From Reichenbachiella sp. (GTDB lineage Bacteria > Bacteroidota > Bacteroidia > Cytophagales > Cyclobacteriaceae), in contig NZ_JAWPMM010000001.1 of assembly GCF_033344935.1 (NCBI RefSeq), forward strand, positions 4,367,501 to 4,431,500: a DNA stretch of 64,000 nucleotides, in the 5' to 3' direction. The first letter of the stretch is position 1. Every line of letters starts with the position of its first letter. The notes beneath the pieces are model-generated. The model ran no database searches and was not told the origin of the DNA. It saw only the letters and a list, made by a program, of their open reading frames with translations. Below are positions 1 through 64,000 of the stretch, piece after piece. Position numbers and translations under genes: made by a program.

Positions 1-408
1 ATAATTGCCTCCCAGACGATTTTCAGCTTGTCTTAGCGTTTGTTGTTTTCTCCTGGCCTCCAGCTCATCCCAAGAGGCTATCTCCTCTACACTATATAGC
101 GTATCGGTATAGAGATAAAACTCTTTCTGTACCTTATAGAGTCGGCGGATAGAATCTCTTTCGTCCTTATTTTGAGAATTTAACTCTGAAGTAGTCTTGA
201 CACTATCGGTCAAAACCTTGTACTTCTTTCGCTGTTCCTTTAGATAAGCCTTCTGCTCCTTTCTAATTTGGCGATAAGTGTCTTTATTCTTTTTTACCTC
301 CTTTGCAACCTTTCCGCCAGAGCCTTCAAAGAGTTTGAAGTCTACAGTTTGCCCTTCAGCCACCAAGCTGAATAACAACAAAAAGAAAAAAGAAAAAAAA
401 TATTTCAA
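1..408 (-). CDS. Secreted hypothetical protein, 3' end outside window
   Basis: The minus-strand frame is open for 136 codons and runs off the window edge, so the C-terminus is missing. No ATG lies between the upstream in-frame stop (457-459) and the body of the protein. I chose the TTG at 406-408 because a hydrophobic signal sequence follows at once (KYFFSFFFLLLFSLVAEGQ). The mature part is rich in Lys, Arg, Glu and Gln (KEVKKNKDTYRQIRKEQKAY and on), so it is probably helical or coiled-coil. I do not recognise the family. It follows the RHS operon but is separated from it by a hairpin element and has its own promoter candidate, so it need not belong to that system. Confidence 0.6.
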   Translation of the reverse strand, partial: MKYFFSFFFLLLFSLVAEGQTVDFKLFEGSGGKVAKEVKKNKDTYRQIRKEQKAYLKEQRKKYKVLTDSVKTTSELNSQNKDERDSIRRLYKVQKEFYLYTDTLYSVEEIASWDELEARRKQQTLRQAENRLGGNY

Positions 409-451
409 GACTGGTTCAGTACAGATGTGACATTTCTGATTGTTCAGATTA

Positions 452-479
452 CAAATTTACAATAGCAATGGACTAACAA
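452..479 (-). promoter_or_regulatory. Candidate Bacteroidota promoter
   Basis: On the minus strand TTG (479-477) is followed after 17 bp by TAAATTTG (459-452), matching the Bacteroidota -33/-7 pattern TTG-N17..23-TAnnTTTG. It would start transcription about 35-40 nt before the TTG codon at 408. It lies after the 530-629 hairpins, which supports separate transcription of the 1-408 gene. Confidence 0.45.
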
Positions 480-529
480 CAGTCTAAACTTTGGTAAACC
501 TTTACAGTGAACTTTGCCACAGCTACCCC

Positions 530-629
530 ACTAGGTGTAGATTGCATCTACACCTCAATATTATATCTGCCCAAAACATATAAAGGTGTAGTTGCGCCGA
601 AGGCATCCCCCAGATAAACTACACCTAGT
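530..629. repeat. 100-bp nested palindromic element with 11-bp terminal inverted repeats
   Basis: The outer ends are perfect inverted repeats, ACTAGGTGTAG (530-540) and CTACACCTAGT (619-629). Inside are two separate perfect 10-bp hairpins: AGGTGTAGAT/ATCTACACCT (533-542 with 546-555, 3-nt loop) and AGGTGTAGTT/AACTACACCT (584-593 with 617-626). The core AGGTGTAG thus occurs four times, two in each orientation. The RNA could fold as one long stem or two stem-loops. It starts about 30 bp past the stop of the candidate immunity gene and may end that transcript. The form recalls REP/BIME or MITE elements; no transposase is nearby. Confidence 0.75.
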
Positions 630-658
630 ACTTTCTCACTATCTCATTCTACGCTCAG

Positions 659-958
659 TCAGGATTGGTCACCTTCATGCCTTAGAAAAGCCAAAATCTC
701 ATTGCTCCCGACGAATTGATTTGACTTTTGATCACTGACATATATTTCTTCTTTAATATTCTCCAATGGATAGTCAGATGCAATTTCAGTTACAACCATG
801 TCAAGAATCTCACTCTCATCACCATCAAGATTTCTTTCAACAACAAATTTTATTGATATTTCCTGTTCTCGCTTACCAACAATTACTGCTCTCAATGGGG
901 AAATAACTCCACCCAATAAAGCTCTTTGCATTGATAAAAGTAAATCTCTATTATCCAT
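659..958 (-). CDS. Candidate immunity protein for the RHS toxin
   Basis: This 99-residue acidic protein has no signal peptide and so should be cytoplasmic. Its ATG lies 2 nt after the stop codon of the RHS toxin gene, a spacing that suggests translational coupling and is the classic position of an immunity gene in polymorphic toxin systems. Visible features are RALLGGVISPLRAVIV, then an acidic stretch NLDGDESEILDMVVTEIASD. I recall small proteins of similar pattern beside other toxins but cannot name a family with certainty. The immunity role is inferred from position, size and charge only. Confidence 0.65.
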   Translation of the reverse strand: MDNRDLLLSMQRALLGGVISPLRAVIVGKREQEISIKFVVERNLDGDESEILDMVVTEIASDYPLENIKEEIYVSDQKSNQFVGSNEILAFLRHEGDQS

Positions 959-960
959 AA

Positions 961-3900
961 TTAAAAAGGTCTTGTTGGAACAACATGTATTCCATTATTA
1001 CCAATATGTACCCAGCCAAAGTTTGTCATAACACCTGTAGTAGTACCAGGTTGTACATAGACACCGATTGGCCTTCCAAAATCAACAAGTACTTTATTTC
1101 CTGAGGATCTTAGAACTTCAAATTGACCAGTATTTAATTTATTAAGAAGTCCTTTAGGGCTAACTGTTAATATGCTCTTTCCGCTTATAAAATTGTTATG
1201 ACCAACTATATGTTTACCTTGAGCCCCCATATTCATTTTGAGCGACTGAACAGTAATGTTTTTCCCTGCTAAATCACTTTCAATTCCAGTTCTCAGTCCT
1301 TGCTGTAACCCAGAATGCGCACTAGACGTGTTAGTGGTAACTCTTGGTAATTCTGCAGGAGCTTTAGATCTACTTGCTCCTATGCCTGGTGCACTTTTAG
1401 CTGCCAATCTTTCGACGCCAGTTACAGGATCTACACGCTGTCCATTCCATGGATTGAATCCTGAACGAGCTGCGTGAACATATCCTTTGATTCCACCACC
1501 AACAAAACCAAGTCCAGCTCCTAATGCGGCTCCTTTAGCCCCCATCTCCAAAGACTCGTTCAAGCTATGACCTGTTAACAATCCGCTTGACGTTCCTCCT
1601 GCAAAACCTGCCAAACTGCCTTGAATAGCATACTGCAAACCCTGGCCTAAGACCGGACTAGCAATATTCTGTGTTAACCCTTGGGCCAATGGCCCCGCCA
1701 ATGCAAAAGCACCTCCAGCTATACCTCCAGATATACCTCCAATGACTGCTCCTTCTAGTCCACCACCACTAGCCAGTCCATTACCAGCGCCCATTAATGC
1801 CCCTCCTAAAACAGGCCCACCAACTGCATATCCTACACCACCAACTGCCCCTGACAAAGCGTATGAACCAAAATCACTCCAACTATTAATATTACCCTGA
1901 GCGGCTTGAATACCTACATTGACAACCGCACCAATAATAGCAACTACACATATCGGGCACTCTCCATCAGGGTCAGTGTAATACACTGGATTTGACATCA
2001 TCCCAGCATAAGTACCCATGTAGGGCATCACATCTGCTTTAGGGTCTACGCTGGTGAACTGGCCTATGGCCGGATCATACTGCCTTGCATGAAAATCATA
2101 CAGATTAAGTGCCAGTTGTGTCTGCCACTCTTTACCCTGGTAGAGGAACCTATTCTCCGTGTTGCCCACATCCTCGTATTTGTTACCAGCAATCGGCAAA
2201 CCAAAAGGATAGTAATCGTCTGCCTGGAAAACGTTAGCCACTGAGGTATGCGTGATCTCGAAATCATCGAAGAACACATCCACATCACGATCTGTTTCAT
2301 TGCTTACCCATATAAGTATAAAGCCATCGTCTGGTGCCGTGATATTTCGTTCCAATTGCGCATAGGTATTTCGTGAAGCTGTCCCTATTTTGATCAATCC
2401 TGATTGTGGGTTTTCATAATTCTTGTCGAAGAAGGTATAATTCAAATAAGCCATAGGCACATCATCTGCTCCCGGAGCCAGTAGCGATGCACCAGAAAAA
2501 GCATCTGCCAGTGCATTATACAACTCTCCACTATTCACCCCAAAAGCTGTGGTAATCGCATCGGCCACCAGCATGGTAGCACCCGATGGGCTAGTCCCTA
2601 CAATATCGGTGTACTTCGCCCAAACTGTAGCATCCACTTGATCCCCCTTGTATACCTTCATGGCCTTGGCTGGTCCTATGATTCGATTATGTTTCGGATT
2701 GAGCCAGGCGCTCTCATCTCCACTGCTAGCGTCTGATTCCGAGAGATGTCGAGAGGCATCTACATTGAGGAACTGAGCTTCTTCTGTAGTCGCACTTTCC
2801 GACTCCATGGTGGCCTGATAGGTTCTGTTGGTGGGTGCTACCATGGCACGGGTATTGCCGAGATGATCGGTGAGATAGTACTGATAGTCATAGTTGTAGT
2901 CTACACCTACTTGCTCTACCAGTATCCTACCCTGCGGCATGGAGATCGTGATCAATTCGTCGTCTTCATAAATCAACCCGCTGCTGTAGTCTGTCACATA
3001 GGTATCTCCTCCTGTGCTGACTGACATGCTCAATCGAGTACCTGCGGCATCGTAAGTGTAGTCGATATGATCGCCATTGGTGAAGGTGATGGTCTCAGGC
3101 TTATTGAGTAGATTATAGCTGATGCTGGTGATCAGTTTATTGGCATCGCTGATCACATTGCCGTTGGCATCGTAGGTGTATTCTATATCCAATTCAGCAC
3201 CATCTTTGAATCCCTCTTCATGATCTATGATATCGTCCAGGCTAACCAGCTTGTTACCATCATAGTCATAGTCCAGATCATCAATTAGTGTATTGCTTTG
3301 CTTTCTTTTTAAGGCTTGAATATTGCCATTCAAATCATATTTGATATTACTCACATTGTTGTGATTGGTATTTACATTCCAGCTAGCTCCTTTCTTTTCG
3401 CGATAGGTAGCACCTGTCAAGCGGTTGACCTGATCATAGCTATAACCATAAGAGCGCTCATCAGATTCTGCCATAGCGGCGTGTCCCCAAGTGGTACCTG
3501 CCAGATTACCATTAGTTTGTGTATCGAACGAAAGACCCGTAGGTGAACTGTCATAATACAGCTCCATACCAAATCGATCCGGATGGTCATCAGTATCGCC
3601 TGAGAGTGTGGTTCTTTCCGAATTGTTGATGTGTGTCAACTGGCCTCTGATATTGTATCGATAATCCACAGATTGTACAAAGGTGTTATCGCTCTGCTTG
3701 TGCAGGTTTTTCTCTATCAATTCTCCCAATTCATTGTATTGATAAGTGGCAATGAGAATTTCTGGTTCGCCATCTATACTATGATATTGTTCTTTGAGTC
3801 TACCCTCATCATCATAGACAAACCGTTCGTCTATGGTAACAGTCTTTGATTCCGAAACCTCATGTTCGAATCGTGTTTTCACTACTTCCCCCAACCAGTT

Positions 3901-6531
3901 GTACTGGGTAAATACTTTATCCAAACCTCCTCTGTGATGGTCTGAGATTCCTTGAATCAGTTGAAGGTCGTCATCATAGTACTTAACAGATTTCAACCAA
4001 TCGTCTGAACCTAATATTCTCACTTTTCCTCCGGTTTCTAAACCTCTTGGATATAATCGATAAGGCTCATTGTTGATGCCGTTATTGGGCACATGGGCTA
4101 AACTTGTCCACTCCGAATCCATAAATTCATAGTCGTCGTAGTAGCTGACTACCAGGTAATCTTTTTCTGCTACATTGGTTGGCCACAAGTTATTGGTGTA
4201 TCCATGTCGCGCCGAACCTCTGGATTCGTATTTATGTGCATCGCCAACAGCAAAGATTTGCTGTTGCATATATGCTCTGGTTTTATCAAAAGTGAATAAG
4301 CCTGTCAACACCGGACGACCCAACTGGTCATATTTGGTAAAGGTCCACTGCCCCTCCTTGCGCTGCTCCCCATCCTGACTCAATCGTAGTCTGCCGGCTT
4401 TGTCATATACATAGTAAACGGGTTCCACGCCCGGTACTTTTTTACTTACCAATCGCCCATATTCGTCATACTTGTTGACAAATACCAATTTTGAAAGATC
4501 CGTATCTTCATCCCGATCAGTCACACGGGTTCCCTCCGGTACCTGGGTCATAGAAAACCCTTTTTTCAGTTTTAGTGAAGGAGAAAGTGTGACTCTAGCC
4601 CCTGGAGTGAAAAAATAATCTACATCTGTAGGGTTGCTGGCTGGAAAGGTTTGGGAGGTATCAAAGATACGGCCTCCGGTTATTTGATCTATCCCGCTTT
4701 CTCTGGTAATCTCAGAAGCCTTGGGCGGAATCACAAAGGCTAGTTGACCTCTGAAATCATATACATAGTACGTATCAAATTGTTCGTTACCATTAAAATA
4801 CCTGGTTAGTATTTTTTGCCCCATATAATTTGAAAATGTGATGGTTCTATAATTATTGCCAGAGGTATGTTCGGGATTGTCAACAATCTGTTTGGACAGA
4901 CTATTGGCCGAATAATAGATAGTTGAACTTAGGTGCAAATCTCCACTGCCGTTTACCTCCCACATAAATACGGCATCGGCGCTGGTATTAAAGGTATTCG
5001 TATATTCCGCCTTGTAGCCTTCTGTAAGCTGGTAACCTTCTCCCAAACCACCACTTTCCTGAATTCTCTGTGCCGGTGATTTTTCTACTTTCACTTCGCT
5101 CCAGGGCTTGGCATCACGGTCAGCCTGACTGACACTACTATAAAATGACTTTTGGCGACTGGCCGCACTTTTATCATAGGCTCCTGTATTAGTAGTACTC
5201 ACATGCGACAGGTAGCTTTTAGTGGCTTGTCCGTAGGCGTTATATTCCTGATGTTGTACCACATCATAGCCCATGGGAGAACTACTTTTTTGTACCGTTT
5301 GAATGTTTCTTCCTAAACGATCTATATAAACAGTAGATACATCCGGATTACTAGCATTTACCTGTGCTAAGTTTTTAACTCCCTCTTTATTTATCACCCT
5401 AGTTCTAACGTAGTTGGGACTGTTTGGCATTTTGTTCACCACGTTGATGGATAGGTTAACTGCAGCTGACGTAGCCGTTTGGTCTGTGAAATCTGGCACA
5501 ATACGCACCTGATACGACCCCGATTCCTGAGCAACAAAAGTTTCATCAGTAGCCCCATAGATATCCTGACCATTTAAAATCCATTGATAACTTTTATATG
5601 AGCTGGTGGACAGTACTTTTCTTCCATTTGCTCCATTTGATACTGTTATTTCTGGGGATTTGAATATCTGAATTGACACATGGTCGGTTTTTACTGCCGG
5701 ACAGATGTCATTTTTCACTTCTGCTAAATAGTTCGTTCCCGTAGTGACATCAATGGGAAGTGTCGTTCCTGTTCCAACCTCGTCGGTCCCATATTTGAGC
5801 CAAGTGATTTGATCTCCTCTATGCCCTACAACTTTTAGTGTTGTTTGCACCCGATCGAACCCGTCTTTGGCTCCTTGAATATGTCCAGCTATACTTGGCT
5901 CCACCACATCAATATAAACTCCCTGAGACGTAGGCCCCCATCCGGCAGAGTTTCTAGGTTTTAAATAATAGTACCCGTCGTTTAGAGCATTATATGTCGC
6001 CACTGAACCCAAAGCGGTCGTACTCGAATTAGGTGAATTCTGCCAGTACCAGGTCTCACCATCTGGTACAGTTCCTTGTCTCAACACCTTGCTAAAGGCA
6101 CATGATTTTGTACCTGCCTTTGGTTTTGGTGGTGCATTTTTGGGAACAGGGTTGATTGTAACTGACTTAGAATCGTCTGCATCGATTAACCTTCCATCTG
6201 AATTTATAACTCCTCGTGCAGAAATAGTCCCAGTCCCGTCTCCTGTTGTCCACTTTACTTTTACTTCGTAGTTTTCAGAAACGCTTATGGTTGTTCCTCC
6301 TATCACGCTCCAACTCACAGATTCCAAAGTTCCATCTGCAACAATAAAAGCATAAGTGTAAGTTTGATTCTGGTTTGCGGTGGGCGCACCTGATATCTTT
6401 CCTAATCCTGGAGGCAAATCTTCGGCCGTTAATGTACTGACTACTAACAACATAAGTCCGACACAAATCAATCCAATTCTTTCGACCCCAGAAGTTCCTA
6501 TAATTTTATCCAAAATATTCATGAATCTCAT
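961..6531 (-). CDS. RHS/YD-repeat polymorphic toxin with C-terminal type-50-like toxin domain
   Basis: This 1,856-residue protein begins with a hydrophobic export signal (IGLICVGLMLLVVSTLTA). Ig/PKD-like modules fill about residues 35-380, and a DUF6443-like region with DRLGRNIQTVQ follows near 400. Many YD/RHS repeats come next (YDANGNVISD, YDLNGNIQAL, YNLLNKPETI). The RHS core ends near residue 1,522 with LYDFHARQYDPAIGQF and YYTDPDGE. A Gly/Ala-rich hydrophobic pre-toxin stretch then leads to the last ~100 residues, with GKHIVGHNNF, VDFGRPIGVY and NGIHVVPTRP. I recall this pattern from polymorphic toxin type 50 (Ntox50), a predicted BECR-fold ribonuclease; the toxin activity is inferred. 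The RHS shell should wrap and deliver the tip. The gene lies 3 nt after the SpvB/RHS gene. A second ATG three codons in is an alternative start. Confidence 0.85.
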   Translation of the reverse strand: MRFMNILDKIIGTSGVERIGLICVGLMLLVVSTLTAEDLPPGLGKISGAPTANQNQTYTYAFIVADGTLESVSWSVIGGTTISVSENYEVKVKWTTGDGTGTISARGVINSDGRLIDADDSKSVTINPVPKNAPPKPKAGTKSCAFSKVLRQGTVPDGETWYWQNSPNSSTTALGSVATYNALNDGYYYLKPRNSAGWGPTSQGVYIDVVEPSIAGHIQGAKDGFDRVQTTLKVVGHRGDQITWLKYGTDEVGTGTTLPIDVTTGTNYLAEVKNDICPAVKTDHVSIQIFKSPEITVSNGANGRKVLSTSSYKSYQWILNGQDIYGATDETFVAQESGSYQVRIVPDFTDQTATSAAVNLSINVVNKMPNSPNYVRTRVINKEGVKNLAQVNASNPDVSTVYIDRLGRNIQTVQKSSSPMGYDVVQHQEYNAYGQATKSYLSHVSTTNTGAYDKSAASRQKSFYSSVSQADRDAKPWSEVKVEKSPAQRIQESGGLGEGYQLTEGYKAEYTNTFNTSADAVFMWEVNGSGDLHLSSTIYYSANSLSKQIVDNPEHTSGNNYRTITFSNYMGQKILTRYFNGNEQFDTYYVYDFRGQLAFVIPPKASEITRESGIDQITGGRIFDTSQTFPASNPTDVDYFFTPGARVTLSPSLKLKKGFSMTQVPEGTRVTDRDEDTDLSKLVFVNKYDEYGRLVSKKVPGVEPVYYVYDKAGRLRLSQDGEQRKEGQWTFTKYDQLGRPVLTGLFTFDKTRAYMQQQIFAVGDAHKYESRGSARHGYTNNLWPTNVAEKDYLVVSYYDDYEFMDSEWTSLAHVPNNGINNEPYRLYPRGLETGGKVRILGSDDWLKSVKYYDDDLQLIQGISDHHRGGLDKVFTQYNWLGEVVKTRFEHEVSESKTVTIDERFVYDDEGRLKEQYHSIDGEPEILIATYQYNELGELIEKNLHKQSDNTFVQSVDYRYNIRGQLTHINNSERTTLSGDTDDHPDRFGMELYYDSSPTGLSFDTQTNGNLAGTTWGHAAMAESDERSYGYSYDQVNRLTGATYREKKGASWNVNTNHNNVSNIKYDLNGNIQALKRKQSNTLIDDLDYDYDGNKLVSLDDIIDHEEGFKDGAELDIEYTYDANGNVISDANKLITSISYNLLNKPETITFTNGDHIDYTYDAAGTRLSMSVSTGGDTYVTDYSSGLIYEDDELITISMPQGRILVEQVGVDYNYDYQYYLTDHLGNTRAMVAPTNRTYQATMESESATTEEAQFLNVDASRHLSESDASSGDESAWLNPKHNRIIGPAKAMKVYKGDQVDATVWAKYTDIVGTSPSGATMLVADAITTAFGVNSGELYNALADAFSGASLLAPGADDVPMAYLNYTFFDKNYENPQSGLIKIGTASRNTYAQLERNITAPDDGFILIWVSNETDRDVDVFFDDFEITHTSVANVFQADDYYPFGLPIAGNKYEDVGNTENRFLYQGKEWQTQLALNLYDFHARQYDPAIGQFTSVDPKADVMPYMGTYAGMMSNPVYYTDPDGECPICVVAIIGAVVNVGIQAAQGNINSWSDFGSYALSGAVGGVGYAVGGPVLGGALMGAGNGLASGGGLEGAVIGGISGGIAGGAFALAGPLAQGLTQNIASPVLGQGLQYAIQGSLAGFAGGTSSGLLTGHSLNESLEMGAKGAALGAGLGFVGGGIKGYVHAARSGFNPWNGQRVDPVTGVERLAAKSAPGIGASRSKAPAELPRVTTNTSSAHSGLQQGLRTGIESDLAGKNITVQSLKMNMGAQGKHIVGHNNFISGKSILTVSPKGLLNKLNTGQFEVLRSSGNKVLVDFGRPIGVYVQPGTTTGVMTNFGWVHIGNNGIHVVPTRPF

Positions 6532-6534
6532 AGA

Positions 6535-9500
6535 TTAGTAGTTGACATTAATTGTTGCGCTCACACTGCCGTCTAGTGACGTAATTGTAATGACACCTGA
6601 ATATTCCTCATCGGGGTCTTTACTCAATGCTCTTATTTCCAGTGTTCCGTTATTTGATCCCGAATTGCTTCCCACAATTCTTATCCCTTGTTCTGGATCA
6701 CTGGTAATTTCAGCTTCCCAACTCGTATTACTAAGTATTTCTACCGTAACTGCATCAACATCTACTGTAACGGAGCTTTGTCCAGGAGTAACATATTTGG
6801 CAGGGCCTCCTCCTTGCGAGATATTTATGCGATAAGAACGGCCTCCTCCATCTGAGATGGTCAATGAACCTGACCGAGAGCCTTGTCCTGGGTTATTTTT
6901 GATAGTAACCTTGATTTTTGCCACACCATTACCACTGCTCCTATCTACATCTATCCATGAGCTTTTGGAAATAGACCAGCTTCCATTGCTCTCTACTAAC
7001 ACTTCCTTTGTTGTTCCTATGTACGTGGTTGAAATTGATGAAACAGACGCATGAAGGAATTTGGTAATTTCATATTCCTTGGTAGATATGATATCCAGGT
7101 TTTTATCCCTAATCAATTCTAATCGACCGGCCTCATCATATTTATAGTATACCGTATTGTTATTTGGATCTGTTTCCGTAAGAGTCCCAAAAATAGGATG
7201 GTTTGTGTATGAAGTCATATACGCGCCCTTGGGCAAAAGCCTCAAATTATCAATAGAGGCAGAACCCGAAACAGTAACATTTCCGCTACTATTCCTCATT
7301 ATCAACCTTTCTTCTAGCGTCCAACCATCAGTTACCCTTGTACCTACAAGAGTGTTTTTAGATAATCCGTTCAAAACTACCGACCCATTCTTATACCAAT
7401 AGCTAATTAGATATTCCTGGTTTCCTTGCAGTTTTTTTGTGATACTCTGATTATTTAAAACAAAAGCTCTACCGACTATTCCTGAAGTTAAATTATCGGC
7501 TGTTATTCTTGGGACTTGCCAGTTTCCTTTTTCAACGCCCTCAAAACTGGTATAGGCGCAGTCATCCGACTTTGCATTGCTTATTTTTGCAACAATATTT
7601 AGCTCATCGTACTCCCAGAACTGGGAAGAAGTAGTTTTTCCAATGTTATCTGTTATATCCAACAATTGATCTGTTTCAGCATCATAAGTATATGACACAT
7701 CATGAACAAGTTGGTTTCCAGATGAGGATCCTATATAGGAACGTTCCCTACTAGGTAGTACACTGCCCGAATTTTGCGAATCATAATCTATTGTATTGAA
7801 AGTCATTATCTGATTCCCCTCCTTCTGCGTTCTGGATTTAACAAGGGATACGAGATTTGAATTTTTCAAATCAGAAAGGGATCCTGGTTGATCTACTAAA
7901 TAAACAGTACTATTTTCTAACCAATTCGATGTACTTTCACCTAAGCGATAGGTTTTTATCGAGGTGGGTAGATGATAAGTGTCGTGATATAAATATTCGG
8001 TAACAGTAGTTATGGATTTACTTTGATTGTTGACATCATAAATCGTTGAACGACTATTTTGCAATTGCATATAGCCATCTCCTAACTCATAAAAATCTAC
8101 ATTATACCATAAATCACCTGACCCAAATCCAAATAAGGTAGCATTCATCCCCAATACCTTGGTCTTCGCAGCAACTGGCTGATAGGTGTATTTCTCAAGT
8201 GAAACCTTGTTATTCGCAAAATCAAAGGTTTCCTTCTGTCGGAGAACTCCAACTGTTGTGCCTTTAAAACTTTTATAGCCAAATGGACCAGGGTGTGTTG
8301 AATAATATGGATGATGAACCTCTCTATCAGGAAAACCTGTATCCCATTCACTTACCCGAAGGTTTTTGTTTTCATTAGTCTGAAGCAGATTTTCATCGGA
8401 AAAAGTATAAAAAGTATGTCTTTCTCGACTTCCATTCATTAATTGAACAGTTACGTATTTGTATGCTATATGACGTCCCATATGATCAAGAAGTGGATGG
8501 TATGAATGCTCTCGATACTCCTTAAAATCATTCCCATTGTCACTCATGTTCACTTCATACATCGGCTCCGCGTATAATTGTCCGCTTGTTTTATTGTTGC
8601 TATCCGTATAATCGTAGGAACGAACCACATAACTATTACCTGAGTAATCGGCCTTTGTCACTTTCGATATTCTAAGCCCTCCAGCATTAATCTCATTTCC
8701 AATATTGTTTACATAACTATTGAGCTCATAATCATAATCAGTATATCCTCCAGCTGTGTGGTAGATTCTTTTTAATGTGTTTGCCTTTTGATGTAAAGTT
8801 GGACTTCGCTTTGCCCCATATTTTGGAAATTTATGGGTGGCTGTATTATTATTATAGAAACCCCAGTGATCTTGTTGATCGCTATCATATTCAGGTAGTG
8901 TTGGTTCGTTTTCAAATTGACCAAAATAGGCGAATTGATAGAGAGCCAATTCCAAAGTACTTTTGGTCACTCCCGTCAGCATCAATCGCTTTGACAAACC
9001 TTCACCGAGATAGTTGTACTTGAAGTTGTAAAGAAGGGTAATTCCATTGCCTCTGTAATAAATGTAGTCCAACTTCCTAAGATTGGAAATATCTTCTCGA
9101 CTGCTGTAGTTAAACTCTATCCTCATTCCAGAATAATAAATCTCATCTAACTGTAGTCTTTGGTATTCATTATGAATACTCTGTGATTTCACCACACCTG
9201 ACTCATATGGTCTTTTCCAATTAAACTTGCTAAACTCATGATGAGCAGGCCATACTTCAGAATAGGTGAAGCTGATTAAGTCAGAGCTTGCATATTTTCT
9301 AATTCGTGACAAATGCCATTTTGAATAGTATGTTGATTGCTCCTCCCCTCCCTGATATAGGATCGTACGCTCTTTATCCTCAAATTCATATTTATTTCCA
9401 TTTTCATCTTGAATGACAAAACCAAAATATCCATAAGCCTCATTATACGTCGGAGTGATTTTGAGATTATTTGGAGTCAATTTTATTACTTTCCTGTTTT

Positions 9501-10008
9501 CGTCAATTGTGAACTGACCACTATATCCTAGAAATTGAAAAAAGTAAATATCTGGGTGTGTGTCCCACTTGGCATCTTTATCACCTTCTACCACTTGACT
9601 TTTGAAGACTTGATCGGTTGTGTTAATTGCTACCTGGCTTCCTCTTTTCTCCTTTCCACTAAATCCATTTCGTGCTCCATCATCCACACCTCTTTTTTGC
9701 CTGGCAATGTAGCCACCTGCGTTCAAATTCCACCCAAGACCGACTGCACCTGCACGTTGGTTCACTCTTATCCCGGAGGTGTTGTAACTAATGGATATGG
9801 GAACCAGAAAACTTTCAATTGGTAAATTGATGTTCAATACTCCTGAACTTAAATTCTCTGTAGTCTGCAACTCGTTCGAACCAAACCCATCCGGAATAGT
9901 TGGTGAGGTATCCTGTGCCATAGATTTGATCATTAGACCTGTACATGCTATTAGCAAAAAGGATCGGGTCAAGAAGAGCAATAGCTTGCTTAAACCTAGT
10001 TTAATCAT
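6535..10008 (-). CDS. SpvB/RHS-type secreted protein with C-terminal BACON-like domains
   Basis: The protein is 1,157 residues from the ATG at 10008; a longer TTG start at 10035 would place nine residues before the signal peptide and is less likely. After the signal (LLLFLTRSFLLIACTGLMI) comes the N-terminal module common to large Bacteroidota RHS proteins (GVLNINLPIESF, YNTSGIRVNQRAGAVGLGWN). A long beta-rich middle has few RHS repeats (YKYDEAGRLELIRDKN near residue 970). Two BACON-like domains end it (SNGSWSISKSSWIDV; SNTSWEAEITSDP), modules often linked to carbohydrate or mucin binding. It is co-transcribed with the RHS toxin 3 nt downstream. By analogy with Tc toxins it may form part of the shell or help the toxin fold; that is inference. 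Confidence 0.8.
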   Translation of the reverse strand: MIKLGLSKLLLFLTRSFLLIACTGLMIKSMAQDTSPTIPDGFGSNELQTTENLSSGVLNINLPIESFLVPISISYNTSGIRVNQRAGAVGLGWNLNAGGYIARQKRGVDDGARNGFSGKEKRGSQVAINTTDQVFKSQVVEGDKDAKWDTHPDIYFFQFLGYSGQFTIDENRKVIKLTPNNLKITPTYNEAYGYFGFVIQDENGNKYEFEDKERTILYQGGEEQSTYYSKWHLSRIRKYASSDLISFTYSEVWPAHHEFSKFNWKRPYESGVVKSQSIHNEYQRLQLDEIYYSGMRIEFNYSSREDISNLRKLDYIYYRGNGITLLYNFKYNYLGEGLSKRLMLTGVTKSTLELALYQFAYFGQFENEPTLPEYDSDQQDHWGFYNNNTATHKFPKYGAKRSPTLHQKANTLKRIYHTAGGYTDYDYELNSYVNNIGNEINAGGLRISKVTKADYSGNSYVVRSYDYTDSNNKTSGQLYAEPMYEVNMSDNGNDFKEYREHSYHPLLDHMGRHIAYKYVTVQLMNGSRERHTFYTFSDENLLQTNENKNLRVSEWDTGFPDREVHHPYYSTHPGPFGYKSFKGTTVGVLRQKETFDFANNKVSLEKYTYQPVAAKTKVLGMNATLFGFGSGDLWYNVDFYELGDGYMQLQNSRSTIYDVNNQSKSITTVTEYLYHDTYHLPTSIKTYRLGESTSNWLENSTVYLVDQPGSLSDLKNSNLVSLVKSRTQKEGNQIMTFNTIDYDSQNSGSVLPSRERSYIGSSSGNQLVHDVSYTYDAETDQLLDITDNIGKTTSSQFWEYDELNIVAKISNAKSDDCAYTSFEGVEKGNWQVPRITADNLTSGIVGRAFVLNNQSITKKLQGNQEYLISYWYKNGSVVLNGLSKNTLVGTRVTDGWTLEERLIMRNSSGNVTVSGSASIDNLRLLPKGAYMTSYTNHPIFGTLTETDPNNNTVYYKYDEAGRLELIRDKNLDIISTKEYEITKFLHASVSSISTTYIGTTKEVLVESNGSWSISKSSWIDVDRSSGNGVAKIKVTIKNNPGQGSRSGSLTISDGGGRSYRINISQGGGPAKYVTPGQSSVTVDVDAVTVEILSNTSWEAEITSDPEQGIRIVGSNSGSNNGTLEIRALSKDPDEEYSGVITITSLDGSVSATINVNY

Positions 10009-10044
10009 AGCTTGAGTGTTATGCTGATATACCAACTTTTTCAG

Positions 10045-12171
10045 TTATTTATTATCCTGCTCAAGCGCCTCTATTCTTTCCAATAGGCCTTTGTTAGCCT
10101 TCATCATTTGCTCATTCTCGACTTGCATTTGAATCATGTACAAGGTGAGTTCCTCAATCTTCTGGAGGAGAAGCCTGTTCATCTCACCTACTTGCACACC
10201 ATTTTTTTCTACATCGGCAGCTGACGGGATTTCAGGTAAGTGCTTGTTTTCCTTAATAAAGGAAGCTGTTTCCTTAAGGCTTGGTAAATCATAGGATTCT
10301 TCAAATACGTAATCGGGCCAGTCTGCCTGCAAATCAATGGTAACTTCCTCTACAATCATATCTCCTGCAATGGCCATCTTAAACCCACGAGTATCATTAA
10401 CTCCAATGCCTACATTGCCTCCTACATAGCCAATATCAGCACCTGTTTCATCCCACAAACTTGATTTCAAAGGAGAGCCATCAGACATCACATAGTTTGC
10501 TGCCATAATTGTGCCCACGACTTCCAGTGCTTCTGCTGGTTCATCTGTAGTGCCAATACCAATTTTACCTTGTACGGTTAGTTTGTTGCTTATTGTAGCA
10601 TTGTCTGCAACATGAATAGTTGCAGACTCCAGTGTTTGTGCCATTACTTTTTCTGATGCTTTAATATTTCCGGCTACTTCCAGTTTTTCTGTTGGAGCCT
10701 CAACACCGACTCCCAACTGGCCTAATACAATTGAATTTTGAGCAACATTTGAATTGCCCTCCACATTAAAGTCACCATTGACTGACATCGATTCAGTATT
10801 CAGGTTCTTTGCTGTGAGACTTTCGCTGATTACGGCATTACCTGCTACTTCCAATTTCTCTACAGGAGCAGTAACACCAACTCCTAGATTGCCTCCCAGA
10901 TTAACATTGTTGGTCACCGATAGATGATCAGAAACCTCTGCTTTAGCAACATGAACTTCTGTGCCAATGAGTTTCTCCGTCGCCTTAATGTTTCCGGCTA
11001 CTTCCAGTTTTTCTGTTGGAGCCTCAACACCTACACCTAATTGTCCGCCTACAAATGAGTTTTGAGCCACTGATGAATTGCCAGCCACGTTAAAATCACC
11101 CGTTAGATCGATTTGCTCTGCCGATAAAGATTGCGAGGTAATATTGCCGCTTATTACTGCGTTGCCTTCGATCTCCATTTTTTCCGCTGGATTCTCAACG
11201 CCAATCCCAAGATTACCTCCGATGTTTGCATCGTTAACTACACTTAACCGATCTGAGAAGTCTGCACTTACAGCCTCTATACTAGTAGCAGTTACTTTCT
11301 CTGTAGCTTTGACATTACCTGCTACTTCTAATTTTTCACTTGGTGATTCCACACCAATACCCATGTTCCCATCAAGTATCAGTTGATTGGCAATATGGAC
11401 CTGATCAGAAAAATCTCCTCCTTCAGCCTCAAGCTTTGTAGCTGAGATGGTATCTGACACTTTAGCGTTTCCTGCTACTTCTAGTTTCTCGACTGGCTCT
11501 GCTACACCAATTCCGACCAATCCATCGACCTTTAGATTTTGACCTACTACAACATTCCCCTGAAAACTACCATCGGTTGTGGAAAGGGTTTCTGACACTA
11601 AATCCTTACCCGTTATCGTTTCACTTACCTTTGCATTTCCAGCTACATCTAATCTTTCCGAAGGGTTCGTTATACCAAGCCCAACAAAACCCTTGCCATC
11701 CAACACTGTGATGTGCGTATTTCCATTGGTCTGTAGCTCCAAATTTCGATTGCCATAAGTGCCAATGGCTCCATCTACCTGTAAAGATCTGTTTAGTACA
11801 AACTTCGACATGTTGGTATGTAAGTGAACTGATTGACCATCTTGCGGCCCTAAATCTAACCAACCATGTTCTGTATTTACTCTTAAGGCACCTCCTGTAC
11901 TGCTACCTCTGACAGATCCATTGATATGCAAACGTTCTTGTGGATTGGTAATATCCATGCCTATGTAACCATTGGTATTCAGTACCGTAATTCTGGTTGA
12001 CTGATTGGTTTGCAACACCAGATTCTTACCTCCTGCAGAACTAATGTTCCCATCGACAAGAAGGTTCTTTTTGATCAAGTGATCATTTGGTCCGGATTTA
12101 TCCTTCCCATTTTGAGCGTTGGAAGTGAAGGCTACGGCTAATAAAAGGGCAAAAAGAGCAAATCGATTCAT
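10045..12171 (-). CDS. Secreted tail-fibre-like repeat protein
   Basis: This 708-residue protein has a signal peptide (FALFALLLAVAFTSNA) and about ten imperfect repeats with the pattern GxGVxxPxEKLEVAGNxK, of the type seen in phage tail fibres and in many Bacteroidota surface proteins. The C-terminus has LPSLKETASFIKENKHLPEI, then a coiled coil from about residue 655 (MNRLLLQKIEELTLYMIQMQ), which suggests a trimeric fibre. No peptidase S74 chaperone domain is evident. It is the first gene of the RHS operon, 36 nt before the SpvB/RHS start, so it may be an adhesin or fibre used with the toxin, an inference from position. Confidence 0.75.
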   Translation of the reverse strand: MNRFALFALLLAVAFTSNAQNGKDKSGPNDHLIKKNLLVDGNISSAGGKNLVLQTNQSTRITVLNTNGYIGMDITNPQERLHINGSVRGSSTGGALRVNTEHGWLDLGPQDGQSVHLHTNMSKFVLNRSLQVDGAIGTYGNRNLELQTNGNTHITVLDGKGFVGLGITNPSERLDVAGNAKVSETITGKDLVSETLSTTDGSFQGNVVVGQNLKVDGLVGIGVAEPVEKLEVAGNAKVSDTISATKLEAEGGDFSDQVHIANQLILDGNMGIGVESPSEKLEVAGNVKATEKVTATSIEAVSADFSDRLSVVNDANIGGNLGIGVENPAEKMEIEGNAVISGNITSQSLSAEQIDLTGDFNVAGNSSVAQNSFVGGQLGVGVEAPTEKLEVAGNIKATEKLIGTEVHVAKAEVSDHLSVTNNVNLGGNLGVGVTAPVEKLEVAGNAVISESLTAKNLNTESMSVNGDFNVEGNSNVAQNSIVLGQLGVGVEAPTEKLEVAGNIKASEKVMAQTLESATIHVADNATISNKLTVQGKIGIGTTDEPAEALEVVGTIMAANYVMSDGSPLKSSLWDETGADIGYVGGNVGIGVNDTRGFKMAIAGDMIVEEVTIDLQADWPDYVFEESYDLPSLKETASFIKENKHLPEIPSAADVEKNGVQVGEMNRLLLQKIEELTLYMIQMQVENEQMMKANKGLLERIEALEQDNK
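10667..11031. repeat. 41-bp identical direct repeats within the fibre gene
   Basis: Positions 10667-10707 and 10991-11031 are identical over 41 bp and sit 324 bp apart, exactly 108 codons. They encode the same part of two fibre repeats, while flanking copies have diverged. This points to recent in-frame duplication or gene conversion and is a substrate for length change. Confidence 0.8.
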
Positions 12172-12982
12172 AGTTATCTCATTGTTAAATTGATGTCAAA
12201 TGGTCAAAACCACTTGTTAATAATTATGTTTTTGTGATCAATATTTTATTTCAATTAGGTCAATATTTCAACGCAAGAAGAGAGACCCTCTTCATGAGAA
12301 AACACGTTAAAAAACATAACGGAACTTGAAATTCGGATTTAGACTTTAAAAAACGCAAACCATTTTTTAATCCTAAAGCCTCTAAGGTGGGATAATTGAT
12401 TCGTTTGAGATTGCATACAGCAATTCTACGAACCAGGTTAGGTTTAATCATGTGCAATACGGTATAGTTCAAAAGTTACTTTTTGTGTTAATAAATACTA
12501 CACCATTCCTTTCTCTCCAATGGCGTTAAAGTAACTTTCCTCAAAAACTGCTGGCGCGATGATAGAAACAGAATTTTATTTGACCAAAATATCAAACCTA
12601 AATTGGCCAAACTTCTTAAGTTATTAATACCCATTCTTTGGTGAATGCAAATTAACTATTCAAATTGTTGTATTGTTTGCGTCAACACTGCACTCGCTTT
12701 TGGACTTTGTACCCATGTTGTACCGGTATATAGTAAACTGACAATAAAACCATATAAATCAGGTAATTACATCAACAGGTTTGAATCCTGACAAGACTTA
12801 AACTTATCCTATGTCTTTTTATTAGGTTTATAGAATTCTATAGGGATGTCTGTCTTTATAAGTTCTATTCCTTGAGGCCTAATTCTATGAAATAGATAAT
12901 ACATTCTAATGGACTTATAGATATAGAATACCTTATAAAATTCGTGAATAAAAAAGTTAAGAAGTTTGCAGCAAGCTTCCTT
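12172..12982. other. 811-bp AT-rich intergenic region with palindromes
   Basis: No convincing gene was found. A 70-codon minus-strand frame at 12260-12472 lacks recognisable features. Two copies of a near-palindrome, AAAGTTACTTT (12472-12482) and AAAGTAACTTT (12528-12538), form an 11-bp inverted repeat. A perfect 14-bp palindrome, TATAGAATTCTATA, is at 12829-12842, followed by several scattered ATTCTAT/ATAGAAT motifs up to about 12930. The region separates the RHS operon from the ion channel gene and may hold the operon's regulatory sites, though no clear TAnnTTTG promoter was seen before 12171. Confidence 0.5.
12950..12979 (-). terminator. Probable intrinsic terminator of the ion channel gene
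   Basis: Just past the stop codon the minus strand reads GAAGCTT, loop GCTGC, AAACTTC (12979-12961; seven pairs with one G-T), followed by a T-rich run ending near 12950. Confidence 0.5.
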
Positions 12983-14887
12983 TTAATCTTCTGATAGTAC
13001 AATAATTTCGTCTCTTTCCGTCAGTTCTATCATTTCTGACTTCTTAGGATTGACGACGACACCGTAAGCTTGATTAGGGTCTTTACTCTTAGCAAGTACT
13101 CTATAGCCTAAGGCTACTTCATTCTTGCGTGCCGCAGATTCAAGTATGGTATAGAAGTTGACTGGCTCACCTATCGCTACATACTCCGTAGCAGGTTTAA
13201 TGTAAATTTCAGACCCATCTGCATCAAACAAGTCCTCGAATACACGCATCAAGAATTTGTTTTCTGAAACCTGAGTCATCAGCAAACTGAGTAATTTATC
13301 ACTTACGATAAAGTCATCGGCACTGGTGATATCAGCCAACAATCGATTTTTCATATCGATCATTTCACTCACTAGATTCAAGTGCTTTTCTGTTCGCTCA
13401 GCAATACTTCTGATATGCAGAAGTGTAATTAGTGTCTGAGCATCCGCCTCTTGAACAGGGAAATGCTGTTCGTAACAAAGCAAAATAATATAGTCAAAGT
13501 TAGGTATTTCAAGTTTTTCAAGTGTCTCGCGATCTGTAGTCTCGGCACGCTTAAATTCAACCGTTAAGTTCTTCAAGGTTGGTTTCAACCGTTGAATGAC
13601 TGTCACTGGATCCTCAAACTTGGAAACAACCTTTACGGTAGATCCAAATGGTGCGTAATGATCTAGCTCACGAATGATATTTTTAGCTCTGTCATTCCAA
13701 CCGATAATTAGAATCTGCTCTTCATTAGTTTCTTCTTCGGGTCTTTCTAGCAATCTATCACTTTCAATAAGGTAATCGGTCAATCCAGATGGCACTAACG
13801 TATCATCATCCTCAGTGATACCAATTACCTGATCACCTTCATTGAAAACAGTATCCATTGGAGGGTTGATCGCAACCGTTCCATCAGCAAACTGCAATCC
13901 CATAATCGCTGAGTCTTCGTAGGCAAAGATGATTTCCCGGAAGGTTCTACCCACCAAAGATGGTTCCTCCATGAAATAAATTTCATCGCCATCGTAGTCC
14001 ATTAATTCTATGTAAACCACACTCAAACCAGACTGTCTACTGGTCTGCACCATGATTCTAGAAATAAAATCATCAGACAAAATGAGCTCTACCTCATCCT
14101 GACCTACCATTTTAGCTACTTCATAGTTCTTACTATCTTGAATTTCCGCTGTAATATGATATGGCTCTTTTCTTCTCTTTGGGTTGGTTACAATCGCTAC
14201 AATTGTTTTTATAATTTGCGAATCAGAATTTTCATTGTCTTTGTCCAAAACAATAATAGACTTCGACTGGAATGGATTGGCAATGTAGATATCATCAATA
14301 TCAATCGGGCTACCCGTACGGCAGATCACTCTGGTATTTGCTGTGTCACCTACTTTCAGACGAATTTCATCTTCCATTTCCACCTTATCTCTTTCGGCAA
14401 GGATAACAATCACTCCCTCTTTCAGGTTTTCATTAGCTTCTACCAACTCAGAGATAATGGTAAATATTTTTGACGACCAGCCTAAGATCAAGGTATGATC
14501 CTTCTCAATTACAAATGACCTTCCCTTTCTCAGGTCTTCCAGCTTAGTCAAAATACCATTCGATACCAGACCGATCAATGTAGAAAGTACAACTACACCG
14601 ACCAAAGTAACAGCTAGTAGGTAAACCCTTAGGGCCCAGCCACCAGTGGTATTTCCTAAGGTACCTGGATCCAACATGTGAATCATATTTTGCCAAAGAG
14701 ACTCTGGGTAGCCAATACTCTGGCCTGCTTCTACTTCAAATCCAGTCATTACCAAAATAACTGCAAGAATGACTACAAGAATAAGAGTCAAGATCCCCAG
14801 TCCTCCGATCAGAGTCATGGTACCTTTTGACACATAATTATCAAATTGATATTTGAGCTTAGCAATTAGAGAAGAGCTATTATTCAT
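12983..14887 (-). CDS. CASTOR/POLLUX-type ion channel with RCK-like domains
   Basis: The 634-residue protein has two membrane segments, about residues 24-47 (TLIGGLGILTLILVVILAV) and 85-108. The loop between them holds a pore-like segment with MLDPGTLGNTTGG. Long cytoplasmic nucleotide-binding-like domains follow, with HTLILGWSSKIF near 130 and EQILIIGWNDRAKNIIREL near 395, as in RCK/TrkA-N units. This matches bacterial relatives of the plant nuclear channels CASTOR and POLLUX. The ion is uncertain; K+ or Ca2+ are the usual proposals. It is a single-gene unit with its own terminator. Confidence 0.85.
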   Translation of the reverse strand: MNNSSSLIAKLKYQFDNYVSKGTMTLIGGLGILTLILVVILAVILVMTGFEVEAGQSIGYPESLWQNMIHMLDPGTLGNTTGGWALRVYLLAVTLVGVVVLSTLIGLVSNGILTKLEDLRKGRSFVIEKDHTLILGWSSKIFTIISELVEANENLKEGVIVILAERDKVEMEDEIRLKVGDTANTRVICRTGSPIDIDDIYIANPFQSKSIIVLDKDNENSDSQIIKTIVAIVTNPKRRKEPYHITAEIQDSKNYEVAKMVGQDEVELILSDDFISRIMVQTSRQSGLSVVYIELMDYDGDEIYFMEEPSLVGRTFREIIFAYEDSAIMGLQFADGTVAINPPMDTVFNEGDQVIGITEDDDTLVPSGLTDYLIESDRLLERPEEETNEEQILIIGWNDRAKNIIRELDHYAPFGSTVKVVSKFEDPVTVIQRLKPTLKNLTVEFKRAETTDRETLEKLEIPNFDYIILLCYEQHFPVQEADAQTLITLLHIRSIAERTEKHLNLVSEMIDMKNRLLADITSADDFIVSDKLLSLLMTQVSENKFLMRVFEDLFDADGSEIYIKPATEYVAIGEPVNFYTILESAARKNEVALGYRVLAKSKDPNQAYGVVVNPKKSEMIELTERDEIIVLSED

Positions 14888-15079
14888 TGATTCAGGTCGT
14901 AGCTAAATTAAATCTTATTCATTTGGAATAGCGGCCGAAAAATTGATCTCTGTAAGATAAAATTTTTCAGCTTATTTGGGCAAAAATAATCCAATAATGG
15001 AAAAACAACTGTTTTATACCGATTATATATCCACAGTTTAGGGGTGAAATTCTCACCTCCGCTTGAATTGGCGAAATTA

Positions 15080-15107
15080 TTGATTGATTCAAATGTTTTT
15101 ATCTTCG
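15080..15107 (+). promoter_or_regulatory. Candidate promoter for the 15124 gene
   Basis: TTG at 15080-15082 and TATCTTCG at 15100-15107 (one mismatch to TAnnTTTG) are 17 bp apart. Transcription would start near 15114, close to the ATG at 15124. Confidence 0.4.
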
Positions 15108-15123
15108 TACAAGAATCTTGAAA

Positions 15124-15828
15124 ATGTCAAAATCCCAATTCTTCCCAAGAAAAATGAACCAATGGATTATTCACAGTCTAAGTTTGTTAATCCTTTGGAC
15201 ACTTAGTCAGAATGCCAATGCCCAAAGCTATTCGCTGAAGATTAGTCCTGTATCTTTTACAATCGAAGAACAAAGTTTAAATGGGTATACGACCACCTTC
15301 ACTCAACCTTACAAAGAGGTGAAAAAAGAATGGTGGAGATATGTAAATGCCAGAACTATTATTTTCAACAAAAAAACTCACTTGGTGCTAACGGTTCCTG
15401 CGAAAGGAAAAGAGACGAATGAACCGCTTCAATTCATTTCTCAACTCACCGAACAAAAAGACAAAAAAAAATCAATCCTGAGAGTGGCATTGGTCAAAGA
15501 TGGAATTCCTAAGGATCAGTTGACCGAACTGGACAAGCAAGTGAGGTATCTATTGAAAGATTTTAAAGTAGACTACTTTACCACGTTAGTCCAGGAAAAA
15601 ATTGATATTCAGGAACTAACAGTCAAGAAAATCAGTCGAGAAATGGATGAGTACCTTCTAGACAATAGCAAACTCCAACTACGGATAGAAAAAAAGCCAG
15701 AAGAGAAAAATGAATTGGCACAAAAGCTGAAAACTAATACCGGTGAAATAGAAAAACTACAGGCCAGACTGACTTCCAGTCAAAAAAAACTTGCTCAATA
15801 TAAAGAGGAACTGACCCTCATAAAATGA
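15124..15828 (+). CDS. Secreted coiled-coil hypothetical protein
   Basis: The product is 234 residues from the ATG at 15124. A TTG two codons earlier and an ATG at 15154 are alternatives; I prefer 15124 because it gives the signal peptide a basic n-region (KSQFFPRK) before SLSLLILWTLSQNANAQ. The mature protein is Lys-rich with a beta-type N-terminal half (SYSLKISPVSFTI) and a coiled coil over about the last 60 residues (GEIEKLQARLTSSQKKLAQY). No family is recognised; it is probably periplasmic. Its transcript ends in a strong hairpin shared with the convergent TonB receptor gene. Confidence 0.65.
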   Translation: MSKSQFFPRKMNQWIIHSLSLLILWTLSQNANAQSYSLKISPVSFTIEEQSLNGYTTTFTQPYKEVKKEWWRYVNARTIIFNKKTHLVLTVPAKGKETNEPLQFISQLTEQKDKKKSILRVALVKDGIPKDQLTELDKQVRYLLKDFKVDYFTTLVQEKIDIQELTVKKISREMDEYLLDNSKLQLRIEKKPEEKNELAQKLKTNTGEIEKLQARLTSSQKKLAQYKEELTLIK

Positions 15829-15829
15829 A

Positions 15830-15853
15830 AAAGGCAGCCGTCTGGCTGCCTTT
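15830..15853. terminator. Bidirectional terminator
   Basis: A perfect 10-bp stem, AAAGGCAGCC/GGCTGCCTTT, with a 4-nt GTCT loop lies between the convergent stops at 15828 and 15883, with A/T runs on both sides. Confidence 0.8.
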
Positions 15854-15882
15854 ATGCTCTTGATTAATCTTACTTACTAACC

Positions 15883-18693
15883 TTAAAAAGTGTAAGTATA
15901 TTTTAGTTGAAATAATCGGCCTGGCTTATACAAAGAGAATAGCTCCTCTTCGTTTCCAAATTTATAAACCTGCTGTTTTTCTGAATTCAATATATTTTTA
16001 GCTGTAAAGCTCACTTGAGAATTTGCTTCTTCTCCGAAAGTCTTCGATACTTTTAGATTCAAACTTTGGAATGGTTTAGTGTAAACATCAGGTACATTAG
16101 AAGTACCAATGAACGTGATAGTCTCTCCTTGTACATTGTATGATAAGTTGGCATTCAGTCCCAACAATCTGTTATCATAGTTCAAATAACCATTGACAAC
16201 ATATGGAGATTGTCCACTCATATCACGATATTGATTTACCCCTTCATCTGTTCCTTTGTATTCCACTTCACTATCGTATTCTGTCTGCCCTTCTTCATTA
16301 ACTGCTACAGTCTTACGATTCACTTTTGAAATCACATAAGAGAAGTTACCTCCTAAGGAAAGATTTTCAAGAGATGAACTTATCATGCCTAAATTCTTTC
16401 GAACTTCGATCTCAGATCCATATACTGTTGCCTCTCCAACGTTTCTTGGCTTCAATTGGCCAGGACTGTTTGGAAAGAAAACTAAGGCTATGTGATCGGT
16501 AAAATCTTTGTAGAAAAAAGAAACTGAGAACATTTCACTTGCCGTGAAGAAGTACTCCCATCTCAAATCATAATTTAAGATTTCGGCTTGTTTGATATCA
16601 AGGTTTCCTGAAAATCTGATTCTAGTAATAGGATCTTCAATAAAAGCTGAAGACTTCTCTTTGAATGATGGCCTAGCCAAAGTCTTATTAAATGATCCTC
16701 TTAAATTCATATCATCTCTAAGGGCATATACCAAACTCACAGATGGAAGAAAGTTAGTTTCGTTTAATGTCTTAGTGTTATCCTCTAATTGCTCGGTACC
16801 ATCCTCGTTCAAACGAACACCTGAATAAAACATATTAGCGTTTTCAACTCTCACACCATAGATCGATTTCAACTTTGGGGTCATTTGCATTTCATTCATC
16901 AAATAAGCCGCGAATATGTTCTGACGACCTTCATAGTCATTATAGGCATTGCTATTATCTTGAATATACAAACCATCTGGATTACTTGATGAATATAAAT
17001 TTTCTTCCACCAAAAGATCATTCGGATCAAGTGACTCTACATCAAAAGCAGATATCGGCTCATACGCATAGTTATTTACATCAAATTCTCTATTTCGGAA
17101 AGACATTAAACCTCCCGCTTTTAGCTTGTTGTTGTCATTTAAGCTATAGGTCAAGTCCGCTTTTAAGCTTTCACTTACTTCATCGAGGCTTCTCCAAAAC
17201 CGGCTAATTCCTCCACCATTTCTAAAAGCTAAATCATCGTCGTCTTCATTGATTCTTGTATCTCTATAATCCGGATCACTCATTTTAGAAAACAACAAAG
17301 AATTAGACCAATCCACTCTCAGCTTACCAAAACTGTGCTTACCATAAGTGATATTGTTAGTCATGGAACGCTGCGTATATCCTAATATGTCGTTATGAAT
17401 TTTAGTTGGATTATTTAGGGAAGTGAAATTCATTTCTCTTGTAAGTGCCGTGGAAACCCCATTTTGAGTATGCAACAACGTTGTCCCAATAGTGTGATTG
17501 TCTGTCTTCGCAGCTAAGGTTGCCAACCCACTCCACAAGATATTCTTCGCACTTAGATCACCAACTGCTGAAAAGTCACGTTCCAAAGCCACTTCACTCG
17601 TCGTTCTATCTTTTTCATATCTCTTTCTTTCAAATCCTTGATAGAAAGTATTGGTGCTTTTATAATTCAAAATAGCATTATAACCCCAGGTTACTTTTTC
17701 TCTTTGTATTTGATTTCTATGCAATACTGATACTCCAACATCCATGAAATTTCTTGAGCGATCCACACCCATCGTTGGATTGAATTTTCTAGTAGTCTCA
17801 GCTACAAAATCATTTGGTAAGGTCGGTATTTCGGTATCCTTAGCGATTGGCAATTCTCTATCACCATTGTCCCAACCTAAAAAATCAGTGCTTGACCCAT
17901 CATAGCTCACATTATTAGATTTGAAATGCATATCTGGGTTATAACCCATAGAAAGAGAAACTGAAGTCGATTTTTCTTCAGGAAATGCTTTGGTTTGAAT
18001 ATCAACCAAACCACCAGCAAAGTCGCCATTTAGATTTGGACTGAACGTCTTATATACCATTACGTTTTCAAGTATGGCCGTTGGAAAGATATCAATCTGT
18101 ACATCGTTTCTATCTGGATCCAAACCGGGCACGATCATACCGTTCATCGAGGTCTTAGTATATCTGTCACCCAAACCTCTTACATAGACATATTTTCCAC
18201 CTTGCACGGTAACACCTGTCACACGATTCATGGCAGAAGACAAATTGCTGTCTCCTACTTTAGTGAATGCGGCAGAAGAAATACCATCTATGGTATTAGC
18301 CGACTTTCTTTGTACCGCCATCAAAGCCACTTCGTTGTCTCTGATTTGCTCCGCTGTTACCACAACAGCTTCTAATTGCTGCACATCTTCTGAAAGGGTA
18401 ATATTGAGGTTAGTTACTTCTCCTTCCACGATCACCACACCTTCTATGGTTTGTGGTTGATAAGAAACAAACTGAACCATAATATTATGAGTACCTGGCG
18501 CTAATGCCAGTGAGAAGTTACCATCGAAATCGGCAACTGAACCTTGAGTGGTTCCTTGCTTAGTGACAGTAGCCCCAAATAGTCCTTCACCATTTGACCC
18601 ATCAATAATCTGTCCTCTTAAAAATCCTTGTTGCGCCAATGATAAAGTTGCAGCGCCAATGATTAATCCTAATGTTAATAATACCTTGTTCAT
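15883..18693 (-). CDS. TonB-dependent outer-membrane receptor
   Basis: The 936-residue protein has a signal peptide (LLTLGLIIGAATLSLA), then a CarboxypepD_reg-like domain (residues ~22-110: LRGQIIDGSNGEGLFGATV, with SVADFDGNF). The plug domain follows (QLEAVVVTAEQIRD; YVYVRGLGDRYTKTSMNG) and then a beta-barrel ending in an aromatic residue (LKYTYTF). It imports an unknown ligand using TonB energy. The plug with VRGLGDRY is typical of the Oar-like receptors that occur with a beta-helix lipoprotein, which is the neighbour at 19428-20726. Both genes have 11-bp-period TAACATT-type repeats upstream. A TAGTTTTG -7-like box lies at 18724-18717, without a clear -33. Confidence 0.9.
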   Translation of the reverse strand: MNKVLLTLGLIIGAATLSLAQQGFLRGQIIDGSNGEGLFGATVTKQGTTQGSVADFDGNFSLALAPGTHNIMVQFVSYQPQTIEGVVIVEGEVTNLNITLSEDVQQLEAVVVTAEQIRDNEVALMAVQRKSANTIDGISSAAFTKVGDSNLSSAMNRVTGVTVQGGKYVYVRGLGDRYTKTSMNGMIVPGLDPDRNDVQIDIFPTAILENVMVYKTFSPNLNGDFAGGLVDIQTKAFPEEKSTSVSLSMGYNPDMHFKSNNVSYDGSSTDFLGWDNGDRELPIAKDTEIPTLPNDFVAETTRKFNPTMGVDRSRNFMDVGVSVLHRNQIQREKVTWGYNAILNYKSTNTFYQGFERKRYEKDRTTSEVALERDFSAVGDLSAKNILWSGLATLAAKTDNHTIGTTLLHTQNGVSTALTREMNFTSLNNPTKIHNDILGYTQRSMTNNITYGKHSFGKLRVDWSNSLLFSKMSDPDYRDTRINEDDDDLAFRNGGGISRFWRSLDEVSESLKADLTYSLNDNNKLKAGGLMSFRNREFDVNNYAYEPISAFDVESLDPNDLLVEENLYSSSNPDGLYIQDNSNAYNDYEGRQNIFAAYLMNEMQMTPKLKSIYGVRVENANMFYSGVRLNEDGTEQLEDNTKTLNETNFLPSVSLVYALRDDMNLRGSFNKTLARPSFKEKSSAFIEDPITRIRFSGNLDIKQAEILNYDLRWEYFFTASEMFSVSFFYKDFTDHIALVFFPNSPGQLKPRNVGEATVYGSEIEVRKNLGMISSSLENLSLGGNFSYVISKVNRKTVAVNEEGQTEYDSEVEYKGTDEGVNQYRDMSGQSPYVVNGYLNYDNRLLGLNANLSYNVQGETITFIGTSNVPDVYTKPFQSLNLKVSKTFGEEANSQVSFTAKNILNSEKQQVYKFGNEEELFSLYKPGRLFQLKYTYTF

Positions 18694-18799
18694 TTTCTGA
18701 TATTCTAATTTTGATGCAAAACTAGAGCGTCCATATTCTTTGAGTATGTTTATAATTTTATGAAATGGTAAAAAAACAGAAGTGAATAGGAGGCCTAAT

Positions 18800-18817
18800 T
18801 AACATTGAGGTAACATT
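18800..18817. promoter_or_regulatory. PhoB-box-like direct repeat TAACATT-N4-TAACATT
   Basis: Two identical heptamers, 18800-18806 and 18811-18817, have an 11-bp period and lie 107-124 bp before the TonB receptor start. PhoB-family response regulators bind 7-bp direct repeats with 4-bp spacers. A similar box precedes the lipoprotein gene. The regulator is unknown. Confidence 0.35.
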
Positions 18818-18966
18818 AAAATCAGTCCCCAGAGGCCTCAGACCAGAAATCCCATCTATGAGCATTTAAGCCTTCTTAATCGTTTTTTAACGATCGTAAC
18901 ATTGGGTTAAACCCTTCTGCCTTGAATTCTATTATTATTTCAATAATCTATTGGACGAACTAACTT

Positions 18967-19058
18967 TTTGTCATGTCTAAGGTAGCGGTTGGCCTGGGCA
19001 GAGAAAACTTAACATCCTGCCAGCTACTTGCAAGATTTCTGCGCTGCGAAATGACAAA
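18967..19058. repeat. Dispersed intergenic palindromic repeat, copy 1
   Basis: The ends are inverted: TTTGTCAT (18967-18974) and ATGACAAA (19051-19058). Shared blocks with the copy at 35573-35683 are AGAAA, ATCCTGC, CAGCTA, CAAGATTTCT and GCGAAATGAC, in the same order. The length differs by about 20 bp. Confidence 0.65.
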
Positions 19059-19340
19059 TTATGTAGAAAATAATATTAACCAAACATAAATAATACCTGG
19101 TATGATCAAGCTCAGGCTGTCAGGCTTGGGTCTTCTTTTCCCTTGTTGGTGTTGTACAAAAAAAGTATCATTTCGGCTTCCTAGGTCCATGAAAAAAATT
19201 TATGTAGCCATCAGTTTGACAGTCACATAAAAGCAAACCAATAATTAAGCGGTTTGTACATCAAAAGACACCGATCAGAGAAGGGCACAGAAGCAACTCA
19301 GGTTTAGCACTACATCTAACTCATATATCATGCATAATTG

Positions 19341-19376
19341 AAAAACAAAAAGGCCCCGACATTCCTGCCAGAGCCT
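19341..19376 (-). terminator. Terminator of the beta-helix lipoprotein gene
   Basis: On the minus strand an 11-bp stem with G-T pairs, AGGCTCTGGCA / TGTCGGGGCCT (19376-19351), is followed by a run of T. Confidence 0.7.
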
Positions 19377-19427
19377 CTATATTCAGAAAATGATTCTTAA
19401 ATTTCTTTTCCGCTTGCTCAATGTTTC

Positions 19428-20726
19428 TTACTCATCAAAGCTGTTAGTATACACTTCGAAAGAGTCAGCTGACACCTTAGTGAATACCAGAGATCCAGCT
19501 ACAGCGTTAGAAGCTGCATCTTCAGACTCTTCAAGAGACTCTGCATCAAATGAAGCAGAAAGTTTCACTTTACCATCTGTGAATACTACGTTAGTCAAAG
19601 TACCCTTAGCTTTTGATTTGATGTCTGCATCTGTAGACTTGTCAGTACCAGCGATTGAGTATATAACTCCATCAGTAAGCTTGAAGCTTTTGTCCAATGC
19701 ACCTTCTCTACCGTCGATTTCCAAACCTTCATCTGAAGCTCCAACATACACTGCAAAGTTTTTCACCTCGCCAGCATAAGACTGATCGATATCGATTCCG
19801 TCATCGCCTACGTTGTAAACAACCACGTTAGTTACATTTACGGTTCCTCCGAAGAACTCAACACCATCATCTTTGTTGGCGTAGATTTCGATGTTTTCGA
19901 TAGTCGTACCAGTTCCAACACCACCTAAAGTCAAACCGTTGATTTCGCTACCTTCAGCGATTTCAGCTCCACCGTGACGGATAGAGACGAATTTGATTGA
20001 CCCTGAATTATCCGCAGCATCATCTCCACCGTACTGACCTTCAGTAATAGCAGCATCCACACCTTCGATTTGAGGATCTTCAGTTTTTGCACTTACCGGT
20101 GCTTTACCCAAAATAACCAATCCACCCCATTTTCCATTGTCATCCTGATCTAGAGAAGTACCCGCTAAAGCACCTGGTACGATGTCGTCATCTGTAGATG
20201 TCATAATGATAGGCGCCTCAGCAGTACCTTCAGCCATCAATTTACCACCCCTTGCTACCATCAATACAGCTGCATTGGCTCCTGACAACTCAGAGTTACC
20301 TTTGATAATTGTCCCTGCAGTAATTGTTAAAGTAGCTCCAGACTTTACGATCACTCTTTTATCCAATACAAAAACAGTATCTGCATCGTCATCACCTACG
20401 CCGTTACCATCCCAAGTTGTATCTTCTGAAATGTCAAAGTCAATAGTTTTTTCAACTGGCGCTACAGCTTTCACTCTACCAGCCGTTTGATCTTTGTTGT
20501 CAATTAAAGTCCAATCAGCAAATTCAGTTTCGTCAGATGCTCCTGTAGCTGTATCGTCAGATGATGCTACTGCATCAACAGCAGTTTGTACAGCTTCTAC
20601 AGCTGCTTCTTGCAATTCCTCTTCAGTTGGTTCAGGAATAACGTCATCGATTGGATCATCATCATCGCATGAAACCATCAAACCCATTGTTGTAAACACG
20701 AATATTAGTGCTAATAACTTTTTCAT
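19428..20726 (-). CDS. Surface lipoprotein with right-handed beta-helix
   Basis: The 432-residue protein has a lipoprotein signal (LLALIFVFTTMGLMVSC, acylated Cys near 20) followed by Asp-rich DDDDPIDD, which fits export to the surface. A low-complexity acidic/Ala linker (residues ~35-70) comes next, then parallel beta-helix-like repeats (RVIVKSGATLTITAGTIIKG; KWGGLVILGKAPV; NIEIYANKDDGVEFFGGTVN; VGDDGIDIDQ). Lipoproteins of this type often sit next to Oar-like TonB receptors, and this one lies just upstream of one. Each gene has its own control region with similar direct repeats, so they probably act together on one ligand, as SusD does with SusC. The ligand is not evident. Confidence 0.8.
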   Translation of the reverse strand: MKKLLALIFVFTTMGLMVSCDDDDPIDDVIPEPTEEELQEAAVEAVQTAVDAVASSDDTATGASDETEFADWTLIDNKDQTAGRVKAVAPVEKTIDFDISEDTTWDGNGVGDDDADTVFVLDKRVIVKSGATLTITAGTIIKGNSELSGANAAVLMVARGGKLMAEGTAEAPIIMTSTDDDIVPGALAGTSLDQDDNGKWGGLVILGKAPVSAKTEDPQIEGVDAAITEGQYGGDDAADNSGSIKFVSIRHGGAEIAEGSEINGLTLGGVGTGTTIENIEIYANKDDGVEFFGGTVNVTNVVVYNVGDDGIDIDQSYAGEVKNFAVYVGASDEGLEIDGREGALDKSFKLTDGVIYSIAGTDKSTDADIKSKAKGTLTNVVFTDGKVKLSASFDAESLEESEDAASNAVAGSLVFTKVSADSFEVYTNSFDE

Positions 20727-20842
20727 TTTTCTTTTTTTAAGTATTCTGATATTATATTTTTCAAATTTTGTACTGCAAAACTGTACAAGTGATATTATCA
20801 GGTGTGGAAGTAGTGGTTACCTTTCTGTTAAAAGAACTAAGT

Positions 20843-20882
20843 AATGTGTTATTACTATTTTATCAATGTTAAGAGAATGTGA
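20843..20882. promoter_or_regulatory. PhoB-box-like repeats upstream of the beta-helix lipoprotein
   Basis: AATGTTA (20865-20871) and AATGTGA (20876-20882) have an 11-bp period; read on the minus strand they are TCACATT-N4-TAACATT. A further AATGTGT lies exactly 22 bp before the first (20843-20849). They are 117-156 bp upstream of the start codon and resemble the box before the TonB receptor gene. Confidence 0.35.
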
Positions 20883-20889
20883 AGTACAT

Positions 20890-20928
20890 AAAACAAAAGG
20901 GCAGTTCCATCGCTGAAACTGCCCTTTT
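20890..20928 (-). terminator. Terminator of the MoxR ATPase gene
   Basis: A perfect 12-bp stem, AAAAGGGCAGTT (20895-20906) and AACTGCCCTTTT (20917-20928), has a 10-nt loop; the minus strand continues into T-rich sequence. It lies 22 bp past the stop at 20950. Confidence 0.8.
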
Positions 20929-20949
20929 TAAAGTGATATTAGTATTTTC

Positions 20950-21945
20950 TTATTTAACCATATTGATATTGACTTTGTTCAATATGGTATTGATAATGTC
21001 GTGCGTAGTTATTCCATCTGCTTCCGCCTCGTAGTTGAGGATAATTCTATGATTAAGTACATCTGGTGCCACTTCTTTGATGTCTTCAGGCAAAACAAAG
21101 TCTCGACCCTCTAGAAAAGCAATTGCTTTAGCAGCCAAATTCAAATTGATTGAAGCTCTTGGTGAAGCGCCAAACTGTATGTAATGTGCCTCGTCTTTCA
21201 TTCCAAATGACTCAGGGTCTCTGGTGGCAAAGATCAGCTCAATAATGTATCTCTCTAGTGATTCTGAAAGATTCACACTGTTGATCTCATTTCGAATGGC
21301 AAAAATATCATCCTTGGTCAGAATAGTATCCACCTTGCTATCAAATGTCATGTTAGACATTCTTCGCATAATTTCTAATTCTTCATCTTTGGAAGGATAA
21401 CCAACATGTACTTTCATCATGAACCTATCCACTTGCGCTTCTGGCAGTGGGTAAGTACCTTCTTGATCAACGGGGTTTTGAGTAGCTAGTACCAAGAACG
21501 GTCGATCCAACTCATATGTAGTCTCTCCTATCGTTACTTGCTTCTCTTGCATGGATTCAAGGAGTGCAGATTGCACTTTAGCAGGAGATCTGTTGACCTC
21601 ATCTGCCAAAATCAAATTAGCGAATATGGGTCCTTTTTTTACTTCAAAATTCGATGCCTTCTGATTATAAATCATGGTTCCCAGCAAATCCGCTGGTAGC
21701 AAATCAGGGGTAAACTGAATTCTTTTGAAGTCCAAATGGAGCACATTGGCCAAGGTGTTAACAGTCAAAGTTTTCGCCAAACCAGGCACCCCTTCCAAAA
21801 GAATGTGTCCCTGTGTAAACAAACCAACCATCAACCGGTTGATCATGTATTTCTGACCGACTACTACTTTATTTACTTCAGTGTAAATCTGGTTGATTTT
21901 TTCCTGATGAGCCTTTTTACTGTCTACGTTTGCAGTTGCTTCCAT
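20950..21945 (-). CDS. MoxR-family AAA+ ATPase
   Basis: The protein has 331 residues from the ATG at 21945; a TTG two codons earlier is possible. Walker A is GVPGLAKT (residues 52-59), Walker B LILADEVNR, and sensor region LATQNPVDQEGTYPLPEAQ, all typical of MoxR proteins. These ATPases act as chaperones that mature or assemble partner complexes, normally with a DUF58/VWA protein encoded next door. Here the gene is followed by a strong terminator and no DUF58 or VWA gene is in the window, so its partner must be elsewhere. Confidence 0.92.
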   Translation of the reverse strand: MEATANVDSKKAHQEKINQIYTEVNKVVVGQKYMINRLMVGLFTQGHILLEGVPGLAKTLTVNTLANVLHLDFKRIQFTPDLLPADLLGTMIYNQKASNFEVKKGPIFANLILADEVNRSPAKVQSALLESMQEKQVTIGETTYELDRPFLVLATQNPVDQEGTYPLPEAQVDRFMMKVHVGYPSKDEELEIMRRMSNMTFDSKVDTILTKDDIFAIRNEINSVNLSESLERYIIELIFATRDPESFGMKDEAHYIQFGASPRASINLNLAAKAIAFLEGRDFVLPEDIKEVAPDVLNHRIILNYEAEADGITTHDIINTILNKVNINMVK

Positions 21946-22052
21946 ATTCAAAAGTTATTCTTTACTAACCGAACAAAACTAATCCACTTTGGGTAAGTTT
22001 TAAAACCCAAAACGGATATCAACCAGATGTTGCTGTTAAAAATTGTTAAGTC

Positions 22053-23519
22053 CTACTGGTGGGTAGGTTTTAGCAGGTCATTCACGGTTTTCACCGGATT
22101 AAAAGTGGAAATAGGCACTTCTACAAACAGTGTAATCCAATCTGCCATAGCACCATTCCAAAGACCCGGCAGCTCCATGGCTTTGAGGTCTTTTCCATTT
22201 TTAGACTTTTCGGTTATAAAACCAGTCTTATCATCTCTATACTTAAGTAAATCAAATTTTTCCCCATTACAGCTTTTCACACCACAGACTAAATCTACTG
22301 GATTAAAGTGCGATGACTTTTTCAAAATATCGGCTTGCGTTGAATCTGACATATCTATCTGGGCAGTCTCGGCAATCTGAAGAGAAGTTCCTTCCGTTCC
22401 TTTAACCCAGAAAGGTCCACCACCCGGTTCGCCTGTATTTTCCACCATGCCACAAACACGAACTGGTCTGTTTAGATATTTTGCCAATTCGTCTGAATCT
22501 TTGAAATTCAAATCCATGCCATACTGAGTCTTGAGTTTGTCAACTGCTTCGGAAAGACAGTCTTCACCTTTTGCCATTCTGTTTTGCCAATTAAAAGAAT
22601 CTTTTTGAAAAGACAGTAACAAACTGGCCAACGCCTTTTTGTAAGTGATCGTATCGGCCTTTAAATGATCAGGTACCACATTATCAATATTCTTCACGAA
22701 AATGACATCAGCATCTAGATCATTTAAGTTCTCCAATAAGGCACCGTGCCCGGCAGGTCTAAATAGCAGTTGTCCATTATCTAGAAATGGCTCATTCGAC
22801 AAATCTACTGCAATGGTATCCGTCGATTTTTTCTGTTGTGAGAAGGAAACTTCATATTTAACTCCCAGGGCACTTTCATATTTTGCTGTCACTTCATTCA
22901 GCTTGGACTCAAATTTTTGCTGATGTTCTGGTGATACGGTAAAATGCAAGCATACAAGACCGTCTTGAGAAGCGTATTTCGCTCCTTCTATCAAATGCTC
23001 TTCTATAGGTGTTTTTGATTGACCATCCTCCAAATGAAAGGACAAAAGCCCTTTGGGTAAACTTCCATAGCCCAGTCCATTATCTTCTAACAAGGCATTC
23101 ACTATGGTTTTGTAATCTTTAGCTTTCAATAAGCTTTCTATGTCATTGCCTTGTTTTTGGAGGCTTTCAGAAAGCTCATTGAAAAAGGCAAAATCTTTGA
23201 TTCCATCTATGAATTTTTGAGTTCCTGCATTCAATTCACCTCCCGACACAAATTCAAAAAGCTCTTTGAACATCCTGGTGGCTGCTCCTGAAGCAGGCAC
23301 AAATTTCAACAAGCTTAGACCTTTAGCCTGAGATTCGTATTGACTCACAAAATCATTAATTTGCTGAGGTGTTAATTTGATAATACCATCGCCAATAGTG
23401 GCTGGTCTATCTAGATTCAAAAAAGGAAATCCAGATTTAAAATCCTCAATTTGATTTTTTATTACGCTGATATCGCTACCGCGTGAAATAATGTAGCCTT
23501 CTTGGTCTGATGAAAACAT
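22053..23519 (-). CDS. DUF4301 family protein
   Basis: The 488-residue cytoplasmic protein matches the Bacteroidota DUF4301 family in length and motifs: LKFVPASGAATRMFKELF near residue 75, VPASGAA forming a likely nucleotide-binding-like loop, LFRPAGHGALLENLNDLDAD near 250, and GEPGGGPFWVKG near 370. The GHGALLENLN and VKNIDN motifs recall nucleotidyltransferase-like or sugar-nucleotide folds, so the fold may be GT-A-like, but no reaction is established. It lies 23 bp after the glycogen synthase stop on the same strand and is probably co-transcribed with it, which suggests a link to sugar metabolism. Confidence 0.85.
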   Translation of the reverse strand: MFSSDQEGYIISRGSDISVIKNQIEDFKSGFPFLNLDRPATIGDGIIKLTPQQINDFVSQYESQAKGLSLLKFVPASGAATRMFKELFEFVSGGELNAGTQKFIDGIKDFAFFNELSESLQKQGNDIESLLKAKDYKTIVNALLEDNGLGYGSLPKGLLSFHLEDGQSKTPIEEHLIEGAKYASQDGLVCLHFTVSPEHQQKFESKLNEVTAKYESALGVKYEVSFSQQKKSTDTIAVDLSNEPFLDNGQLLFRPAGHGALLENLNDLDADVIFVKNIDNVVPDHLKADTITYKKALASLLLSFQKDSFNWQNRMAKGEDCLSEAVDKLKTQYGMDLNFKDSDELAKYLNRPVRVCGMVENTGEPGGGPFWVKGTEGTSLQIAETAQIDMSDSTQADILKKSSHFNPVDLVCGVKSCNGEKFDLLKYRDDKTGFITEKSKNGKDLKAMELPGLWNGAMADWITLFVEVPISTFNPVKTVNDLLKPTHQ

Positions 23520-23542
23520 TTCTTGTTATTTGAATTTTAAAT

Positions 23543-25372
23543 TTACTTGGTTGGATAATTATCTAAGGCCATGTCATAAGCACGATCATAGTGTTTAATG
23601 AGGTTTTTCCAATCAAACTCCTCTGACAAATCCTCTGCCTTATTTCTACTTTGAATCCTAAATTTCCTATTCGTATTCACGAATTGCAACATTTTGTTGG
23701 CCAATTGATCTGCTGCAGAGTGAAAATCCTGATCTTCTCTTTCGATCAAATACATACCATGAGCCTCATTGCCTTTTTTGATTTTCTTTACATAGTTTCC
23801 AAAGCCGGACAGATCAGAAGTGACAGCCGAAACTCCACGAGCCAAACATTCTACCGGAGTATAGCCCCACGGCTCATAATAGCTTGGGAATATACCCATA
23901 TGACATCCTCTCACAAACTGACCATATTCCATTCCGAATAGGGGGTTTGTGGCAGCAATGAAATCAGGATGGTAAACCACTTTTACTTTATCGTCTTTGT
24001 GATTGAGCAAATTGGCTCCTCGTAAAAAATTGAGCACTGGATCTTCGCCATCATTCACTAAATTGTGCGTGACCACACTAGGCAAGCGATCGGATTTCCA
24101 GGATTGGATGGTTCTACGATATCTCAACTTCCAGTAGTCATCTACTAAATCATTTAGTGCGGGCAAACGATGATCAGAATTGGTAGCTGCCGCTTCAAAC
24201 AATCGCTCCTTGAGCTGCTCCATGATCGCATCGCAATTGTGATCGATCTCTTCCATGATGGCTCGGGAAGTCAATACATCTTGATTGATGCTGGTATAAG
24301 GTTGCTTGGTAACAAAGAACATGACAACGGTTTTGTCAATTTTCTTTTCTTTCATGTAGTGGTTCAATCTGGCCAAAGCTTCCAGCGTCAGATCATACCC
24401 CTTGTTTTTGTATTCAAACCGCCCGGAAGTAAAAAAGTAAAGCGTATTGTTCAGATCAAAAGTATAGGACTGAAAAAAGTGTCCCATCACAAAATGCTCA
24501 ATCTGTTTTTTGTAGGTATGATGTAAATTCTGCACTTCGTGCAATACGGAAAACCGATCGATGTTTAAGCCATTCGGCAATATTCGATCAGGATTTCTAC
24601 CCAAAAGATGAATACATTCCTTAGCTGTGACTTCACTTACTGTCGTAAAGACATTGGCGCCATGCGCACAGGCACGCTCAAGCTGTACTGTCGGCTCCAC
24701 ATTAAATTTTTTCGCTTCAGCAGCCCAATCCAAGAAAGGCAAATGATCGTAGAAAAATGGATCATTCATAGCTAAATATCGCCCCAGTAATGTCGCATGC
24801 GTGGTGAAAACCGTTTGAATAGGTATTTGTTCTTTTCTCAAATCCGGAATCGCTGTGCCAGCCATCCACTCATGAAAGTGAGCCAACAAATCCTGATCTG
24901 CATCCAAACACACCCGAGCATATCTGGACAAAAATTCTTTGACCATAAATCCAAATGCCAGCACTTCATCCATCAATGGATCGTGCTGATTGAAGGATAT
25001 ATGATGGTTTTGCCAGTAGTAGTATTTGATATCTCCAAGCTGTGACATCACACTCTGAGGGTTGAATAGTACAGTGGTTGGTCTACCCGAAACCAACCAC
25101 GATCCAATTTGCACATCCCAGCCCATGTCATTAAGCTCACGGACAATTTTAGACGCTGGTGTATCTAGAGAATTGTCAGGTTCGAAATCTGCATTTACGT
25201 TGGCATGAACCTTTGGTCCCAACAAAACATAATTATCACCCCAAGCTTTAACCATGGTAGGTACTTTGGAGCGAATCACCGTATAAATGCCTCCTACTTG
25301 ATTACACACTTCCCAAGCAACTTCAACTAATGTTGTGTTTTTTCGAGTCACAGTTTTTGCTTTTGAAGCCAT
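23543..25372 (-). CDS. Glycogen synthase, GT3 family
   Basis: This 609-residue enzyme is of the animal/fungal glycogen synthase type (GT3), not the bacterial GT5 GlgA. Visible are VEVAWEVCNQVGGIYTVIRSK at the N-terminus, HFHEWMAGTAIPDLR, FTTHATLLGRYLA, TVSEVTAKECIHLLGRNPD, LPNGLNIDRF, and the C-terminal PSYYEPWGYTPVECLARG that binds the sugar nucleotide. It adds glucose from UDP-glucose (probably) to an alpha-1,4-glucan in the cytoplasm. The divergent GH31/GT4/GH57-like genes and the branching enzyme complete an alpha-glucan locus. The 273-bp spacer to the GH31 gene holds the divergent promoters. Confidence 0.92.
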   Translation of the reverse strand: MASKAKTVTRKNTTLVEVAWEVCNQVGGIYTVIRSKVPTMVKAWGDNYVLLGPKVHANVNADFEPDNSLDTPASKIVRELNDMGWDVQIGSWLVSGRPTTVLFNPQSVMSQLGDIKYYYWQNHHISFNQHDPLMDEVLAFGFMVKEFLSRYARVCLDADQDLLAHFHEWMAGTAIPDLRKEQIPIQTVFTTHATLLGRYLAMNDPFFYDHLPFLDWAAEAKKFNVEPTVQLERACAHGANVFTTVSEVTAKECIHLLGRNPDRILPNGLNIDRFSVLHEVQNLHHTYKKQIEHFVMGHFFQSYTFDLNNTLYFFTSGRFEYKNKGYDLTLEALARLNHYMKEKKIDKTVVMFFVTKQPYTSINQDVLTSRAIMEEIDHNCDAIMEQLKERLFEAAATNSDHRLPALNDLVDDYWKLRYRRTIQSWKSDRLPSVVTHNLVNDGEDPVLNFLRGANLLNHKDDKVKVVYHPDFIAATNPLFGMEYGQFVRGCHMGIFPSYYEPWGYTPVECLARGVSAVTSDLSGFGNYVKKIKKGNEAHGMYLIEREDQDFHSAADQLANKMLQFVNTNRKFRIQSRNKAEDLSEEFDWKNLIKHYDRAYDMALDNYPTK

Positions 25373-25645
25373 AGTACAAGTATTATATAATTAAACACCT
25401 TCCAAACAGAAGTAGAATTATGATTTATCCAATAAAATTGCAATTTCATTGAAGCAAAAATAACAAATAATACAATCTGTTAAAAAGCAGTTTGCAAAAA
25501 GAGCCTTTTATTGTTAATCATGTTTATTTTTGCAAGCAATTATTTTGATCGAAATGAAGAAAGAATGACTTGAAAAATAATCTTCATTTCAGAAGCAACT
25601 AATAGCATTCAAAATAGTTTAAATTTCTCCATGATAAAATAAGAA

Positions 25646-28090
25646 ATGGAAAATCTTACAGAAGAAAATAAAAAAGATGAAGTCGCTGACTTCTCTGGAA
25701 ATTATATAGAAAAATTTCAGGACAAGAATGCAGAAGAATTTTTCTCTGGAGCTTTAGTGTCTTGGGAAAAGCAAGGAGACGCATTCGTATTTCATGGAGA
25801 ATTGGCTTCTCTAGAGATTCGAATCATTGCATCGGATATCCTGAAGTTCAGACATGGCATAGACGGTTATTTCGATGATGACTTTTCGTATGCTATCGAC
25901 CCATCGTTTAGCCCTGAGCAAACCAACTACAAGTTTGAAGATCAAAAAGCTGCGTTTGTAATTAAAACGGATGTACTCAAATGCTTCATCAGTAAAACCT
26001 CTTTGCAAACCAAAATTTTGACATTAGATGGTACGGCCGTCCTGGAAGATGAAAAAGGTTTCCACTGGCAGGATCACAAACACTATGGAGGCAATATCAG
26101 TATTTGCACCAGAGTGCTACATAAGGATGAGAAGTTTTACGGCTTAGGTGACAAAACAGGCCACCTCAATCTTATCGGAACCAAAAGAGAACTATGGGGT
26201 ACGGACTCCTATGGTTATGGCAATGAGTCTGACCCAGTCTATAAAAACATTCCATTCTATATGGGACAACATAGTCAAGTCGGCTATGGCATCTTCATGG
26301 ACAATACGTTCAGAAGTTTCTTTGATTTTGGAAAAGAAAGGAAAACGGTTTGTAGCTATTGGTCGCAAGGCGGTGAAATGCGCTACTACTACATCCACGG
26401 ACCAAAGTTGATAGATGTAGTAAGCAAGTACGCAAAACTGACAGGTAAGCCTCAATTGCCACCCAAATGGGCATTAGGCTATCACCAAAGTAAGTGGAGC
26501 TACTATCCAGAATCAGTAGTAAGAAAACTAGGTGACGAATTTAGAAGCCGAGAGATTCCTTGCGATGTGATTCACCTGGATATCGACTATATGGATGGAT
26601 TCAGATGCTTTACCTGGGACGATAAAAAATTTCCTAACCCGAAACAAATGATCAGTGACCTCAAAGCGCAAGGGTTTAAAACCGTGGTGATTATTGATCC
26701 CGGAATTAAAGTAGACAAAAACTATAGCGTCTATCAGGAAGGAATAGCAGGCGATCATTTCTGCAAAAGAATGGACGGCGATTTGCTCAAAGCCAGTGTA
26801 TGGCCTGGGCTGTGTCATTTCCCAGATTTTACTCAGAAAAAAACGCGTGAATGGTGGGCTACACTCTTCGATGGACTGGTCGAAGATGGTGTGGATGGTG
26901 TGTGGAATGACATGAACGAACCGGCCACTTTCGAAGACGGCACTTTCCCTAATGACGTTCGCCATGATTTCGACGGACATCCAGGCAGTCACAGAAAAGG
27001 ACACAATGTATATGGCTCGTTGATGGCTCAGTCCACTTGGGCAGGCCAAAAGCAATTCATACAAAACAAACGGCCTTTTACTATCTCGAGATCAGCTTAC
27101 GCCGGCATTCAGAAACATGCTTCGGTCTGGACTGGAGACAACATGGCTTCGTGGGAACATTTGAAAATTGCCAACATTCAATGCCAGCGATTGGCTGCTT
27201 CAGGGATCTCATTTGCAGGATCAGACGTCGGTGGTTTCATAGGATCGCCAGATGGTGAACTTTACACACGTTGGATTCAAATGGCTGTTTTCCATCCATT
27301 TTTCAGAACACACTCTTCTGGTGACCATGGAGATAAGGAACCATGGAAATTTGATCAAAAGTATGTAGACATTGTTCGTCGCTTTATAGAAATGCGCTAC
27401 GAATTGATGCCTTACATTTATTCTGTGTTTCAACATCACAGTGAAACGGGAGTGCCTATGATTCGCTCACTACATTTGGAAGGACATATCGATCCAGAGA
27501 CTTTCTACAGAGAAGAAGAATTTTTCTTAGGGGATCACTTAATGATTTGCCCTGTTTCTGAACCAGATAAATCCAGTCGTAAAATGTACCTGACTTCGGG
27601 TCAATGGTACAACTACTGGACAGATCAATTGATAGATGGTGGATTAGAAATAAAGGTGGATACGCCTTTGGATCAAATTCCAATCTTCGTACGCCAAGGG
27701 GCTATCATTCCAAAGCAACCCAAAATGCAGTATGTGGATGAGTTTGAGTTTGATGCTTTAACACTGGAATGTTACAAACCGTCTGCTGACACCTCGTCTA
27801 CCCTATACGAAGATAGCGGAGACGGATACGATTATTTATCATCTGATGGATATGTCAAAAAACATTTGACTTCGTCAATAGACGGATTTAATTGGGTGAT
27901 TACTCAAGAATCAGAAGGCGAATTTGAATCGGCCTACCAGACCTATGAAATAAAGCTACATGGACTGCAACAAATCCCAGCACAAATAGTAGTAGACAAT
28001 GAAGACCTGACTGCCCAAGTAAAGTTTGAAGGAAGCATTTCAGTTCTTTTAGTAAATAAAGATTTTAAACAAGTAGTAATTAAAACATAG
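25646..28090 (+). CDS. GH31 alpha-glucosidase
   Basis: The 814-residue protein has the GH31 beta-sandwich N-terminus, the catalytic barrel with nucleophile region VWNDMNEPATF (Asp about 422), acid/base region WTGDNMASWEHL, and the second signature SDVGGFIG. It lacks a signal peptide, so it should act on cytoplasmic alpha-glucan or malto-oligosaccharides, releasing glucose. It is the first gene of a plus-strand operon with GT4 and GH57-like genes inside a glycogen locus; comparable Bacteroidota loci often have a debranching enzyme at this place, so this enzyme may cover part of glycogen breakdown (inference). A TATTTTTG -7-like box is at 25525-25532. Confidence 0.93.
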   Translation: MENLTEENKKDEVADFSGNYIEKFQDKNAEEFFSGALVSWEKQGDAFVFHGELASLEIRIIASDILKFRHGIDGYFDDDFSYAIDPSFSPEQTNYKFEDQKAAFVIKTDVLKCFISKTSLQTKILTLDGTAVLEDEKGFHWQDHKHYGGNISICTRVLHKDEKFYGLGDKTGHLNLIGTKRELWGTDSYGYGNESDPVYKNIPFYMGQHSQVGYGIFMDNTFRSFFDFGKERKTVCSYWSQGGEMRYYYIHGPKLIDVVSKYAKLTGKPQLPPKWALGYHQSKWSYYPESVVRKLGDEFRSREIPCDVIHLDIDYMDGFRCFTWDDKKFPNPKQMISDLKAQGFKTVVIIDPGIKVDKNYSVYQEGIAGDHFCKRMDGDLLKASVWPGLCHFPDFTQKKTREWWATLFDGLVEDGVDGVWNDMNEPATFEDGTFPNDVRHDFDGHPGSHRKGHNVYGSLMAQSTWAGQKQFIQNKRPFTISRSAYAGIQKHASVWTGDNMASWEHLKIANIQCQRLAASGISFAGSDVGGFIGSPDGELYTRWIQMAVFHPFFRTHSSGDHGDKEPWKFDQKYVDIVRRFIEMRYELMPYIYSVFQHHSETGVPMIRSLHLEGHIDPETFYREEEFFLGDHLMICPVSEPDKSSRKMYLTSGQWYNYWTDQLIDGGLEIKVDTPLDQIPIFVRQGAIIPKQPKMQYVDEFEFDALTLECYKPSADTSSTLYEDSGDGYDYLSSDGYVKKHLTSSIDGFNWVITQESEGEFESAYQTYEIKLHGLQQIPAQIVVDNEDLTAQVKFEGSISVLLVNKDFKQVVIKT

Positions 28091-28133
28091 ACAACAAACA
28101 GCCCACTTAATTCCTATATCAAACACCTGAACT

Positions 28134-29324
28134 ATGAGCGTAAAAATCTTAATGCTTGGACCTGGGGCACCAGGTCGTCAAACGAGTGGCTTAGGAGTCG
28201 CCACCGAAAAGTTGGCTAATGAACTATCTAAAAAGACTAGTTTAAAAATCATCGAACCCAAACAGTTCGACCAACTGGGAAAACCCAAAGCTAAGCAAGA
28301 AACAGTTGAATTTTCAGATTTGAGTGTCTTGCAGGAATTGGCTACAGTGAGCATCGAAGCACAGCTTTCAGCTTATGACTATCATGAGGTGACGCAGTCA
28401 CATACCTTGGAAAAAGTGGAAAGTCAGAAGCTGTACAAGCAGCTGACTACTTTTTCAGACGAACTGATTTTGGAAGGTGAAAAGGTCGACTATGATGCAC
28501 TCTATGCTCACGATTGGATTACTTTCAAAGCAGCGCTGGATCTCAAAGAGCGATTTGGTAAAAAACTAATCGTTCATGTCCATTCTTTGGATTTTGATAG
28601 AAATTTTGGACAGACGAAATCCTGGATTTTCGAACTAGAACAAAAGGCCATGCAAGCAGCAGAAGCGGTCATTGCAGTGAGCGAGTATTCGAAAAGAGTA
28701 ATGGTTGAAGAATACGGAATATCAGCAGAGAAAATCCATGTGATATACCATGGACATACAGCTACTGCACCTATAAAAGCTAAGAGCCCATTTAGTGAAA
28801 AGATTGTTTTGTTCGTAGGTCGATTGTCAGGTCAAAAAGGCCCGATGCAATTTCTCGAAATTGCAGAAAAAGTATTTGAACAAAACCCAAACACCAGATT
28901 TGTTATATCAGGCGAAGGTGAGTTGTATAAGAAATTGATCGAAGCCGGTGCAGGAAGTGCGATAGCTGGAAGATTCCATATCACCGGTTATTTAGAAACT
29001 GAAGAACTAATGAAGCTCTACGCGATTGCCGATGTCTATTGTATGCCTTCGTTCTCTGAGCCTTTTGGGCTGACTGCACTCGAAGCGGCAGAAGCGGGTA
29101 TTCCTTTGGTGCTTTCGGATAGATGCGGCGCTGCAGAATTGTTGCCAGATGCGTGCCAAGCGAGCCCTACCGCAACGGATGATTTCGTAGATCAGATCAT
29201 TGCACTTTTGGAAGACGATAGCAAATGCAAAGCACAAGTGAAGAGCAATAAGAAAGAAATTAAAAAATTGAGTTGGGAGAAGTCTGCGACTGAAGTACTT
29301 TCGGTGGTAGATGCTGTACTATGA
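28134..29324 (+). CDS. GT4-family glycosyltransferase
   Basis: The 396-residue GT-B enzyme shows the N-terminal LGPGAPGRQTSGLGVATEKL, YDALYAHDWITFKAALDLK, HVHSLDFDR, VIAVSEYSKRVMVEEYGI, then LFVGRLSGQKGP and the donor-binding PSFSEPFGLTALEAAEAG. It has no signal peptide. Its stop overlaps the start of the GH57-like gene by 4 nt (ATGA), a coupling seen widely for GT4-GH57 gene pairs in Bacteroidota glycogen loci. It probably makes or extends an alpha-glucan; donor and exact product are unknown. Confidence 0.85.
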   Translation: MSVKILMLGPGAPGRQTSGLGVATEKLANELSKKTSLKIIEPKQFDQLGKPKAKQETVEFSDLSVLQELATVSIEAQLSAYDYHEVTQSHTLEKVESQKLYKQLTTFSDELILEGEKVDYDALYAHDWITFKAALDLKERFGKKLIVHVHSLDFDRNFGQTKSWIFELEQKAMQAAEAVIAVSEYSKRVMVEEYGISAEKIHVIYHGHTATAPIKAKSPFSEKIVLFVGRLSGQKGPMQFLEIAEKVFEQNPNTRFVISGEGELYKKLIEAGAGSAIAGRFHITGYLETEELMKLYAIADVYCMPSFSEPFGLTALEAAEAGIPLVLSDRCGAAELLPDACQASPTATDDFVDQIIALLEDDSKCKAQVKSNKKEIKKLSWEKSATEVLSVVDAVL

Positions 29325-30337
29325 GTAAATCACTATCACTTACATTAATATTCGATTGGGAATGCCCTTTGTCTGAATTTTCATTTTTTGATGTCAATTC
29401 CGGTAAATCGTATTTCCCTCCGAATGAATCCGACTTGTTTTTGACCGAATACAAGTCTGGCATGGATAGACAGCTCAAAGAAATAACAGATGGCAAACTC
29501 CCCGTATCCGTCTATTTCTCAGGGCCGTGTTTGGAGCAGCTGGCCTCTTGTGATCCTACCATCATAAAAGCAATCAAAGCCGCGAGTCATATAGAAATAC
29601 TCGGAGGCACCTATCATCATTCGCTGGTGAGCTTATTCTCGAAAACTCATTTCCAAAAAGAAATTGATTGGCATCAGCAATTGATCAAAAAACATTTTGG
29701 TAAAAAGCCCAAAACTTTTTTAAATACTACCAACATCTATTTCAATGACCTGACGGAGCTGTTAGCTGAATCGGATTACCAATCCACTTTTACAGGAGCG
29801 ATTGACTGGTATTTGGGAGATAAAAAGCATCAAAGAATATTTTCTTCAAGAACCAATGAAGCTTTCAAATTGATGTTGACCAATCAGGACAACGGCCATA
29901 CCTTGTTTCATGACCATGAAGTAATCCATAACTTCATGCAACTAACTAGTCAACAATTGGAAGATTTTGGAGGATGGAAAGAGCTGGTTAGAAAAACAAA
30001 AGCCAAAGCTGAGATTGTTTCCATCTCTGATCAGCTGAAAGCCGCACCTTCCGACACTTACAATATCCGCCAACCGATCGGTTCGGCCTACGGAGACATT
30101 GATTTGGAGCAATTGAAAAGCTATCCACTGCAAGAAAGTTTGCTCAAGCAGCTCTATGGGCTGGAAACCTCATTGGCCAAAAAATCTGAGGATCTACAAA
30201 AGAAATGGTCGAGACTGGGCTCCTTTGGCGTGCTCAAAAGTCTCAATCCAGACCTGGACCAAAACGAAACCAGCAGTAGCTACGACGTGTACCAATCGCT
30301 CATTAACATGCTGAGCGACCTACATTTAAAACTCTAA
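29321..30337 (+). CDS. GH57-like protein lacking catalytic motifs (predicted pseudoenzyme)
   Basis: The 338-residue protein keeps the general GH57 pattern of Bacteroidota glycogen loci: FFDVNSGKSYF after the first strand, VYFSGPCLEQL, EILGGTYHHSLVSLFS, and the PKTF region. Yet the usual HQP motif is replaced by ECP (residues 14-16), and the nucleophile motif, usually FRNTELIY, reads FLNTTNIY, so the Glu position is Thr137. The MDYETFGEH acid region is changed to LFHDHEVIH. It is also shorter than the usual 400 or so residues. It is intact and coupled to the GT4 gene, so it may be a regulatory or binding partner. Its 3' end overlaps the branching enzyme gene by 4 bp, tail to tail. The family assignment rests on remembered motifs. 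Confidence 0.65.
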   Translation: MSKSLSLTLIFDWECPLSEFSFFDVNSGKSYFPPNESDLFLTEYKSGMDRQLKEITDGKLPVSVYFSGPCLEQLASCDPTIIKAIKAASHIEILGGTYHHSLVSLFSKTHFQKEIDWHQQLIKKHFGKKPKTFLNTTNIYFNDLTELLAESDYQSTFTGAIDWYLGDKKHQRIFSSRTNEAFKLMLTNQDNGHTLFHDHEVIHNFMQLTSQQLEDFGGWKELVRKTKAKAEIVSISDQLKAAPSDTYNIRQPIGSAYGDIDLEQLKSYPLQESLLKQLYGLETSLAKKSEDLQKKWSRLGSFGVLKSLNPDLDQNETSSSYDVYQSLINMLSDLHLKL

Positions 30338-32340
30338 AGCTTCTTCAAAACCATAGCCGTTCGGCTAGGCGTGTAGACCGAAAGCTGATCGCCATGTTCA
30401 TAAGTAGTCGAAGGATAACTAACAGAAGTATCTATTCGATCATGCCCTCCAAAAACAAGGTCATCGCTACTCAAGATCACTTTATACTCTCCCTTTTCTG
30501 GCACATGAAATTTGTAATCGGCAATAGATCGGTCGGGGTGAAAGTTGAATACAAAAATCAGGTGATTTCTTTCATAGATCATCACTTTATTCTCCTCATC
30601 CATATTGAGCTGATTGGCTGATTGGGCTGACAGGATATTATTAGCAGCCAGCAGTTCTAACATGGCTCGATCAAAATCATTAAGCCACTCATATTTCAAA
30701 TCAGTATTATCAACCAGAGACCACTGCCTACGAGCATATTTATAACTCCAGTCATTTCCTTCTCTTGGAAAATCCACCCACTCAGGATGACCAAATTCAT
30801 TACCTATAAAATTCAAATATCCTTCACCCCCCAGACTGGCTGTGATCAGTCGAATCATTTTGTGTAGTGCAATGCCTCGTTCTACGACCAAATCCTTATC
30901 ATCCTTGGTCATGTGCCAATACATTTCTTTATCCATGAGCCAAAAAGCCAGTGACTTATCCCCCACTAGCGCTTGATCATGGGATTCTGCATAAGCGATG
31001 GTTTTCTCTTTATACCGGCGATTCGCCATCACATTCCACAGCTCATTCATACTCCAATTCTCGTCAGCCGAATGCTTAAGCAACTTGATCCAATAATCTG
31101 GCAAGCCCATACCCAATCGATAATCAAAACCAAGCCCCCCATCCGACACCGGCCTGCACATACCCGGCATGCCACTCATATCTTCGGCTATTGAAATCGC
31201 ATTTGGCTTAATTTCATGAATCAATTCATTGGCCAACTGCAAAAAGCATATCGCATCCCAATCGACCCCTTCTTTGAAATACTTGTCATAATGATCGAAG
31301 GCGACACCTTCCCCATGATGATGGTATAACATAGAAGTGACCCCATCGAAGCGAAAACCATCCATATGAAACTCCTCCATCCAATAGCGAATATTGGACA
31401 ACAAAAACTGAAGCACTTCTGTCCGACCGTAGTCAAATAGTTTTGAATCCCAACCCGTATGATAGCCACGACCCCCTTTGTGGAAATATTGATTGTCCGA
31501 CCCATCGAAGTCATTGAGCCCTTCGGCGATATTTTTTACTGCATGAGAATAGACCGCATCCATAATCACCGCAATGCCCATTTGATGCGCTTGATCTACT
31601 AGGTATCTCAAATCATCCGGCGTTCCAAATCTGGAAGATGGCGCATAAAAATTGGATACGTGATAACCAAAAGATCCATAGTACGGATGCTCTTGGATCG
31701 CCATCACCTGAATGCAGTTGTAGCCTTGTTTGGCCACTCTAGGCAATATGGAATCGGCAAATTCACGAAATGTGCCTACTCCCTCTTTCTCTTGTGCCAT
31801 GCCTACGTGGCATTCGTAGATGATTGGATTTTTTACTTCTAGCTTGAATTTTGCATCCTTCCATTTGTACTTTGAAGGCGCAATCACTTCTCCGCTAAAA
31901 TCATAGGATTTCGGATCTTGTATAGCCGACTGGATATAGGCAGGTAATCGATCCCGATCAGCCAATCCATTTTGCACTTTTACCTTTACCTGAGAAGGTG
32001 CCTTGAGTGGAAACTCGCTTTCATCTGCAATGAATACACCCCATACACCATTTTCGTCCTGTGTCATGGGATGGTGCTCTGCATGCCAATTGTTGAATTC
32101 TCCAATTAAACAAAGACTATCTGCCGCGGGTGCCCATTCTCTATACCACCAGCCTTTTGCCTTTTTATCGTAGTTGAATCCAAAGTAATGATGCCCTTCT
32201 GCAAAATTGGATAATGAACCAGATATAGATTTGATATCATTCAAGCGCTGTTCGAAATACGACATGCGCTGTGCAATATCATCTTGATAAGGAGCCAACC
32301 ATGGATCATCTGCAATAAGTGGAATTACTTCTTTGGACAT
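30334..32340 (-). CDS. glgB: 1,4-alpha-glucan branching enzyme, GH13
   Basis: The 668-residue enzyme has a CBM48-type N-terminal module (KGWWYREWAPAADSLCLIGE, residues ~60-85) and a GH13 barrel with DGFRFDGVTSMLYHHHGEG (nucleophile Asp near 335), ISIAEDMSGMPG (acid/base Glu near 385) and AYAESHDQALVGDK (Asp near 454). These motifs and the GYLNFIGNEFGHPEW stretch are those of the eukaryote-like branching enzymes, pairing with the eukaryote-like GT3 synthase in the same locus. It makes alpha-1,6 branches in glycogen. Confidence 0.95.
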   Translation of the reverse strand: MSKEVIPLIADDPWLAPYQDDIAQRMSYFEQRLNDIKSISGSLSNFAEGHHYFGFNYDKKAKGWWYREWAPAADSLCLIGEFNNWHAEHHPMTQDENGVWGVFIADESEFPLKAPSQVKVKVQNGLADRDRLPAYIQSAIQDPKSYDFSGEVIAPSKYKWKDAKFKLEVKNPIIYECHVGMAQEKEGVGTFREFADSILPRVAKQGYNCIQVMAIQEHPYYGSFGYHVSNFYAPSSRFGTPDDLRYLVDQAHQMGIAVIMDAVYSHAVKNIAEGLNDFDGSDNQYFHKGGRGYHTGWDSKLFDYGRTEVLQFLLSNIRYWMEEFHMDGFRFDGVTSMLYHHHGEGVAFDHYDKYFKEGVDWDAICFLQLANELIHEIKPNAISIAEDMSGMPGMCRPVSDGGLGFDYRLGMGLPDYWIKLLKHSADENWSMNELWNVMANRRYKEKTIAYAESHDQALVGDKSLAFWLMDKEMYWHMTKDDKDLVVERGIALHKMIRLITASLGGEGYLNFIGNEFGHPEWVDFPREGNDWSYKYARRQWSLVDNTDLKYEWLNDFDRAMLELLAANNILSAQSANQLNMDEENKVMIYERNHLIFVFNFHPDRSIADYKFHVPEKGEYKVILSSDDLVFGGHDRIDTSVSYPSTTYEHGDQLSVYTPSRTAMVLKKL

Positions 32341-32455
32341 ATTTATTGAGCTTGTGGATACCCAATATAATCAGCCTATGTCAGATAAATTGCACGGATT
32401 ATACAATTCCAATGAATAATTGGAAAGTATGTAAAACAGAGTCGAAAAGAAGGGA

Positions 32456-33406
32456 TTAATTGAAAAAGGAATCAACAAACTCGTGCTTGTTGAATACTTG
32501 CAGATCTTCGATGCCTTCGCCTACTCCAATGTACTTTACAGGAATTTTGAATTGATCAGAAATACCAATCACCACACCGCCTTTGGCTGTACCATCCAAT
32601 TTGGTAATAGCTAATGAAGTAACATCAGTGGCTTTTGTAAACTCTTGTGCCTGAATGAATGCATTTTGACCAGTACTGCCGTCTAACACCAGCATGATCT
32701 CGTGCGGTGCATCATCTACAAACTTCTGAATCACTCGCTTGATCTTTGAAAGCTCGTTCATCAAATTCACTTTGGTATGAAGTCTTCCAGCCGTATCGAT
32801 AATCACGATGTCTGCTTTCTGTTCTACCGCATGTTTCACGGCATCGTAAGCGACAGCCGAGGGGTCAGTATTCATTCCGTGAGCAATCACAGGCACATTT
32901 ACTCTTTCGCCCCAAAGTTTCAATTGATCTACGGCGGCTGCACGGAAAGTATCAGCGGCTCCTAGGACAACGGACTTTCCTCTTCTTTGGAATTGAGACG
33001 CGAGCTTACCAATGGTTGTCGTTTTCCCAACACCATTCACACCAACCACCATGAGTACATAGGGCTTTTTATCTTCAGGCAAGTCGAAATCAGCTTGATC
33101 TCCAGAATTGTTTTCTTCTAGCAATCCTGCAATTTCTTCTCGAAGGATCACATTAAGCTCTGCAGTGTTGAGGTATTTGTCTTTAGCGACACGCTCTTCT
33201 ATCCTTTCGATGATTCTGACCGTGGTATCTACGCCCACATCAGAAGTGATCAACACCTCTTCCAATTCATCAAGTAGCTCATCGTCAACAGTTGATTTTC
33301 CTGCGACAGCTTTACCCAATTTCGAAAAGAAATTCTCTTTCGATTTCTCAAGACCCTTGTCTAGCGTCTCTTTCTTTTCTTTGGAAAAAATATTGAATAA
33401 TCCCAT
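32456..33406 (-). CDS. ftsY: Signal recognition particle receptor FtsY
   Basis: The protein has 316 residues from the ATG at 33406 (MGLFNIF); a TTG two codons upstream is less likely. The acidic A domain is very short, then the helical N domain, and the GTPase with G1 GVNGVGKTT (122-130), DTFRAAAVDQLK, DTAGRLHTK, and TKLDGTAKGG. It receives SRP-ribosome complexes at the membrane. It follows rpmB-rpmG-DUF4295 in the order usual for Bacteroidota, but a strong hairpin terminator lies 25 bp before its start, so expression may depend on readthrough. Confidence 0.96.
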   Translation of the reverse strand: MGLFNIFSKEKKETLDKGLEKSKENFFSKLGKAVAGKSTVDDELLDELEEVLITSDVGVDTTVRIIERIEERVAKDKYLNTAELNVILREEIAGLLEENNSGDQADFDLPEDKKPYVLMVVGVNGVGKTTTIGKLASQFQRRGKSVVLGAADTFRAAAVDQLKLWGERVNVPVIAHGMNTDPSAVAYDAVKHAVEQKADIVIIDTAGRLHTKVNLMNELSKIKRVIQKFVDDAPHEIMLVLDGSTGQNAFIQAQEFTKATDVTSLAITKLDGTAKGGVVIGISDQFKIPVKYIGVGEGIEDLQVFNKHEFVDSFFN

Positions 33407-33430
33407 AATCAATTTGGTGGATAGGTAAAA

Positions 33431-33466
33431 AACACAAAAAGTCTCCTGACAAAATCAGGAGACTTT
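33431..33466 (-). terminator. Terminator or attenuator between DUF4295 and ftsY
   Basis: A perfect 12-bp stem, AAAGTCTCCTGA (33438-33449) and TCAGGAGACTTT (33455-33466), has a 5-nt loop and is followed on the minus strand by TTTTTGTGTTTTTT. It stands 24 bp past the DUF4295 stop and about 25 bp before ftsY. Confidence 0.8.
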
Positions 33467-33489
33467 CAAAGATATCTTAAAGGGCTGAA

Positions 33490-33642
33490 TTATTTCGCAG
33501 CCAATACTTCTTTCACTTTGTCTTCAGTGACAATTTCTTCTCTGAATGAATATGCTCCTGATTTGGTTTTCACCGCCTTAATCACCTTAGCATATTTTAC
33601 ACCATCCTTGTCTTTTAGGGTTGCAACTACCTTCTTAGCCAT
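33490..33642 (-). CDS. DUF4295 small protein
   Basis: A 50-residue basic protein beginning MAKKVVATLKDKDGVKYAK and ending EDKVKEVLAAK. It matches the DUF4295 family, which in Bacteroidota lies between rpmG and ftsY, as here (2-nt gap from rpmG). Its basic character and its place among ribosomal protein genes suggest a ribosome-linked role, which is not proven. Confidence 0.9.
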   Translation of the reverse strand: MAKKVVATLKDKDGVKYAKVIKAVKTKSGAYSFREEIVTEDKVKEVLAAK

Positions 33643-33644
33643 GG

Positions 33645-33827
33645 TTATTTAATTTCTTTGTGAACAGTATATTTCTTAAGAATAGGATTGAATTTTTTCA
33701 ATTCCATTCTGTCAGGAGTGTTTTTCCTGTTTTTTGTCGTAATGTATCTAGAAGTACCTGGCTGACCTGTAGTCTTATGCTCGGTGCATTCTAATATTAC
33801 CTGAACTCTATTACCTTTCTTAGCCAT
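33645..33827 (-). CDS. rpmG: 50S ribosomal protein L33
   Basis: The 60-residue protein has the L33 pattern [33 protein letters not shown] and [16 protein letters not shown]. It lacks the four zinc-binding Cys of the C+ form (only one Cys is present), so it is a C- paralog. It sits 12 nt after rpmB, in the rpmB-rpmG-DUF4295 transcript. Confidence 0.96.
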
Positions 33828-33839
33828 CGTTCTAAATAA

Positions 33840-34079
33840 TTATAATGAAAGGGTTCCTTTTTCTTTAGCTTTCTTCAAAGTAGCAGCCAAACCATTCTTA
33901 TTGATGGTTTTCAATGCAGTTGAAGAAACTTTCAAAGTAATCCATCTGTCTTCTTCAGGAAGATAAAATCTCTTCTTGAATAGATTCGGATAGAACCTTC
34001 TCTTTGTTTTGTTATTCGCGTGGGAAACGTTGTTTCCTGATTGTGGTCTCTTACCAGTTATTTGACAAACTTTCGACAT
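33840..34079 (-). CDS. rpmB: 50S ribosomal protein L28
   Basis: The 79-residue protein starts [20 protein letters not shown] and has the L28 motifs [15 protein letters not shown] and [15 protein letters not shown]. It is the first gene of the operon and has a promoter whose core closely matches that of rpmH in this window. Confidence 0.97.
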
Positions 34080-34117
34080 TTTTCTAGTCTTTTAGCGATC
34101 CTTAAAAAATCGGAGTG

Positions 34118-34148
34118 CAAATATAGAGAAAACTTTAGCATTTGTAAA
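34118..34148 (-). promoter_or_regulatory. rpmB promoter
   Basis: On the minus strand TTTA (34148-34145) is followed after 19 bp by TATATTTG (34125-34118), then GCACTCC. The sequence CTCTATnTTTGCACTCC is shared with the rpmH promoter at 58470-58500. Confidence 0.7.
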
Positions 34149-34174
34149 AGCTCTCTGTAAAATAAATTGAATAT

Positions 34175-34263
34175 TTCAACATTTGAGATTTGAGATTATC
34201 TGAAGTTACAGATTGGAGGTGCTAAAGTTGAAAATCACCCCATTTCGAATCTCAAATATTGAA
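34175..34263. repeat. Long intergenic inverted repeat
   Basis: TTCAACATTTGAGATT (34175-34190) pairs with AATCTCAAATATTGAA (34248-34263), 15 of 16 positions, around a 57-bp spacer. GAGATTTGAGAT is itself a short direct repeat. It lies between the SUI1 stop and the rpmB promoter. Confidence 0.6.
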
Positions 34264-34265
34264 TT

Positions 34266-34610
34266 TTAAATCTTGCGTGCCTGATATCCCTCTTTAAGTA
34301 GAATTTCGACTACTTTATCTCGCAAATCACCTTGAATGATAATTTCGCGATCCTTCACATTGCCACCTACACCGCACTTCGTTTTTAGCATTTTACCCAA
34401 TTCTTTCAAATCTCCAGTCATGCCGGTGAATCCAGTAACCAAAGTCACTTGTTTTCCTTTACGGTTTTTCTTGTCTAGCTCTACGCGTAACTTCTGATCT
34501 TTCGGTGCCAATGTTTCTTCTTCTAATTCAGACTCCTCTGTATAATCAAAATCGTCGCTGGTAGAATATACCACGCCGATCCTATTTTTAAAATTTCCTT
34601 TTTTCGACAT
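34266..34610 (-). CDS. SUI1/eIF1-family translation factor
   Basis: The protein has 114 residues from the ATG at 34610; the upstream TTG adds three residues. The N-terminal third is acidic and variable, then the SUI1 fold: KQVTLVTGFTGMTGDLKELG, LKTKCGVGGNVKDREIIIQGD and VVEILLKEGYQAR, as in YciH. Bacterial members are thought to affect start-site fidelity on the 30S subunit. It lies 26 nt after the menA start region on the same strand and may share its transcript. Confidence 0.92.
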   Translation of the reverse strand: MSKKGNFKNRIGVVYSTSDDFDYTEESELEEETLAPKDQKLRVELDKKNRKGKQVTLVTGFTGMTGDLKELGKMLKTKCGVGGNVKDREIIIQGDLRDKVVEILLKEGYQARKI

Positions 34611-34636
34611 CCTATTCAAATTGATGTTTTACAAAA

Positions 34637-35542
34637 TTACAAAACCAATCCCACTCCAAACAACAACACATACAATAAGGTACTCAAGGCCAATTGCTTT
34701 AAATAGGGATCAAGCGCCGCGGCAGAAGTTTTGGTCTTTACTGCTACGCCATTTTTAATAATTAAGGGAAATGCCAACACAAACAAATAGGAGGTCCAAC
34801 CTGAGGCATTTAGCATAATAAACACGACACTCGAAAGCATCGCAAGACCCAAGAGCACAAAATGGTACACAACTGCCTTGTCTCTACCAATACGAACGGG
34901 TATAGATATCTTCCCTGCTTTCTCATCGGACTCAATGTCTCGGATGTTATTCACATTGAGCACACCTGTAGCCAGCAAGCCGCAACTCAGCGCAGGCAGT
35001 AAAACATTCCAATCCAATGTTTTTGCCTGAAGAAAATAGGAACCAAAAACACCGACCAATCCAAAAAATATCAACACTGAAATATCTCCAAGCCCTCGGT
35101 ACCCATAAGGATTGCTACCAGCTGTATAGGTGATGGCCGCATAAATAGCCAAAAGTCCTAGCACCAGAAACACAGTTATTAACATCCACTGATCAGCAAA
35201 AGCCATGGCCAATAAAGAAATACCAGAGATCAGTGACAAGCTTGCAAAAACAATAATCGCCGTTTTCATTTGTCCTTTCGAAATGGCGCCCGTTTGCACG
35301 GCTCGAGATGGCCCTTCCCTTTCTGCGCTATCCGCTCCATGAATCGAGTCTCCATAGTCGTTGGCCAAATTGGATAGGATTTGTAGAAAGATGGTGGTAG
35401 ATACTGCCAGCCCTAAAATCCCCCAATTGAACGCACCTTGCCATTTCGCCAGAAAGTTGCCCATAAAAATACTGGACAGCGCCAACGGCAATGTTCTAAG
35501 TCGGAAGGCTTGCAGCCAATGTTTTATTTTAGAATTGGTCAT
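34637..35542 (-). CDS. menA: 1,4-dihydroxy-2-naphthoate polyprenyltransferase
   Basis: The 301-residue UbiA-family membrane protein has about eight hydrophobic helices, the prenyl-diphosphate motif NLANDYGDSIHGAD near residue 60 and the second Asp-rich motif NNIRDIESDEKAGK near 195. The N-terminal WLQAFRLRTLPLALSSIFMG is typical of MenA. It attaches the isoprenoid tail in menaquinone synthesis; menaquinone is the usual quinone in Bacteroidota. Confidence 0.93.
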   Translation of the reverse strand: MTNSKIKHWLQAFRLRTLPLALSSIFMGNFLAKWQGAFNWGILGLAVSTTIFLQILSNLANDYGDSIHGADSAEREGPSRAVQTGAISKGQMKTAIIVFASLSLISGISLLAMAFADQWMLITVFLVLGLLAIYAAITYTAGSNPYGYRGLGDISVLIFFGLVGVFGSYFLQAKTLDWNVLLPALSCGLLATGVLNVNNIRDIESDEKAGKISIPVRIGRDKAVVYHFVLLGLAMLSSVVFIMLNASGWTSYLFVLAFPLIIKNGVAVKTKTSAAALDPYLKQLALSTLLYVLLFGVGLVL

Positions 35543-35572
35543 TATTCAATTTTAATCTTTCAATCAAAACCA

Positions 35573-35683
35573 GTCATTTCGTAGCCTTGGCAAAGAAATT
35601 TTCTCAGAATCCTGCAGCTATTCGAAGTATTAGCAGGCATCCGCTAACAAGATTTCTCCAGTCGTTCCTCCTTGCGAAATGAC
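35573..35683. repeat. Dispersed intergenic palindromic repeat, copy 2
   Basis: The ends are perfect inverted nonamers, GTCATTTCG (35573-35581) and CGAAATGAC (35675-35683). Inside, CCTGC (35611-35615) pairs with GCAGG (35633-35637). It resembles the copy at 18967-19058. It fills nearly the entire gap between argS and menA. Confidence 0.7.
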
Positions 35684-35693
35684 AGATTCTAAT

Positions 35694-37487
35694 TTACATT
35701 CTATCTGGAACGTGGATACCTAACAGCGTCATGCCGAACTTGATGTTTTTAGCCACTTGACCAGAAAGTGCAACTCGCGCCGCTGTAACCGCTTCTTCTT
35801 GCTCTCCGAAGATGGCAAACTCAGCATAGAACTTATTGTACTCTTTCGCCAAGTCATACACATACTGTGCGATTACCGAAGGAAGGTAATCTTCTGCAGC
35901 CAGCTTGATTTTGTTCGGCAGTTCGGATATTTGATAAATCAGATCACATTCGGTTTGACTCAATTGCACATCCGGATTGATTTTCAACACTTTAGTTTCA
36001 ATACCCAACTCTTCTGCTCTTCTAAGAATAGCAGAAATTCTTGCATGTGTGTATTGAATGAAAGGACCTGTATTTCCGTGGAATTCGATCGACTCTTGCG
36101 GATCAAACAACATACGCTTCTTTGGATCCACTTTGAGCAAGAAATATTTCAATGCACCCAGACCAATTGTATCATAAAGCTCTTTGGCCTGTACGTCCGT
36201 AAAGCCATCGATCTTTCCTAATTCTTTGGTGTGATGTTCAGCCGTGCTGATCATTTCGTTCATCAAGTCATCCGCATCTACAACAGTACCCTCCCGAGAT
36301 TTCATTTTGCCTGAAGGCAAATCGACCATGCCGTAAGACAAGTGATAACACTCCTCTGCCCACTTATAGCCGAGCTTCTTGAGAATCAAGAAAAGCACTT
36401 TGAAGTGATAGTCTTGCTCGTTTCCTACTGTATAGACTTGTTTGATCAGTCCTGGATATTCTTTGAATCTTTGGATGGCTGTACCAATGTCCTGCGTCAT
36501 ATAGACTGCAGTACCATCCGATCGCTGAACAATTTTTTGATCCAATCCTTCTTCTGTGAGATCGACCCAAACAGACCCATCATCTTTGGAGAAGAAATGA
36601 CCAGCTTTCAAGCCTTCAGCCACTTGCTCTTTGCCAAGCAAATAAGTATTTGACTCGTAATAGAGCTTATCGAAATCGACACCCATTTGTGTGTATGTCG
36701 CATCAAAACCTTCATACACCCAACCGTTCATTTTTTCCCAGAGTGCGTAAGTTTCTGGTTCTTTCGCCTCCCATTTTCGGAGTAAGTCTTGCGCTTCTAA
36801 CAGAATCGGAGCTTCTTTCTCCGCTTCTTCTTTAGATTTTCCAGCTTCTACCAATTGAGCGATCTCTACCTTATAGGCCTTATCAAACTCGACATAGTAT
36901 TTCCCAACGAGTTTATCGCCTTTCAGTCCAGAGGACTGTGGTGTTTCTTCATTTCCAAATTTCTGCCACGCCACCATTGACTTACAGATATGAATCCCTC
37001 GGTCGTTGATGATCTGAACTTTGACCACATCATAACCAAAGGCATCATAGATTTTTGAAACCGAATAGCCTAAGAAGATATTTCTCAAATGGCCCAAGTG
37101 TAAGGGCTTGTTTGTGTTTGGTGAAGAATACTCTACCATCACTGTCTCACCTTTGCGATCGTGAGCGCCGAAGTTTGATTGAGCAGCAATGTCATTGAAC
37201 AGATTGGTCCAAATGGATTTTGACAATTCTAAGTTCAAAAACCCTTTAACCACATTGTATCCCTCGACTACAGCACTATTATCTTTCAAATAAGTCCCCA
37301 GATCCTCGCCAGTTTCCATGGGATTCTTTTTTGAAATTTTCCCGTAAGGAAAAGTCACGAAAGTATAAGTCCCCTCAAATTCTTTTCGGGTAGGCTGCAA
37401 GCCTAAGTCTGAAGCTGACACTTCGTGATCATAAAGAGACTTGAGTCCCTCGGCTATTCCTTGCTGTAGTTGTGATACAATATCCAT
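35694..37487 (-). CDS. argS: Arginyl-tRNA synthetase
   Basis: The 597-residue class I synthetase has the N-terminal Add1 domain, the HIGH motif as HLGH (130-133, in PNTNKPLHLGHLRN), the region LSYGMVDLPSGKMKSREG that takes the place of KMSKS, and the C-terminal anticodon-binding DALR domain ending LLGIHVPDRM. It charges tRNA-Arg. It stands 6 nt after the citrulline-hydrolase-like gene, so the arginine-metabolism genes and the synthetase appear to be one transcript. Confidence 0.97.
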   Translation of the reverse strand: MDIVSQLQQGIAEGLKSLYDHEVSASDLGLQPTRKEFEGTYTFVTFPYGKISKKNPMETGEDLGTYLKDNSAVVEGYNVVKGFLNLELSKSIWTNLFNDIAAQSNFGAHDRKGETVMVEYSSPNTNKPLHLGHLRNIFLGYSVSKIYDAFGYDVVKVQIINDRGIHICKSMVAWQKFGNEETPQSSGLKGDKLVGKYYVEFDKAYKVEIAQLVEAGKSKEEAEKEAPILLEAQDLLRKWEAKEPETYALWEKMNGWVYEGFDATYTQMGVDFDKLYYESNTYLLGKEQVAEGLKAGHFFSKDDGSVWVDLTEEGLDQKIVQRSDGTAVYMTQDIGTAIQRFKEYPGLIKQVYTVGNEQDYHFKVLFLILKKLGYKWAEECYHLSYGMVDLPSGKMKSREGTVVDADDLMNEMISTAEHHTKELGKIDGFTDVQAKELYDTIGLGALKYFLLKVDPKKRMLFDPQESIEFHGNTGPFIQYTHARISAILRRAEELGIETKVLKINPDVQLSQTECDLIYQISELPNKIKLAAEDYLPSVIAQYVYDLAKEYNKFYAEFAIFGEQEEAVTAARVALSGQVAKNIKFGMTLLGIHVPDRM

Positions 37488-37493
37488 TCTTTC

Positions 37494-38435
37494 TTACTTC
37501 TTGGGCAGAAAAACTTCCGCCATCATACATCGTGCGCTTCCGCCTCCCAGTGCCTCGATGGTATCGAGCGAACTGGAAACGATGTCCTTATTATATTTTA
37601 AAATCTTAGTTTTCTGATCTTCCTCCAATGAATCATAGGCAGCTGCAGACATAACCATCAATCGATCTCCCGATTTGTTTTCTACCTGAAGCATATTTCC
37701 AGCAAAGTGTGCTTTCTGATTTTCAGAAATTTCAATCACCTCTTTACCAGAATTTTCCAGCGAATCTACTACCATTTTTCTTTCTGCCGGATTATCTATG
37801 GTATCCAAACAGATCACCGCAAACTCATGACCTAAAGCCATCATCACGTTGGTATGATAGATAGGGAGTCTCTTCCCGTTCACATCCTGATTCGCTACAA
37901 AAGACACCACCTTGTATCCAAAGGCACTTTCGAAATCTTTGATCACATCCGGATGGGTTCTCTCAGATATAGCAGCATACGCGATTTGGTTGCCTCTATC
38001 CAATATCAAACTGCCTGTTCCTTCCAGAAATTTATTGGCTTCTTCTGCCCCAGATAGATCAATAATATTAGTGATCTGATAACCAAAAGCATCTAGGTCA
38101 TCAATAATGTCTTGACGTCGTTCCAATCGCCTATTTTCGGCATACATCGGATATAGACCAATCACGCCGTCGTCGTGAAACGAAATCCAGTTGTTTGGGA
38201 AAATGGAATCCGGTGTACTTGGCTCAGGCGTATCTTTCACCACCAAAACTTCGACCTCATGGTCGCGTAGTTTTTGAACAAATCCATCGAATTCGGCCAG
38301 TGCTCTTTCCTGAACATTTTCAGGCGTAATTCCTTCGAGTGCTTTTTGGTAGTAATTATTGACGGCCGTTTGCTCATTGAGTCTAAACTGAACCGGTCGG
38401 ATCATCATGATTGTAGATGTTGTATTTACTCCCAT
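37494..38435 (-). CDS. CtlX-like guanidino/ureido hydrolase
   Basis: This 313-residue member of the arginine-deiminase/amidinotransferase superfamily has IMMIRPVQFRLNEQTAVNNY, STPDSIFPNNWISFH, EGTGSLILDR, YHTNVMMALG and the catalytic Cys in GGGSARCMMAEVF. These fit CtlX, the citrulline utilization hydrolase, which converts citrulline to ornithine, CO2 and ammonia. The gene starts one base after the stop of another superfamily member. Substrate is inferred from the family; the true start could be the Met nine or ten codons in. Confidence 0.82.
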   Translation of the reverse strand: MGVNTTSTIMMIRPVQFRLNEQTAVNNYYQKALEGITPENVQERALAEFDGFVQKLRDHEVEVLVVKDTPEPSTPDSIFPNNWISFHDDGVIGLYPMYAENRRLERRQDIIDDLDAFGYQITNIIDLSGAEEANKFLEGTGSLILDRGNQIAYAAISERTHPDVIKDFESAFGYKVVSFVANQDVNGKRLPIYHTNVMMALGHEFAVICLDTIDNPAERKMVVDSLENSGKEVIEISENQKAHFAGNMLQVENKSGDRLMVMSAAAYDSLEEDQKTKILKYNKDIVSSSLDTIEALGGGSARCMMAEVFLPKK

Positions 38436-38436
38436 A

Positions 38437-39354
38437 TCAATAAGCTCTTTCGAGTGGTAAAGTAGAACATCTTAATAATCCTTCCATTTTTGCAGTTTCG
38501 CTATATGGTACTCTTTCTACAGTAAAGCCTCTTCTTTCCAGTTCCTCATTCAATCGTGTGAAGCCTTGTTCACTAATGATTACTTCTGGCGAAATAGAAA
38601 ACACATTAGAATTCATGTGATACATTTCATCTTTAGTGATTTCGATACAGTTTTCTTTGCCAAAATGGCTCACGAGCAAATCGTAATCTCTTTCGTTTTT
38701 GAAGCCACCTTTATATATGATGCATTGATCATTTCCAATAGGTTGAAAACAGCAATCCAAATGCAACGCATTCTCTTTAGGTTCGGTATCAGATTTCTTG
38801 AGCTCAAAAGCATAAAATTCACAATTAGGAAATTGATCTCTCAAAAACTCAACGCCCGCACGATTGGTTCTGCTGACCTGATATTTATTGTAATCTTCAT
38901 CTTCTGAATAGCCGATGTATAGCTTCTCTTTCCAAGGCATCACATCGCCTCCTTCCGCATAAGCACCTTTAGGCATTCTAAGAATTTGTTCTGGGTTGAT
39001 CTGATCTAGCAACTCATTGATGCCATCTTTTTCGCTCGCCCGATCATCAATAATATTTGGAACGATGAACTTGTCGCCTATTACGAAGCCAATATCTCTA
39101 GCAAACACCTGATTGGTATCAGGGAGTACCTTTGGCCGATAGACCTGAACTCCATGCTTTTTCAATGCATTTGCTACAGCTTCCATTTCTTTTATTATAT
39201 CTTCCTCTTTTGGGAAGGTTCCATTCAGAATATGCTCCCTTGATTTTGGGTCATAAGCCTCTTCCAAGGCAGGTACTCCTCCAAAACTTTCGCCAGTGCC
39301 TAGTACAACCGACTTGAGCGGAGCAGTTTCATCTTTAATTAAAATATTAATCAT
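38437..39354 (-). CDS. Arginine-deiminase/DDAH-like hydrolase
   Basis: The product has 305 residues from the ATG at 39354 (TTG just before is less likely). It has all superfamily catalytic landmarks: VFARDIGFVIG, AEGGDVMPW, LHLDCCFQPI, MNSNVFSISPEVII and the catalytic Cys in LLRCSTLPLER. Members hydrolyse arginine or methylarginine to citrulline, or transfer amidino groups. With the CtlX-like gene directly downstream, an arginine-citrulline-ornithine route is likely (inference). The arginine decarboxylase gene is divergent, 124 bp away. Confidence 0.8.
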   Translation of the reverse strand: MINILIKDETAPLKSVVLGTGESFGGVPALEEAYDPKSREHILNGTFPKEEDIIKEMEAVANALKKHGVQVYRPKVLPDTNQVFARDIGFVIGDKFIVPNIIDDRASEKDGINELLDQINPEQILRMPKGAYAEGGDVMPWKEKLYIGYSEDEDYNKYQVSRTNRAGVEFLRDQFPNCEFYAFELKKSDTEPKENALHLDCCFQPIGNDQCIIYKGGFKNERDYDLLVSHFGKENCIEITKDEMYHMNSNVFSISPEVIISEQGFTRLNEELERRGFTVERVPYSETAKMEGLLRCSTLPLERAY

Positions 39355-39478
39355 CAAATTTGGGTTTTTGGGACGGCAAATTTAACAGTAATTTTAGCAA
39401 ATACGATGGTGCGTATTAAACATAAATTTGCAGATATTTGCCCGTTTGTATAAGCTCTAATTTTATAACGCAGCGTTG

Positions 39479-40870
39479 ATGAAAAAGTACCGTGATTTAA
39501 TTGAACAAACCTTTTATTTTCCAACGGAGGAATTTGATGTAAAGAACAATCATTTGTCCTTCAATGGAGTGGATCTCATGGAGATCATCAAGGAGCACGG
39601 TACGCCGTTGAAACTTACATATCTGCCCAAAATTTCTCAGAATATCCAAAACGCAAAAAAGATATTTGCTGAAGCTATACAGAAAAAGAAGTATAACGGA
39701 AGTTATACTTATTGCTATTGCACAAAATCCAATCACTTTTCTTTCGTGATGGAAGAAGCGCTGAAAAACGATATTCATATTGAAACTTCGTCGGCTTATG
39801 ACATATCTATTGTAGAGACTTTGTTTGAGCGAGGACTCATCACCAAAGACACCTACATCATATGTAATGGCTACAAGCGCCCACTTTATTTAAAGAAGAT
39901 CGCGGAACTACTCAATGCTGGATTCAAAAATTGTTTGCCTATTCTGGACAATTTGATGGAACTCGACTATTACGAAGAGCATGTGAATGATCCATTCAAA
40001 ATGGGTATGCGACTGGCTGCGGATGAAGAACCAAACTTTGAATTTTATACTTCCAGATTGGGCATTCGATATGGGGATGTGATTGATTATTATCAAAACA
40101 AAATCAAAGGCAAATCCAAAGGGCAGCTCAAGATGTTGCACTATTTTATCAATACCGGCATCAAAGACACAGCCTACTACTGGAGTGAGCTGAGCAGATT
40201 TGTTTATAAATATGCTGAACTCAAAAAAATATGCCCTGAATTAGAAGCCATAGATATTGGCGGTGGATTTCCAGTGAAGAACTCTTTGCATTTCGAATAT
40301 GACTACAAGTACATGGCTGAGCAGATCATTGAAAACATTCAATGGATTTGCAAGAAAAACCATGTAGACGAACCAAATATATTTACTGAGTTTGGAAGCT
40401 ATACGGTAGCTGAAAGTGGCGCTACGATATACTCTGTGCTAGATCAAAAACTACAGAATGATAAGGAACTTTGGTATATGATGGATGGGTCATTCATTAC
40501 GCACATCCCTGACGTCTGGGGTCTTAACGCGAAGTTCATCATGCTCCCAATTAATCTCTGGAACAACCAATTCCACAGAGTGAATATTGGTGGGTTGACC
40601 TGCGATAGTATGGATTACTATGATTCTGAAGCACACATTGGCGAATTATTTATGCCTGTGATAGAAAAAGAGGAAACGATGTACTTTGGATTTTTCCATA
40701 CCGGAGCCTATCAAGAGTCTTTAGGTGGATATGGAGGCATTCAGCATTGTTTGATTCCTGCCCCAAAACACATCTTGATTCAAAAAGATGAAAACGGCAA
40801 GGCATCTACTAGCGTATTTGCTGAGGAGCAATCGAGCGAACAAATGATGAAAATATTAGGTTATAAGTAA
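39479..40870 (+). CDS. speA: Arginine decarboxylase, PLP fold III
   Basis: The product has 463 residues from the ATG at 39479 (a TTG lies directly before it). The PLP lysine is K83 in YTYCYCTKSNH; further landmarks are AIDIGGGFPV, FTEFGSYTVAESGA and the C-terminal GGLTCDSMD and GAYQESLGGYGG, typical of biosynthetic arginine decarboxylase of the Bacteroidota/chloroplast-ODC-like kind. It makes agmatine for polyamines. It is shorter than E. coli SpeA (about 650) and may act on another basic amino acid. A TAAATTTG box lies at 39423-39430. Confidence 0.87.
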   Translation: MKKYRDLIEQTFYFPTEEFDVKNNHLSFNGVDLMEIIKEHGTPLKLTYLPKISQNIQNAKKIFAEAIQKKKYNGSYTYCYCTKSNHFSFVMEEALKNDIHIETSSAYDISIVETLFERGLITKDTYIICNGYKRPLYLKKIAELLNAGFKNCLPILDNLMELDYYEEHVNDPFKMGMRLAADEEPNFEFYTSRLGIRYGDVIDYYQNKIKGKSKGQLKMLHYFINTGIKDTAYYWSELSRFVYKYAELKKICPELEAIDIGGGFPVKNSLHFEYDYKYMAEQIIENIQWICKKNHVDEPNIFTEFGSYTVAESGATIYSVLDQKLQNDKELWYMMDGSFITHIPDVWGLNAKFIMLPINLWNNQFHRVNIGGLTCDSMDYYDSEAHIGELFMPVIEKEETMYFGFFHTGAYQESLGGYGGIQHCLIPAPKHILIQKDENGKASTSVFAEEQSSEQMMKILGYK

Positions 40871-40956
40871 ATTATCGTGCCTCAATTTTTCATAATTGAA
40901 CAAACGCTAATAAAATTTCAATTTTTCTTCTAGTTTCGTAAAAAATTCAACAACCC

Positions 40957-41688
40957 TTGGAAAAAAGTCTTGTCATAATACCTACCTTCGATGAAAAAGA
41001 AAACATCGAAGGAATCATCAGAGCAGTTTTTGAACTAAAAGCTGAGTTCGATGTATTGGTAGTTGATGACAACTCTCCCGATGGCACTGCCTCCATTGTA
41101 AAAACGCTTCAAAAAGAGTTCGACAAGCTCCATTTGATGGAAAGAGAAGGAAAAGCCGGTCTAGGTACGGCCTACATTGCTGGTTTTCATTTCGCTTTAG
41201 ATCATGGGTACGAATATATTTTTGAAATGGACGCTGACTTCTCTCACAATCCACAAGATTTGGTAAGGCTTAGAACGGCTTGCGAAAATGGAGCAGACTT
41301 ATCCATAGGATCGCGATACATCTCGGGTGTGAATGTGGTCAACTGGCCCATGGATCGTGTACTGATGTCTTACTGCGCTAGTATCTATGTACAGTTCATA
41401 ACAGGTATTCCGATAAAAGACACAACCGCTGGCTTCAAGTGCTATACACGTAAAGTACTAGAAACTATTGGACCCAATAATGTTCATTTCGTCGGATATG
41501 CCTTTCAAATTGAAATGAAATTCTTGGCCTGGAAATATGGATTCAACATTACCGAGGTTCCTATTATTTTTACAGACCGGACCAAAGGACAATCTAAAAT
41601 GTCTCGAGGCATATTTAAAGAGGCTGTTTTTGGCGTGATTCAAATGAAAGTCAAGAGCCTATTTAAAAAGTATATCCCTGCTCAATAG
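40957..41688 (+). CDS. Polyprenol-phosphate mannosyltransferase-like GT2
   Basis: The 243-residue GT-A enzyme starts with TTG: an in-frame TAA lies just upstream and the conserved N-terminus SLVIIPTFDEKENI follows at once. Motifs are VVDDNSPDGTASIV (nucleotide binding), MDADFSHNPQDL (DXD) and CYTRKVLETIG, as in dolichol-phosphate-mannose synthase without C-terminal membrane helices. It likely loads a sugar from GDP- or UDP-sugar onto a lipid carrier on the inner face of the membrane. Confidence 0.9.
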   Translation: MEKSLVIIPTFDEKENIEGIIRAVFELKAEFDVLVVDDNSPDGTASIVKTLQKEFDKLHLMEREGKAGLGTAYIAGFHFALDHGYEYIFEMDADFSHNPQDLVRLRTACENGADLSIGSRYISGVNVVNWPMDRVLMSYCASIYVQFITGIPIKDTTAGFKCYTRKVLETIGPNNVHFVGYAFQIEMKFLAWKYGFNITEVPIIFTDRTKGQSKMSRGIFKEAVFGVIQMKVKSLFKKYIPAQ

Positions 41689-41795
41689 CACATCAATAAT
41701 ATCTATCAATAGATTGCAAGAAATGATTCTTGTTTCAAGACTGTAGCATAATTTTTGACGTACTTAGAAGTACATAGAATCTAAAATATACAATC

Positions 41796-42239
41796 ATGAA
41801 AGAGAATAAAATAATCATAGACAAGCTCAATAATCTATTAGCTGACTTTCAAATCTATTACCAAAATCTAAGAGGATTTCACTGGAATATTCAAGGAAAG
41901 GCATTTTTTGAATTACATATGAAATTCGAAGAGCTATATACTGATGCGGCCATGAAAGTTGATGAAATAGCCGAGCGAATCCTTACTGTAGGTGGTGTGC
42001 CTTTGCATGGATTTGAAGACTATTTGGCAACCGCCCAAATCAAACCCGTAAAAAATGTTCATGATGCGGAAACCGCTGTGAAAACTATAGTCTCTAATCT
42101 GGAACATATTGTTTCCGTAGAAAGATCACTCAAAGAATTGGCTGGAGAATCTGAGGATAGTGGAACAGAAGACCAAATGTCTGCACTGATTGAAGAACAA
42201 GAAAAAACACTTTGGATGTACAAGGCCTGGTTAAAATAA
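41796..42239 (+). CDS. dps: Dps-family ferritin-like protein
   Basis: The 147-residue four-helix protein has the Dps ferroxidase residues in FHWNIQG (His near 30) and FEELYTDAAMKVDEIAERIL, and ends in the dodecamer-forming helix EEQEKTLWMYKAWL. It stores iron and protects DNA against peroxide. A strong terminator follows immediately. Confidence 0.95.
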   Translation: MKENKIIIDKLNNLLADFQIYYQNLRGFHWNIQGKAFFELHMKFEELYTDAAMKVDEIAERILTVGGVPLHGFEDYLATAQIKPVKNVHDAETAVKTIVSNLEHIVSVERSLKELAGESEDSGTEDQMSALIEEQEKTLWMYKAWLK

Positions 42240-42259
42240 TAATCCGGGCCGAATACACG

Positions 42260-42298
42260 AAAGAGGGATTAATCGATACGATTGACCCCTCTTTTTTT
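42260..42298 (+). terminator. Terminator of dps
   Basis: AAAGAGGG (42260-42267) pairs with CCCTCTTT (42287-42294), extended by an inner AATCG/CGATT stem around ATA, and runs into T7. The T-run supplies the TTA (42297-42299) that is the TAA stop of the convergent PIN toxin gene. Confidence 0.85.
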
Positions 42299-42707
42299 AC
42301 ATAAAAATATTGGTAAGATATTGATTTCGAATATCACGATAGATGTAAAAATCAGAATCGATCGTGGCTATTTCTTTTTGTTTCTTTTCCTCAGCAGCTA
42401 TTACCAGTGAAGCGTCAGCCAAATCCATCGGAACATCATTAAATTTCTGAGTCAATTCCACTAGTCTACCCGCATGCTTTTCATTCAAGTCAAACAATCG
42501 CAATCCACCACGTTCTATCCATTGTAAAAAAGCCACTTGGGCTTTCGTGCTAAAATCGAGCATATGACTGACTTCAGTCACCACAGGCCAGGTGGTCCAT
42601 AACTGTCCTTGAAACTCTCGTACAAAATCAAGTGCTTTTTCGTGATAACGATCCGATCGATCAAAGAGCGCAATCAGAGGACCTGCGTCAATGAGAATGC
42701 TTTTCAT
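42297..42707 (-). CDS. vapC: PIN-domain toxin (VapC-like)
   Basis: The product has 136 residues from the ATG at 42707; the reading frame extends upstream, but the PIN fold begins with MKSILIDAGPLIALF. Acidic metal-binding residues are seen in ILIDAG, VVTEVSH, DLADASLVIAA and TIDSDFYIYR. PIN toxins are Mg-dependent ribonucleases, often cutting tRNA or rRNA. It overlaps the antitoxin gene by 20 bp, the normal arrangement of a type II pair. Confidence 0.88.
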   Translation of the reverse strand: MKSILIDAGPLIALFDRSDRYHEKALDFVREFQGQLWTTWPVVTEVSHMLDFSTKAQVAFLQWIERGGLRLFDLNEKHAGRLVELTQKFNDVPMDLADASLVIAAEEKKQKEIATIDSDFYIYRDIRNQYLTNIFM

Positions 42708-42936
42708 GTAGCTTTTCTCTAAGTTTAGATTTGTAATTGGACGAACGATCAGTATCCCCACTTTGACCAGCGCCAAAAAGATCCTCTCCTAATCCATAGG
42801 GCTGCTTGGTAGCTTTTTTTCGGCTAAAGTATAGCGCTAAAGCCTCTTTCACTACGTCTGTTTTAGACACGTTATTTAGCTCACTGTAGTCTTTGAGTAT
42901 CTTCTCAGTATCCTTATCGAGTCTTACGTTCAACAT
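42688..42936 (-). CDS. Ribbon-helix-helix antitoxin
   Basis: The product has 82 residues from the ATG at 42936; an upstream start would place the palindromic operator inside the gene. The N-terminal RHH/CopG DNA-binding unit is MLNVRLDKDTEKILKDYSEL with NVSKTDVVKEALALYF; the charged C-terminus should wrap the PIN toxin. It is expected to repress its own operon at the 42949-42968 palindrome. Note that the toxin is PIN-type while the antitoxin is RHH-type. Confidence 0.88.
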   Translation of the reverse strand: MLNVRLDKDTEKILKDYSELNNVSKTDVVKEALALYFSRKKATKQPYGLGEDLFGAGQSGDTDRSSNYKSKLREKLHEKHSH

Positions 42937-42948
42937 GATATTTTCATT

Positions 42949-42968
42949 TGTATTACAAATGTAATACA
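42949..42968. promoter_or_regulatory. Operator palindrome of the toxin-antitoxin operon
   Basis: TGTATTAC-AAAT-GTAATACA is a perfect 8-bp inverted repeat with a 4-bp spacer, 13 bp before the antitoxin ATG. It fits binding by an RHH dimer pair and autoregulation. Confidence 0.8.
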
Positions 42969-42986
42969 TCTTCATGAGATTTCAAA

Positions 42987-45374
42987 TCATTCATCCCTAA
43001 GCACTTTTGAAGGGTTTGTATTCGCCGCTTGCCACGTTTGTGAGCCCACCACTAACAATCCGAGAAGTGCTACTATGACCACTCCAAAAAGCATAACTCC
43101 CACACCTATATCCACACGGAAGGCGATAAAATCCATCCAAAGATTATTGATAAACCAGGTAAGTGGTACACTGATAACAATTGCCAATAGAAGCAACTTT
43201 ATAAATCCCTTAGAGAGAATAAATATCAACGCTTGATTGCTAGCCCCTAATACCTTTCTGATAGACACTTCTTTTAGTCTGCTCTGAGTACTAAAAACTA
43301 CCATCCCCATAAGACCCAAGCACGCTATAATGATGGCTAAGAGGGAAATGAATGATATGATTTTAGTCAAATCACCGAACATAATATTGGCAAAAAAAGC
43401 GATCTCATCACTCAATAGTTTGGATTCCATCTTTAATTCTGGATTGACCTTATTCCACGCTGCTGTGATGCTACCCATCGCTTTCTCAAAGTCTGATGAA
43501 TTAACTTTTACCTGCAAAATTCCAAATTCTTCAGGGTCATAAATTAATCCCAAGGGCTTAATTGATGATACCAATGTTTCGTGATTGTAATTTTTCAGCA
43601 CCCCTATAACTTCATAATTCACCGAATCATCCAAAATCACGATCTGACCAACAGCATCTAGTGGATGAGGATAGCCAAATTTCTTAGACGCTTCTTCGTT
43701 AATTACCAGTTTTCGTTCTTTGACGCTTTCAGTAAAGGATTGGCCAGCCACAAGCGTTAATCCCATATTTTCAACATAGTCTTCATCCACCTCGAAGTAA
43801 TTGAGCTCCTGCTCAACCTCATCAATTTTTATAGTCGTGGAACTACTTGTTCCGGCAGCTGGCGAAAACCCTGCCGCAGACACACTATGGATATTAGGAT
43901 AGGTAAGCAACTCTGTCTTAAGCCTACTAGGATCTGTATTATTGAGTTGAACTACCACTATGTTCTCTGCATCAAATCCATAATCTGATTCAATCATATA
44001 ATTCATTTGATTATGAATCAGTTTTACAGTGATTACCAAAAACAGTGACAGCCCAAATTGACCAACTATCAAAGCATTTCTTAATCCTAATTTTGAAAAA
44101 ACTTTTACTCCTGATAAATTCTTCAGTGCCTGAAGTGCTTGTACCGAAGAATGGAAAAGGGCGGGGACAATTCCGGCAAACAATCCAACGACAATAGAAA
44201 ACCCTAAACAAACCAGATAGACGTCTACAGATTGTTTCAAATCCCAATCTAACAACTGACTAAAGTTTAATTCAAGGAAAACGGGCTCCATCATTTGTAC
44301 AATACCCAAAGACAACACAAAAGCTAGCACCGAAATGATTACAGACTCAGTGAGAAACTGCATTAATATTTGAAATCGAACGGCACCAAATACTTTTCGA
44401 ATTCCTACTTCTTTGGCTCTATTCAGCGATCGAGCAATAGACAAGTTTGTATAATTGAAGCAAGAAGATATAATGATAACCAAAGCCATTCCAGACAAGA
44501 AATAAACAAAAATCATGGGGATTCCAGGGCCAATTTGATTGCCTACCAATGGCCCAGGGCTGATAGCTCTAATATTCTGAAGATAGAACTGGGTATCCAT
44601 ATCCTCCATTTCCCCATATTGCTCCTCACTGATTGTAGTTAGATTTTTTTCAATTGCTGCGGGAGTGGCTTCATCTTCAAGTCTAATGTAGGTCCATGTC
44701 CATGATCTATTGGTCCAGGCCGTCAAATGATCAGGCAGCACTTCTTTTTTGATGAGTGATTCCAAAGTAGACATGGATGCCAAACCATCAAACTTGATAT
44801 GCGATTTCCCATCGACTCTTTTAAGTACACCGGTCACCTTGTAGCTACCCAGTTCACCAACAACTATGGTTTCTCCAACAGGATTCTCCTTGTTAAATAA
44901 TTTTTCGGCTGTTTCTTTGGACAGCACCACTGAATAAGGTTCCAATAATGCCGTACTGGGATTTCCATATTGAAATTCGTACTGAAACATTTCAAAAAAT
45001 GACGGATCAGCAAAGAATCCAGACAAAGGGATATTTACATCTTGCATCAATTTGACCCAGCCATTGCCAAAACCTCTTGTCAGCCTAGTGTAATCTGAGA
45101 TGCCAGTATACCTATTTGTCAGCTCCTTTCCTACATCCATCGGACCCGTAGCCATACCTTCAATGATAGCATCTAGGTCATTTCGTGTATGATTAATCCG
45201 GTAGATATTCTCTGCATTAGAATTGAATCGATCATAACTAAACTGATCGGCCAGCAACATGATAATGATGAGGCAAATCGACAAGCTGAAAGAGAGCCCA
45301 AAAACATTGATGAATGAAAACAGTCTATGTTTTCTGATATTTCGAATCGAAATTTTTAGATAGTTGTAGAACAT
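42987..45374 (-). CDS. ABC transporter permease, MacB/FtsX type
   Basis: The 795-residue protein has the repeated MacB_PCD-FtsX layout: helix near residue 20 (LFSFINVFGLSFSLSICLII), a periplasmic domain to about 280, three helices (about 285, 340, 385), another helix near 425, a second periplasmic domain, and three C-terminal helices (from about 680). FtsX motifs are RAKEVGIRKVFGA and RLKEVSIRKVLGA. No ATPase gene adjoins it. Members export peptides, lipoproteins or antibiotics; the substrate is unknown. It ends just before the toxin-antitoxin operator. Confidence 0.9.
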   Translation of the reverse strand: MFYNYLKISIRNIRKHRLFSFINVFGLSFSLSICLIIIMLLADQFSYDRFNSNAENIYRINHTRNDLDAIIEGMATGPMDVGKELTNRYTGISDYTRLTRGFGNGWVKLMQDVNIPLSGFFADPSFFEMFQYEFQYGNPSTALLEPYSVVLSKETAEKLFNKENPVGETIVVGELGSYKVTGVLKRVDGKSHIKFDGLASMSTLESLIKKEVLPDHLTAWTNRSWTWTYIRLEDEATPAAIEKNLTTISEEQYGEMEDMDTQFYLQNIRAISPGPLVGNQIGPGIPMIFVYFLSGMALVIIISSCFNYTNLSIARSLNRAKEVGIRKVFGAVRFQILMQFLTESVIISVLAFVLSLGIVQMMEPVFLELNFSQLLDWDLKQSVDVYLVCLGFSIVVGLFAGIVPALFHSSVQALQALKNLSGVKVFSKLGLRNALIVGQFGLSLFLVITVKLIHNQMNYMIESDYGFDAENIVVVQLNNTDPSRLKTELLTYPNIHSVSAAGFSPAAGTSSSTTIKIDEVEQELNYFEVDEDYVENMGLTLVAGQSFTESVKERKLVINEEASKKFGYPHPLDAVGQIVILDDSVNYEVIGVLKNYNHETLVSSIKPLGLIYDPEEFGILQVKVNSSDFEKAMGSITAAWNKVNPELKMESKLLSDEIAFFANIMFGDLTKIISFISLLAIIIACLGLMGMVVFSTQSRLKEVSIRKVLGASNQALIFILSKGFIKLLLLAIVISVPLTWFINNLWMDFIAFRVDIGVGVMLFGVVIVALLGLLVVGSQTWQAANTNPSKVLRDE

Positions 45375-45429
45375 AATGATTTATTTGAGTTTGGTCATTG
45401 GACTACAACTAAACGGAAGTGGTTACAAA

Positions 45430-45879
45430 CTAATCTGCATTTAATTTTTTCAATTCTTTGATGAGCTGCTTGGCAGTTTTGTATCCCACGATGGTTTCAC
45501 TGTTGCTTTGGTCACTTGAAAGATAAATCATGGTAGGCAACCCGTTTATCCCAAAATGCTTTGCTAATTGCTTACCCGTATACACTTCTCCCTTAAATTT
45601 AATTGGTGTTGGGCTATCAAAATCTATTTTCACGGCATAAAATTGATCATTCAGCAAGTCGATTACATCTCCATCAGAAAACGTAGTTTTATCCATTTTT
45701 TTACACCATCCACACCACTTGGCAGTGAATTCAATAAAAATAGGCTTTGGATTTGTTTGAGACTGAAGTTGCGCAGACTCAAAGTCATTCCATTTAATCT
45801 CGTTTCCATTTCCTCGGCTTGCTTGAGTCTGAAAGGGTAGCAACCAAACAATGAGCAACAATAGTTTCCATGCTTTCAT
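45430..45879 (-). CDS. Exported thioredoxin-fold protein
   Basis: The product has 149 residues from the ATG at 45879; an ATG one codon earlier is equally possible, and the longer open frame has no signal-like start. The signal peptide is AWKLLLLIVWLLPFQTQA. The active site is WCGWC (Cys 56 and 59) in FIEFTAKWCGWCKKMDKTTF, and the cis-Pro is in INGLPTMIYL. This resembles DsbD-gamma/thioredoxin_7 proteins that reduce periplasmic disulfides. Confidence 0.88.
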   Translation of the reverse strand: MKAWKLLLLIVWLLPFQTQASRGNGNEIKWNDFESAQLQSQTNPKPIFIEFTAKWCGWCKKMDKTTFSDGDVIDLLNDQFYAVKIDFDSPTPIKFKGEVYTGKQLAKHFGINGLPTMIYLSSDQSNSETIVGYKTAKQLIKELKKLNAD

Positions 45880-46019
45880 CATACAATGATATTGATATAT
45901 ATGCATAAACTCCAATTGCTGTATTTAGGTTCAACCGGTATCATACGGCAAATAATTAGTGATTGTAATTTTTATTTACTCTGATGCGTATTAATTTAAC
46001 CTTCCAATAAGAGAGAAAG

Positions 46020-46781
46020 ATGTACATCAACTTATCAGGCTTAAATATTTTAGTGACAGGTGCTAGCAAGGGCATCGGAAAGTCCATAGCATCCAAATTA
46101 GCTGAAGCAGGTGCCACCGTTGCTGTTCATTACAACAAAAACATGCGAGAAGCAGAAAACTTAGCGCATGTACTGGGCAACGAATCTCGTGCTTTTCAAG
46201 CCGACCTTTCCAAAAAAGATGAAGCTGCCAATCTATTTGACCGTGTAATACTTGAAATGGGAAGTATTGAAATTTTGGTCAACAATGCCGGCGTCGCTAA
46301 AGCGGCTGATATACAAGGAAAAGAATCTGATTGGATTAAATCCTGGAATGAAACTGTCCAAGTGAATCTCACCTCAGCAGGTATTCTTTGCAAAAAAACC
46401 GTTGAACATTTTCTCAAAAGAAATAGTGCAGGCAGAATAATCAACATTACCTCTAGAGCAGCCTATAGAGGAGATTCAGCAGAGTATATGGCCTATGCCG
46501 CTTCCAAAGCTGGATTGGTTTCACTCACTCAAACTATTGCCAGAGCTTATGGCAAAGATGGCATCAAGGCTTTCAACATTGCTCCCGGGTTTGTGAGAAC
46601 TGACATGGCCAAAGAGGCTATGGAAAAATATGGGACAGAACATGTGACTGGAGATATTTCACTTGAGCGACTGACAGAGCCCAAAGACATTGCTCCGATG
46701 GTAACATTTCTAGCCAGTGGAATGGCGGACCATGCTACCGGAAGCACCATAGACATGAATGCTGCAAGTTATGTGCATTAA
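46020..46781 (+). CDS. Short-chain dehydrogenase/reductase (FabG-like)
   Basis: The 253-residue Rossmann protein has the NAD(P) motif TGASKGIGKSIA (15-26), NNAG in EILVNNAGVAKAAD, the catalytic Ser in IINITSRAAY and YAASK near 160. It is close to 3-oxoacyl-ACP reductase, but it stands alone, so the substrate is open. Its stop overlaps by 4 bp with the small membrane protein gene on the other strand. Confidence 0.9.
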   Translation: MYINLSGLNILVTGASKGIGKSIASKLAEAGATVAVHYNKNMREAENLAHVLGNESRAFQADLSKKDEAANLFDRVILEMGSIEILVNNAGVAKAADIQGKESDWIKSWNETVQVNLTSAGILCKKTVEHFLKRNSAGRIINITSRAAYRGDSAEYMAYAASKAGLVSLTQTIARAYGKDGIKAFNIAPGFVRTDMAKEAMEKYGTEHVTGDISLERLTEPKDIAPMVTFLASGMADHATGSTIDMNAASYVH

Positions 46782-46897
46782 TGCCTTCCCATAGCAATAA
46801 TGAAGATCAGAATTATCACGAACATAAATACATAATAAAGTAAATCTGTTCTGAAGTAGTTCTTGTATTTCAAATAAAATTCTCTCCACTTTTTCAT
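46778..46897 (-). CDS. 39-residue single-helix membrane protein
   Basis: The frame begins MKKWREFYLKYKNYFRTD, continues into a hydrophobic helix (LLYYVFMFVIILIFIIAM) and ends GRH. A basic amphipathic head plus one membrane helix is a typical small-protein layout. I recall similar short proteins in other Bacteroidota but know no function. It lies in the gap between the SDR and pruA genes, overlapping the SDR stop by 4 bp. Confidence 0.65.
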   Translation of the reverse strand: MKKWREFYLKYKNYFRTDLLYYVFMFVIILIFIIAMGRH

Positions 46898-47028
46898 TCT
46901 GTACTATTTTGACTCTGAGTGCTAATATCCTAAGTTAACGGCTAAAATAATATCTATTTATCCAATCCCCATTATATGGGTCTTTCTTACCTTTGTGCAA
47001 ATTCATTGAATACTAAAGAATAAACAAT

Positions 47029-48660
47029 ATGCCCAAAGGAATATACGCCGTACCTGTTCCAGAAAACGAGCCGGTACTATCATACGCCCCAGGAAGCCCA
47101 GAAAAAGCTGCATTGAAAGCTGAACTCAAGGCTATGCGAAACAAGGAAATCGACATACCGATGTACATCGGTAGCGAACTTGTTACTACTGACAAAAAAA
47201 TGAGAATGGCACCTCCGCATGATCACAAGCATACGCTTGGTCATTTCAACTATGGAGACGCTTCTCATGTAGAGCAAGCGATAAACGCTGCCATGGGAGC
47301 CAAACAAGCCTGGGCTGAAATGTCATGGGAACACAGAGCAAGCATCTTTCTAAAAGCTGCCGAATTAGTGGCGGGACCTTACAGAGCAAAGATCAATGCC
47401 TCTACCATGTTGGCTCAGTCTAAGAGCCCCTTTCAGGCTGAAATCGATGCCGCTTGTGAATATATTGACTTTTTGAAGTTCAATGTGGATTTCATGACTC
47501 AAATCTATTCAGAGCAACCTGAATCAGCTCCTGGTATGTGGAATCGCTTAGAGCACCGACCTTTGGAAGGTTTCATTTTTGCATTGACTCCATTCAACTT
47601 TACTTCTATTGCGGGCAACTTGTGTGCTGCTCCCGCCATGATGGGAAACACCGTGGTATGGAAGCCGGCTGAAAGCCAGGTTTATTCTGCTCAAATTTTG
47701 ATGGAGGTATTTAGGGAAGCAGGAGTTCCTGACGGCGTTATCAATTTGATTTACGTGGATGGACCTACGGCTGGAAACGTCATCTTTAACCACAAAGATT
47801 TTGGCGGATTACACTTTACGGGTAGTACAGGTGTTTTCCAACACTTATGGAAAACGATCGGTGAGAACATCAACAAGTACAAATCTTACCCAAGAATAGT
47901 TGGAGAAACTGGCGGTAAGGATTTCATTATTGCACATAAGTCGGCTGATGCCAAAGCACTTGCCACTGGTATTATTCGAGGCGCTTTCGAATTTCAAGGA
48001 CAAAAATGTAGCGCAGCTTCAAGGGCTTACATTCCTGACAACCTATGGGATGAAGTAAAAGGATATTTACTGGAAGATCAAAAGTCTATCAAGATGGGAT
48101 CACCAGAAGACTTTACCAATTTCTTCAATGCAGTAATTGATGAAAAATCTTTTGATAAGATTTCAAAATATATAGATGCTGCTAAAGATAGCAACATGGC
48201 GGAAGTGATTGCCGGAGGTGAATATGATAAATCCGAAGGATACTTCATTCAACCAACTATCATTGTAACTAAGGATCCAATGTTCACCACGATGTGTGAA
48301 GAAATTTTTGGACCGGTGATTACCATATATGTTTATCAGGCAGAAAGGTTTGAGGAAGCGCTCGAGCTTGTAGATAGTACTTCTCCTTATGCTTTGACAG
48401 GAGCGGTATTCTCACAAGATAGATATGCTATTGAATTGGCCACTAAGAAATTAGTGAATGCTGCGGGCAACTTCTATATCAATGACAAGCCGACAGGAGC
48501 TGTAGTTGGACAGCAGCCATTTGGTGGATCAAGAGCATCAGGAACTAACGATAAGGCTGGATCTATGATCAACTTATTGAGATGGGTATCTCCAAGGACA
48601 ATTAAGGAAACGTTCAATCCTCCGAAGGATTACAGATATCCATTTATGGAAGAGGAGTAG
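47029..48660 (+). CDS. pruA: Delta-1-pyrroline-5-carboxylate dehydrogenase
   Basis: The 543-residue aldehyde dehydrogenase is of the L-glutamate gamma-semialdehyde type: FALTPFNFTSIAGNL, TGSTGVF, VGETGGKDF with the general-base Glu, and catalytic Cys327 in FQGQKCSAASRAY. It oxidises glutamate semialdehyde/P5C to glutamate with NAD+. It is the exit of proline and arginine/ornithine catabolism and so may serve the arginine genes at 37-41 kb. A TACCTTTG -7-like box lies at 46988-46995, without a good -33. No proline dehydrogenase is in the window. Confidence 0.95.
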   Translation: MPKGIYAVPVPENEPVLSYAPGSPEKAALKAELKAMRNKEIDIPMYIGSELVTTDKKMRMAPPHDHKHTLGHFNYGDASHVEQAINAAMGAKQAWAEMSWEHRASIFLKAAELVAGPYRAKINASTMLAQSKSPFQAEIDAACEYIDFLKFNVDFMTQIYSEQPESAPGMWNRLEHRPLEGFIFALTPFNFTSIAGNLCAAPAMMGNTVVWKPAESQVYSAQILMEVFREAGVPDGVINLIYVDGPTAGNVIFNHKDFGGLHFTGSTGVFQHLWKTIGENINKYKSYPRIVGETGGKDFIIAHKSADAKALATGIIRGAFEFQGQKCSAASRAYIPDNLWDEVKGYLLEDQKSIKMGSPEDFTNFFNAVIDEKSFDKISKYIDAAKDSNMAEVIAGGEYDKSEGYFIQPTIIVTKDPMFTTMCEEIFGPVITIYVYQAERFEEALELVDSTSPYALTGAVFSQDRYAIELATKKLVNAAGNFYINDKPTGAVVGQQPFGGSRASGTNDKAGSMINLLRWVSPRTIKETFNPPKDYRYPFMEEE

Positions 48661-48683
48661 GATTTGAAAAGATGAAATGAATT

Positions 48684-48711
48684 AAAAACCGCACAATAGT
48701 GCGGTTTTTTT
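48684..48711. terminator. Bidirectional terminator pruA/rdgB
   Basis: AAAAACCGCAC (48684-48694), loop AATA, GTGCGGTTTTT (48699-48709) and a further T-run. The T-run supplies part of the TAA stop of rdgB on the minus strand (48712-48710). Confidence 0.88.
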
Positions 48712-49285
48712 ATGCCTTGTTTTCTAGAAACTGCACCAGCTTAGCTACAGCGCGGCCACGATGAGAAATAGCATTTTTTTCTTCTGAAGACATTTCGGCG
48801 AAAGTCCGGTTGTAACCTTCTGGAATAAAAATTGGGTCATATCCGAACCCCTTTTCTCCTTTCAGTTCCGAGACAATGGCTCCATTTACTATCCCTTCAA
48901 ATTGATAAGTCTCTCCTTCCAGATTTAATGTAATCATCGTGCGAAACCTTGCCGACTTATTTGAATGAGTTTCTAGTTTCTTGAGCAGTAGATTGATGTT
49001 TGCCAAATTGTCTCTTTCATTACCTGCATAGCGAGCAGAGTAAACTCCTGGCTCTCCATTGAGTGCTTCAACCTCGAGCCCTGTATCATCAGCAAAGCAT
49101 GAAATACTATAGTTAGCTGTGACAAAATCAGCTTTAATCTTAGAGTTCTCAGAAAGTGTAGTTCCTGTTTCCGGTATTTCTTCGGTACAGCCTATTTCAT
49201 TGAGCCCAACGATATCATAATCACTTATGATTTCATTGATCTCTCTAAGCTTATTCTCATTATGCGTGGCAAAACAAATTTTCAA
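48710..49285 (-). CDS. rdgB: XTP/dITP diphosphatase (RdgB/HAM1)
   Basis: The 191-residue protein starts with TTG; an in-frame TAG lies just upstream and the canonical KICFATHNENKLREI follows. Other motifs are ETGTTLSENSKIKAD, CFADDTGLEVEALNGEPGVYSARYA, KGFGYDPIFIPEG and the C-terminal SHRGRAV. It removes non-canonical purine nucleotides such as XTP and dITP. It is the last gene after three FKBP genes. Confidence 0.95.
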   Translation of the reverse strand: MKICFATHNENKLREINEIISDYDIVGLNEIGCTEEIPETGTTLSENSKIKADFVTANYSISCFADDTGLEVEALNGEPGVYSARYAGNERDNLANINLLLKKLETHSNKSARFRTMITLNLEGETYQFEGIVNGAIVSELKGEKGFGYDPIFIPEGYNRTFAEMSSEEKNAISHRGRAVAKLVQFLENKA

Positions 49286-49295
49286 GAAACTCTAT

Positions 49296-50042
49296 TTAAG
49301 GGCGGATATTGACCAACTCAAATTCAAAAATCAATGGAGTGTTTGGCGGAATACCTTGATTGCCTTCAGCGTCTATACTACTGCCCACGGTTCCATACCC
49401 TACAGCCGACGGAATCATGATCAACCCTTTTGAGTTAAGTTCCATCTCCAGCATAAGATTCCTCAAACCACTTCTAAATCCTGTGATAAAACTGAAACTT
49501 ATACCCGTTCCGTCCTCTTGATGATTGAAAGCCATAGGTACATATAGCCTATTCAAGGTAAAAACAGGATCACTAATCGCTCCATCCGAAGTATTGAGTG
49601 AGTCCAGGAGTTCTTCATAAGTTTTGTCTGATTTAGCCAGCAGGTCATCAAAAGATATACCATTTGCGACATAGTTGAGACTATCTGATTTCTTAGCCAC
49701 TGCTGGATTAGTGGTATCAAATATTTGATTAGTTGTAAACTTTCCCACGTAGTGTACCGATACGATTTCGTTGAATTCAGGAACTCTAACACTTGTAGAT
49801 GGATCCCAAACTACTCTTCGTACACCGTTATCCTGAATAACTACGTCATCAGCATTTATACCATTTTCTGCATCAGCAATGTAGGCATCAAATATTTCGC
49901 CTTCTGTTTCAGCTTGAGCCAATGAATCCAATCTCGCTTGTTCTTCTTCCTCTTCACCTTCAGCAGCATGATCCACACATCCACTAAAGTATACTAAGCC
50001 GCACAAAATTGTGACAAGCAAAATATGCTCCCTAAACTTCAT
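49296..50042 (-). CDS. FKBP-type peptidyl-prolyl isomerase lipoprotein
   Basis: The product has 248 residues from the ATG at 50042; a second ATG two codons earlier and a TTG at 50060 are alternatives. The lipoprotein signal is ILLVTILCGLVYFSGC. The FKBP domain is in two parts: VSVHYVGKFTTNQIFDTT and, after an insert, KGLIMIPSAVGYG with NTPLIFEFELVNI. The insert of about 60 residues between strands is unusual for a minimal FKBP. It is third in a tandem set of three envelope FKBPs and 10 nt after the second. Confidence 0.85.
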   Translation of the reverse strand: MKFREHILLVTILCGLVYFSGCVDHAAEGEEEEEQARLDSLAQAETEGEIFDAYIADAENGINADDVVIQDNGVRRVVWDPSTSVRVPEFNEIVSVHYVGKFTTNQIFDTTNPAVAKKSDSLNYVANGISFDDLLAKSDKTYEELLDSLNTSDGAISDPVFTLNRLYVPMAFNHQEDGTGISFSFITGFRSGLRNLMLEMELNSKGLIMIPSAVGYGTVGSSIDAEGNQGIPPNTPLIFEFELVNIRP

Positions 50043-50052
50043 TCCCATTTCA

Positions 50053-50520
50053 CTAGTCAATTGCTAATAAATTAATATCAAATTTTAAATCCTCTTTGGG
50101 TGTAATAGGCCCAGATCCAGATTCCCCATATGCCAATTCCCAAGGAATATATAAAGTACCTGAACCTCCCTTCCTAAAATATTGAAGTCCCTCATTCCAA
50201 CCTGCGATTATTCTATTATCCCCGATCCGAAAAACAAAAGCTTCATTTCGATCATAAGAAGAATCAAATTTGCTGTCATCCAAGTGATATCCTGAATAAT
50301 GAACAGTAACTGTTTCTCCAAACTTCGCAAGATCTCCAGTTCCTTCTTTATTAATAATATAGATCAAACCAGAACTCGTAATTTGATAGTCTGATTCTGT
50401 AATATTATTTCGCTCAAAATACTGTTCGATAGTGGGATATGAAGATATGCTTGGGCTTTCATCGCATGATAAAAAACCCAAGCTCATCAAGCCCAGTAAA
50501 ATAAATACTCTGGATTTCAT
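50053..50520 (-). CDS. FKBP-type peptidyl-prolyl isomerase lipoprotein
   Basis: The 155-residue protein has a lipoprotein signal (VFILLGLMSLGFLSC), a short linker and one FKBP domain: VTVHYSGYHLDDSKFDSSYDR, IIAGWNEGLQYFRKGGSGTL, YIPWELAYGE. It folds exported proteins at Xaa-Pro bonds. It is 6 nt after the larger FKBP gene. Being small and a lipoprotein close to nrnA, it or its neighbour could be the GldI-type gliding protein; I cannot tell which. Confidence 0.88.
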   Translation of the reverse strand: MKSRVFILLGLMSLGFLSCDESPSISSYPTIEQYFERNNITESDYQITSSGLIYIINKEGTGDLAKFGETVTVHYSGYHLDDSKFDSSYDRNEAFVFRIGDNRIIAGWNEGLQYFRKGGSGTLYIPWELAYGESGSGPITPKEDLKFDINLLAID

Positions 50521-50526
50521 TAAATT

Positions 50527-51444
50527 TTATTGTATGTCTACCAATTCAACATCAAACTTTAAGATAGAGTTCGCAGGAATACTTCCTGTTGCTCTTTCCC
50601 CATAAGCTAATGTACTTGGAATGTAAAGCGTTGCCTTAGCTCCTTTGTTAAGAAGAGCAATGCCTTCATCCCATCCCATGATCACTCGTCCTTGTCCTAA
50701 AACAAATCCGAAAGGCTGCCCCCTATCATAAGATGAATCAAATTTAGTTCCATCAAGCAATGTGCCATTGTAGTGCACAGAAACTTGTTTGCCAGCTATT
50801 GCATTGTCTCCTTCACCTTCTTGAGTGATTACATATCTCAAGCCTGATTCCGTCGTTTGTGCAGTAATATTGTTTTCAGCTAGAAAAGCATCAATAGTCT
50901 CTCCATCTTTTTTGATAATTTCAGCAGATTCTTCCAATTTTTTAGCTTGTGCAGCTGCCATCTCTTCTTTTCTTTTGGCCTGAGCTTTTTCATACTCCTC
51001 TTTTTGGAATGCCTGAAACTCTTCAGTTGTCATCATAGAAACAACTTTGGCATAAAAAGTCATGTTGCCAGCCGTATCCAAACTATCAGGAATGGCAGTT
51101 TTGAAAGTGTTTTCAAATAGGTCCTTTGTAGTGACTTCAAAAGTGGCACTATCTCCTACATTCAGGATTTCAAGCGCCTCGTACATAGTACCGCTTGTTG
51201 ACCAAACTTCTTTGATATATTGAAGTGGAACGGGTGCTCCTGCCTTTTCAGAACTCCATTGCTCGTTTCCATTTCCGTTTAAGTATTTCATATTCAGCCT
51301 TAGAATGGTGCTGTCTACAAGTGCAGTTCCTTCACCTTTTTCAATGACCTTTACTTTAATACCTGACTTGGTTGTTCTTTCTTCGCTACATGCAATAGAT
51401 AGAATTGATATGGCCAATACGGCCAAAAGCGCGTTATACTTCAT
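50527..51444 (-). CDS. FKBP-type peptidyl-prolyl isomerase lipoprotein (two FKBP-like domains)
   Basis: The 305-residue protein has a lipoprotein signal (LLAVLAISILSIAC). The N-terminal FKBP-like region (residues ~30-140) is degenerate; a Lys/Glu-rich helix (EEYEKAQAKRKEEMAAAQAK) links it to a complete C-terminal FKBP domain: VSVHYNGTLLDGTKFDSSYD, VIMGWDEGIALLNKGAKATL, YIPSTLAYGERATG. This layout is like Mip/FkpA. It overlaps the end of nrnA by 11 bp. The nrnA-linked position matches gldI in flavobacteria, so a role in gliding or secretion is possible. Confidence 0.88.
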   Translation of the reverse strand: MKYNALLAVLAISILSIACSEERTTKSGIKVKVIEKGEGTALVDSTILRLNMKYLNGNGNEQWSSEKAGAPVPLQYIKEVWSTSGTMYEALEILNVGDSATFEVTTKDLFENTFKTAIPDSLDTAGNMTFYAKVVSMMTTEEFQAFQKEEYEKAQAKRKEEMAAAQAKKLEESAEIIKKDGETIDAFLAENNITAQTTESGLRYVITQEGEGDNAIAGKQVSVHYNGTLLDGTKFDSSYDRGQPFGFVLGQGRVIMGWDEGIALLNKGAKATLYIPSTLAYGERATGSIPANSILKFDVELVDIQ

Positions 51445-52447
51445 AATTTAATTCCTTAGTCTGTTTTAATACAAGTTCTCTAAATAGTTTGATGGTATCT
51501 TCCAAGCTTTCCTTGGTAGCGCCACCCGCAGCATTCTTATGTCCGCCGCCATTAAAATATTTTCTACATAATTCATTCACCGGAATATCTCCAAATGACC
51601 TGAATGATATCTTTACTACATCAGGGTCTTCAATAAATATCGCTGATACGTTTATTCCCTCTATAGCCAAACCATAATTAACTAATCCTTCTGTATCTCC
51701 GGTTTGGTATTTGAATCTCTTTTTATCCTCCTGGGTCAAATAAAAGTAAGCCACATTCGTCCCTTCAATTATTTCTAGTCTTTCATTCAATGCGAAACCA
51801 AGCAATCTCATTCTGTCCAATGAGTTGCTGTCATAGATTTTATGACTGACTTTGGATACATCTGCACCTAATTCCATCAAATTAGCTACTATATTATGTA
51901 CATGTGGCGTAGTTGACGGATGCTTGAAATTACCAGTATCAGTCATCAGACCAGCATACAGTGCCTCAGCCATACCTTTGGTCAATTTTTCTGTATCACC
52001 CAGCATTTCGATCAAGTCATAGACCAACTCAGCTGTAGCTGCCGCCTCGGTACTCCAAAGGACGTACTTGGCAAAAGTCTCAGGATTAAGGTGATGATCA
52101 ATTAAAACCTTTTCCGCATCAGAATCAGCAACCATCTGGCCTAACTCGCCAATTCTGTTTAGACTTGAAAAATCCAAACAAAAAATCAAATCAGCATTTT
52201 CAACTAGATATTGAGCCTTTTCTTCATTCCCTTCAAATATCAACACATCGTCATTCCCTTCCATCCAATCAAGGAATTTCGGATAGTCCGTTGGAGTAAT
52301 GACACAGACCTGATGGCCTTGCTTCAGTAAATATCCCGCAAGTCCCAAAGAAGATCCTAATGCATCCGCGTCAGGTTTGATATGGGTGGTGATTACTATT
52401 CGCTTAGGAAGCTCTAGTAACTCTTTAAATGCTGCTAAGTTTTGCAT
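51434..52447 (-). CDS. DHH-family phosphoesterase (NrnA-like)
   Basis: The product has 337 residues from the ATG at 52447 (MQNLAAFKELLELPKR); the frame extends upstream but that part overlaps the ndk promoter region. Motifs are THIKPDADALGSSLGLAGYL, CLDFSSLNRIGEL, the DHH in LIDHHLNPE and DHHA1 GGGHKNAAGGA. The family degrades oligoribonucleotides and pAp. It is divergent from ndk and heads the FKBP-rdgB operon. Confidence 0.9.
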   Translation of the reverse strand: MQNLAAFKELLELPKRIVITTHIKPDADALGSSLGLAGYLLKQGHQVCVITPTDYPKFLDWMEGNDDVLIFEGNEEKAQYLVENADLIFCLDFSSLNRIGELGQMVADSDAEKVLIDHHLNPETFAKYVLWSTEAAATAELVYDLIEMLGDTEKLTKGMAEALYAGLMTDTGNFKHPSTTPHVHNIVANLMELGADVSKVSHKIYDSNSLDRMRLLGFALNERLEIIEGTNVAYFYLTQEDKKRFKYQTGDTEGLVNYGLAIEGINVSAIFIEDPDVVKISFRSFGDIPVNELCRKYFNGGGHKNAAGGATKESLEDTIKLFRELVLKQTKELNYEV

Positions 52448-52539
52448 CGATGATGTAAAAAGAAGATGCAAAAGTGGTGAAATTAATCCGAAATGCAAAA
52501 GACCGGTGATACTACAAATTACGATAAGTCAGGAATTCT

Positions 52540-52569
52540 TTTGATCATCAAAAATTAGCCCTAATTTTG
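52540..52569 (+). promoter_or_regulatory. ndk promoter
   Basis: TTTG (52540-52543), 18-bp spacer, TAATTTTG (52562-52569): a full match to the Bacteroidota consensus, about 35 bp before the ndk ATG. Confidence 0.7.
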
Positions 52570-52603
52570 CGGGATTTTTAGAACAAATAAGACTTAAGTT
52601 TAA

Positions 52604-53023
52604 ATGGCTAATAACAAAACATTCACCATGATCAAGCCTGACGCATTCAGTGCAGGCAATGCAGGTGCGATCACCAAAATGATAGAGGAAGCAGGTTTTT
52701 CGATCAAAGCAATGAAGTTGACAAAACTTACTGCTGAAACCGCTGGAAAATTTTACGCAGTGCACAGTGAAAGACCATTCTACAATGATCTTTGTGCCTA
52801 TATGTCTTCTGGAGCTATCATCGCGATGATTCTTGAAAAAGACAATGCAGTAGAAGATTTCAGAAAATTGATCGGTGCTACCAATCCAGCAGAAGCGGCA
52901 GAAGGCACTATTAGAAAAATATTTGCTAAATCAATTGAAGCGAATGCCGTGCATGGGTCTGACTCAGACGAAAATGCAGCGATTGAAGGTTCTTTCTTTT
53001 TCTCTGAACTAGAGAAAATTTAA
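52604..53023 (+). CDS. ndk: Nucleoside diphosphate kinase
   Basis: The 139-residue protein has the NDK fold with [14 protein letters not shown] at the start and the phosphate-accepting His117 in [12 protein letters not shown]. It passes phosphate between NTPs and NDPs. It is monocistronic: a promoter precedes it and a terminator follows. Confidence 0.97.
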
Positions 53024-53049
53024 TTACCTCTCAAATAGGAGAATATATT

Positions 53050-53085
53050 ATCCCGTTCAGGTGAAAATCTGGGCGGGATTTTTTT
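53050..53085 (+). terminator. Terminator of ndk
   Basis: ATCCCGTTCAG (53050-53060) pairs with CTGGGCGGGAT (53069-53079), with two G-T pairs, followed by T6. The run ends in the TTA that is the stop of the convergent flippase-like gene. Confidence 0.85.
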
Positions 53086-54130
53086 ATTTCTTGAAAAACT
53101 TGCTTCGAACCCATCGAGGTAGAAATATGGCACCGAGCAAAAGGTAAGGGTAATAAGACATCAATCGCCAGAATATACTCGACACGAAAGTGTAGCTATC
53201 CAAATATTCATTAAAGAATTGATTAAAAAAGAACTCTGCCGTACCCGAACTGCCTGGAGTAGGAGAAATCAACATCACAATCCACATGATGATCTGCCGG
53301 CTAAAAATAACCATGTGCTCAGGAATTGTAATCTCGGTATATGCAGAAACTAAACTGTTGAGCATTAAATATCTTGCACACCAAATAAAAATAGTAGCCA
53401 ATGATATTTTAATCCAGTACTGAGCCATTTTTCCCTTGATCTCACTGGAGGCTATAATAATCTCATCGCCGTATTGGTTGGCTTTCACCTTCCATCTTTT
53501 CAACCATTTCATGGAAGTCATCTTCAGCAGAAACCACTTAAATGCTCTGGGCTTTGCAAAGAGGCCGTATGACATCACCAATGTATAAACCGCTATCAGC
53601 CCATAGCTCAAAAAGAAGAAAAATTGTAAACTGCTACCAATTTGCAAATCGAATGTTTCTACTGAAGGAAATATGACTCCTTTTGTAAGTAGCATAACAA
53701 TGGGGGCGGCAACCACAAAGAACAGGTTGTCCAATATTGCCGTTAACATCACATAAGCCAAGGACTTTCCGAAATTAATGCCTTCGTAGGTAAGAATAAA
53801 AACAGCTACAGCTGTCCCTCCTACCACAGATGGCGTAACTGCTGATGCAAACTCCCAGAGTATGATCACCACAATACTACTTTTCCAAGTCAGTTCCTGG
53901 TTTGTCAAGGTTCTAATTCTGTAAGCATATCCTGCATCTCTTGCTAATAGCACCAAAAAAGCCACAAAAACAGATGACCACTTGGCATCAAAAATCAACT
54001 TTAGATTATCCGAAGTAATGTTGTCGTCGAAATAAAATAAAAGAAATACAATGCCCAGTCCCAGTAGGATTGGCACCCAGATATTGTTAGGATTAAGGAC
54101 TTTGAAGGCGTTCTTCTTACTGATCTCCAT
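53084..54130 (-). CDS. Flippase-like/LPG-synthase-TM membrane protein (UPF0104)
   Basis: The product has 348 residues from the ATG at 54130, which overlaps the scpA stop by one base (TGATG); a longer frame exists but would start inside scpA. About eight to nine membrane helices are visible, with ITSDNLKLIFDAKWSSVFVAF and SPTPGSSGTAEFFF, the PGxxGxxE motif typical of the family. Members flip lipids or lipid-linked sugars. The substrate is unknown. Confidence 0.85.
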   Translation of the reverse strand: MEISKKNAFKVLNPNNIWVPILLGLGIVFLLFYFDDNITSDNLKLIFDAKWSSVFVAFLVLLARDAGYAYRIRTLTNQELTWKSSIVVIILWEFASAVTPSVVGGTAVAVFILTYEGINFGKSLAYVMLTAILDNLFFVVAAPIVMLLTKGVIFPSVETFDLQIGSSLQFFFFLSYGLIAVYTLVMSYGLFAKPRAFKWFLLKMTSMKWLKRWKVKANQYGDEIIIASSEIKGKMAQYWIKISLATIFIWCARYLMLNSLVSAYTEITIPEHMVIFSRQIIMWIVMLISPTPGSSGTAEFFFNQFFNEYLDSYTFVSSIFWRLMSYYPYLLLGAIFLPRWVRSKFFKK

Positions 54131-54879
54131 CAATCGGCCGCTACGGTCTCCGTTTTTTCTATCCAAAAATTATTGAACCCTTCACCTATAGTGATTTGAA
54201 TTTGTTGCATTTGAAGCAACTCTAAGATGGCTAAGAAGTTAAAAATTACCACGATTTTTTCAGGCTTTTCGGCCATTACTTCGGTAAACGCCATGCGAGG
54301 AGTTTTATCCAACGAGAAAAGTATATGTTCCTTTTGGCCAGAAATGGTATATGGATATTGCACCACTTTGTGCTCTACCTTATTCTGTTCTGTCTCGTAG
54401 CGGTGAAGTACTTTTTTGTAGACTTTTAAAATCTTGAATAGATCCAGATTTTGCAACTCCGCCTCCACATTTGACACCTCAGAAAGTGCGCGAATTTCCT
54501 TAGCTAAATTTCCACGCTTTTCTCTATCTAATCGATCAGACTCTAGTTGCACTAGCTCAGCAATCACCGATTTGTATCGCTTGTATTCCAGTAAGTGCCT
54601 AACCAATTCTTCTCTAGGATCAATTTCATTGCCCTCTTCATCCAAAACAGGTCTGGGCAAAAGCATTTTCGACTTGATCCGCATGAGCGTAGATGCCACC
54701 AAAATAAACTCACTGGCCACTTCTACATTCATCTTTTCCAGATGCTTGATGTAGTCTAAAAAATCGTTGGTGATTTTTGAAATTGGAATATCGTAGATAT
54801 CAAGCTCATCTCTTTGAATAAAAAAGAGTAGTAGGTCGAAAGGACCTTCGAATAACGGTAGCTTGACTTCAAATTTCAA
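54130..54879 (-). CDS. scpA: Segregation and condensation protein A
   Basis: The 249-residue kleisin starts with TTG, directly before the canonical KFEVKLPLFEGPFDLLLFFI; no ATG is in frame nearby. Further motifs are IPISKITNDFLDYIKHLEKM, ASEFILVASTLMRIKSKMLL and the C-terminal winged helix (VIFNFLAILELLQMQQIQIT). It bridges SMC heads with ScpB, which is not encoded here. Confidence 0.95.
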   Translation of the reverse strand: MKFEVKLPLFEGPFDLLLFFIQRDELDIYDIPISKITNDFLDYIKHLEKMNVEVASEFILVASTLMRIKSKMLLPRPVLDEEGNEIDPREELVRHLLEYKRYKSVIAELVQLESDRLDREKRGNLAKEIRALSEVSNVEAELQNLDLFKILKVYKKVLHRYETEQNKVEHKVVQYPYTISGQKEHILFSLDKTPRMAFTEVMAEKPEKIVVIFNFLAILELLQMQQIQITIGEGFNNFWIEKTETVAAD

Positions 54880-54940
54880 CAGTAATACATTTTGTCAGTT
54901 TCAAAGGTATCACGATTACTTGATTTGAAAAAGTAAGTCT

Positions 54941-55456
54941 CTATTTTGATTTTGGCTTTTTGTAAATAGGTACCGCACTACACGCCTCGCCATACATCAG
55001 ACTGGACACAATAGGACTCAATAAACGAGTGATTTCGACATAGGCATATTCTGGCACCGGAAACCGACCACAACCTTTAATAATCACTTTTTGGTCTTTA
55101 TATTTTTTTAAATCAATCTTTGAAAGGGCTTGCTGAAAAAGGTGGTTTTCTAAATGTGACAAATCACCAAACACAAGATTCTTAGCATTGGGCTCTAAGG
55201 CTGAAGACAATAGCATATAGGCCCAAGTTGGCACAATAGCATCTACACTACAGTGTACGGCTACATTTTTGTTTTTGTAATCCTCCCAATTGTGCTCCTT
55301 TACAAATGCCCTAAAATCCTTTTCTCGGAGCACCAGTTCATTAAACAATTGATCCTTAATGTCAATCTGTACGCGAGGAGACTGATCATAATACTGCTCC
55401 AAATCGAAATTGATCAATGCACTTTGTGCTACCCTATTTACTATTTCGCCTTCCAT
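54941..55456 (-). CDS. DUF2480 family protein
   Basis: The 171-residue protein matches DUF2480, found in Bacteroidota: EGEIVNRVAQSALINFDLEQ at the start, IVPTWAYMLLSSALEP, and KGCGRFPVPEYAYVEITRLL near the end. Its start overlaps the tsaB stop by one base, so it is coupled to tsaB. Function unknown. Confidence 0.9.
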   Translation of the reverse strand: MEGEIVNRVAQSALINFDLEQYYDQSPRVQIDIKDQLFNELVLREKDFRAFVKEHNWEDYKNKNVAVHCSVDAIVPTWAYMLLSSALEPNAKNLVFGDLSHLENHLFQQALSKIDLKKYKDQKVIIKGCGRFPVPEYAYVEITRLLSPIVSSLMYGEACSAVPIYKKPKSK

Positions 55457-56133
55457 TATTTGAATGATGATGCGGTTCTAAACTCTTTTAAATAAAACGG
55501 CTCGAAGCTAATTACGTTTTCGAAAGACTCAGTTTTATATTTCTTAAAAGCCAACAATGCCACTTCTTCAGCTGACGGCACTATATGGTCAACAAAGTAC
55601 GCATTCTGATGAGTAATCACTTCTTTGGATTTGTCTGAGCCATCTCCAAAAAATAAGACCTTTTGGCTATTAAGGATGTCTTCATAAGCGTAGTCTTCCA
55701 AAATGACCGGAGCCGTTGGCTTAATTGTGTTAAAATCTTTATCAAAAAGTGCTGAGTAAACTTCCATCCGACGTGCATCCAACATGGGACAATACACCAC
55801 GTCGTCTGTTGATCTTCTATACATTTGATAAGCCATCGCTTCTAACGTATTCACTGCGATCAATGGAATGTCTAGCGCCAAGCACAAACCCTTTGCCGCC
55901 GATACTCCAATACGCAACCCAGTGTATGATCCAGGACCTTCAGCTACCGCCACAGCAGACAATTCATTCATTTTACAACCGGCATTGCCCATCATTTGTT
56001 CGATCATCACATGCAATAAACTTGAATGCGATTTCTCTATAGAATATAGTTGTGATCCAACAAGAAGTCCGTTTTTCAACAAGGCCACAGAGCCACTGCT
56101 GCTAGATGTATCTATACCAAGTATTAAAGACAC
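55456..56133 (-). CDS. tsaB: tRNA threonylcarbamoyladenosine protein TsaB
   Basis: The 225-residue protein starts with GTG (no ATG in frame upstream) directly before SLILGIDTSSSSGSVAL. The ASKHA-fold motifs AVAEGPGSYTGLRIGVSAAKG and VNTLEAMAYQ are those of TsaB, the partner of TsaD in t6A modification of ANN-decoding tRNAs. It starts 11 nt after the S41 protease stop. Confidence 0.95.
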   Translation of the reverse strand: MSLILGIDTSSSSGSVALLKNGLLVGSQLYSIEKSHSSLLHVMIEQMMGNAGCKMNELSAVAVAEGPGSYTGLRIGVSAAKGLCLALDIPLIAVNTLEAMAYQMYRRSTDDVVYCPMLDARRMEVYSALFDKDFNTIKPTAPVILEDYAYEDILNSQKVLFFGDGSDKSKEVITHQNAYFVDHIVPSAEEVALLAFKKYKTESFENVISFEPFYLKEFRTASSFK

Positions 56134-56144
56134 TGAATTAAAGT

Positions 56145-57791
56145 TTATTGATTTAAAATTTTTGAATAAGCTTGGGCATCTGCAAGTATTTTTGCTGCCT
56201 CCAAAACTGCTGGATCATGATCCAAGCTAGCCTCTAACATCCCTTTATGAAAATAATATCTACTTACAATTTCTTCTTCAAGCATGAATTTGATGTCGTC
56301 TTTGAAAGTAGTTAGGTAGTTTTCTTTTAAGGTCGTCACCTTGGCCCTTAGCTTTTCTATGGATGGTTTCATACCGTCATAATATTTTTCCTTCTTGGCC
56401 ATCTCTTCTAGTGCTTTAATTGCATCATCCATCTGTGAGGAAAGGTTGAATTCTTTTCCTTTAACCCAAGTTTTAAATGCTTCATATTCATTGTCGCTCA
56501 ACTCAAATTTTCTGGGCAAAGCGATCTTTTCATGGCTATAGGCATACTCAGTTGCGTAATCAAAGATTAAATTCTGACTCACCATGTTGTACAGTAAGTT
56601 CGAGAATTTTTGAGGAGCTACTTGGATATCAGGTTCTATCCCGCCACCATCGTATACCATTCTTCCTTTACTTGTTTTGAATGCTACTTTTAGTGAATCA
56701 GGGATTTTGCCTACACTCCCATCTTCATTTCTATGCGAATAGTCAATCGCTTGAATACATCTTCCGCTAGGAATGTAATATTTCGCTGTTGTAATCTTAA
56801 GTTGTGCATTGTAAGGCAAAGGTCGTGTGGTCTGTACCAACCCTTTACCAAAAGTTCTTGTACCTACCAAAACACCTCGATCATAATCCTGAACGACTCC
56901 TGATACAATTTCAGCAGCTGAAGCAGTCGCTCTACTCGTTAAAATCGCCAAAGGAATCTCACCATCTGCAGTGGCGTATGGCGTATTATATGTTTTGTTC
57001 GAGGATGTAATTTTACCTTTAGTACTTACTACTTCTTTGCCCTGTTCAACAAATACATTTGCCACCTTTACTGCTTCACCTAGCAATCCGCCAGGATTAT
57101 CCCTTAGGTCCAATATAATCTTGGTCGCTCCGGCTCTTTTTAAACTATCTAAGGCATTTTTCACTTCACTTCCGGCATCGGTAGTGAAATCTGTCAATTT
57201 TATGAATCCAGTAGTTGCATCGTACATCCCGTAAAACATTACATTGTCTATCGTTATTTTAGACCGTTCCAATGTAACATCAAATGGTTTGTCTTTACCA
57301 TAGCGCTTAACCGTCAATACTATTTCCGACCCAGGTTGTCCTTTAAGCAATTCACTTATTTCTGATGAAGATTTTCCCTCAAGGTTCTGATGATCTATTT
57401 CTAATATTTCGTCACCAATTTTCAATCCTGCGGTGTGCGCCGGATAACCAACATAAGGCATAATGACTGTATTTGCCTCTTTTCGTTGGCCAACAATGGC
57501 TCCAATACCGCCATATTCACCAGTGGTGGCTGTACGGTAATCTTCGATGTCACTTTCAGAAATAAAAGCTGCATAGGGATCAAGAGACTTCAACATGGCA
57601 TCGATGCCATCTCCGATCAGTTCTTCACTAGAAATTTCATCTACGTAATGGAGATTCAATTCCCTAAAAAGGGTGGTGAAAATATTAAGGTTGCGAGATA
57701 TTTCGAAGCTATTGTCTCCTCTGAGCCAAGTAAATGAGAATAACCCAACAAGCAAGGAAATACCGACTACACCTACAACTATTCTCTTCAT
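56145..57791 (-). CDS. C-terminal processing peptidase, S41 family
   Basis: The 548-residue protein has an N-terminal membrane/signal segment (IVVGVVGISLLVGLFSFTWL), a PDZ domain (~94-175, GGIGAIVGQRKEANTVIMPY), and the protease core with RDNPGGLLGEAV, catalytic Ser291 in TSRATASAAEIVSG and Lys316 in RTFGKGLVQ. It trims or degrades periplasmic proteins. It follows rnpA by 12 nt, a neighbour pair I recall from other Bacteroidota. Confidence 0.94.
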   Translation of the reverse strand: MKRIVVGVVGISLLVGLFSFTWLRGDNSFEISRNLNIFTTLFRELNLHYVDEISSEELIGDGIDAMLKSLDPYAAFISESDIEDYRTATTGEYGGIGAIVGQRKEANTVIMPYVGYPAHTAGLKIGDEILEIDHQNLEGKSSSEISELLKGQPGSEIVLTVKRYGKDKPFDVTLERSKITIDNVMFYGMYDATTGFIKLTDFTTDAGSEVKNALDSLKRAGATKIILDLRDNPGGLLGEAVKVANVFVEQGKEVVSTKGKITSSNKTYNTPYATADGEIPLAILTSRATASAAEIVSGVVQDYDRGVLVGTRTFGKGLVQTTRPLPYNAQLKITTAKYYIPSGRCIQAIDYSHRNEDGSVGKIPDSLKVAFKTSKGRMVYDGGGIEPDIQVAPQKFSNLLYNMVSQNLIFDYATEYAYSHEKIALPRKFELSDNEYEAFKTWVKGKEFNLSSQMDDAIKALEEMAKKEKYYDGMKPSIEKLRAKVTTLKENYLTTFKDDIKFMLEEEIVSRYYFHKGMLEASLDHDPAVLEAAKILADAQAYSKILNQ

Positions 57792-57803
57792 ATCTAATGA
57801 AAT

Positions 57804-58205
57804 TTACTTATTCAATTTGGACTTTAAACGCCCAAAAGAATCGACAAGTTTGGATTCTACAAAACTATATGGATGAATCTCTTTACCAATGTAAATATAG
57901 GCAATCAACAAATATTTACCGTCAGGCAAGAGCTCATCGAGAAGATGCTTATTTAGTCGATACGATTCACGGATCAATCGTTTGATTCGATTACGATCAA
58001 CAGCTCTTTTGAAATTCCTTTTGGAAACACTTACCATGAACTGATGGCATGTAGCATTTTCATCTGCCAGAAGAAACCTAACAGAGAAGGGATAAAAATA
58101 AAAAGATGCTCCCTTGGCAAAAAGAGCATCAATTAATTTTTTACTACTCAATCTTTCCTGTTTGGGAAAGGAGTATTTTCTATATGTATGATTTGTTCCT
58201 TCCAT
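57804..58205 (-). CDS. rnpA: Ribonuclease P protein component
   Basis: The 133-residue basic protein has FPKQERLSSKKLIDALFAKG and the RNR signature FKRAVDRNRIKRLIRESYR, followed by HLLDELLPDGKYLLIAYIYI. It helps the RNA subunit process tRNA 5' ends. It lies 28 bp after rpmH, as in most bacteria. Confidence 0.95.
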   Translation of the reverse strand: MEGTNHTYRKYSFPKQERLSSKKLIDALFAKGASFYFYPFSVRFLLADENATCHQFMVSVSKRNFKRAVDRNRIKRLIRESYRLNKHLLDELLPDGKYLLIAYIYIGKEIHPYSFVESKLVDSFGRLKSKLNK

Positions 58206-58233
58206 TAAGAAGGAATAAAGCTAACCAAGATTC

Positions 58234-58392
58234 TTATTTCTTGTGCTTTCTTTCGTCAGAGACTGTCAGTTTTTTTCTGCCTTTAGCTCTTCTTCTTTTC
58301 AAAACAGCTCTGCCGGCCGCATCTTCCATTCTGGCTTTAAAACCGTGCTTATTTCTTCTTTTTCGCTGAGAAGGTTGAAATGTTCTTTTCAT
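58234..58392 (-). CDS. rpmH: 50S ribosomal protein L34
   Basis: The 52-residue protein begins [20 protein letters not shown] and has [20 protein letters not shown], the L34 pattern. The tail [11 protein letters not shown] is longer than in E. coli (46 residues), as usual in this phylum. It is the promoter-proximal gene of a seven-gene operon running to 53084. Confidence 0.97.
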
Positions 58393-58469
58393 CTTATATA
58401 GTATTTTTTATCTCTAGATTTCCAAATGCCCCTAACTACTCTTCTGACGCAGCTTGAAAAAATGGAGTG

Positions 58470-58500
58470 CAAAAATAGAGAGCTTTTTGACAATAACAAA
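58470..58500 (-). promoter_or_regulatory. rpmH promoter
   Basis: On the minus strand TTTG (58500-58497), 19-bp spacer, TATTTTTG (58477-58470), then GCACTCC: a complete consensus match and nearly the same core as the rpmB promoter. Confidence 0.8.
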
Positions 58501-58600
58501 GTCTGAATCAGATAGTTTGGGTAAGAATGCATAATAAAAGTATGCGTTCTTGATATATCTGTTCCAAATCCCGAATATTTGCGCAAACAAAGACAAAATT

Positions 58601-60295
58601 ATGATTGATTGCCACGTTTCATTTCCGAATCCATTAACCCATCTTTTACACATCGAACTGAAATTTGATGTGAGCAACCAATCACTAGTCGATTTTATTC
58701 TACCCACTTGGCGTCCTGGCAGATACGAACTAGCGCCATTTGTAGAAAACATTCAAAAATTCAAACCTATGGATGAGAACGGCCAACCTCTCCTATGGGA
58801 AAAGACACGACCTAACATCTGGACCGTTGAAAGCGGAGATTCAAAAGAAATAACCATCAGCTATCAGTACTACGCCAACAAAATGGATGCAGGCAATTCT
58901 GTTTTAGATGATCGCCAGATTTACATCAATTTCATCAACTGCATCCTATACACTAAAACTCACAGTAAAATTCCGATCAATCTTTCTATAGATATTCCAC
59001 AAGAATACTTAGTAAGCTGTAGTCTTGAACAAACGGCAGTTGGAAGCTTTCAAGCGAATGACTATTTGCAATTGGTAGACTCACCGCTATTGGCTAGCTC
59101 TGATCTGAAAATTCTAAAGTACGCCGTAGAGGATTACAACTTTTCTATAGCGATTCTAGGGGCTTGCCCTTTTCCAGATGAAAAAATTATTGAAGTTTTC
59201 AAGAGATTTACCGAGTCGCAAATAGCGACCATGGGAGGGTTTCCAACGCAACAGTACGATTTCATTGTACAGTCATTGGACTACACCCACTACCATGGCG
59301 TAGAACACCAAAATTCTACCATACTAGTTTTAGGTCCGAATGATGAAGCCCACAAAGACGCTTATTACGAAAAATTGATGGGAGTAGCCTCTCATGAACT
59401 ATTTCACACCTGGAATGTAACCCGTATTCGTCCAAAGGAAATGTCGCCCTATCAGTTCGACAAGGAAACCATGACCAAGACTGGTTTCGTGACAGAAGGG
59501 TTCACCACCTACTACGGCGATCTATTTTTGAAACAATCTGGTGTTTTCAATCAATCGGAATACTTCAAAGAGCTGAACACCTTTTTTGATAGGCATTTCG
59601 AGAATTACGGAAGACTCGAAAGTACTTTAATTCAATCCAGTCAAAATTTGTGGGTGGATGGATACAAAAATTTATTTCCTTCTAAGAAGGTCAGTATCTA
59701 TGTGAAAGGGGCCCTTTGTGCTTTGATTTTAGATCTGACCATTCGCAAAAACACTAACAATGATGCCTCGCTAATTGACGTTGTAAAAAAACTGTACGAA
59801 AACCACACTTATCAGCAAGGCGGCTACACACAGCAACAGGTTTATGAAATATTAGGGCACACAGGAGGCGCAGCACTGAAACCACTTTTGCATACGCTAT
59901 ATGAAACCACGGAGAGTCTTGACGACCATCTAAAAGAAGTACTGAAAACCGTAGGTTGCGAACTAAAACCAAAGGTTCATGCCAATGAATTAACCAGCAA
60001 AATTGGCATAAAATGGCAGGGCAATAAAATCACTGAAATAGCTCCAGGAAGTCATACAGAAGAATATTTATCTGTGGGTGATGAAATCCTAGCGCTTAAT
60101 AGCGTCCAATTCAAAGACGAAGGAATGTCGATCTATAATCAGAATGAATTCAAGATAAAAAGAGGAGCCAGAACATTTGATATTATAGTACCTACAACTG
60201 CGTCTGCCTATTATAATTCTTATAAAATAGAAGTTCAAAAGAATGCCTCGCAAGAACAATTGAAAAATTTATCTCTTTGGTTAGGAAATATTTAG
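58601..60295 (+). CDS. M61-family peptidase with PDZ domain
   Basis: The product has 564 residues from the ATG at 58601; the longer frame overlaps the divergent rpmH promoter region. The N-terminal beta domain (FPNPLTHLLHIELKFDV, LPTWRPGRYELAPF) is followed by the gluzincin motif HELFHTWN (265-272) and TEGFTTYYGDLFL, then a C-terminal PDZ (IGIKWQGNKITEIAPGSHT). No signal peptide is seen. M61 enzymes are glycyl aminopeptidases of broad role. Confidence 0.92.
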   Translation: MIDCHVSFPNPLTHLLHIELKFDVSNQSLVDFILPTWRPGRYELAPFVENIQKFKPMDENGQPLLWEKTRPNIWTVESGDSKEITISYQYYANKMDAGNSVLDDRQIYINFINCILYTKTHSKIPINLSIDIPQEYLVSCSLEQTAVGSFQANDYLQLVDSPLLASSDLKILKYAVEDYNFSIAILGACPFPDEKIIEVFKRFTESQIATMGGFPTQQYDFIVQSLDYTHYHGVEHQNSTILVLGPNDEAHKDAYYEKLMGVASHELFHTWNVTRIRPKEMSPYQFDKETMTKTGFVTEGFTTYYGDLFLKQSGVFNQSEYFKELNTFFDRHFENYGRLESTLIQSSQNLWVDGYKNLFPSKKVSIYVKGALCALILDLTIRKNTNNDASLIDVVKKLYENHTYQQGGYTQQQVYEILGHTGGAALKPLLHTLYETTESLDDHLKEVLKTVGCELKPKVHANELTSKIGIKWQGNKITEIAPGSHTEEYLSVGDEILALNSVQFKDEGMSIYNQNEFKIKRGARTFDIIVPTTASAYYNSYKIEVQKNASQEQLKNLSLWLGNI

Positions 60296-60377
60296 AAATA
60301 AATTTTGGCTCAGAGGCTAAAAACTTACATTTGCTCATGCTTTACTATGTGGTGAATATTAATGGGTCTTTTCTAAG

Positions 60378-62153
60378 ATGAATTTCAAAGCGTTGCTGGT
60401 AAGATTTCTAGTATGGCGATTAAAGCATATTAGCAACAACAACTTCACCTTGATGCTGAGCGGAATAGTAGGGCTAATTGCAGGTTTAGCTGCAGTGACA
60501 CTCAAAGAATCCGTCCATTTCATTCAGGCCATTCTCAAAAACTACATCTACACCTCCGGGTTCGACTTCTTATACCTGTTTTATCCACTAGCCGGAATTG
60601 TCCTTACCATGGTCATTTCTCGATATATTCTAAAAGAAAAACTAGGGCACGGGATAACACAGATCCTATTTGTAATCTCGAAACGATCCAGTATCGTCAA
60701 ACGATCGATGATGTATTCTCGAATGATAACTAGTGCGATCACCGTAGGATTTGGAGGCTCTGTAGGACTAGAGGCACCTATCGTAGTTACCGGCTCTGCC
60801 ATTGGATCGAATCTGGCTACGCTCACCCACCTTAACTACAAAAAAAGGACCTTACTAATTGCCTGCGGAGCATCAGGAGCCATTTCTGCGATCTTTAACT
60901 CCCCTATCGCAGGTGTAATTTTTGCTATTGAAGTTATTCTTACGGACGTAACTATCAATAAATTCATACCTATTCTGCTTTCATCGGTTACGGGATCGTT
61001 GGTTTCTCTTTCACTTTTGGGGGATGACTTATTATTTTCTTTTAAACTAAAAGACCCTTTTTTAGCTGAGCATGTCCATTACTACATTTTTCTCGGCATC
61101 GCCTGTGGAATTGTATCCGTGCACTTTACTCGATTGACTTATGTCATTGAGCGGTGGATCAAAAAAGTTACTAATGACTGGAGTAGAGCAATGGTCGGAG
61201 GAATCGGATTGGCGCTTATTGTACTTACCTTCCCTCCCATCTATGGCGAGGGCTATGACACCATCAAGCAGTTGCTCAATGGCAACGATGATATTATTTT
61301 CAACAATAGCCTGATCTACGGCGGAACAGACAAAACGCTTCTCATTATCATTCTATTGTTTGCCATTCTTGTGGTCAAACCAGTAGCTTCAGCCTTAACC
61401 ATTGGCTCTGGTGGAAGTGGAGGAATATTTGCACCTTCCCTTTTTATGGGAGGCATCGCCGGCTACCTATTTGCTAAAACAGTTAATTTCATCTTACCGG
61501 TCACGATTAGCAGTAGTAATTTCACTTTGGTCGCCATGTGCGGCGTAATGAGCGGCGTGCTCCATGCACCACTTACCGCTATATTTTTGATTGCAGAAAT
61601 AACTGGCGGTTACGAACTCTTTGTCCCTCTCATGCTAGTAAGCGCCATCTCATTTATCACTATTAGCTATTTTGAAAAACACTCGTTGTATACCAAGAGT
61701 CTAATTGAAAAAGGAGACCTCATTAAGCACGATAAAGATCGACAGGTGCTTAGTCTGATGAAGGTAGACAAAATCATAGAATCAGATTTGCTAACCATCA
61801 TGTATGATGCGAAACTAGAGGACATGATTAAGTTGATCAAAAAATCTAAACGAAACATTTTTCCTGTATTAAACTATGTCGGCGGCTTAGAAGGCATCAT
61901 TACTTTGGATGATATTCGAGAAAAGATGTTTGATGAAGAAGCCCGCAAGAACATTGTAGTAAAAGAAATCATGCAACTACCTCCAGCCGAAGTTCATCCG
62001 GATGATTCTATGCAAACAGTGATGAACAAGTTTGAGATTACGCAGGCATGGAACCTGCCTGTAATCGATGAGGGACAGTATATTGGCTTTTTATCCAAAT
62101 CTCGTATTTTTAATGCCTACCGAAAAAAACTGATTAATCAAGACAAAGAATAA
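60378..62153 (+). CDS. CLC-family chloride channel/transporter with CBS pair
   Basis: The 591-residue protein has about ten or more membrane helices, the gating Glu132 in GGSVGLEAPIV, SPIAGVIFAIEVIL, and GSGGSGGIFAPSLFMG. Two CBS domains form the C-terminus (from about 465). At the internal proton-transfer place, where E. coli ClcA has Glu203, I see Val186 (IEV instead of IEE), so it may be a channel or a weakly coupled antiporter. That alignment was done by eye. Confidence 0.9.
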   Translation: MNFKALLVRFLVWRLKHISNNNFTLMLSGIVGLIAGLAAVTLKESVHFIQAILKNYIYTSGFDFLYLFYPLAGIVLTMVISRYILKEKLGHGITQILFVISKRSSIVKRSMMYSRMITSAITVGFGGSVGLEAPIVVTGSAIGSNLATLTHLNYKKRTLLIACGASGAISAIFNSPIAGVIFAIEVILTDVTINKFIPILLSSVTGSLVSLSLLGDDLLFSFKLKDPFLAEHVHYYIFLGIACGIVSVHFTRLTYVIERWIKKVTNDWSRAMVGGIGLALIVLTFPPIYGEGYDTIKQLLNGNDDIIFNNSLIYGGTDKTLLIIILLFAILVVKPVASALTIGSGGSGGIFAPSLFMGGIAGYLFAKTVNFILPVTISSSNFTLVAMCGVMSGVLHAPLTAIFLIAEITGGYELFVPLMLVSAISFITISYFEKHSLYTKSLIEKGDLIKHDKDRQVLSLMKVDKIIESDLLTIMYDAKLEDMIKLIKKSKRNIFPVLNYVGGLEGIITLDDIREKMFDEEARKNIVVKEIMQLPPAEVHPDDSMQTVMNKFEITQAWNLPVIDEGQYIGFLSKSRIFNAYRKKLINQDKE

Positions 62154-62221
62154 AAAGTTTAATTTCTCATTCTTTGTACTATTCTTTGATTTCAGATGCT
62201 GATATTTTGTAACAAGCCTTC

Positions 62222-62326
62222 CTTTTCCACAATTTCACAAAGCCCGAATATATATAATTAATTAAATTACAGATAGTTACATGCATTCAATTCAATGATG
62301 TGGATAACTTTCAATTTTGTGGATAA
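62222..62326. other. Candidate replication origin: DnaA boxes beside AT-rich tract
   Basis: TGTGGATAA, the exact complement of the DnaA box TTATCCACA, occurs at 62299-62307 and 62318-62326, 19 bp apart and in the same orientation. TTTTCCACA (8 of 9) is at 62223-62231 in the other orientation. Between them 62247-62269 is a pure A/T tract that could unwind. The gene-free stretch 62154-62450 contains no other clear feature; it also serves as upstream region of the thioredoxin gene. Whether it is oriC or a DnaA-controlled promoter cannot be told from the sequence alone. Confidence 0.35.
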
Positions 62327-62450
62327 CTTTTATCAATTCTTTAGATAGTACTATTTACTGAACGATTATATGTTTGTACAGCATTTTTGCAACTATCTAT
62401 TTTTGAGTACGTTACGATATTTTACAGATAAACAGCTATTTCTATCGTCT

Positions 62451-62948
62451 ATGAAAAGACACAAAAAATTACTTCTGATTGTCATTCTTTTTTTATGTTT
62501 TGTTGGAAATAAATCCCTCGCTCAAAGCATTGAAGTTATTAAATACCCAGACTTAGCCAAGCTGATCAATACGCCTTCCGAAAAACACAAAGTAATTAAC
62601 TTCTGGGCCACTTGGTGTCGGCCATGCGTAAAGGAATTACCACAATTCCTGGAATTATACGAAAAGTACAATGATGAAAACCTAGAGCTGAGTTTGATTA
62701 GCTTCGATTTTGTTGAAGATTTAGAGAACAAGTTGAAACCATTCGTTGACAAAAAAAACATTGAGGCTAAAGTGTATCTCTTGGATGAAACTGACTACAA
62801 TGCCTTTATCGATAAAGTAGATCCATCTTGGAGTGGGGCAATTCCTGCCACCTTACTTGTAGCAAAAGGAAACTCAAAAAGAAAGTTTATAGAAAAAGAA
62901 TTCACGGAAGACGAACTAGAAAAAGTCTATCTGAACTTTATTAAATAA
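62451..62948 (+). CDS. TlpA-like exported thioredoxin
   Basis: The product has 165 residues from the ATG at 62451; the upstream part of the frame (from 62370) precedes the signal peptide and lies in the control region. The signal peptide is KLLLIVILFLCFVGNKSLAQ. The active site is WCRPC (Cys 56, 59) in INFWATWCRPCVKELPQFL, and the cis-Pro is in GAIPATLLV. It likely reduces or oxidises envelope disulfides. It is co-transcribed with the redoxin 7 nt downstream. Confidence 0.9.
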   Translation: MKRHKKLLLIVILFLCFVGNKSLAQSIEVIKYPDLAKLINTPSEKHKVINFWATWCRPCVKELPQFLELYEKYNDENLELSLISFDFVEDLENKLKPFVDKKNIEAKVYLLDETDYNAFIDKVDPSWSGAIPATLLVAKGNSKRKFIEKEFTEDELEKVYLNFIK

Positions 62949-62955
62949 CACGATT

Positions 62956-63585
62956 ATGAAGAAAAATATACTTTTAGTTTTTGGTTTAGTTGCCGTAGCA
63001 GCCATGCTCTTTGCTAGTGGCAACAAAGAAAAAATCGTAAAACCTAAAATTGGTTTTAATGTCGGGGACAAAGCCACCGATTTCAAATTAAAAAATGTAG
63101 ATGGACGCACTATTTCCATGGCAGACTACAAAGAGGCCAAAGGATACATTGTGGTTTTCACTTGCAACACATGTCCTTTTTCAAAAATGTATGAAAAAAG
63201 AATTGATCTACTGAATCAGAAATATGAGTCAAAAGGGTATCCTGTTATTGCCATCAATTCAAACGATGTCACCAAACAGCCTGGTGATTCCTTCGACGAG
63301 ATGGTTAAACGGTCTAACGACAAAGGATATTCATTCCCCTATCTATACGACGAAAGTCAAGCGGTAGCCACGGCTTATGGTGCCACACGCACCCCTCATG
63401 TTTACGTCCTCAATAAAAATTTAAAAGTCTCTTACATAGGAGCCATAGATGACAACCATAAAGACGCAAAGGCAGTAACCAAAAAATATGTTGAAGATGC
63501 AGTAGACAGCATGCTTGCAGGTAAAGCGGTGAAAACCAGCTCAACCAAAGCCATTGGCTGCACGATAAAATGGAAGGACGTTTAA
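62956..63585 (+). CDS. Redoxin (AhpC/TSA-like) exported protein
   Basis: The 209-residue protein has an N-terminal hydrophobic segment (ILLVFGLVAVAAMLFASG), then VGDKATDFKLKNVDGRTISM, the Cys pair CNTCP (70 and 73), INSNDVTKQPGDSFDEM and ATRTPHVYVL with the cis-Pro. These are marks of the thioredoxin family protein group often found beside TlpA. The last residues contain a further Cys (IGCTIKW). Its stop overlaps the M16 gene's stop by 4 bp, tail to tail. Confidence 0.9.
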   Translation: MKKNILLVFGLVAVAAMLFASGNKEKIVKPKIGFNVGDKATDFKLKNVDGRTISMADYKEAKGYIVVFTCNTCPFSKMYEKRIDLLNQKYESKGYPVIAINSNDVTKQPGDSFDEMVKRSNDKGYSFPYLYDESQAVATAYGATRTPHVYVLNKNLKVSYIGAIDDNHKDAKAVTKKYVEDAVDSMLAGKAVKTSSTKAIGCTIKWKDV

Positions 63586-63596
63586 GCGTCTTTTTT
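63577..63596 (+). terminator. Terminator overlapping both stop codons
   Basis: GACG (63577-63580) pairs with CGTC (63587-63590) around TTTAAG, followed by T6. The loop contains the stop codons of the redoxin (plus) and M16 (minus) genes. The stem is short. Confidence 0.5.
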
Positions 63597-64000
63597 CTGA
63601 TAATACAATGTTGAGCAATTGGTTTTGTTCAACATTTTTTTTGCCTCAGCAATTAATCCATCCTCAGTAACGGCATTAATAGCTTCTGTTCCTTTATTGA
63701 CCAAATCTGTGTCTCCAAGCAAAGTATAATAAGCCAAACTCATCGCTCGATTAAGTAATTCTACTTCAGAAAAGACATGAGAAGATTCTGCTTGCATTTT
63801 TACTTTTTCTAATTCCTCTGACTTCAACCCGTCTCGCAATACGGCTTCAATTTCAGCGTCAACTACCTGATCTACTTCCTCGAACGTAACTTGATCCTTC
63901 AGTTTGCCTGAAATCACCAACAATCCTGGTTCGATTGATCCGGTGATGCTCGCACTTATTGAGTTTAGAAGTTTTGATTCCTTCACCAGTTTAGCATATA
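63582..64000 (-). CDS. M16-family (insulinase-like) peptidase, 5' end outside window
   Basis: The frame is open to the right edge (reading YAKLVKESKLLNSISASITG from about 63998), so about 138 C-terminal residues are present and the start is missing. The pattern SITGSIEPGLLVISGKL, DAEIEAVLRDGLKSEELEKV and AMSLAYYTLLGDTDLVN is that of the C-terminal M16 repeat of Bacteroidota zinc peptidases. The catalytic HxxEH lies outside. M16 proteins often come as two-domain periplasmic enzymes. Confidence 0.8.
   Translation of the reverse strand, partial: YAKLVKESKLLNSISASITGSIEPGLLVISGKLKDQVTFEEVDQVVDAEIEAVLRDGLKSEELEKVKMQAESSHVFSEVELLNRAMSLAYYTLLGDTDLVNKGTEAINAVTEDGLIAEAKKMLNKTNCSTLYYQKKDA

Follow-up and report, generated by a model that had tools for sequence, protein, structure and literature searches.

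The gene examined here lies in a 64,000-nt stretch of the genome of a Reichenbachiella sp., a marine bacterium (contig NZ_JAWPMM010000001.1, positions 4,367,501 to 4,431,500; hereafter, the window). It occupies positions 29321..30337 of the forward strand and encodes a degenerate GH57-like protein of 338 aa, denoted GH57psi, which was assigned by Pfam PF03065 and by a profile–profile match. Immediately upstream is the gene of a 396-aa GT4 glycosyltransferase (28134..29324, forward strand; Pfam Glycos_transf_1, E = 8e-33) with the motifs SEPFGLTALEA and GRLSGQKG. The GT4 stop codon and the GH57psi start codon overlap in the tetranucleotide ATGA (29321..29324, forward strand). A GH31 alpha-glucosidase-like gene (25646..28090, forward strand; PF01055, 7e-123) is located 43 nt upstream of GT4. 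The GT3 glycogen synthase gene (23543..25372, reverse strand), which was identified by PF05693 (6.5e-193) and by synteny, is divergent to GH31 and is accompanied by the gene of a DUF4301 protein, a syntenic member of the locus (22053..23519, reverse strand; PF14134, 6e-205). A GlgB-type GH13 gene (30334..32340, reverse strand) is convergent with GH57psi, and its 3' end overlaps the end of GH57psi by 4 nt. The product of the GlgB-type gene matched Pfam CBM_48 and Alpha-amylase; its best NCBIfam models were those of GlgB, yet the scores were below the cut-offs.

GH57psi and GT4 belong to one conserved glycogen locus. The DUF4301–GT3/GH31–GT4–GH57psi arrangement was present in all eight Reichenbachiella genomes compared, and GH57psi overlapped the upstream GT4 by 4 nt in each of them. 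The gene had been described in the original prediction as uninterrupted and translationally coupled to GT4; both descriptions agreed with the open reading frame in the window and with the −4 nt spacing throughout the genus. The GlgB-type gene adjoined GH57psi in four of the eight genomes (the window, G003, G004, and G005), and the locus of G001 was near a contig end. In six related genomes outside the genus (G043, G147, G112, G113, G062, and G122), the order GH31–GT4–GH57psi was likewise found without exception, and GT3 and DUF4301 were also present in five of them. In G112, GT3 and DUF4301 were absent within the 20 kb read around GH31–GT4–GH57psi.

GH57psi is a divergent GH57 protein, and the family membership that had been proposed from the fold pattern was borne out by two comparisons. 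The match to PF03065 (Glyco_hydro_57) had an E-value of 1.8e-20 and a score of 73.9 bits against a cut-off of 21.2, and it was the sole PF03065 match in the source genome. The profile–profile comparison with canonical GT4-linked GH57 proteins covered 345 columns, which was near full-length, with a probability of 100. The homology to the catalytic domain by which CAZy defines GH57 was found in both comparisons. The AlphaFold2 model of GH57psi, which was built from four sequences (the window and L060–L062), had a pLDDT of 46 and a pTM of 0.43 and was unusable for judging the (beta/alpha)7 barrel and subsequent helical bundle expected of GH57. Passages on PoGH57 of Pontibacter describe a low-activity GH57 that was predicted to be a DUF3536 protein; the DUF3536 label was absent for the window protein in all Pfam scans run.

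The identity of GH57psi as a CE4 polysaccharide deacetylase was considered and rejected. GH57psi passed PF01522 with 26.2 bits (cut-off 23.1). This match was non-specific because L013, a canonical GH57 protein, also passed with 25.6 bits. The metal triad of CE4 deacetylases is Asp-His-His. In the genus, Asp12 was invariant and the His pair of GTYHHSL was incomplete in L006, L007, and L009; hence, the metal ligands were not conserved.

The catalytic machinery of GH57 is given as a Glu/Asp pair in the cited passages of PMC6037648. Within the same GTDB family, the corresponding motifs of canonical GH57 proteins linked to GT4 were FQVHQP, FRNTELIY, LFMDYETFGEH, and SDHFYYM. The catalytic columns were compared in four alignments, namely, three MAFFT alignments, one of which was a 102-row set, and one profile–profile alignment. 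The nucleophile profile column aligned with Glu123 of 1k1w (T. litoralis 4-alpha-glucanotransferase), and the acid Asp243 of canonical L013 corresponded to Asp214 of 1k1w, as counted by hand on the alignment. Glu123 and Asp214 are the catalytic residues of 1k1w, which agrees with the Glu/Asp machinery. The nucleophile Glu column fell on Thr137 of GH57psi (codon 29729..29731, forward strand) in all four alignments, so the replacement named in the original prediction was recovered each time in a column tied to a solved enzyme. The acid Asp column fell within codons 204–209 (N-F-M-Q-L-T; 29930..29947, forward strand), specifically on Q207 in the profile–profile alignment, on T209 in the 102-row MAFFT alignment, and on N204 or a gap in the other two. 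Neither Asp nor Glu stood at this column in any of the four alignments, and the acid motif thus differed as had been claimed. The place of HQP depended on the alignment. His-Gln was placed onto E14-C15 with a 2-residue gap by the profile–profile alignment, whereas His-Gln-Pro was placed onto D12-W13-E14 (codons 12–14; 29354..29362, forward strand) by all three MAFFT alignments. Hence, the earlier reading of HQP as ECP is only one of two, but the His was absent from GH57psi in both. Moreover, the SDHFYYM segment was missing. In terms of the CAZy description of GH57, GH57psi has neither the Glu nucleophile of CSR-3 nor the proton-donor Asp of CSR-4, and it resembles the canonical neighbors neither in the HQP-type first region nor in the SDHFYYM-type fifth region.

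The extent of the divergence was evaluated by a conservation count. In the 66 canonical GT4-linked rows, 87 columns were at least 95% conserved, 26 of which were retained in GH57psi. When numbered by L013 residues, the retained columns were 3/15 in 1–60, 11/17 in 61–140, 3/8 in 141–195, 2/19 in 196–262 (the acid segment), 3/9 in 263–335, 2/17 in 336–375 (the SDHFYYM segment), and 2/2 beyond 375. The comparison of catalytic columns makes it very probable that GH57psi does not carry out standard GH57 catalysis, and the earlier designation as a pseudoenzyme was backed to this extent by all four alignments.

The identities of GH57psi across the genus were 100, 70, 47, 39, 37, 36, 35, and 33% (a range of about 31–70% excluding the window). 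The original prediction had proposed that relatives be checked for the same substitutions, and the outcome was mixed. HQP and SDHFYYM were lost and the acid segment was shortened in all eight rows, but the nucleophile was lost in just two, namely, the window protein (Thr) and L004 (Ser). The nucleophile Glu was retained in the other six, including that of the sister species R. faecimaris; therefore, the loss in the window protein was recent. Four relatives (L005, L007, L008, and L009) kept NTE and, in the 102-row MAFFT alignment only, had an Asp in the acid column, which was not aligned there in the other two MAFFT alignments. These four proteins may have a residual catalytic pair.

Such residues raise the question of whether GH57psi is still an enzyme, with relocated catalytic residues (e.g., Asp12 and Asp190) that act on another glucan or bond; in the relatives, the NTE Glu would pair with the Asp of FLQFD. 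D12 and D190 were indeed invariant in the eight genus rows, and the four relatives with NTE and the acid-column Asp can be read in the same direction. However, the catalytic columns of the window protein hold neither the Glu nor the Asp, SDHFYYM and part of the acid segment are gone from the whole genus, and the Asp of the four relatives moves out of the acid column in two alignments. Furthermore, the D12 column was occupied by four His and two Asn in six relatives outside the genus, and D12 is therefore genus-specific. A surviving enzyme of this kind was accordingly judged improbable.

As judged from substitution patterns, the GH57psi gene is constrained in the genus, but loosely. For the closest pair, i.e., the window and R. 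faecimaris, dN was 0.198 and dN/dS was 0.063 for GH57psi, and the corresponding values for GT4 were 0.105 and 0.052. Since dS was saturated in both cases, these ratios can be safely read only as far below 1. The mean ML distances of the five locus genes were 1.57 for GH57psi, 1.01 for GT4, 0.80 for DUF4301, 0.50 for GH31, and 0.35 for GT3. GH57psi was thus the fastest evolver of the five, as would be expected of a decaying gene, that is, a GH57 that is redundant beside GlgB and GH31, is being lost, and is retained for now by its coupling to GT4. However, the reading frame was open in eight divergent genomes with saturated synonymous sites and a closest-pair dN/dS of about 0.06, and 44 positions of GH57psi were invariant among the eight rows. 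In addition, only 1 of 500 GH57psi copies was without a stop codon when random substitution was simulated at 0.1 per site. Decay was therefore considered unlikely, and the original statement that the protein is likely maintained was in accord with its retention, together with the overlap, in 8/8 genomes and with the low dN/dS.

GH57/GT4 pairs were surveyed across the GTDB family, in which PF03065 matches were found in 107 of 148 genomes. The 102-row set was non-random, as the canonical loci were mostly best hits and the divergent ones were hand-picked; rows were dropped if they were shorter than 250 aa, scored below 100 bits with a custom GH57 profile, were identical, or shared the last 150 aa. 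The set contained 86 GT4-linked rows (66 canonical and 20 degenerate). Eighteen of the degenerate rows lacked at least one of His, Glu, and Asp in the 102-row alignment; L040 and L041 were also counted on account of their lengths (344 and 348 aa) and the loss of most of the acid segment. Degenerate GT4-linked GH57 proteins were found beyond Reichenbachiella in genera g5, g36, g37, g50, and g56, as well as outside the family but within the order (L092 and L128). Another degenerate GH57 (L189), in G083 of genus g77, was missed by Pfam but was matched by the custom profile at 2.4e-30 and had NPF at the nucleophile. In the 13 genomes with a degenerate copy, the strongest second PF03065 match was 3.4e-7 (G043), and most canonical GH57 proteins matched at about 1e-40 to 1e-79.

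The relationships of these copies were explored with three trees. The GT4 tree had 52 rows (18 degenerate and alternate rows of the remaining 68), the GH57 tree had 50 rows (the same selection minus L092 and L045), and the second GT4 tree had 27 chosen rows and 11 from loci without a Pfam GH57. Reichenbachiella grouped with g36, g37, and g56 in the GH57 tree (100/100) and in the GT4 tree, where L092 was included (100/95); in the second GT4 tree, the Reichenbachiella clade also included L189 (100/99). Genera g50 and g5 and L128 were placed outside the Reichenbachiella/g36/g37/g56 group. The trees included no row of G043. The trees suggest that GH57 degenerated several times beside GT4, with a number of independent losses that is not firm because of long-branch warnings or unresolved forks in the trees.

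When the family was searched for GT4, 79 of the 148 genomes had matches with E-values of 1e-45 or lower. Eleven GT4 loci without a nearby Pfam GH57 were read; one was L189 with its degenerate GH57, and ten had none. The ten occupied three tree positions, with L188 as sister to L053 (100/98), L190–L191, and L192–L198 (100/99), the last being a clade of seven GH57-less GT4s that may be a paralogue group. L188 (G011) and L053 (G092) belong to one genus, which indicates that a degenerate GH57 can vanish while GT4 stays, and the ten loci together indicate that the GH57 partner is not obligatory family-wide. Decay of GH57 is favored by these loci, one of which is sister to a degenerate-GH57 locus, and by the several degenerate lineages; against it, no GH57-less GT4 was found in the window's clade among the GT4s of the second tree.

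The GT4 beside a degenerate GH57 keeps its C-terminal catalytic motifs, as SEPFG...E and GR...QK were present in all 19 GT4s of this type that were compared (of 20; L045 was left out) and in 13 others. In the N-terminal loop, most canonical partners had SGGLG or NGGLG and the window had TSGLG. The first Gly of this loop was replaced (TSGLG, NSGLG, or similar) in 14/14 rows of the window's clade. The solved chains nearest to the window GT4 were 3c4q (MshA; E = 5e-15) and 6tvp, an alpha-maltose-1-phosphate synthase (GlgM; E = 4e-10). Both are GT4 enzymes like the window protein, but the match is only distant.

A physical cooperation of GT4 and GH57 was most strongly indicated by fusions. In a survey of the phylum, 30 of 395 genomes matched, and one match, that of G731, lay in an 878-aa reading frame with GT4 domains followed by GH57. 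In the distantly related order of G731, a full-length GT4–GH57 fusion was found in 6 of 114 genomes from four genera and two families. The five further fusions were 62–65% identical to that of G731, and a seventh genome had two pieces on two contigs. The HQP, TTE, DFETFGE, and EPFG motifs were present in all six fusions, two of which were checked with Pfam. With intact GH57 motifs, the fusions therefore speak for the ancestral pair and not for the degenerate pair. They suggest that the two proteins, in the active-looking form, work together, and the fusions and the gene overlap are signs that point only indirectly to a physical binding of GH57psi to GT4. The glucan-binding or regulatory subunit named in the original prediction is therefore a putative role.

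A mirror-tree test with the eight genus genomes gave no GT4-specific co-evolution signal for GH57psi. The partial distance correlation of GH57psi was 0.21 with GT4, 0.435 with GT3, 0.331 with GH31, and 0.253 with DUF4301. The top value for GT3 would fit a role of GH57psi as a glucan-binding protein or as a sensor within the glycogen locus, with GT3, GH31, or GlgB rather than GT4 as its target, as would the inclusion of GT3 and GH31 in the conserved locus. However, GT4 is the coupled gene, and in the fusions it is again GT4 that precedes GH57; a service to the other enzymes was hence regarded as quite unlikely.

It was judged about an even chance that GH57psi is a catalytically dead but constrained descendant of GH57 that acts as a partner of GT4 in the glycogen locus, and its role as the GT4 partner was given equally balanced odds. 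In this mechanism, an ancestral GH57, which is normally encoded directly after GT4 in this Bacteroidota family, would have lost catalysis. GH57psi would bind GT4, an association that the fusions make plausible for the ancestral pair, and may stabilize GT4 or hold its alpha-glucan acceptor, which would resemble the support given by one plant isoamylase to its partner. According to the cited passages on plant ISA1–ISA2 (PMC3787081), two glucan-hydrolase homologues form a complex in which ISA1 is catalytic and each is destabilized without the other. The analogy is one of working only, since ISA1–ISA2 belongs to GH13 rather than GH57 and the partner there is a homologous hydrolase rather than a glycosyltransferase. 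More tentatively, and at less than even odds, GT4 and GH57 could have formed an ancestral two-enzyme complex of bacterial alpha-glucan metabolism that became a single chain in some lineages. The GH57 of this complex would have become a non-catalytic subunit in several lineages of one Bacteroidota family, and GT4 in the window's clade could still need it. On this reading, GH57psi would play in bacteria the part of the isoamylase partner of plants, but the enzyme served would be a glycosyltransferase. The altered SGGLG loop of GT4 in the same clade counted as a point against the partnership with GT4, as did the ten GH57-less loci, the nucleophile Glu kept in six of the eight genus proteins, the fast evolution of GH57psi, and its low distance correlation with GT4.

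GH57 proteins with an incomplete catalytic machinery are already known. Those termed "alpha-amylase-like proteins," a name reportedly introduced by Janecek and Blesak in 2011, resemble GH57psi in this respect. The cited passages of a 2018 in silico survey, which presented 126 such sequences in a logo, describe them as missing one or both catalytic residues and as very probably without typical GH57 activity (PMC6037648). GH57psi falls under this definition with both residues lacking; GT4 coupling, shortening, and fusions are not mentioned in those passages. The neighborhood of GT4 and GH57 is also known. Archaeal glycogen-type clusters of GT4, GH57, and GH133, in which the function of GT4 is unsettled, appear in passages of PMC11046441, and GT4 adjoins GH57 among alpha-glucan genes of Segatella copri in a passage of PMC11784079. 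The window shares with these clusters the adjacency of GT4 and GH57 in an alpha-glucan neighborhood. However, GH57 in the described clusters is presented as an amylase, or possibly a branching enzyme, whereas GH57psi of the window is probably dead and is accompanied by GH31 and GT3. A GH57-amylase null mutant has been described, reportedly of Sulfolobus acidocaldarius. Its glycogen was dramatically decreased, as stated in a passage of PMC11046441. In the excerpts of a Reichenbachiella species paper, GH57 counts were listed under starch degradation, and the sole strain with one GH57 and no GH13 was starch-negative (PMC10752948). Caution is thus advisable, and GH57 genes should not be tallied as amylases.

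A literature search in one library, judged by titles, abstract openings, and passages, gave no report of a degenerate GT4-coupled GH57 or of GT4–GH57 fusions. The repeated origin of incomplete GH57 proteins as GT4-coupled partners looks new. The loci with a GH57 that is apparently dead but kept, gone, or fused form a natural series in which it can be asked whether what GH57 does for GT4 is catalytic or a matter of binding.

Two further observations were made in the family. Many PF03065 matches were located within frames of approximately 800 aa, of which L112–L114 are three examples; only L112 reached the custom-profile threshold (25 bits), and no GT4 was found beside it. Furthermore, a carbohydrate phosphorylase-like gene was located upstream in L188, L190, and L191, three of the ten GH57-less loci, and two of these three were checked with Pfam.

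A second type of GH57-like protein, 410–426 amino acids in length, was encoded at L049–L052, L054 and L055 with no adjoining GT4 gene. According to the alignment, HQP or HEP was retained in these proteins, and the position of the nucleophile Glu was occupied by N, T, S, Y, G and G, so that Glu was absent throughout. The unlinked proteins form a pseudo-lineage of their own, apart from the GT4-linked ones. A protein containing LPLYLPFSLHVDPMEKL, which appeared conserved on inspection by eye, was encoded next to the unlinked genes L050, L051 and L052; the Pfam scan of a single example gave 0 matches.

A strongly diverged GH57 protein of 321 amino acids was encoded 3' of GT4 at L189 (positions 496–1461), a locus from another genus of the same GTDB family. 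This protein was identified with our own GH57 profile (2.4e-30) and had no match in the Pfam scan. GT4 partners of this kind may be under-counted.

GT4 genes without GH57 occurred elsewhere in the family. Seven of them (L192–L198), which were of the WEYPP type, formed one clade, and the C-terminal catalytic motif EPFG was missing from 3/7. At L188, L190 and L191, a phosphorylase-like gene (551–555 amino acids; Pfam-checked in two of the three) was located upstream of the GH57-less GT4. Within Reichenbachiella, carbohydrate phosphorylase (PF00343) was detected in only one of the eight genomes and GH77 (PF02446) in none of the eight, despite the presence of the GT3 glycogen locus. Finally, L143 and L182–L187, from a distant order of the same phylum, were GT4–GH57 fusion proteins.
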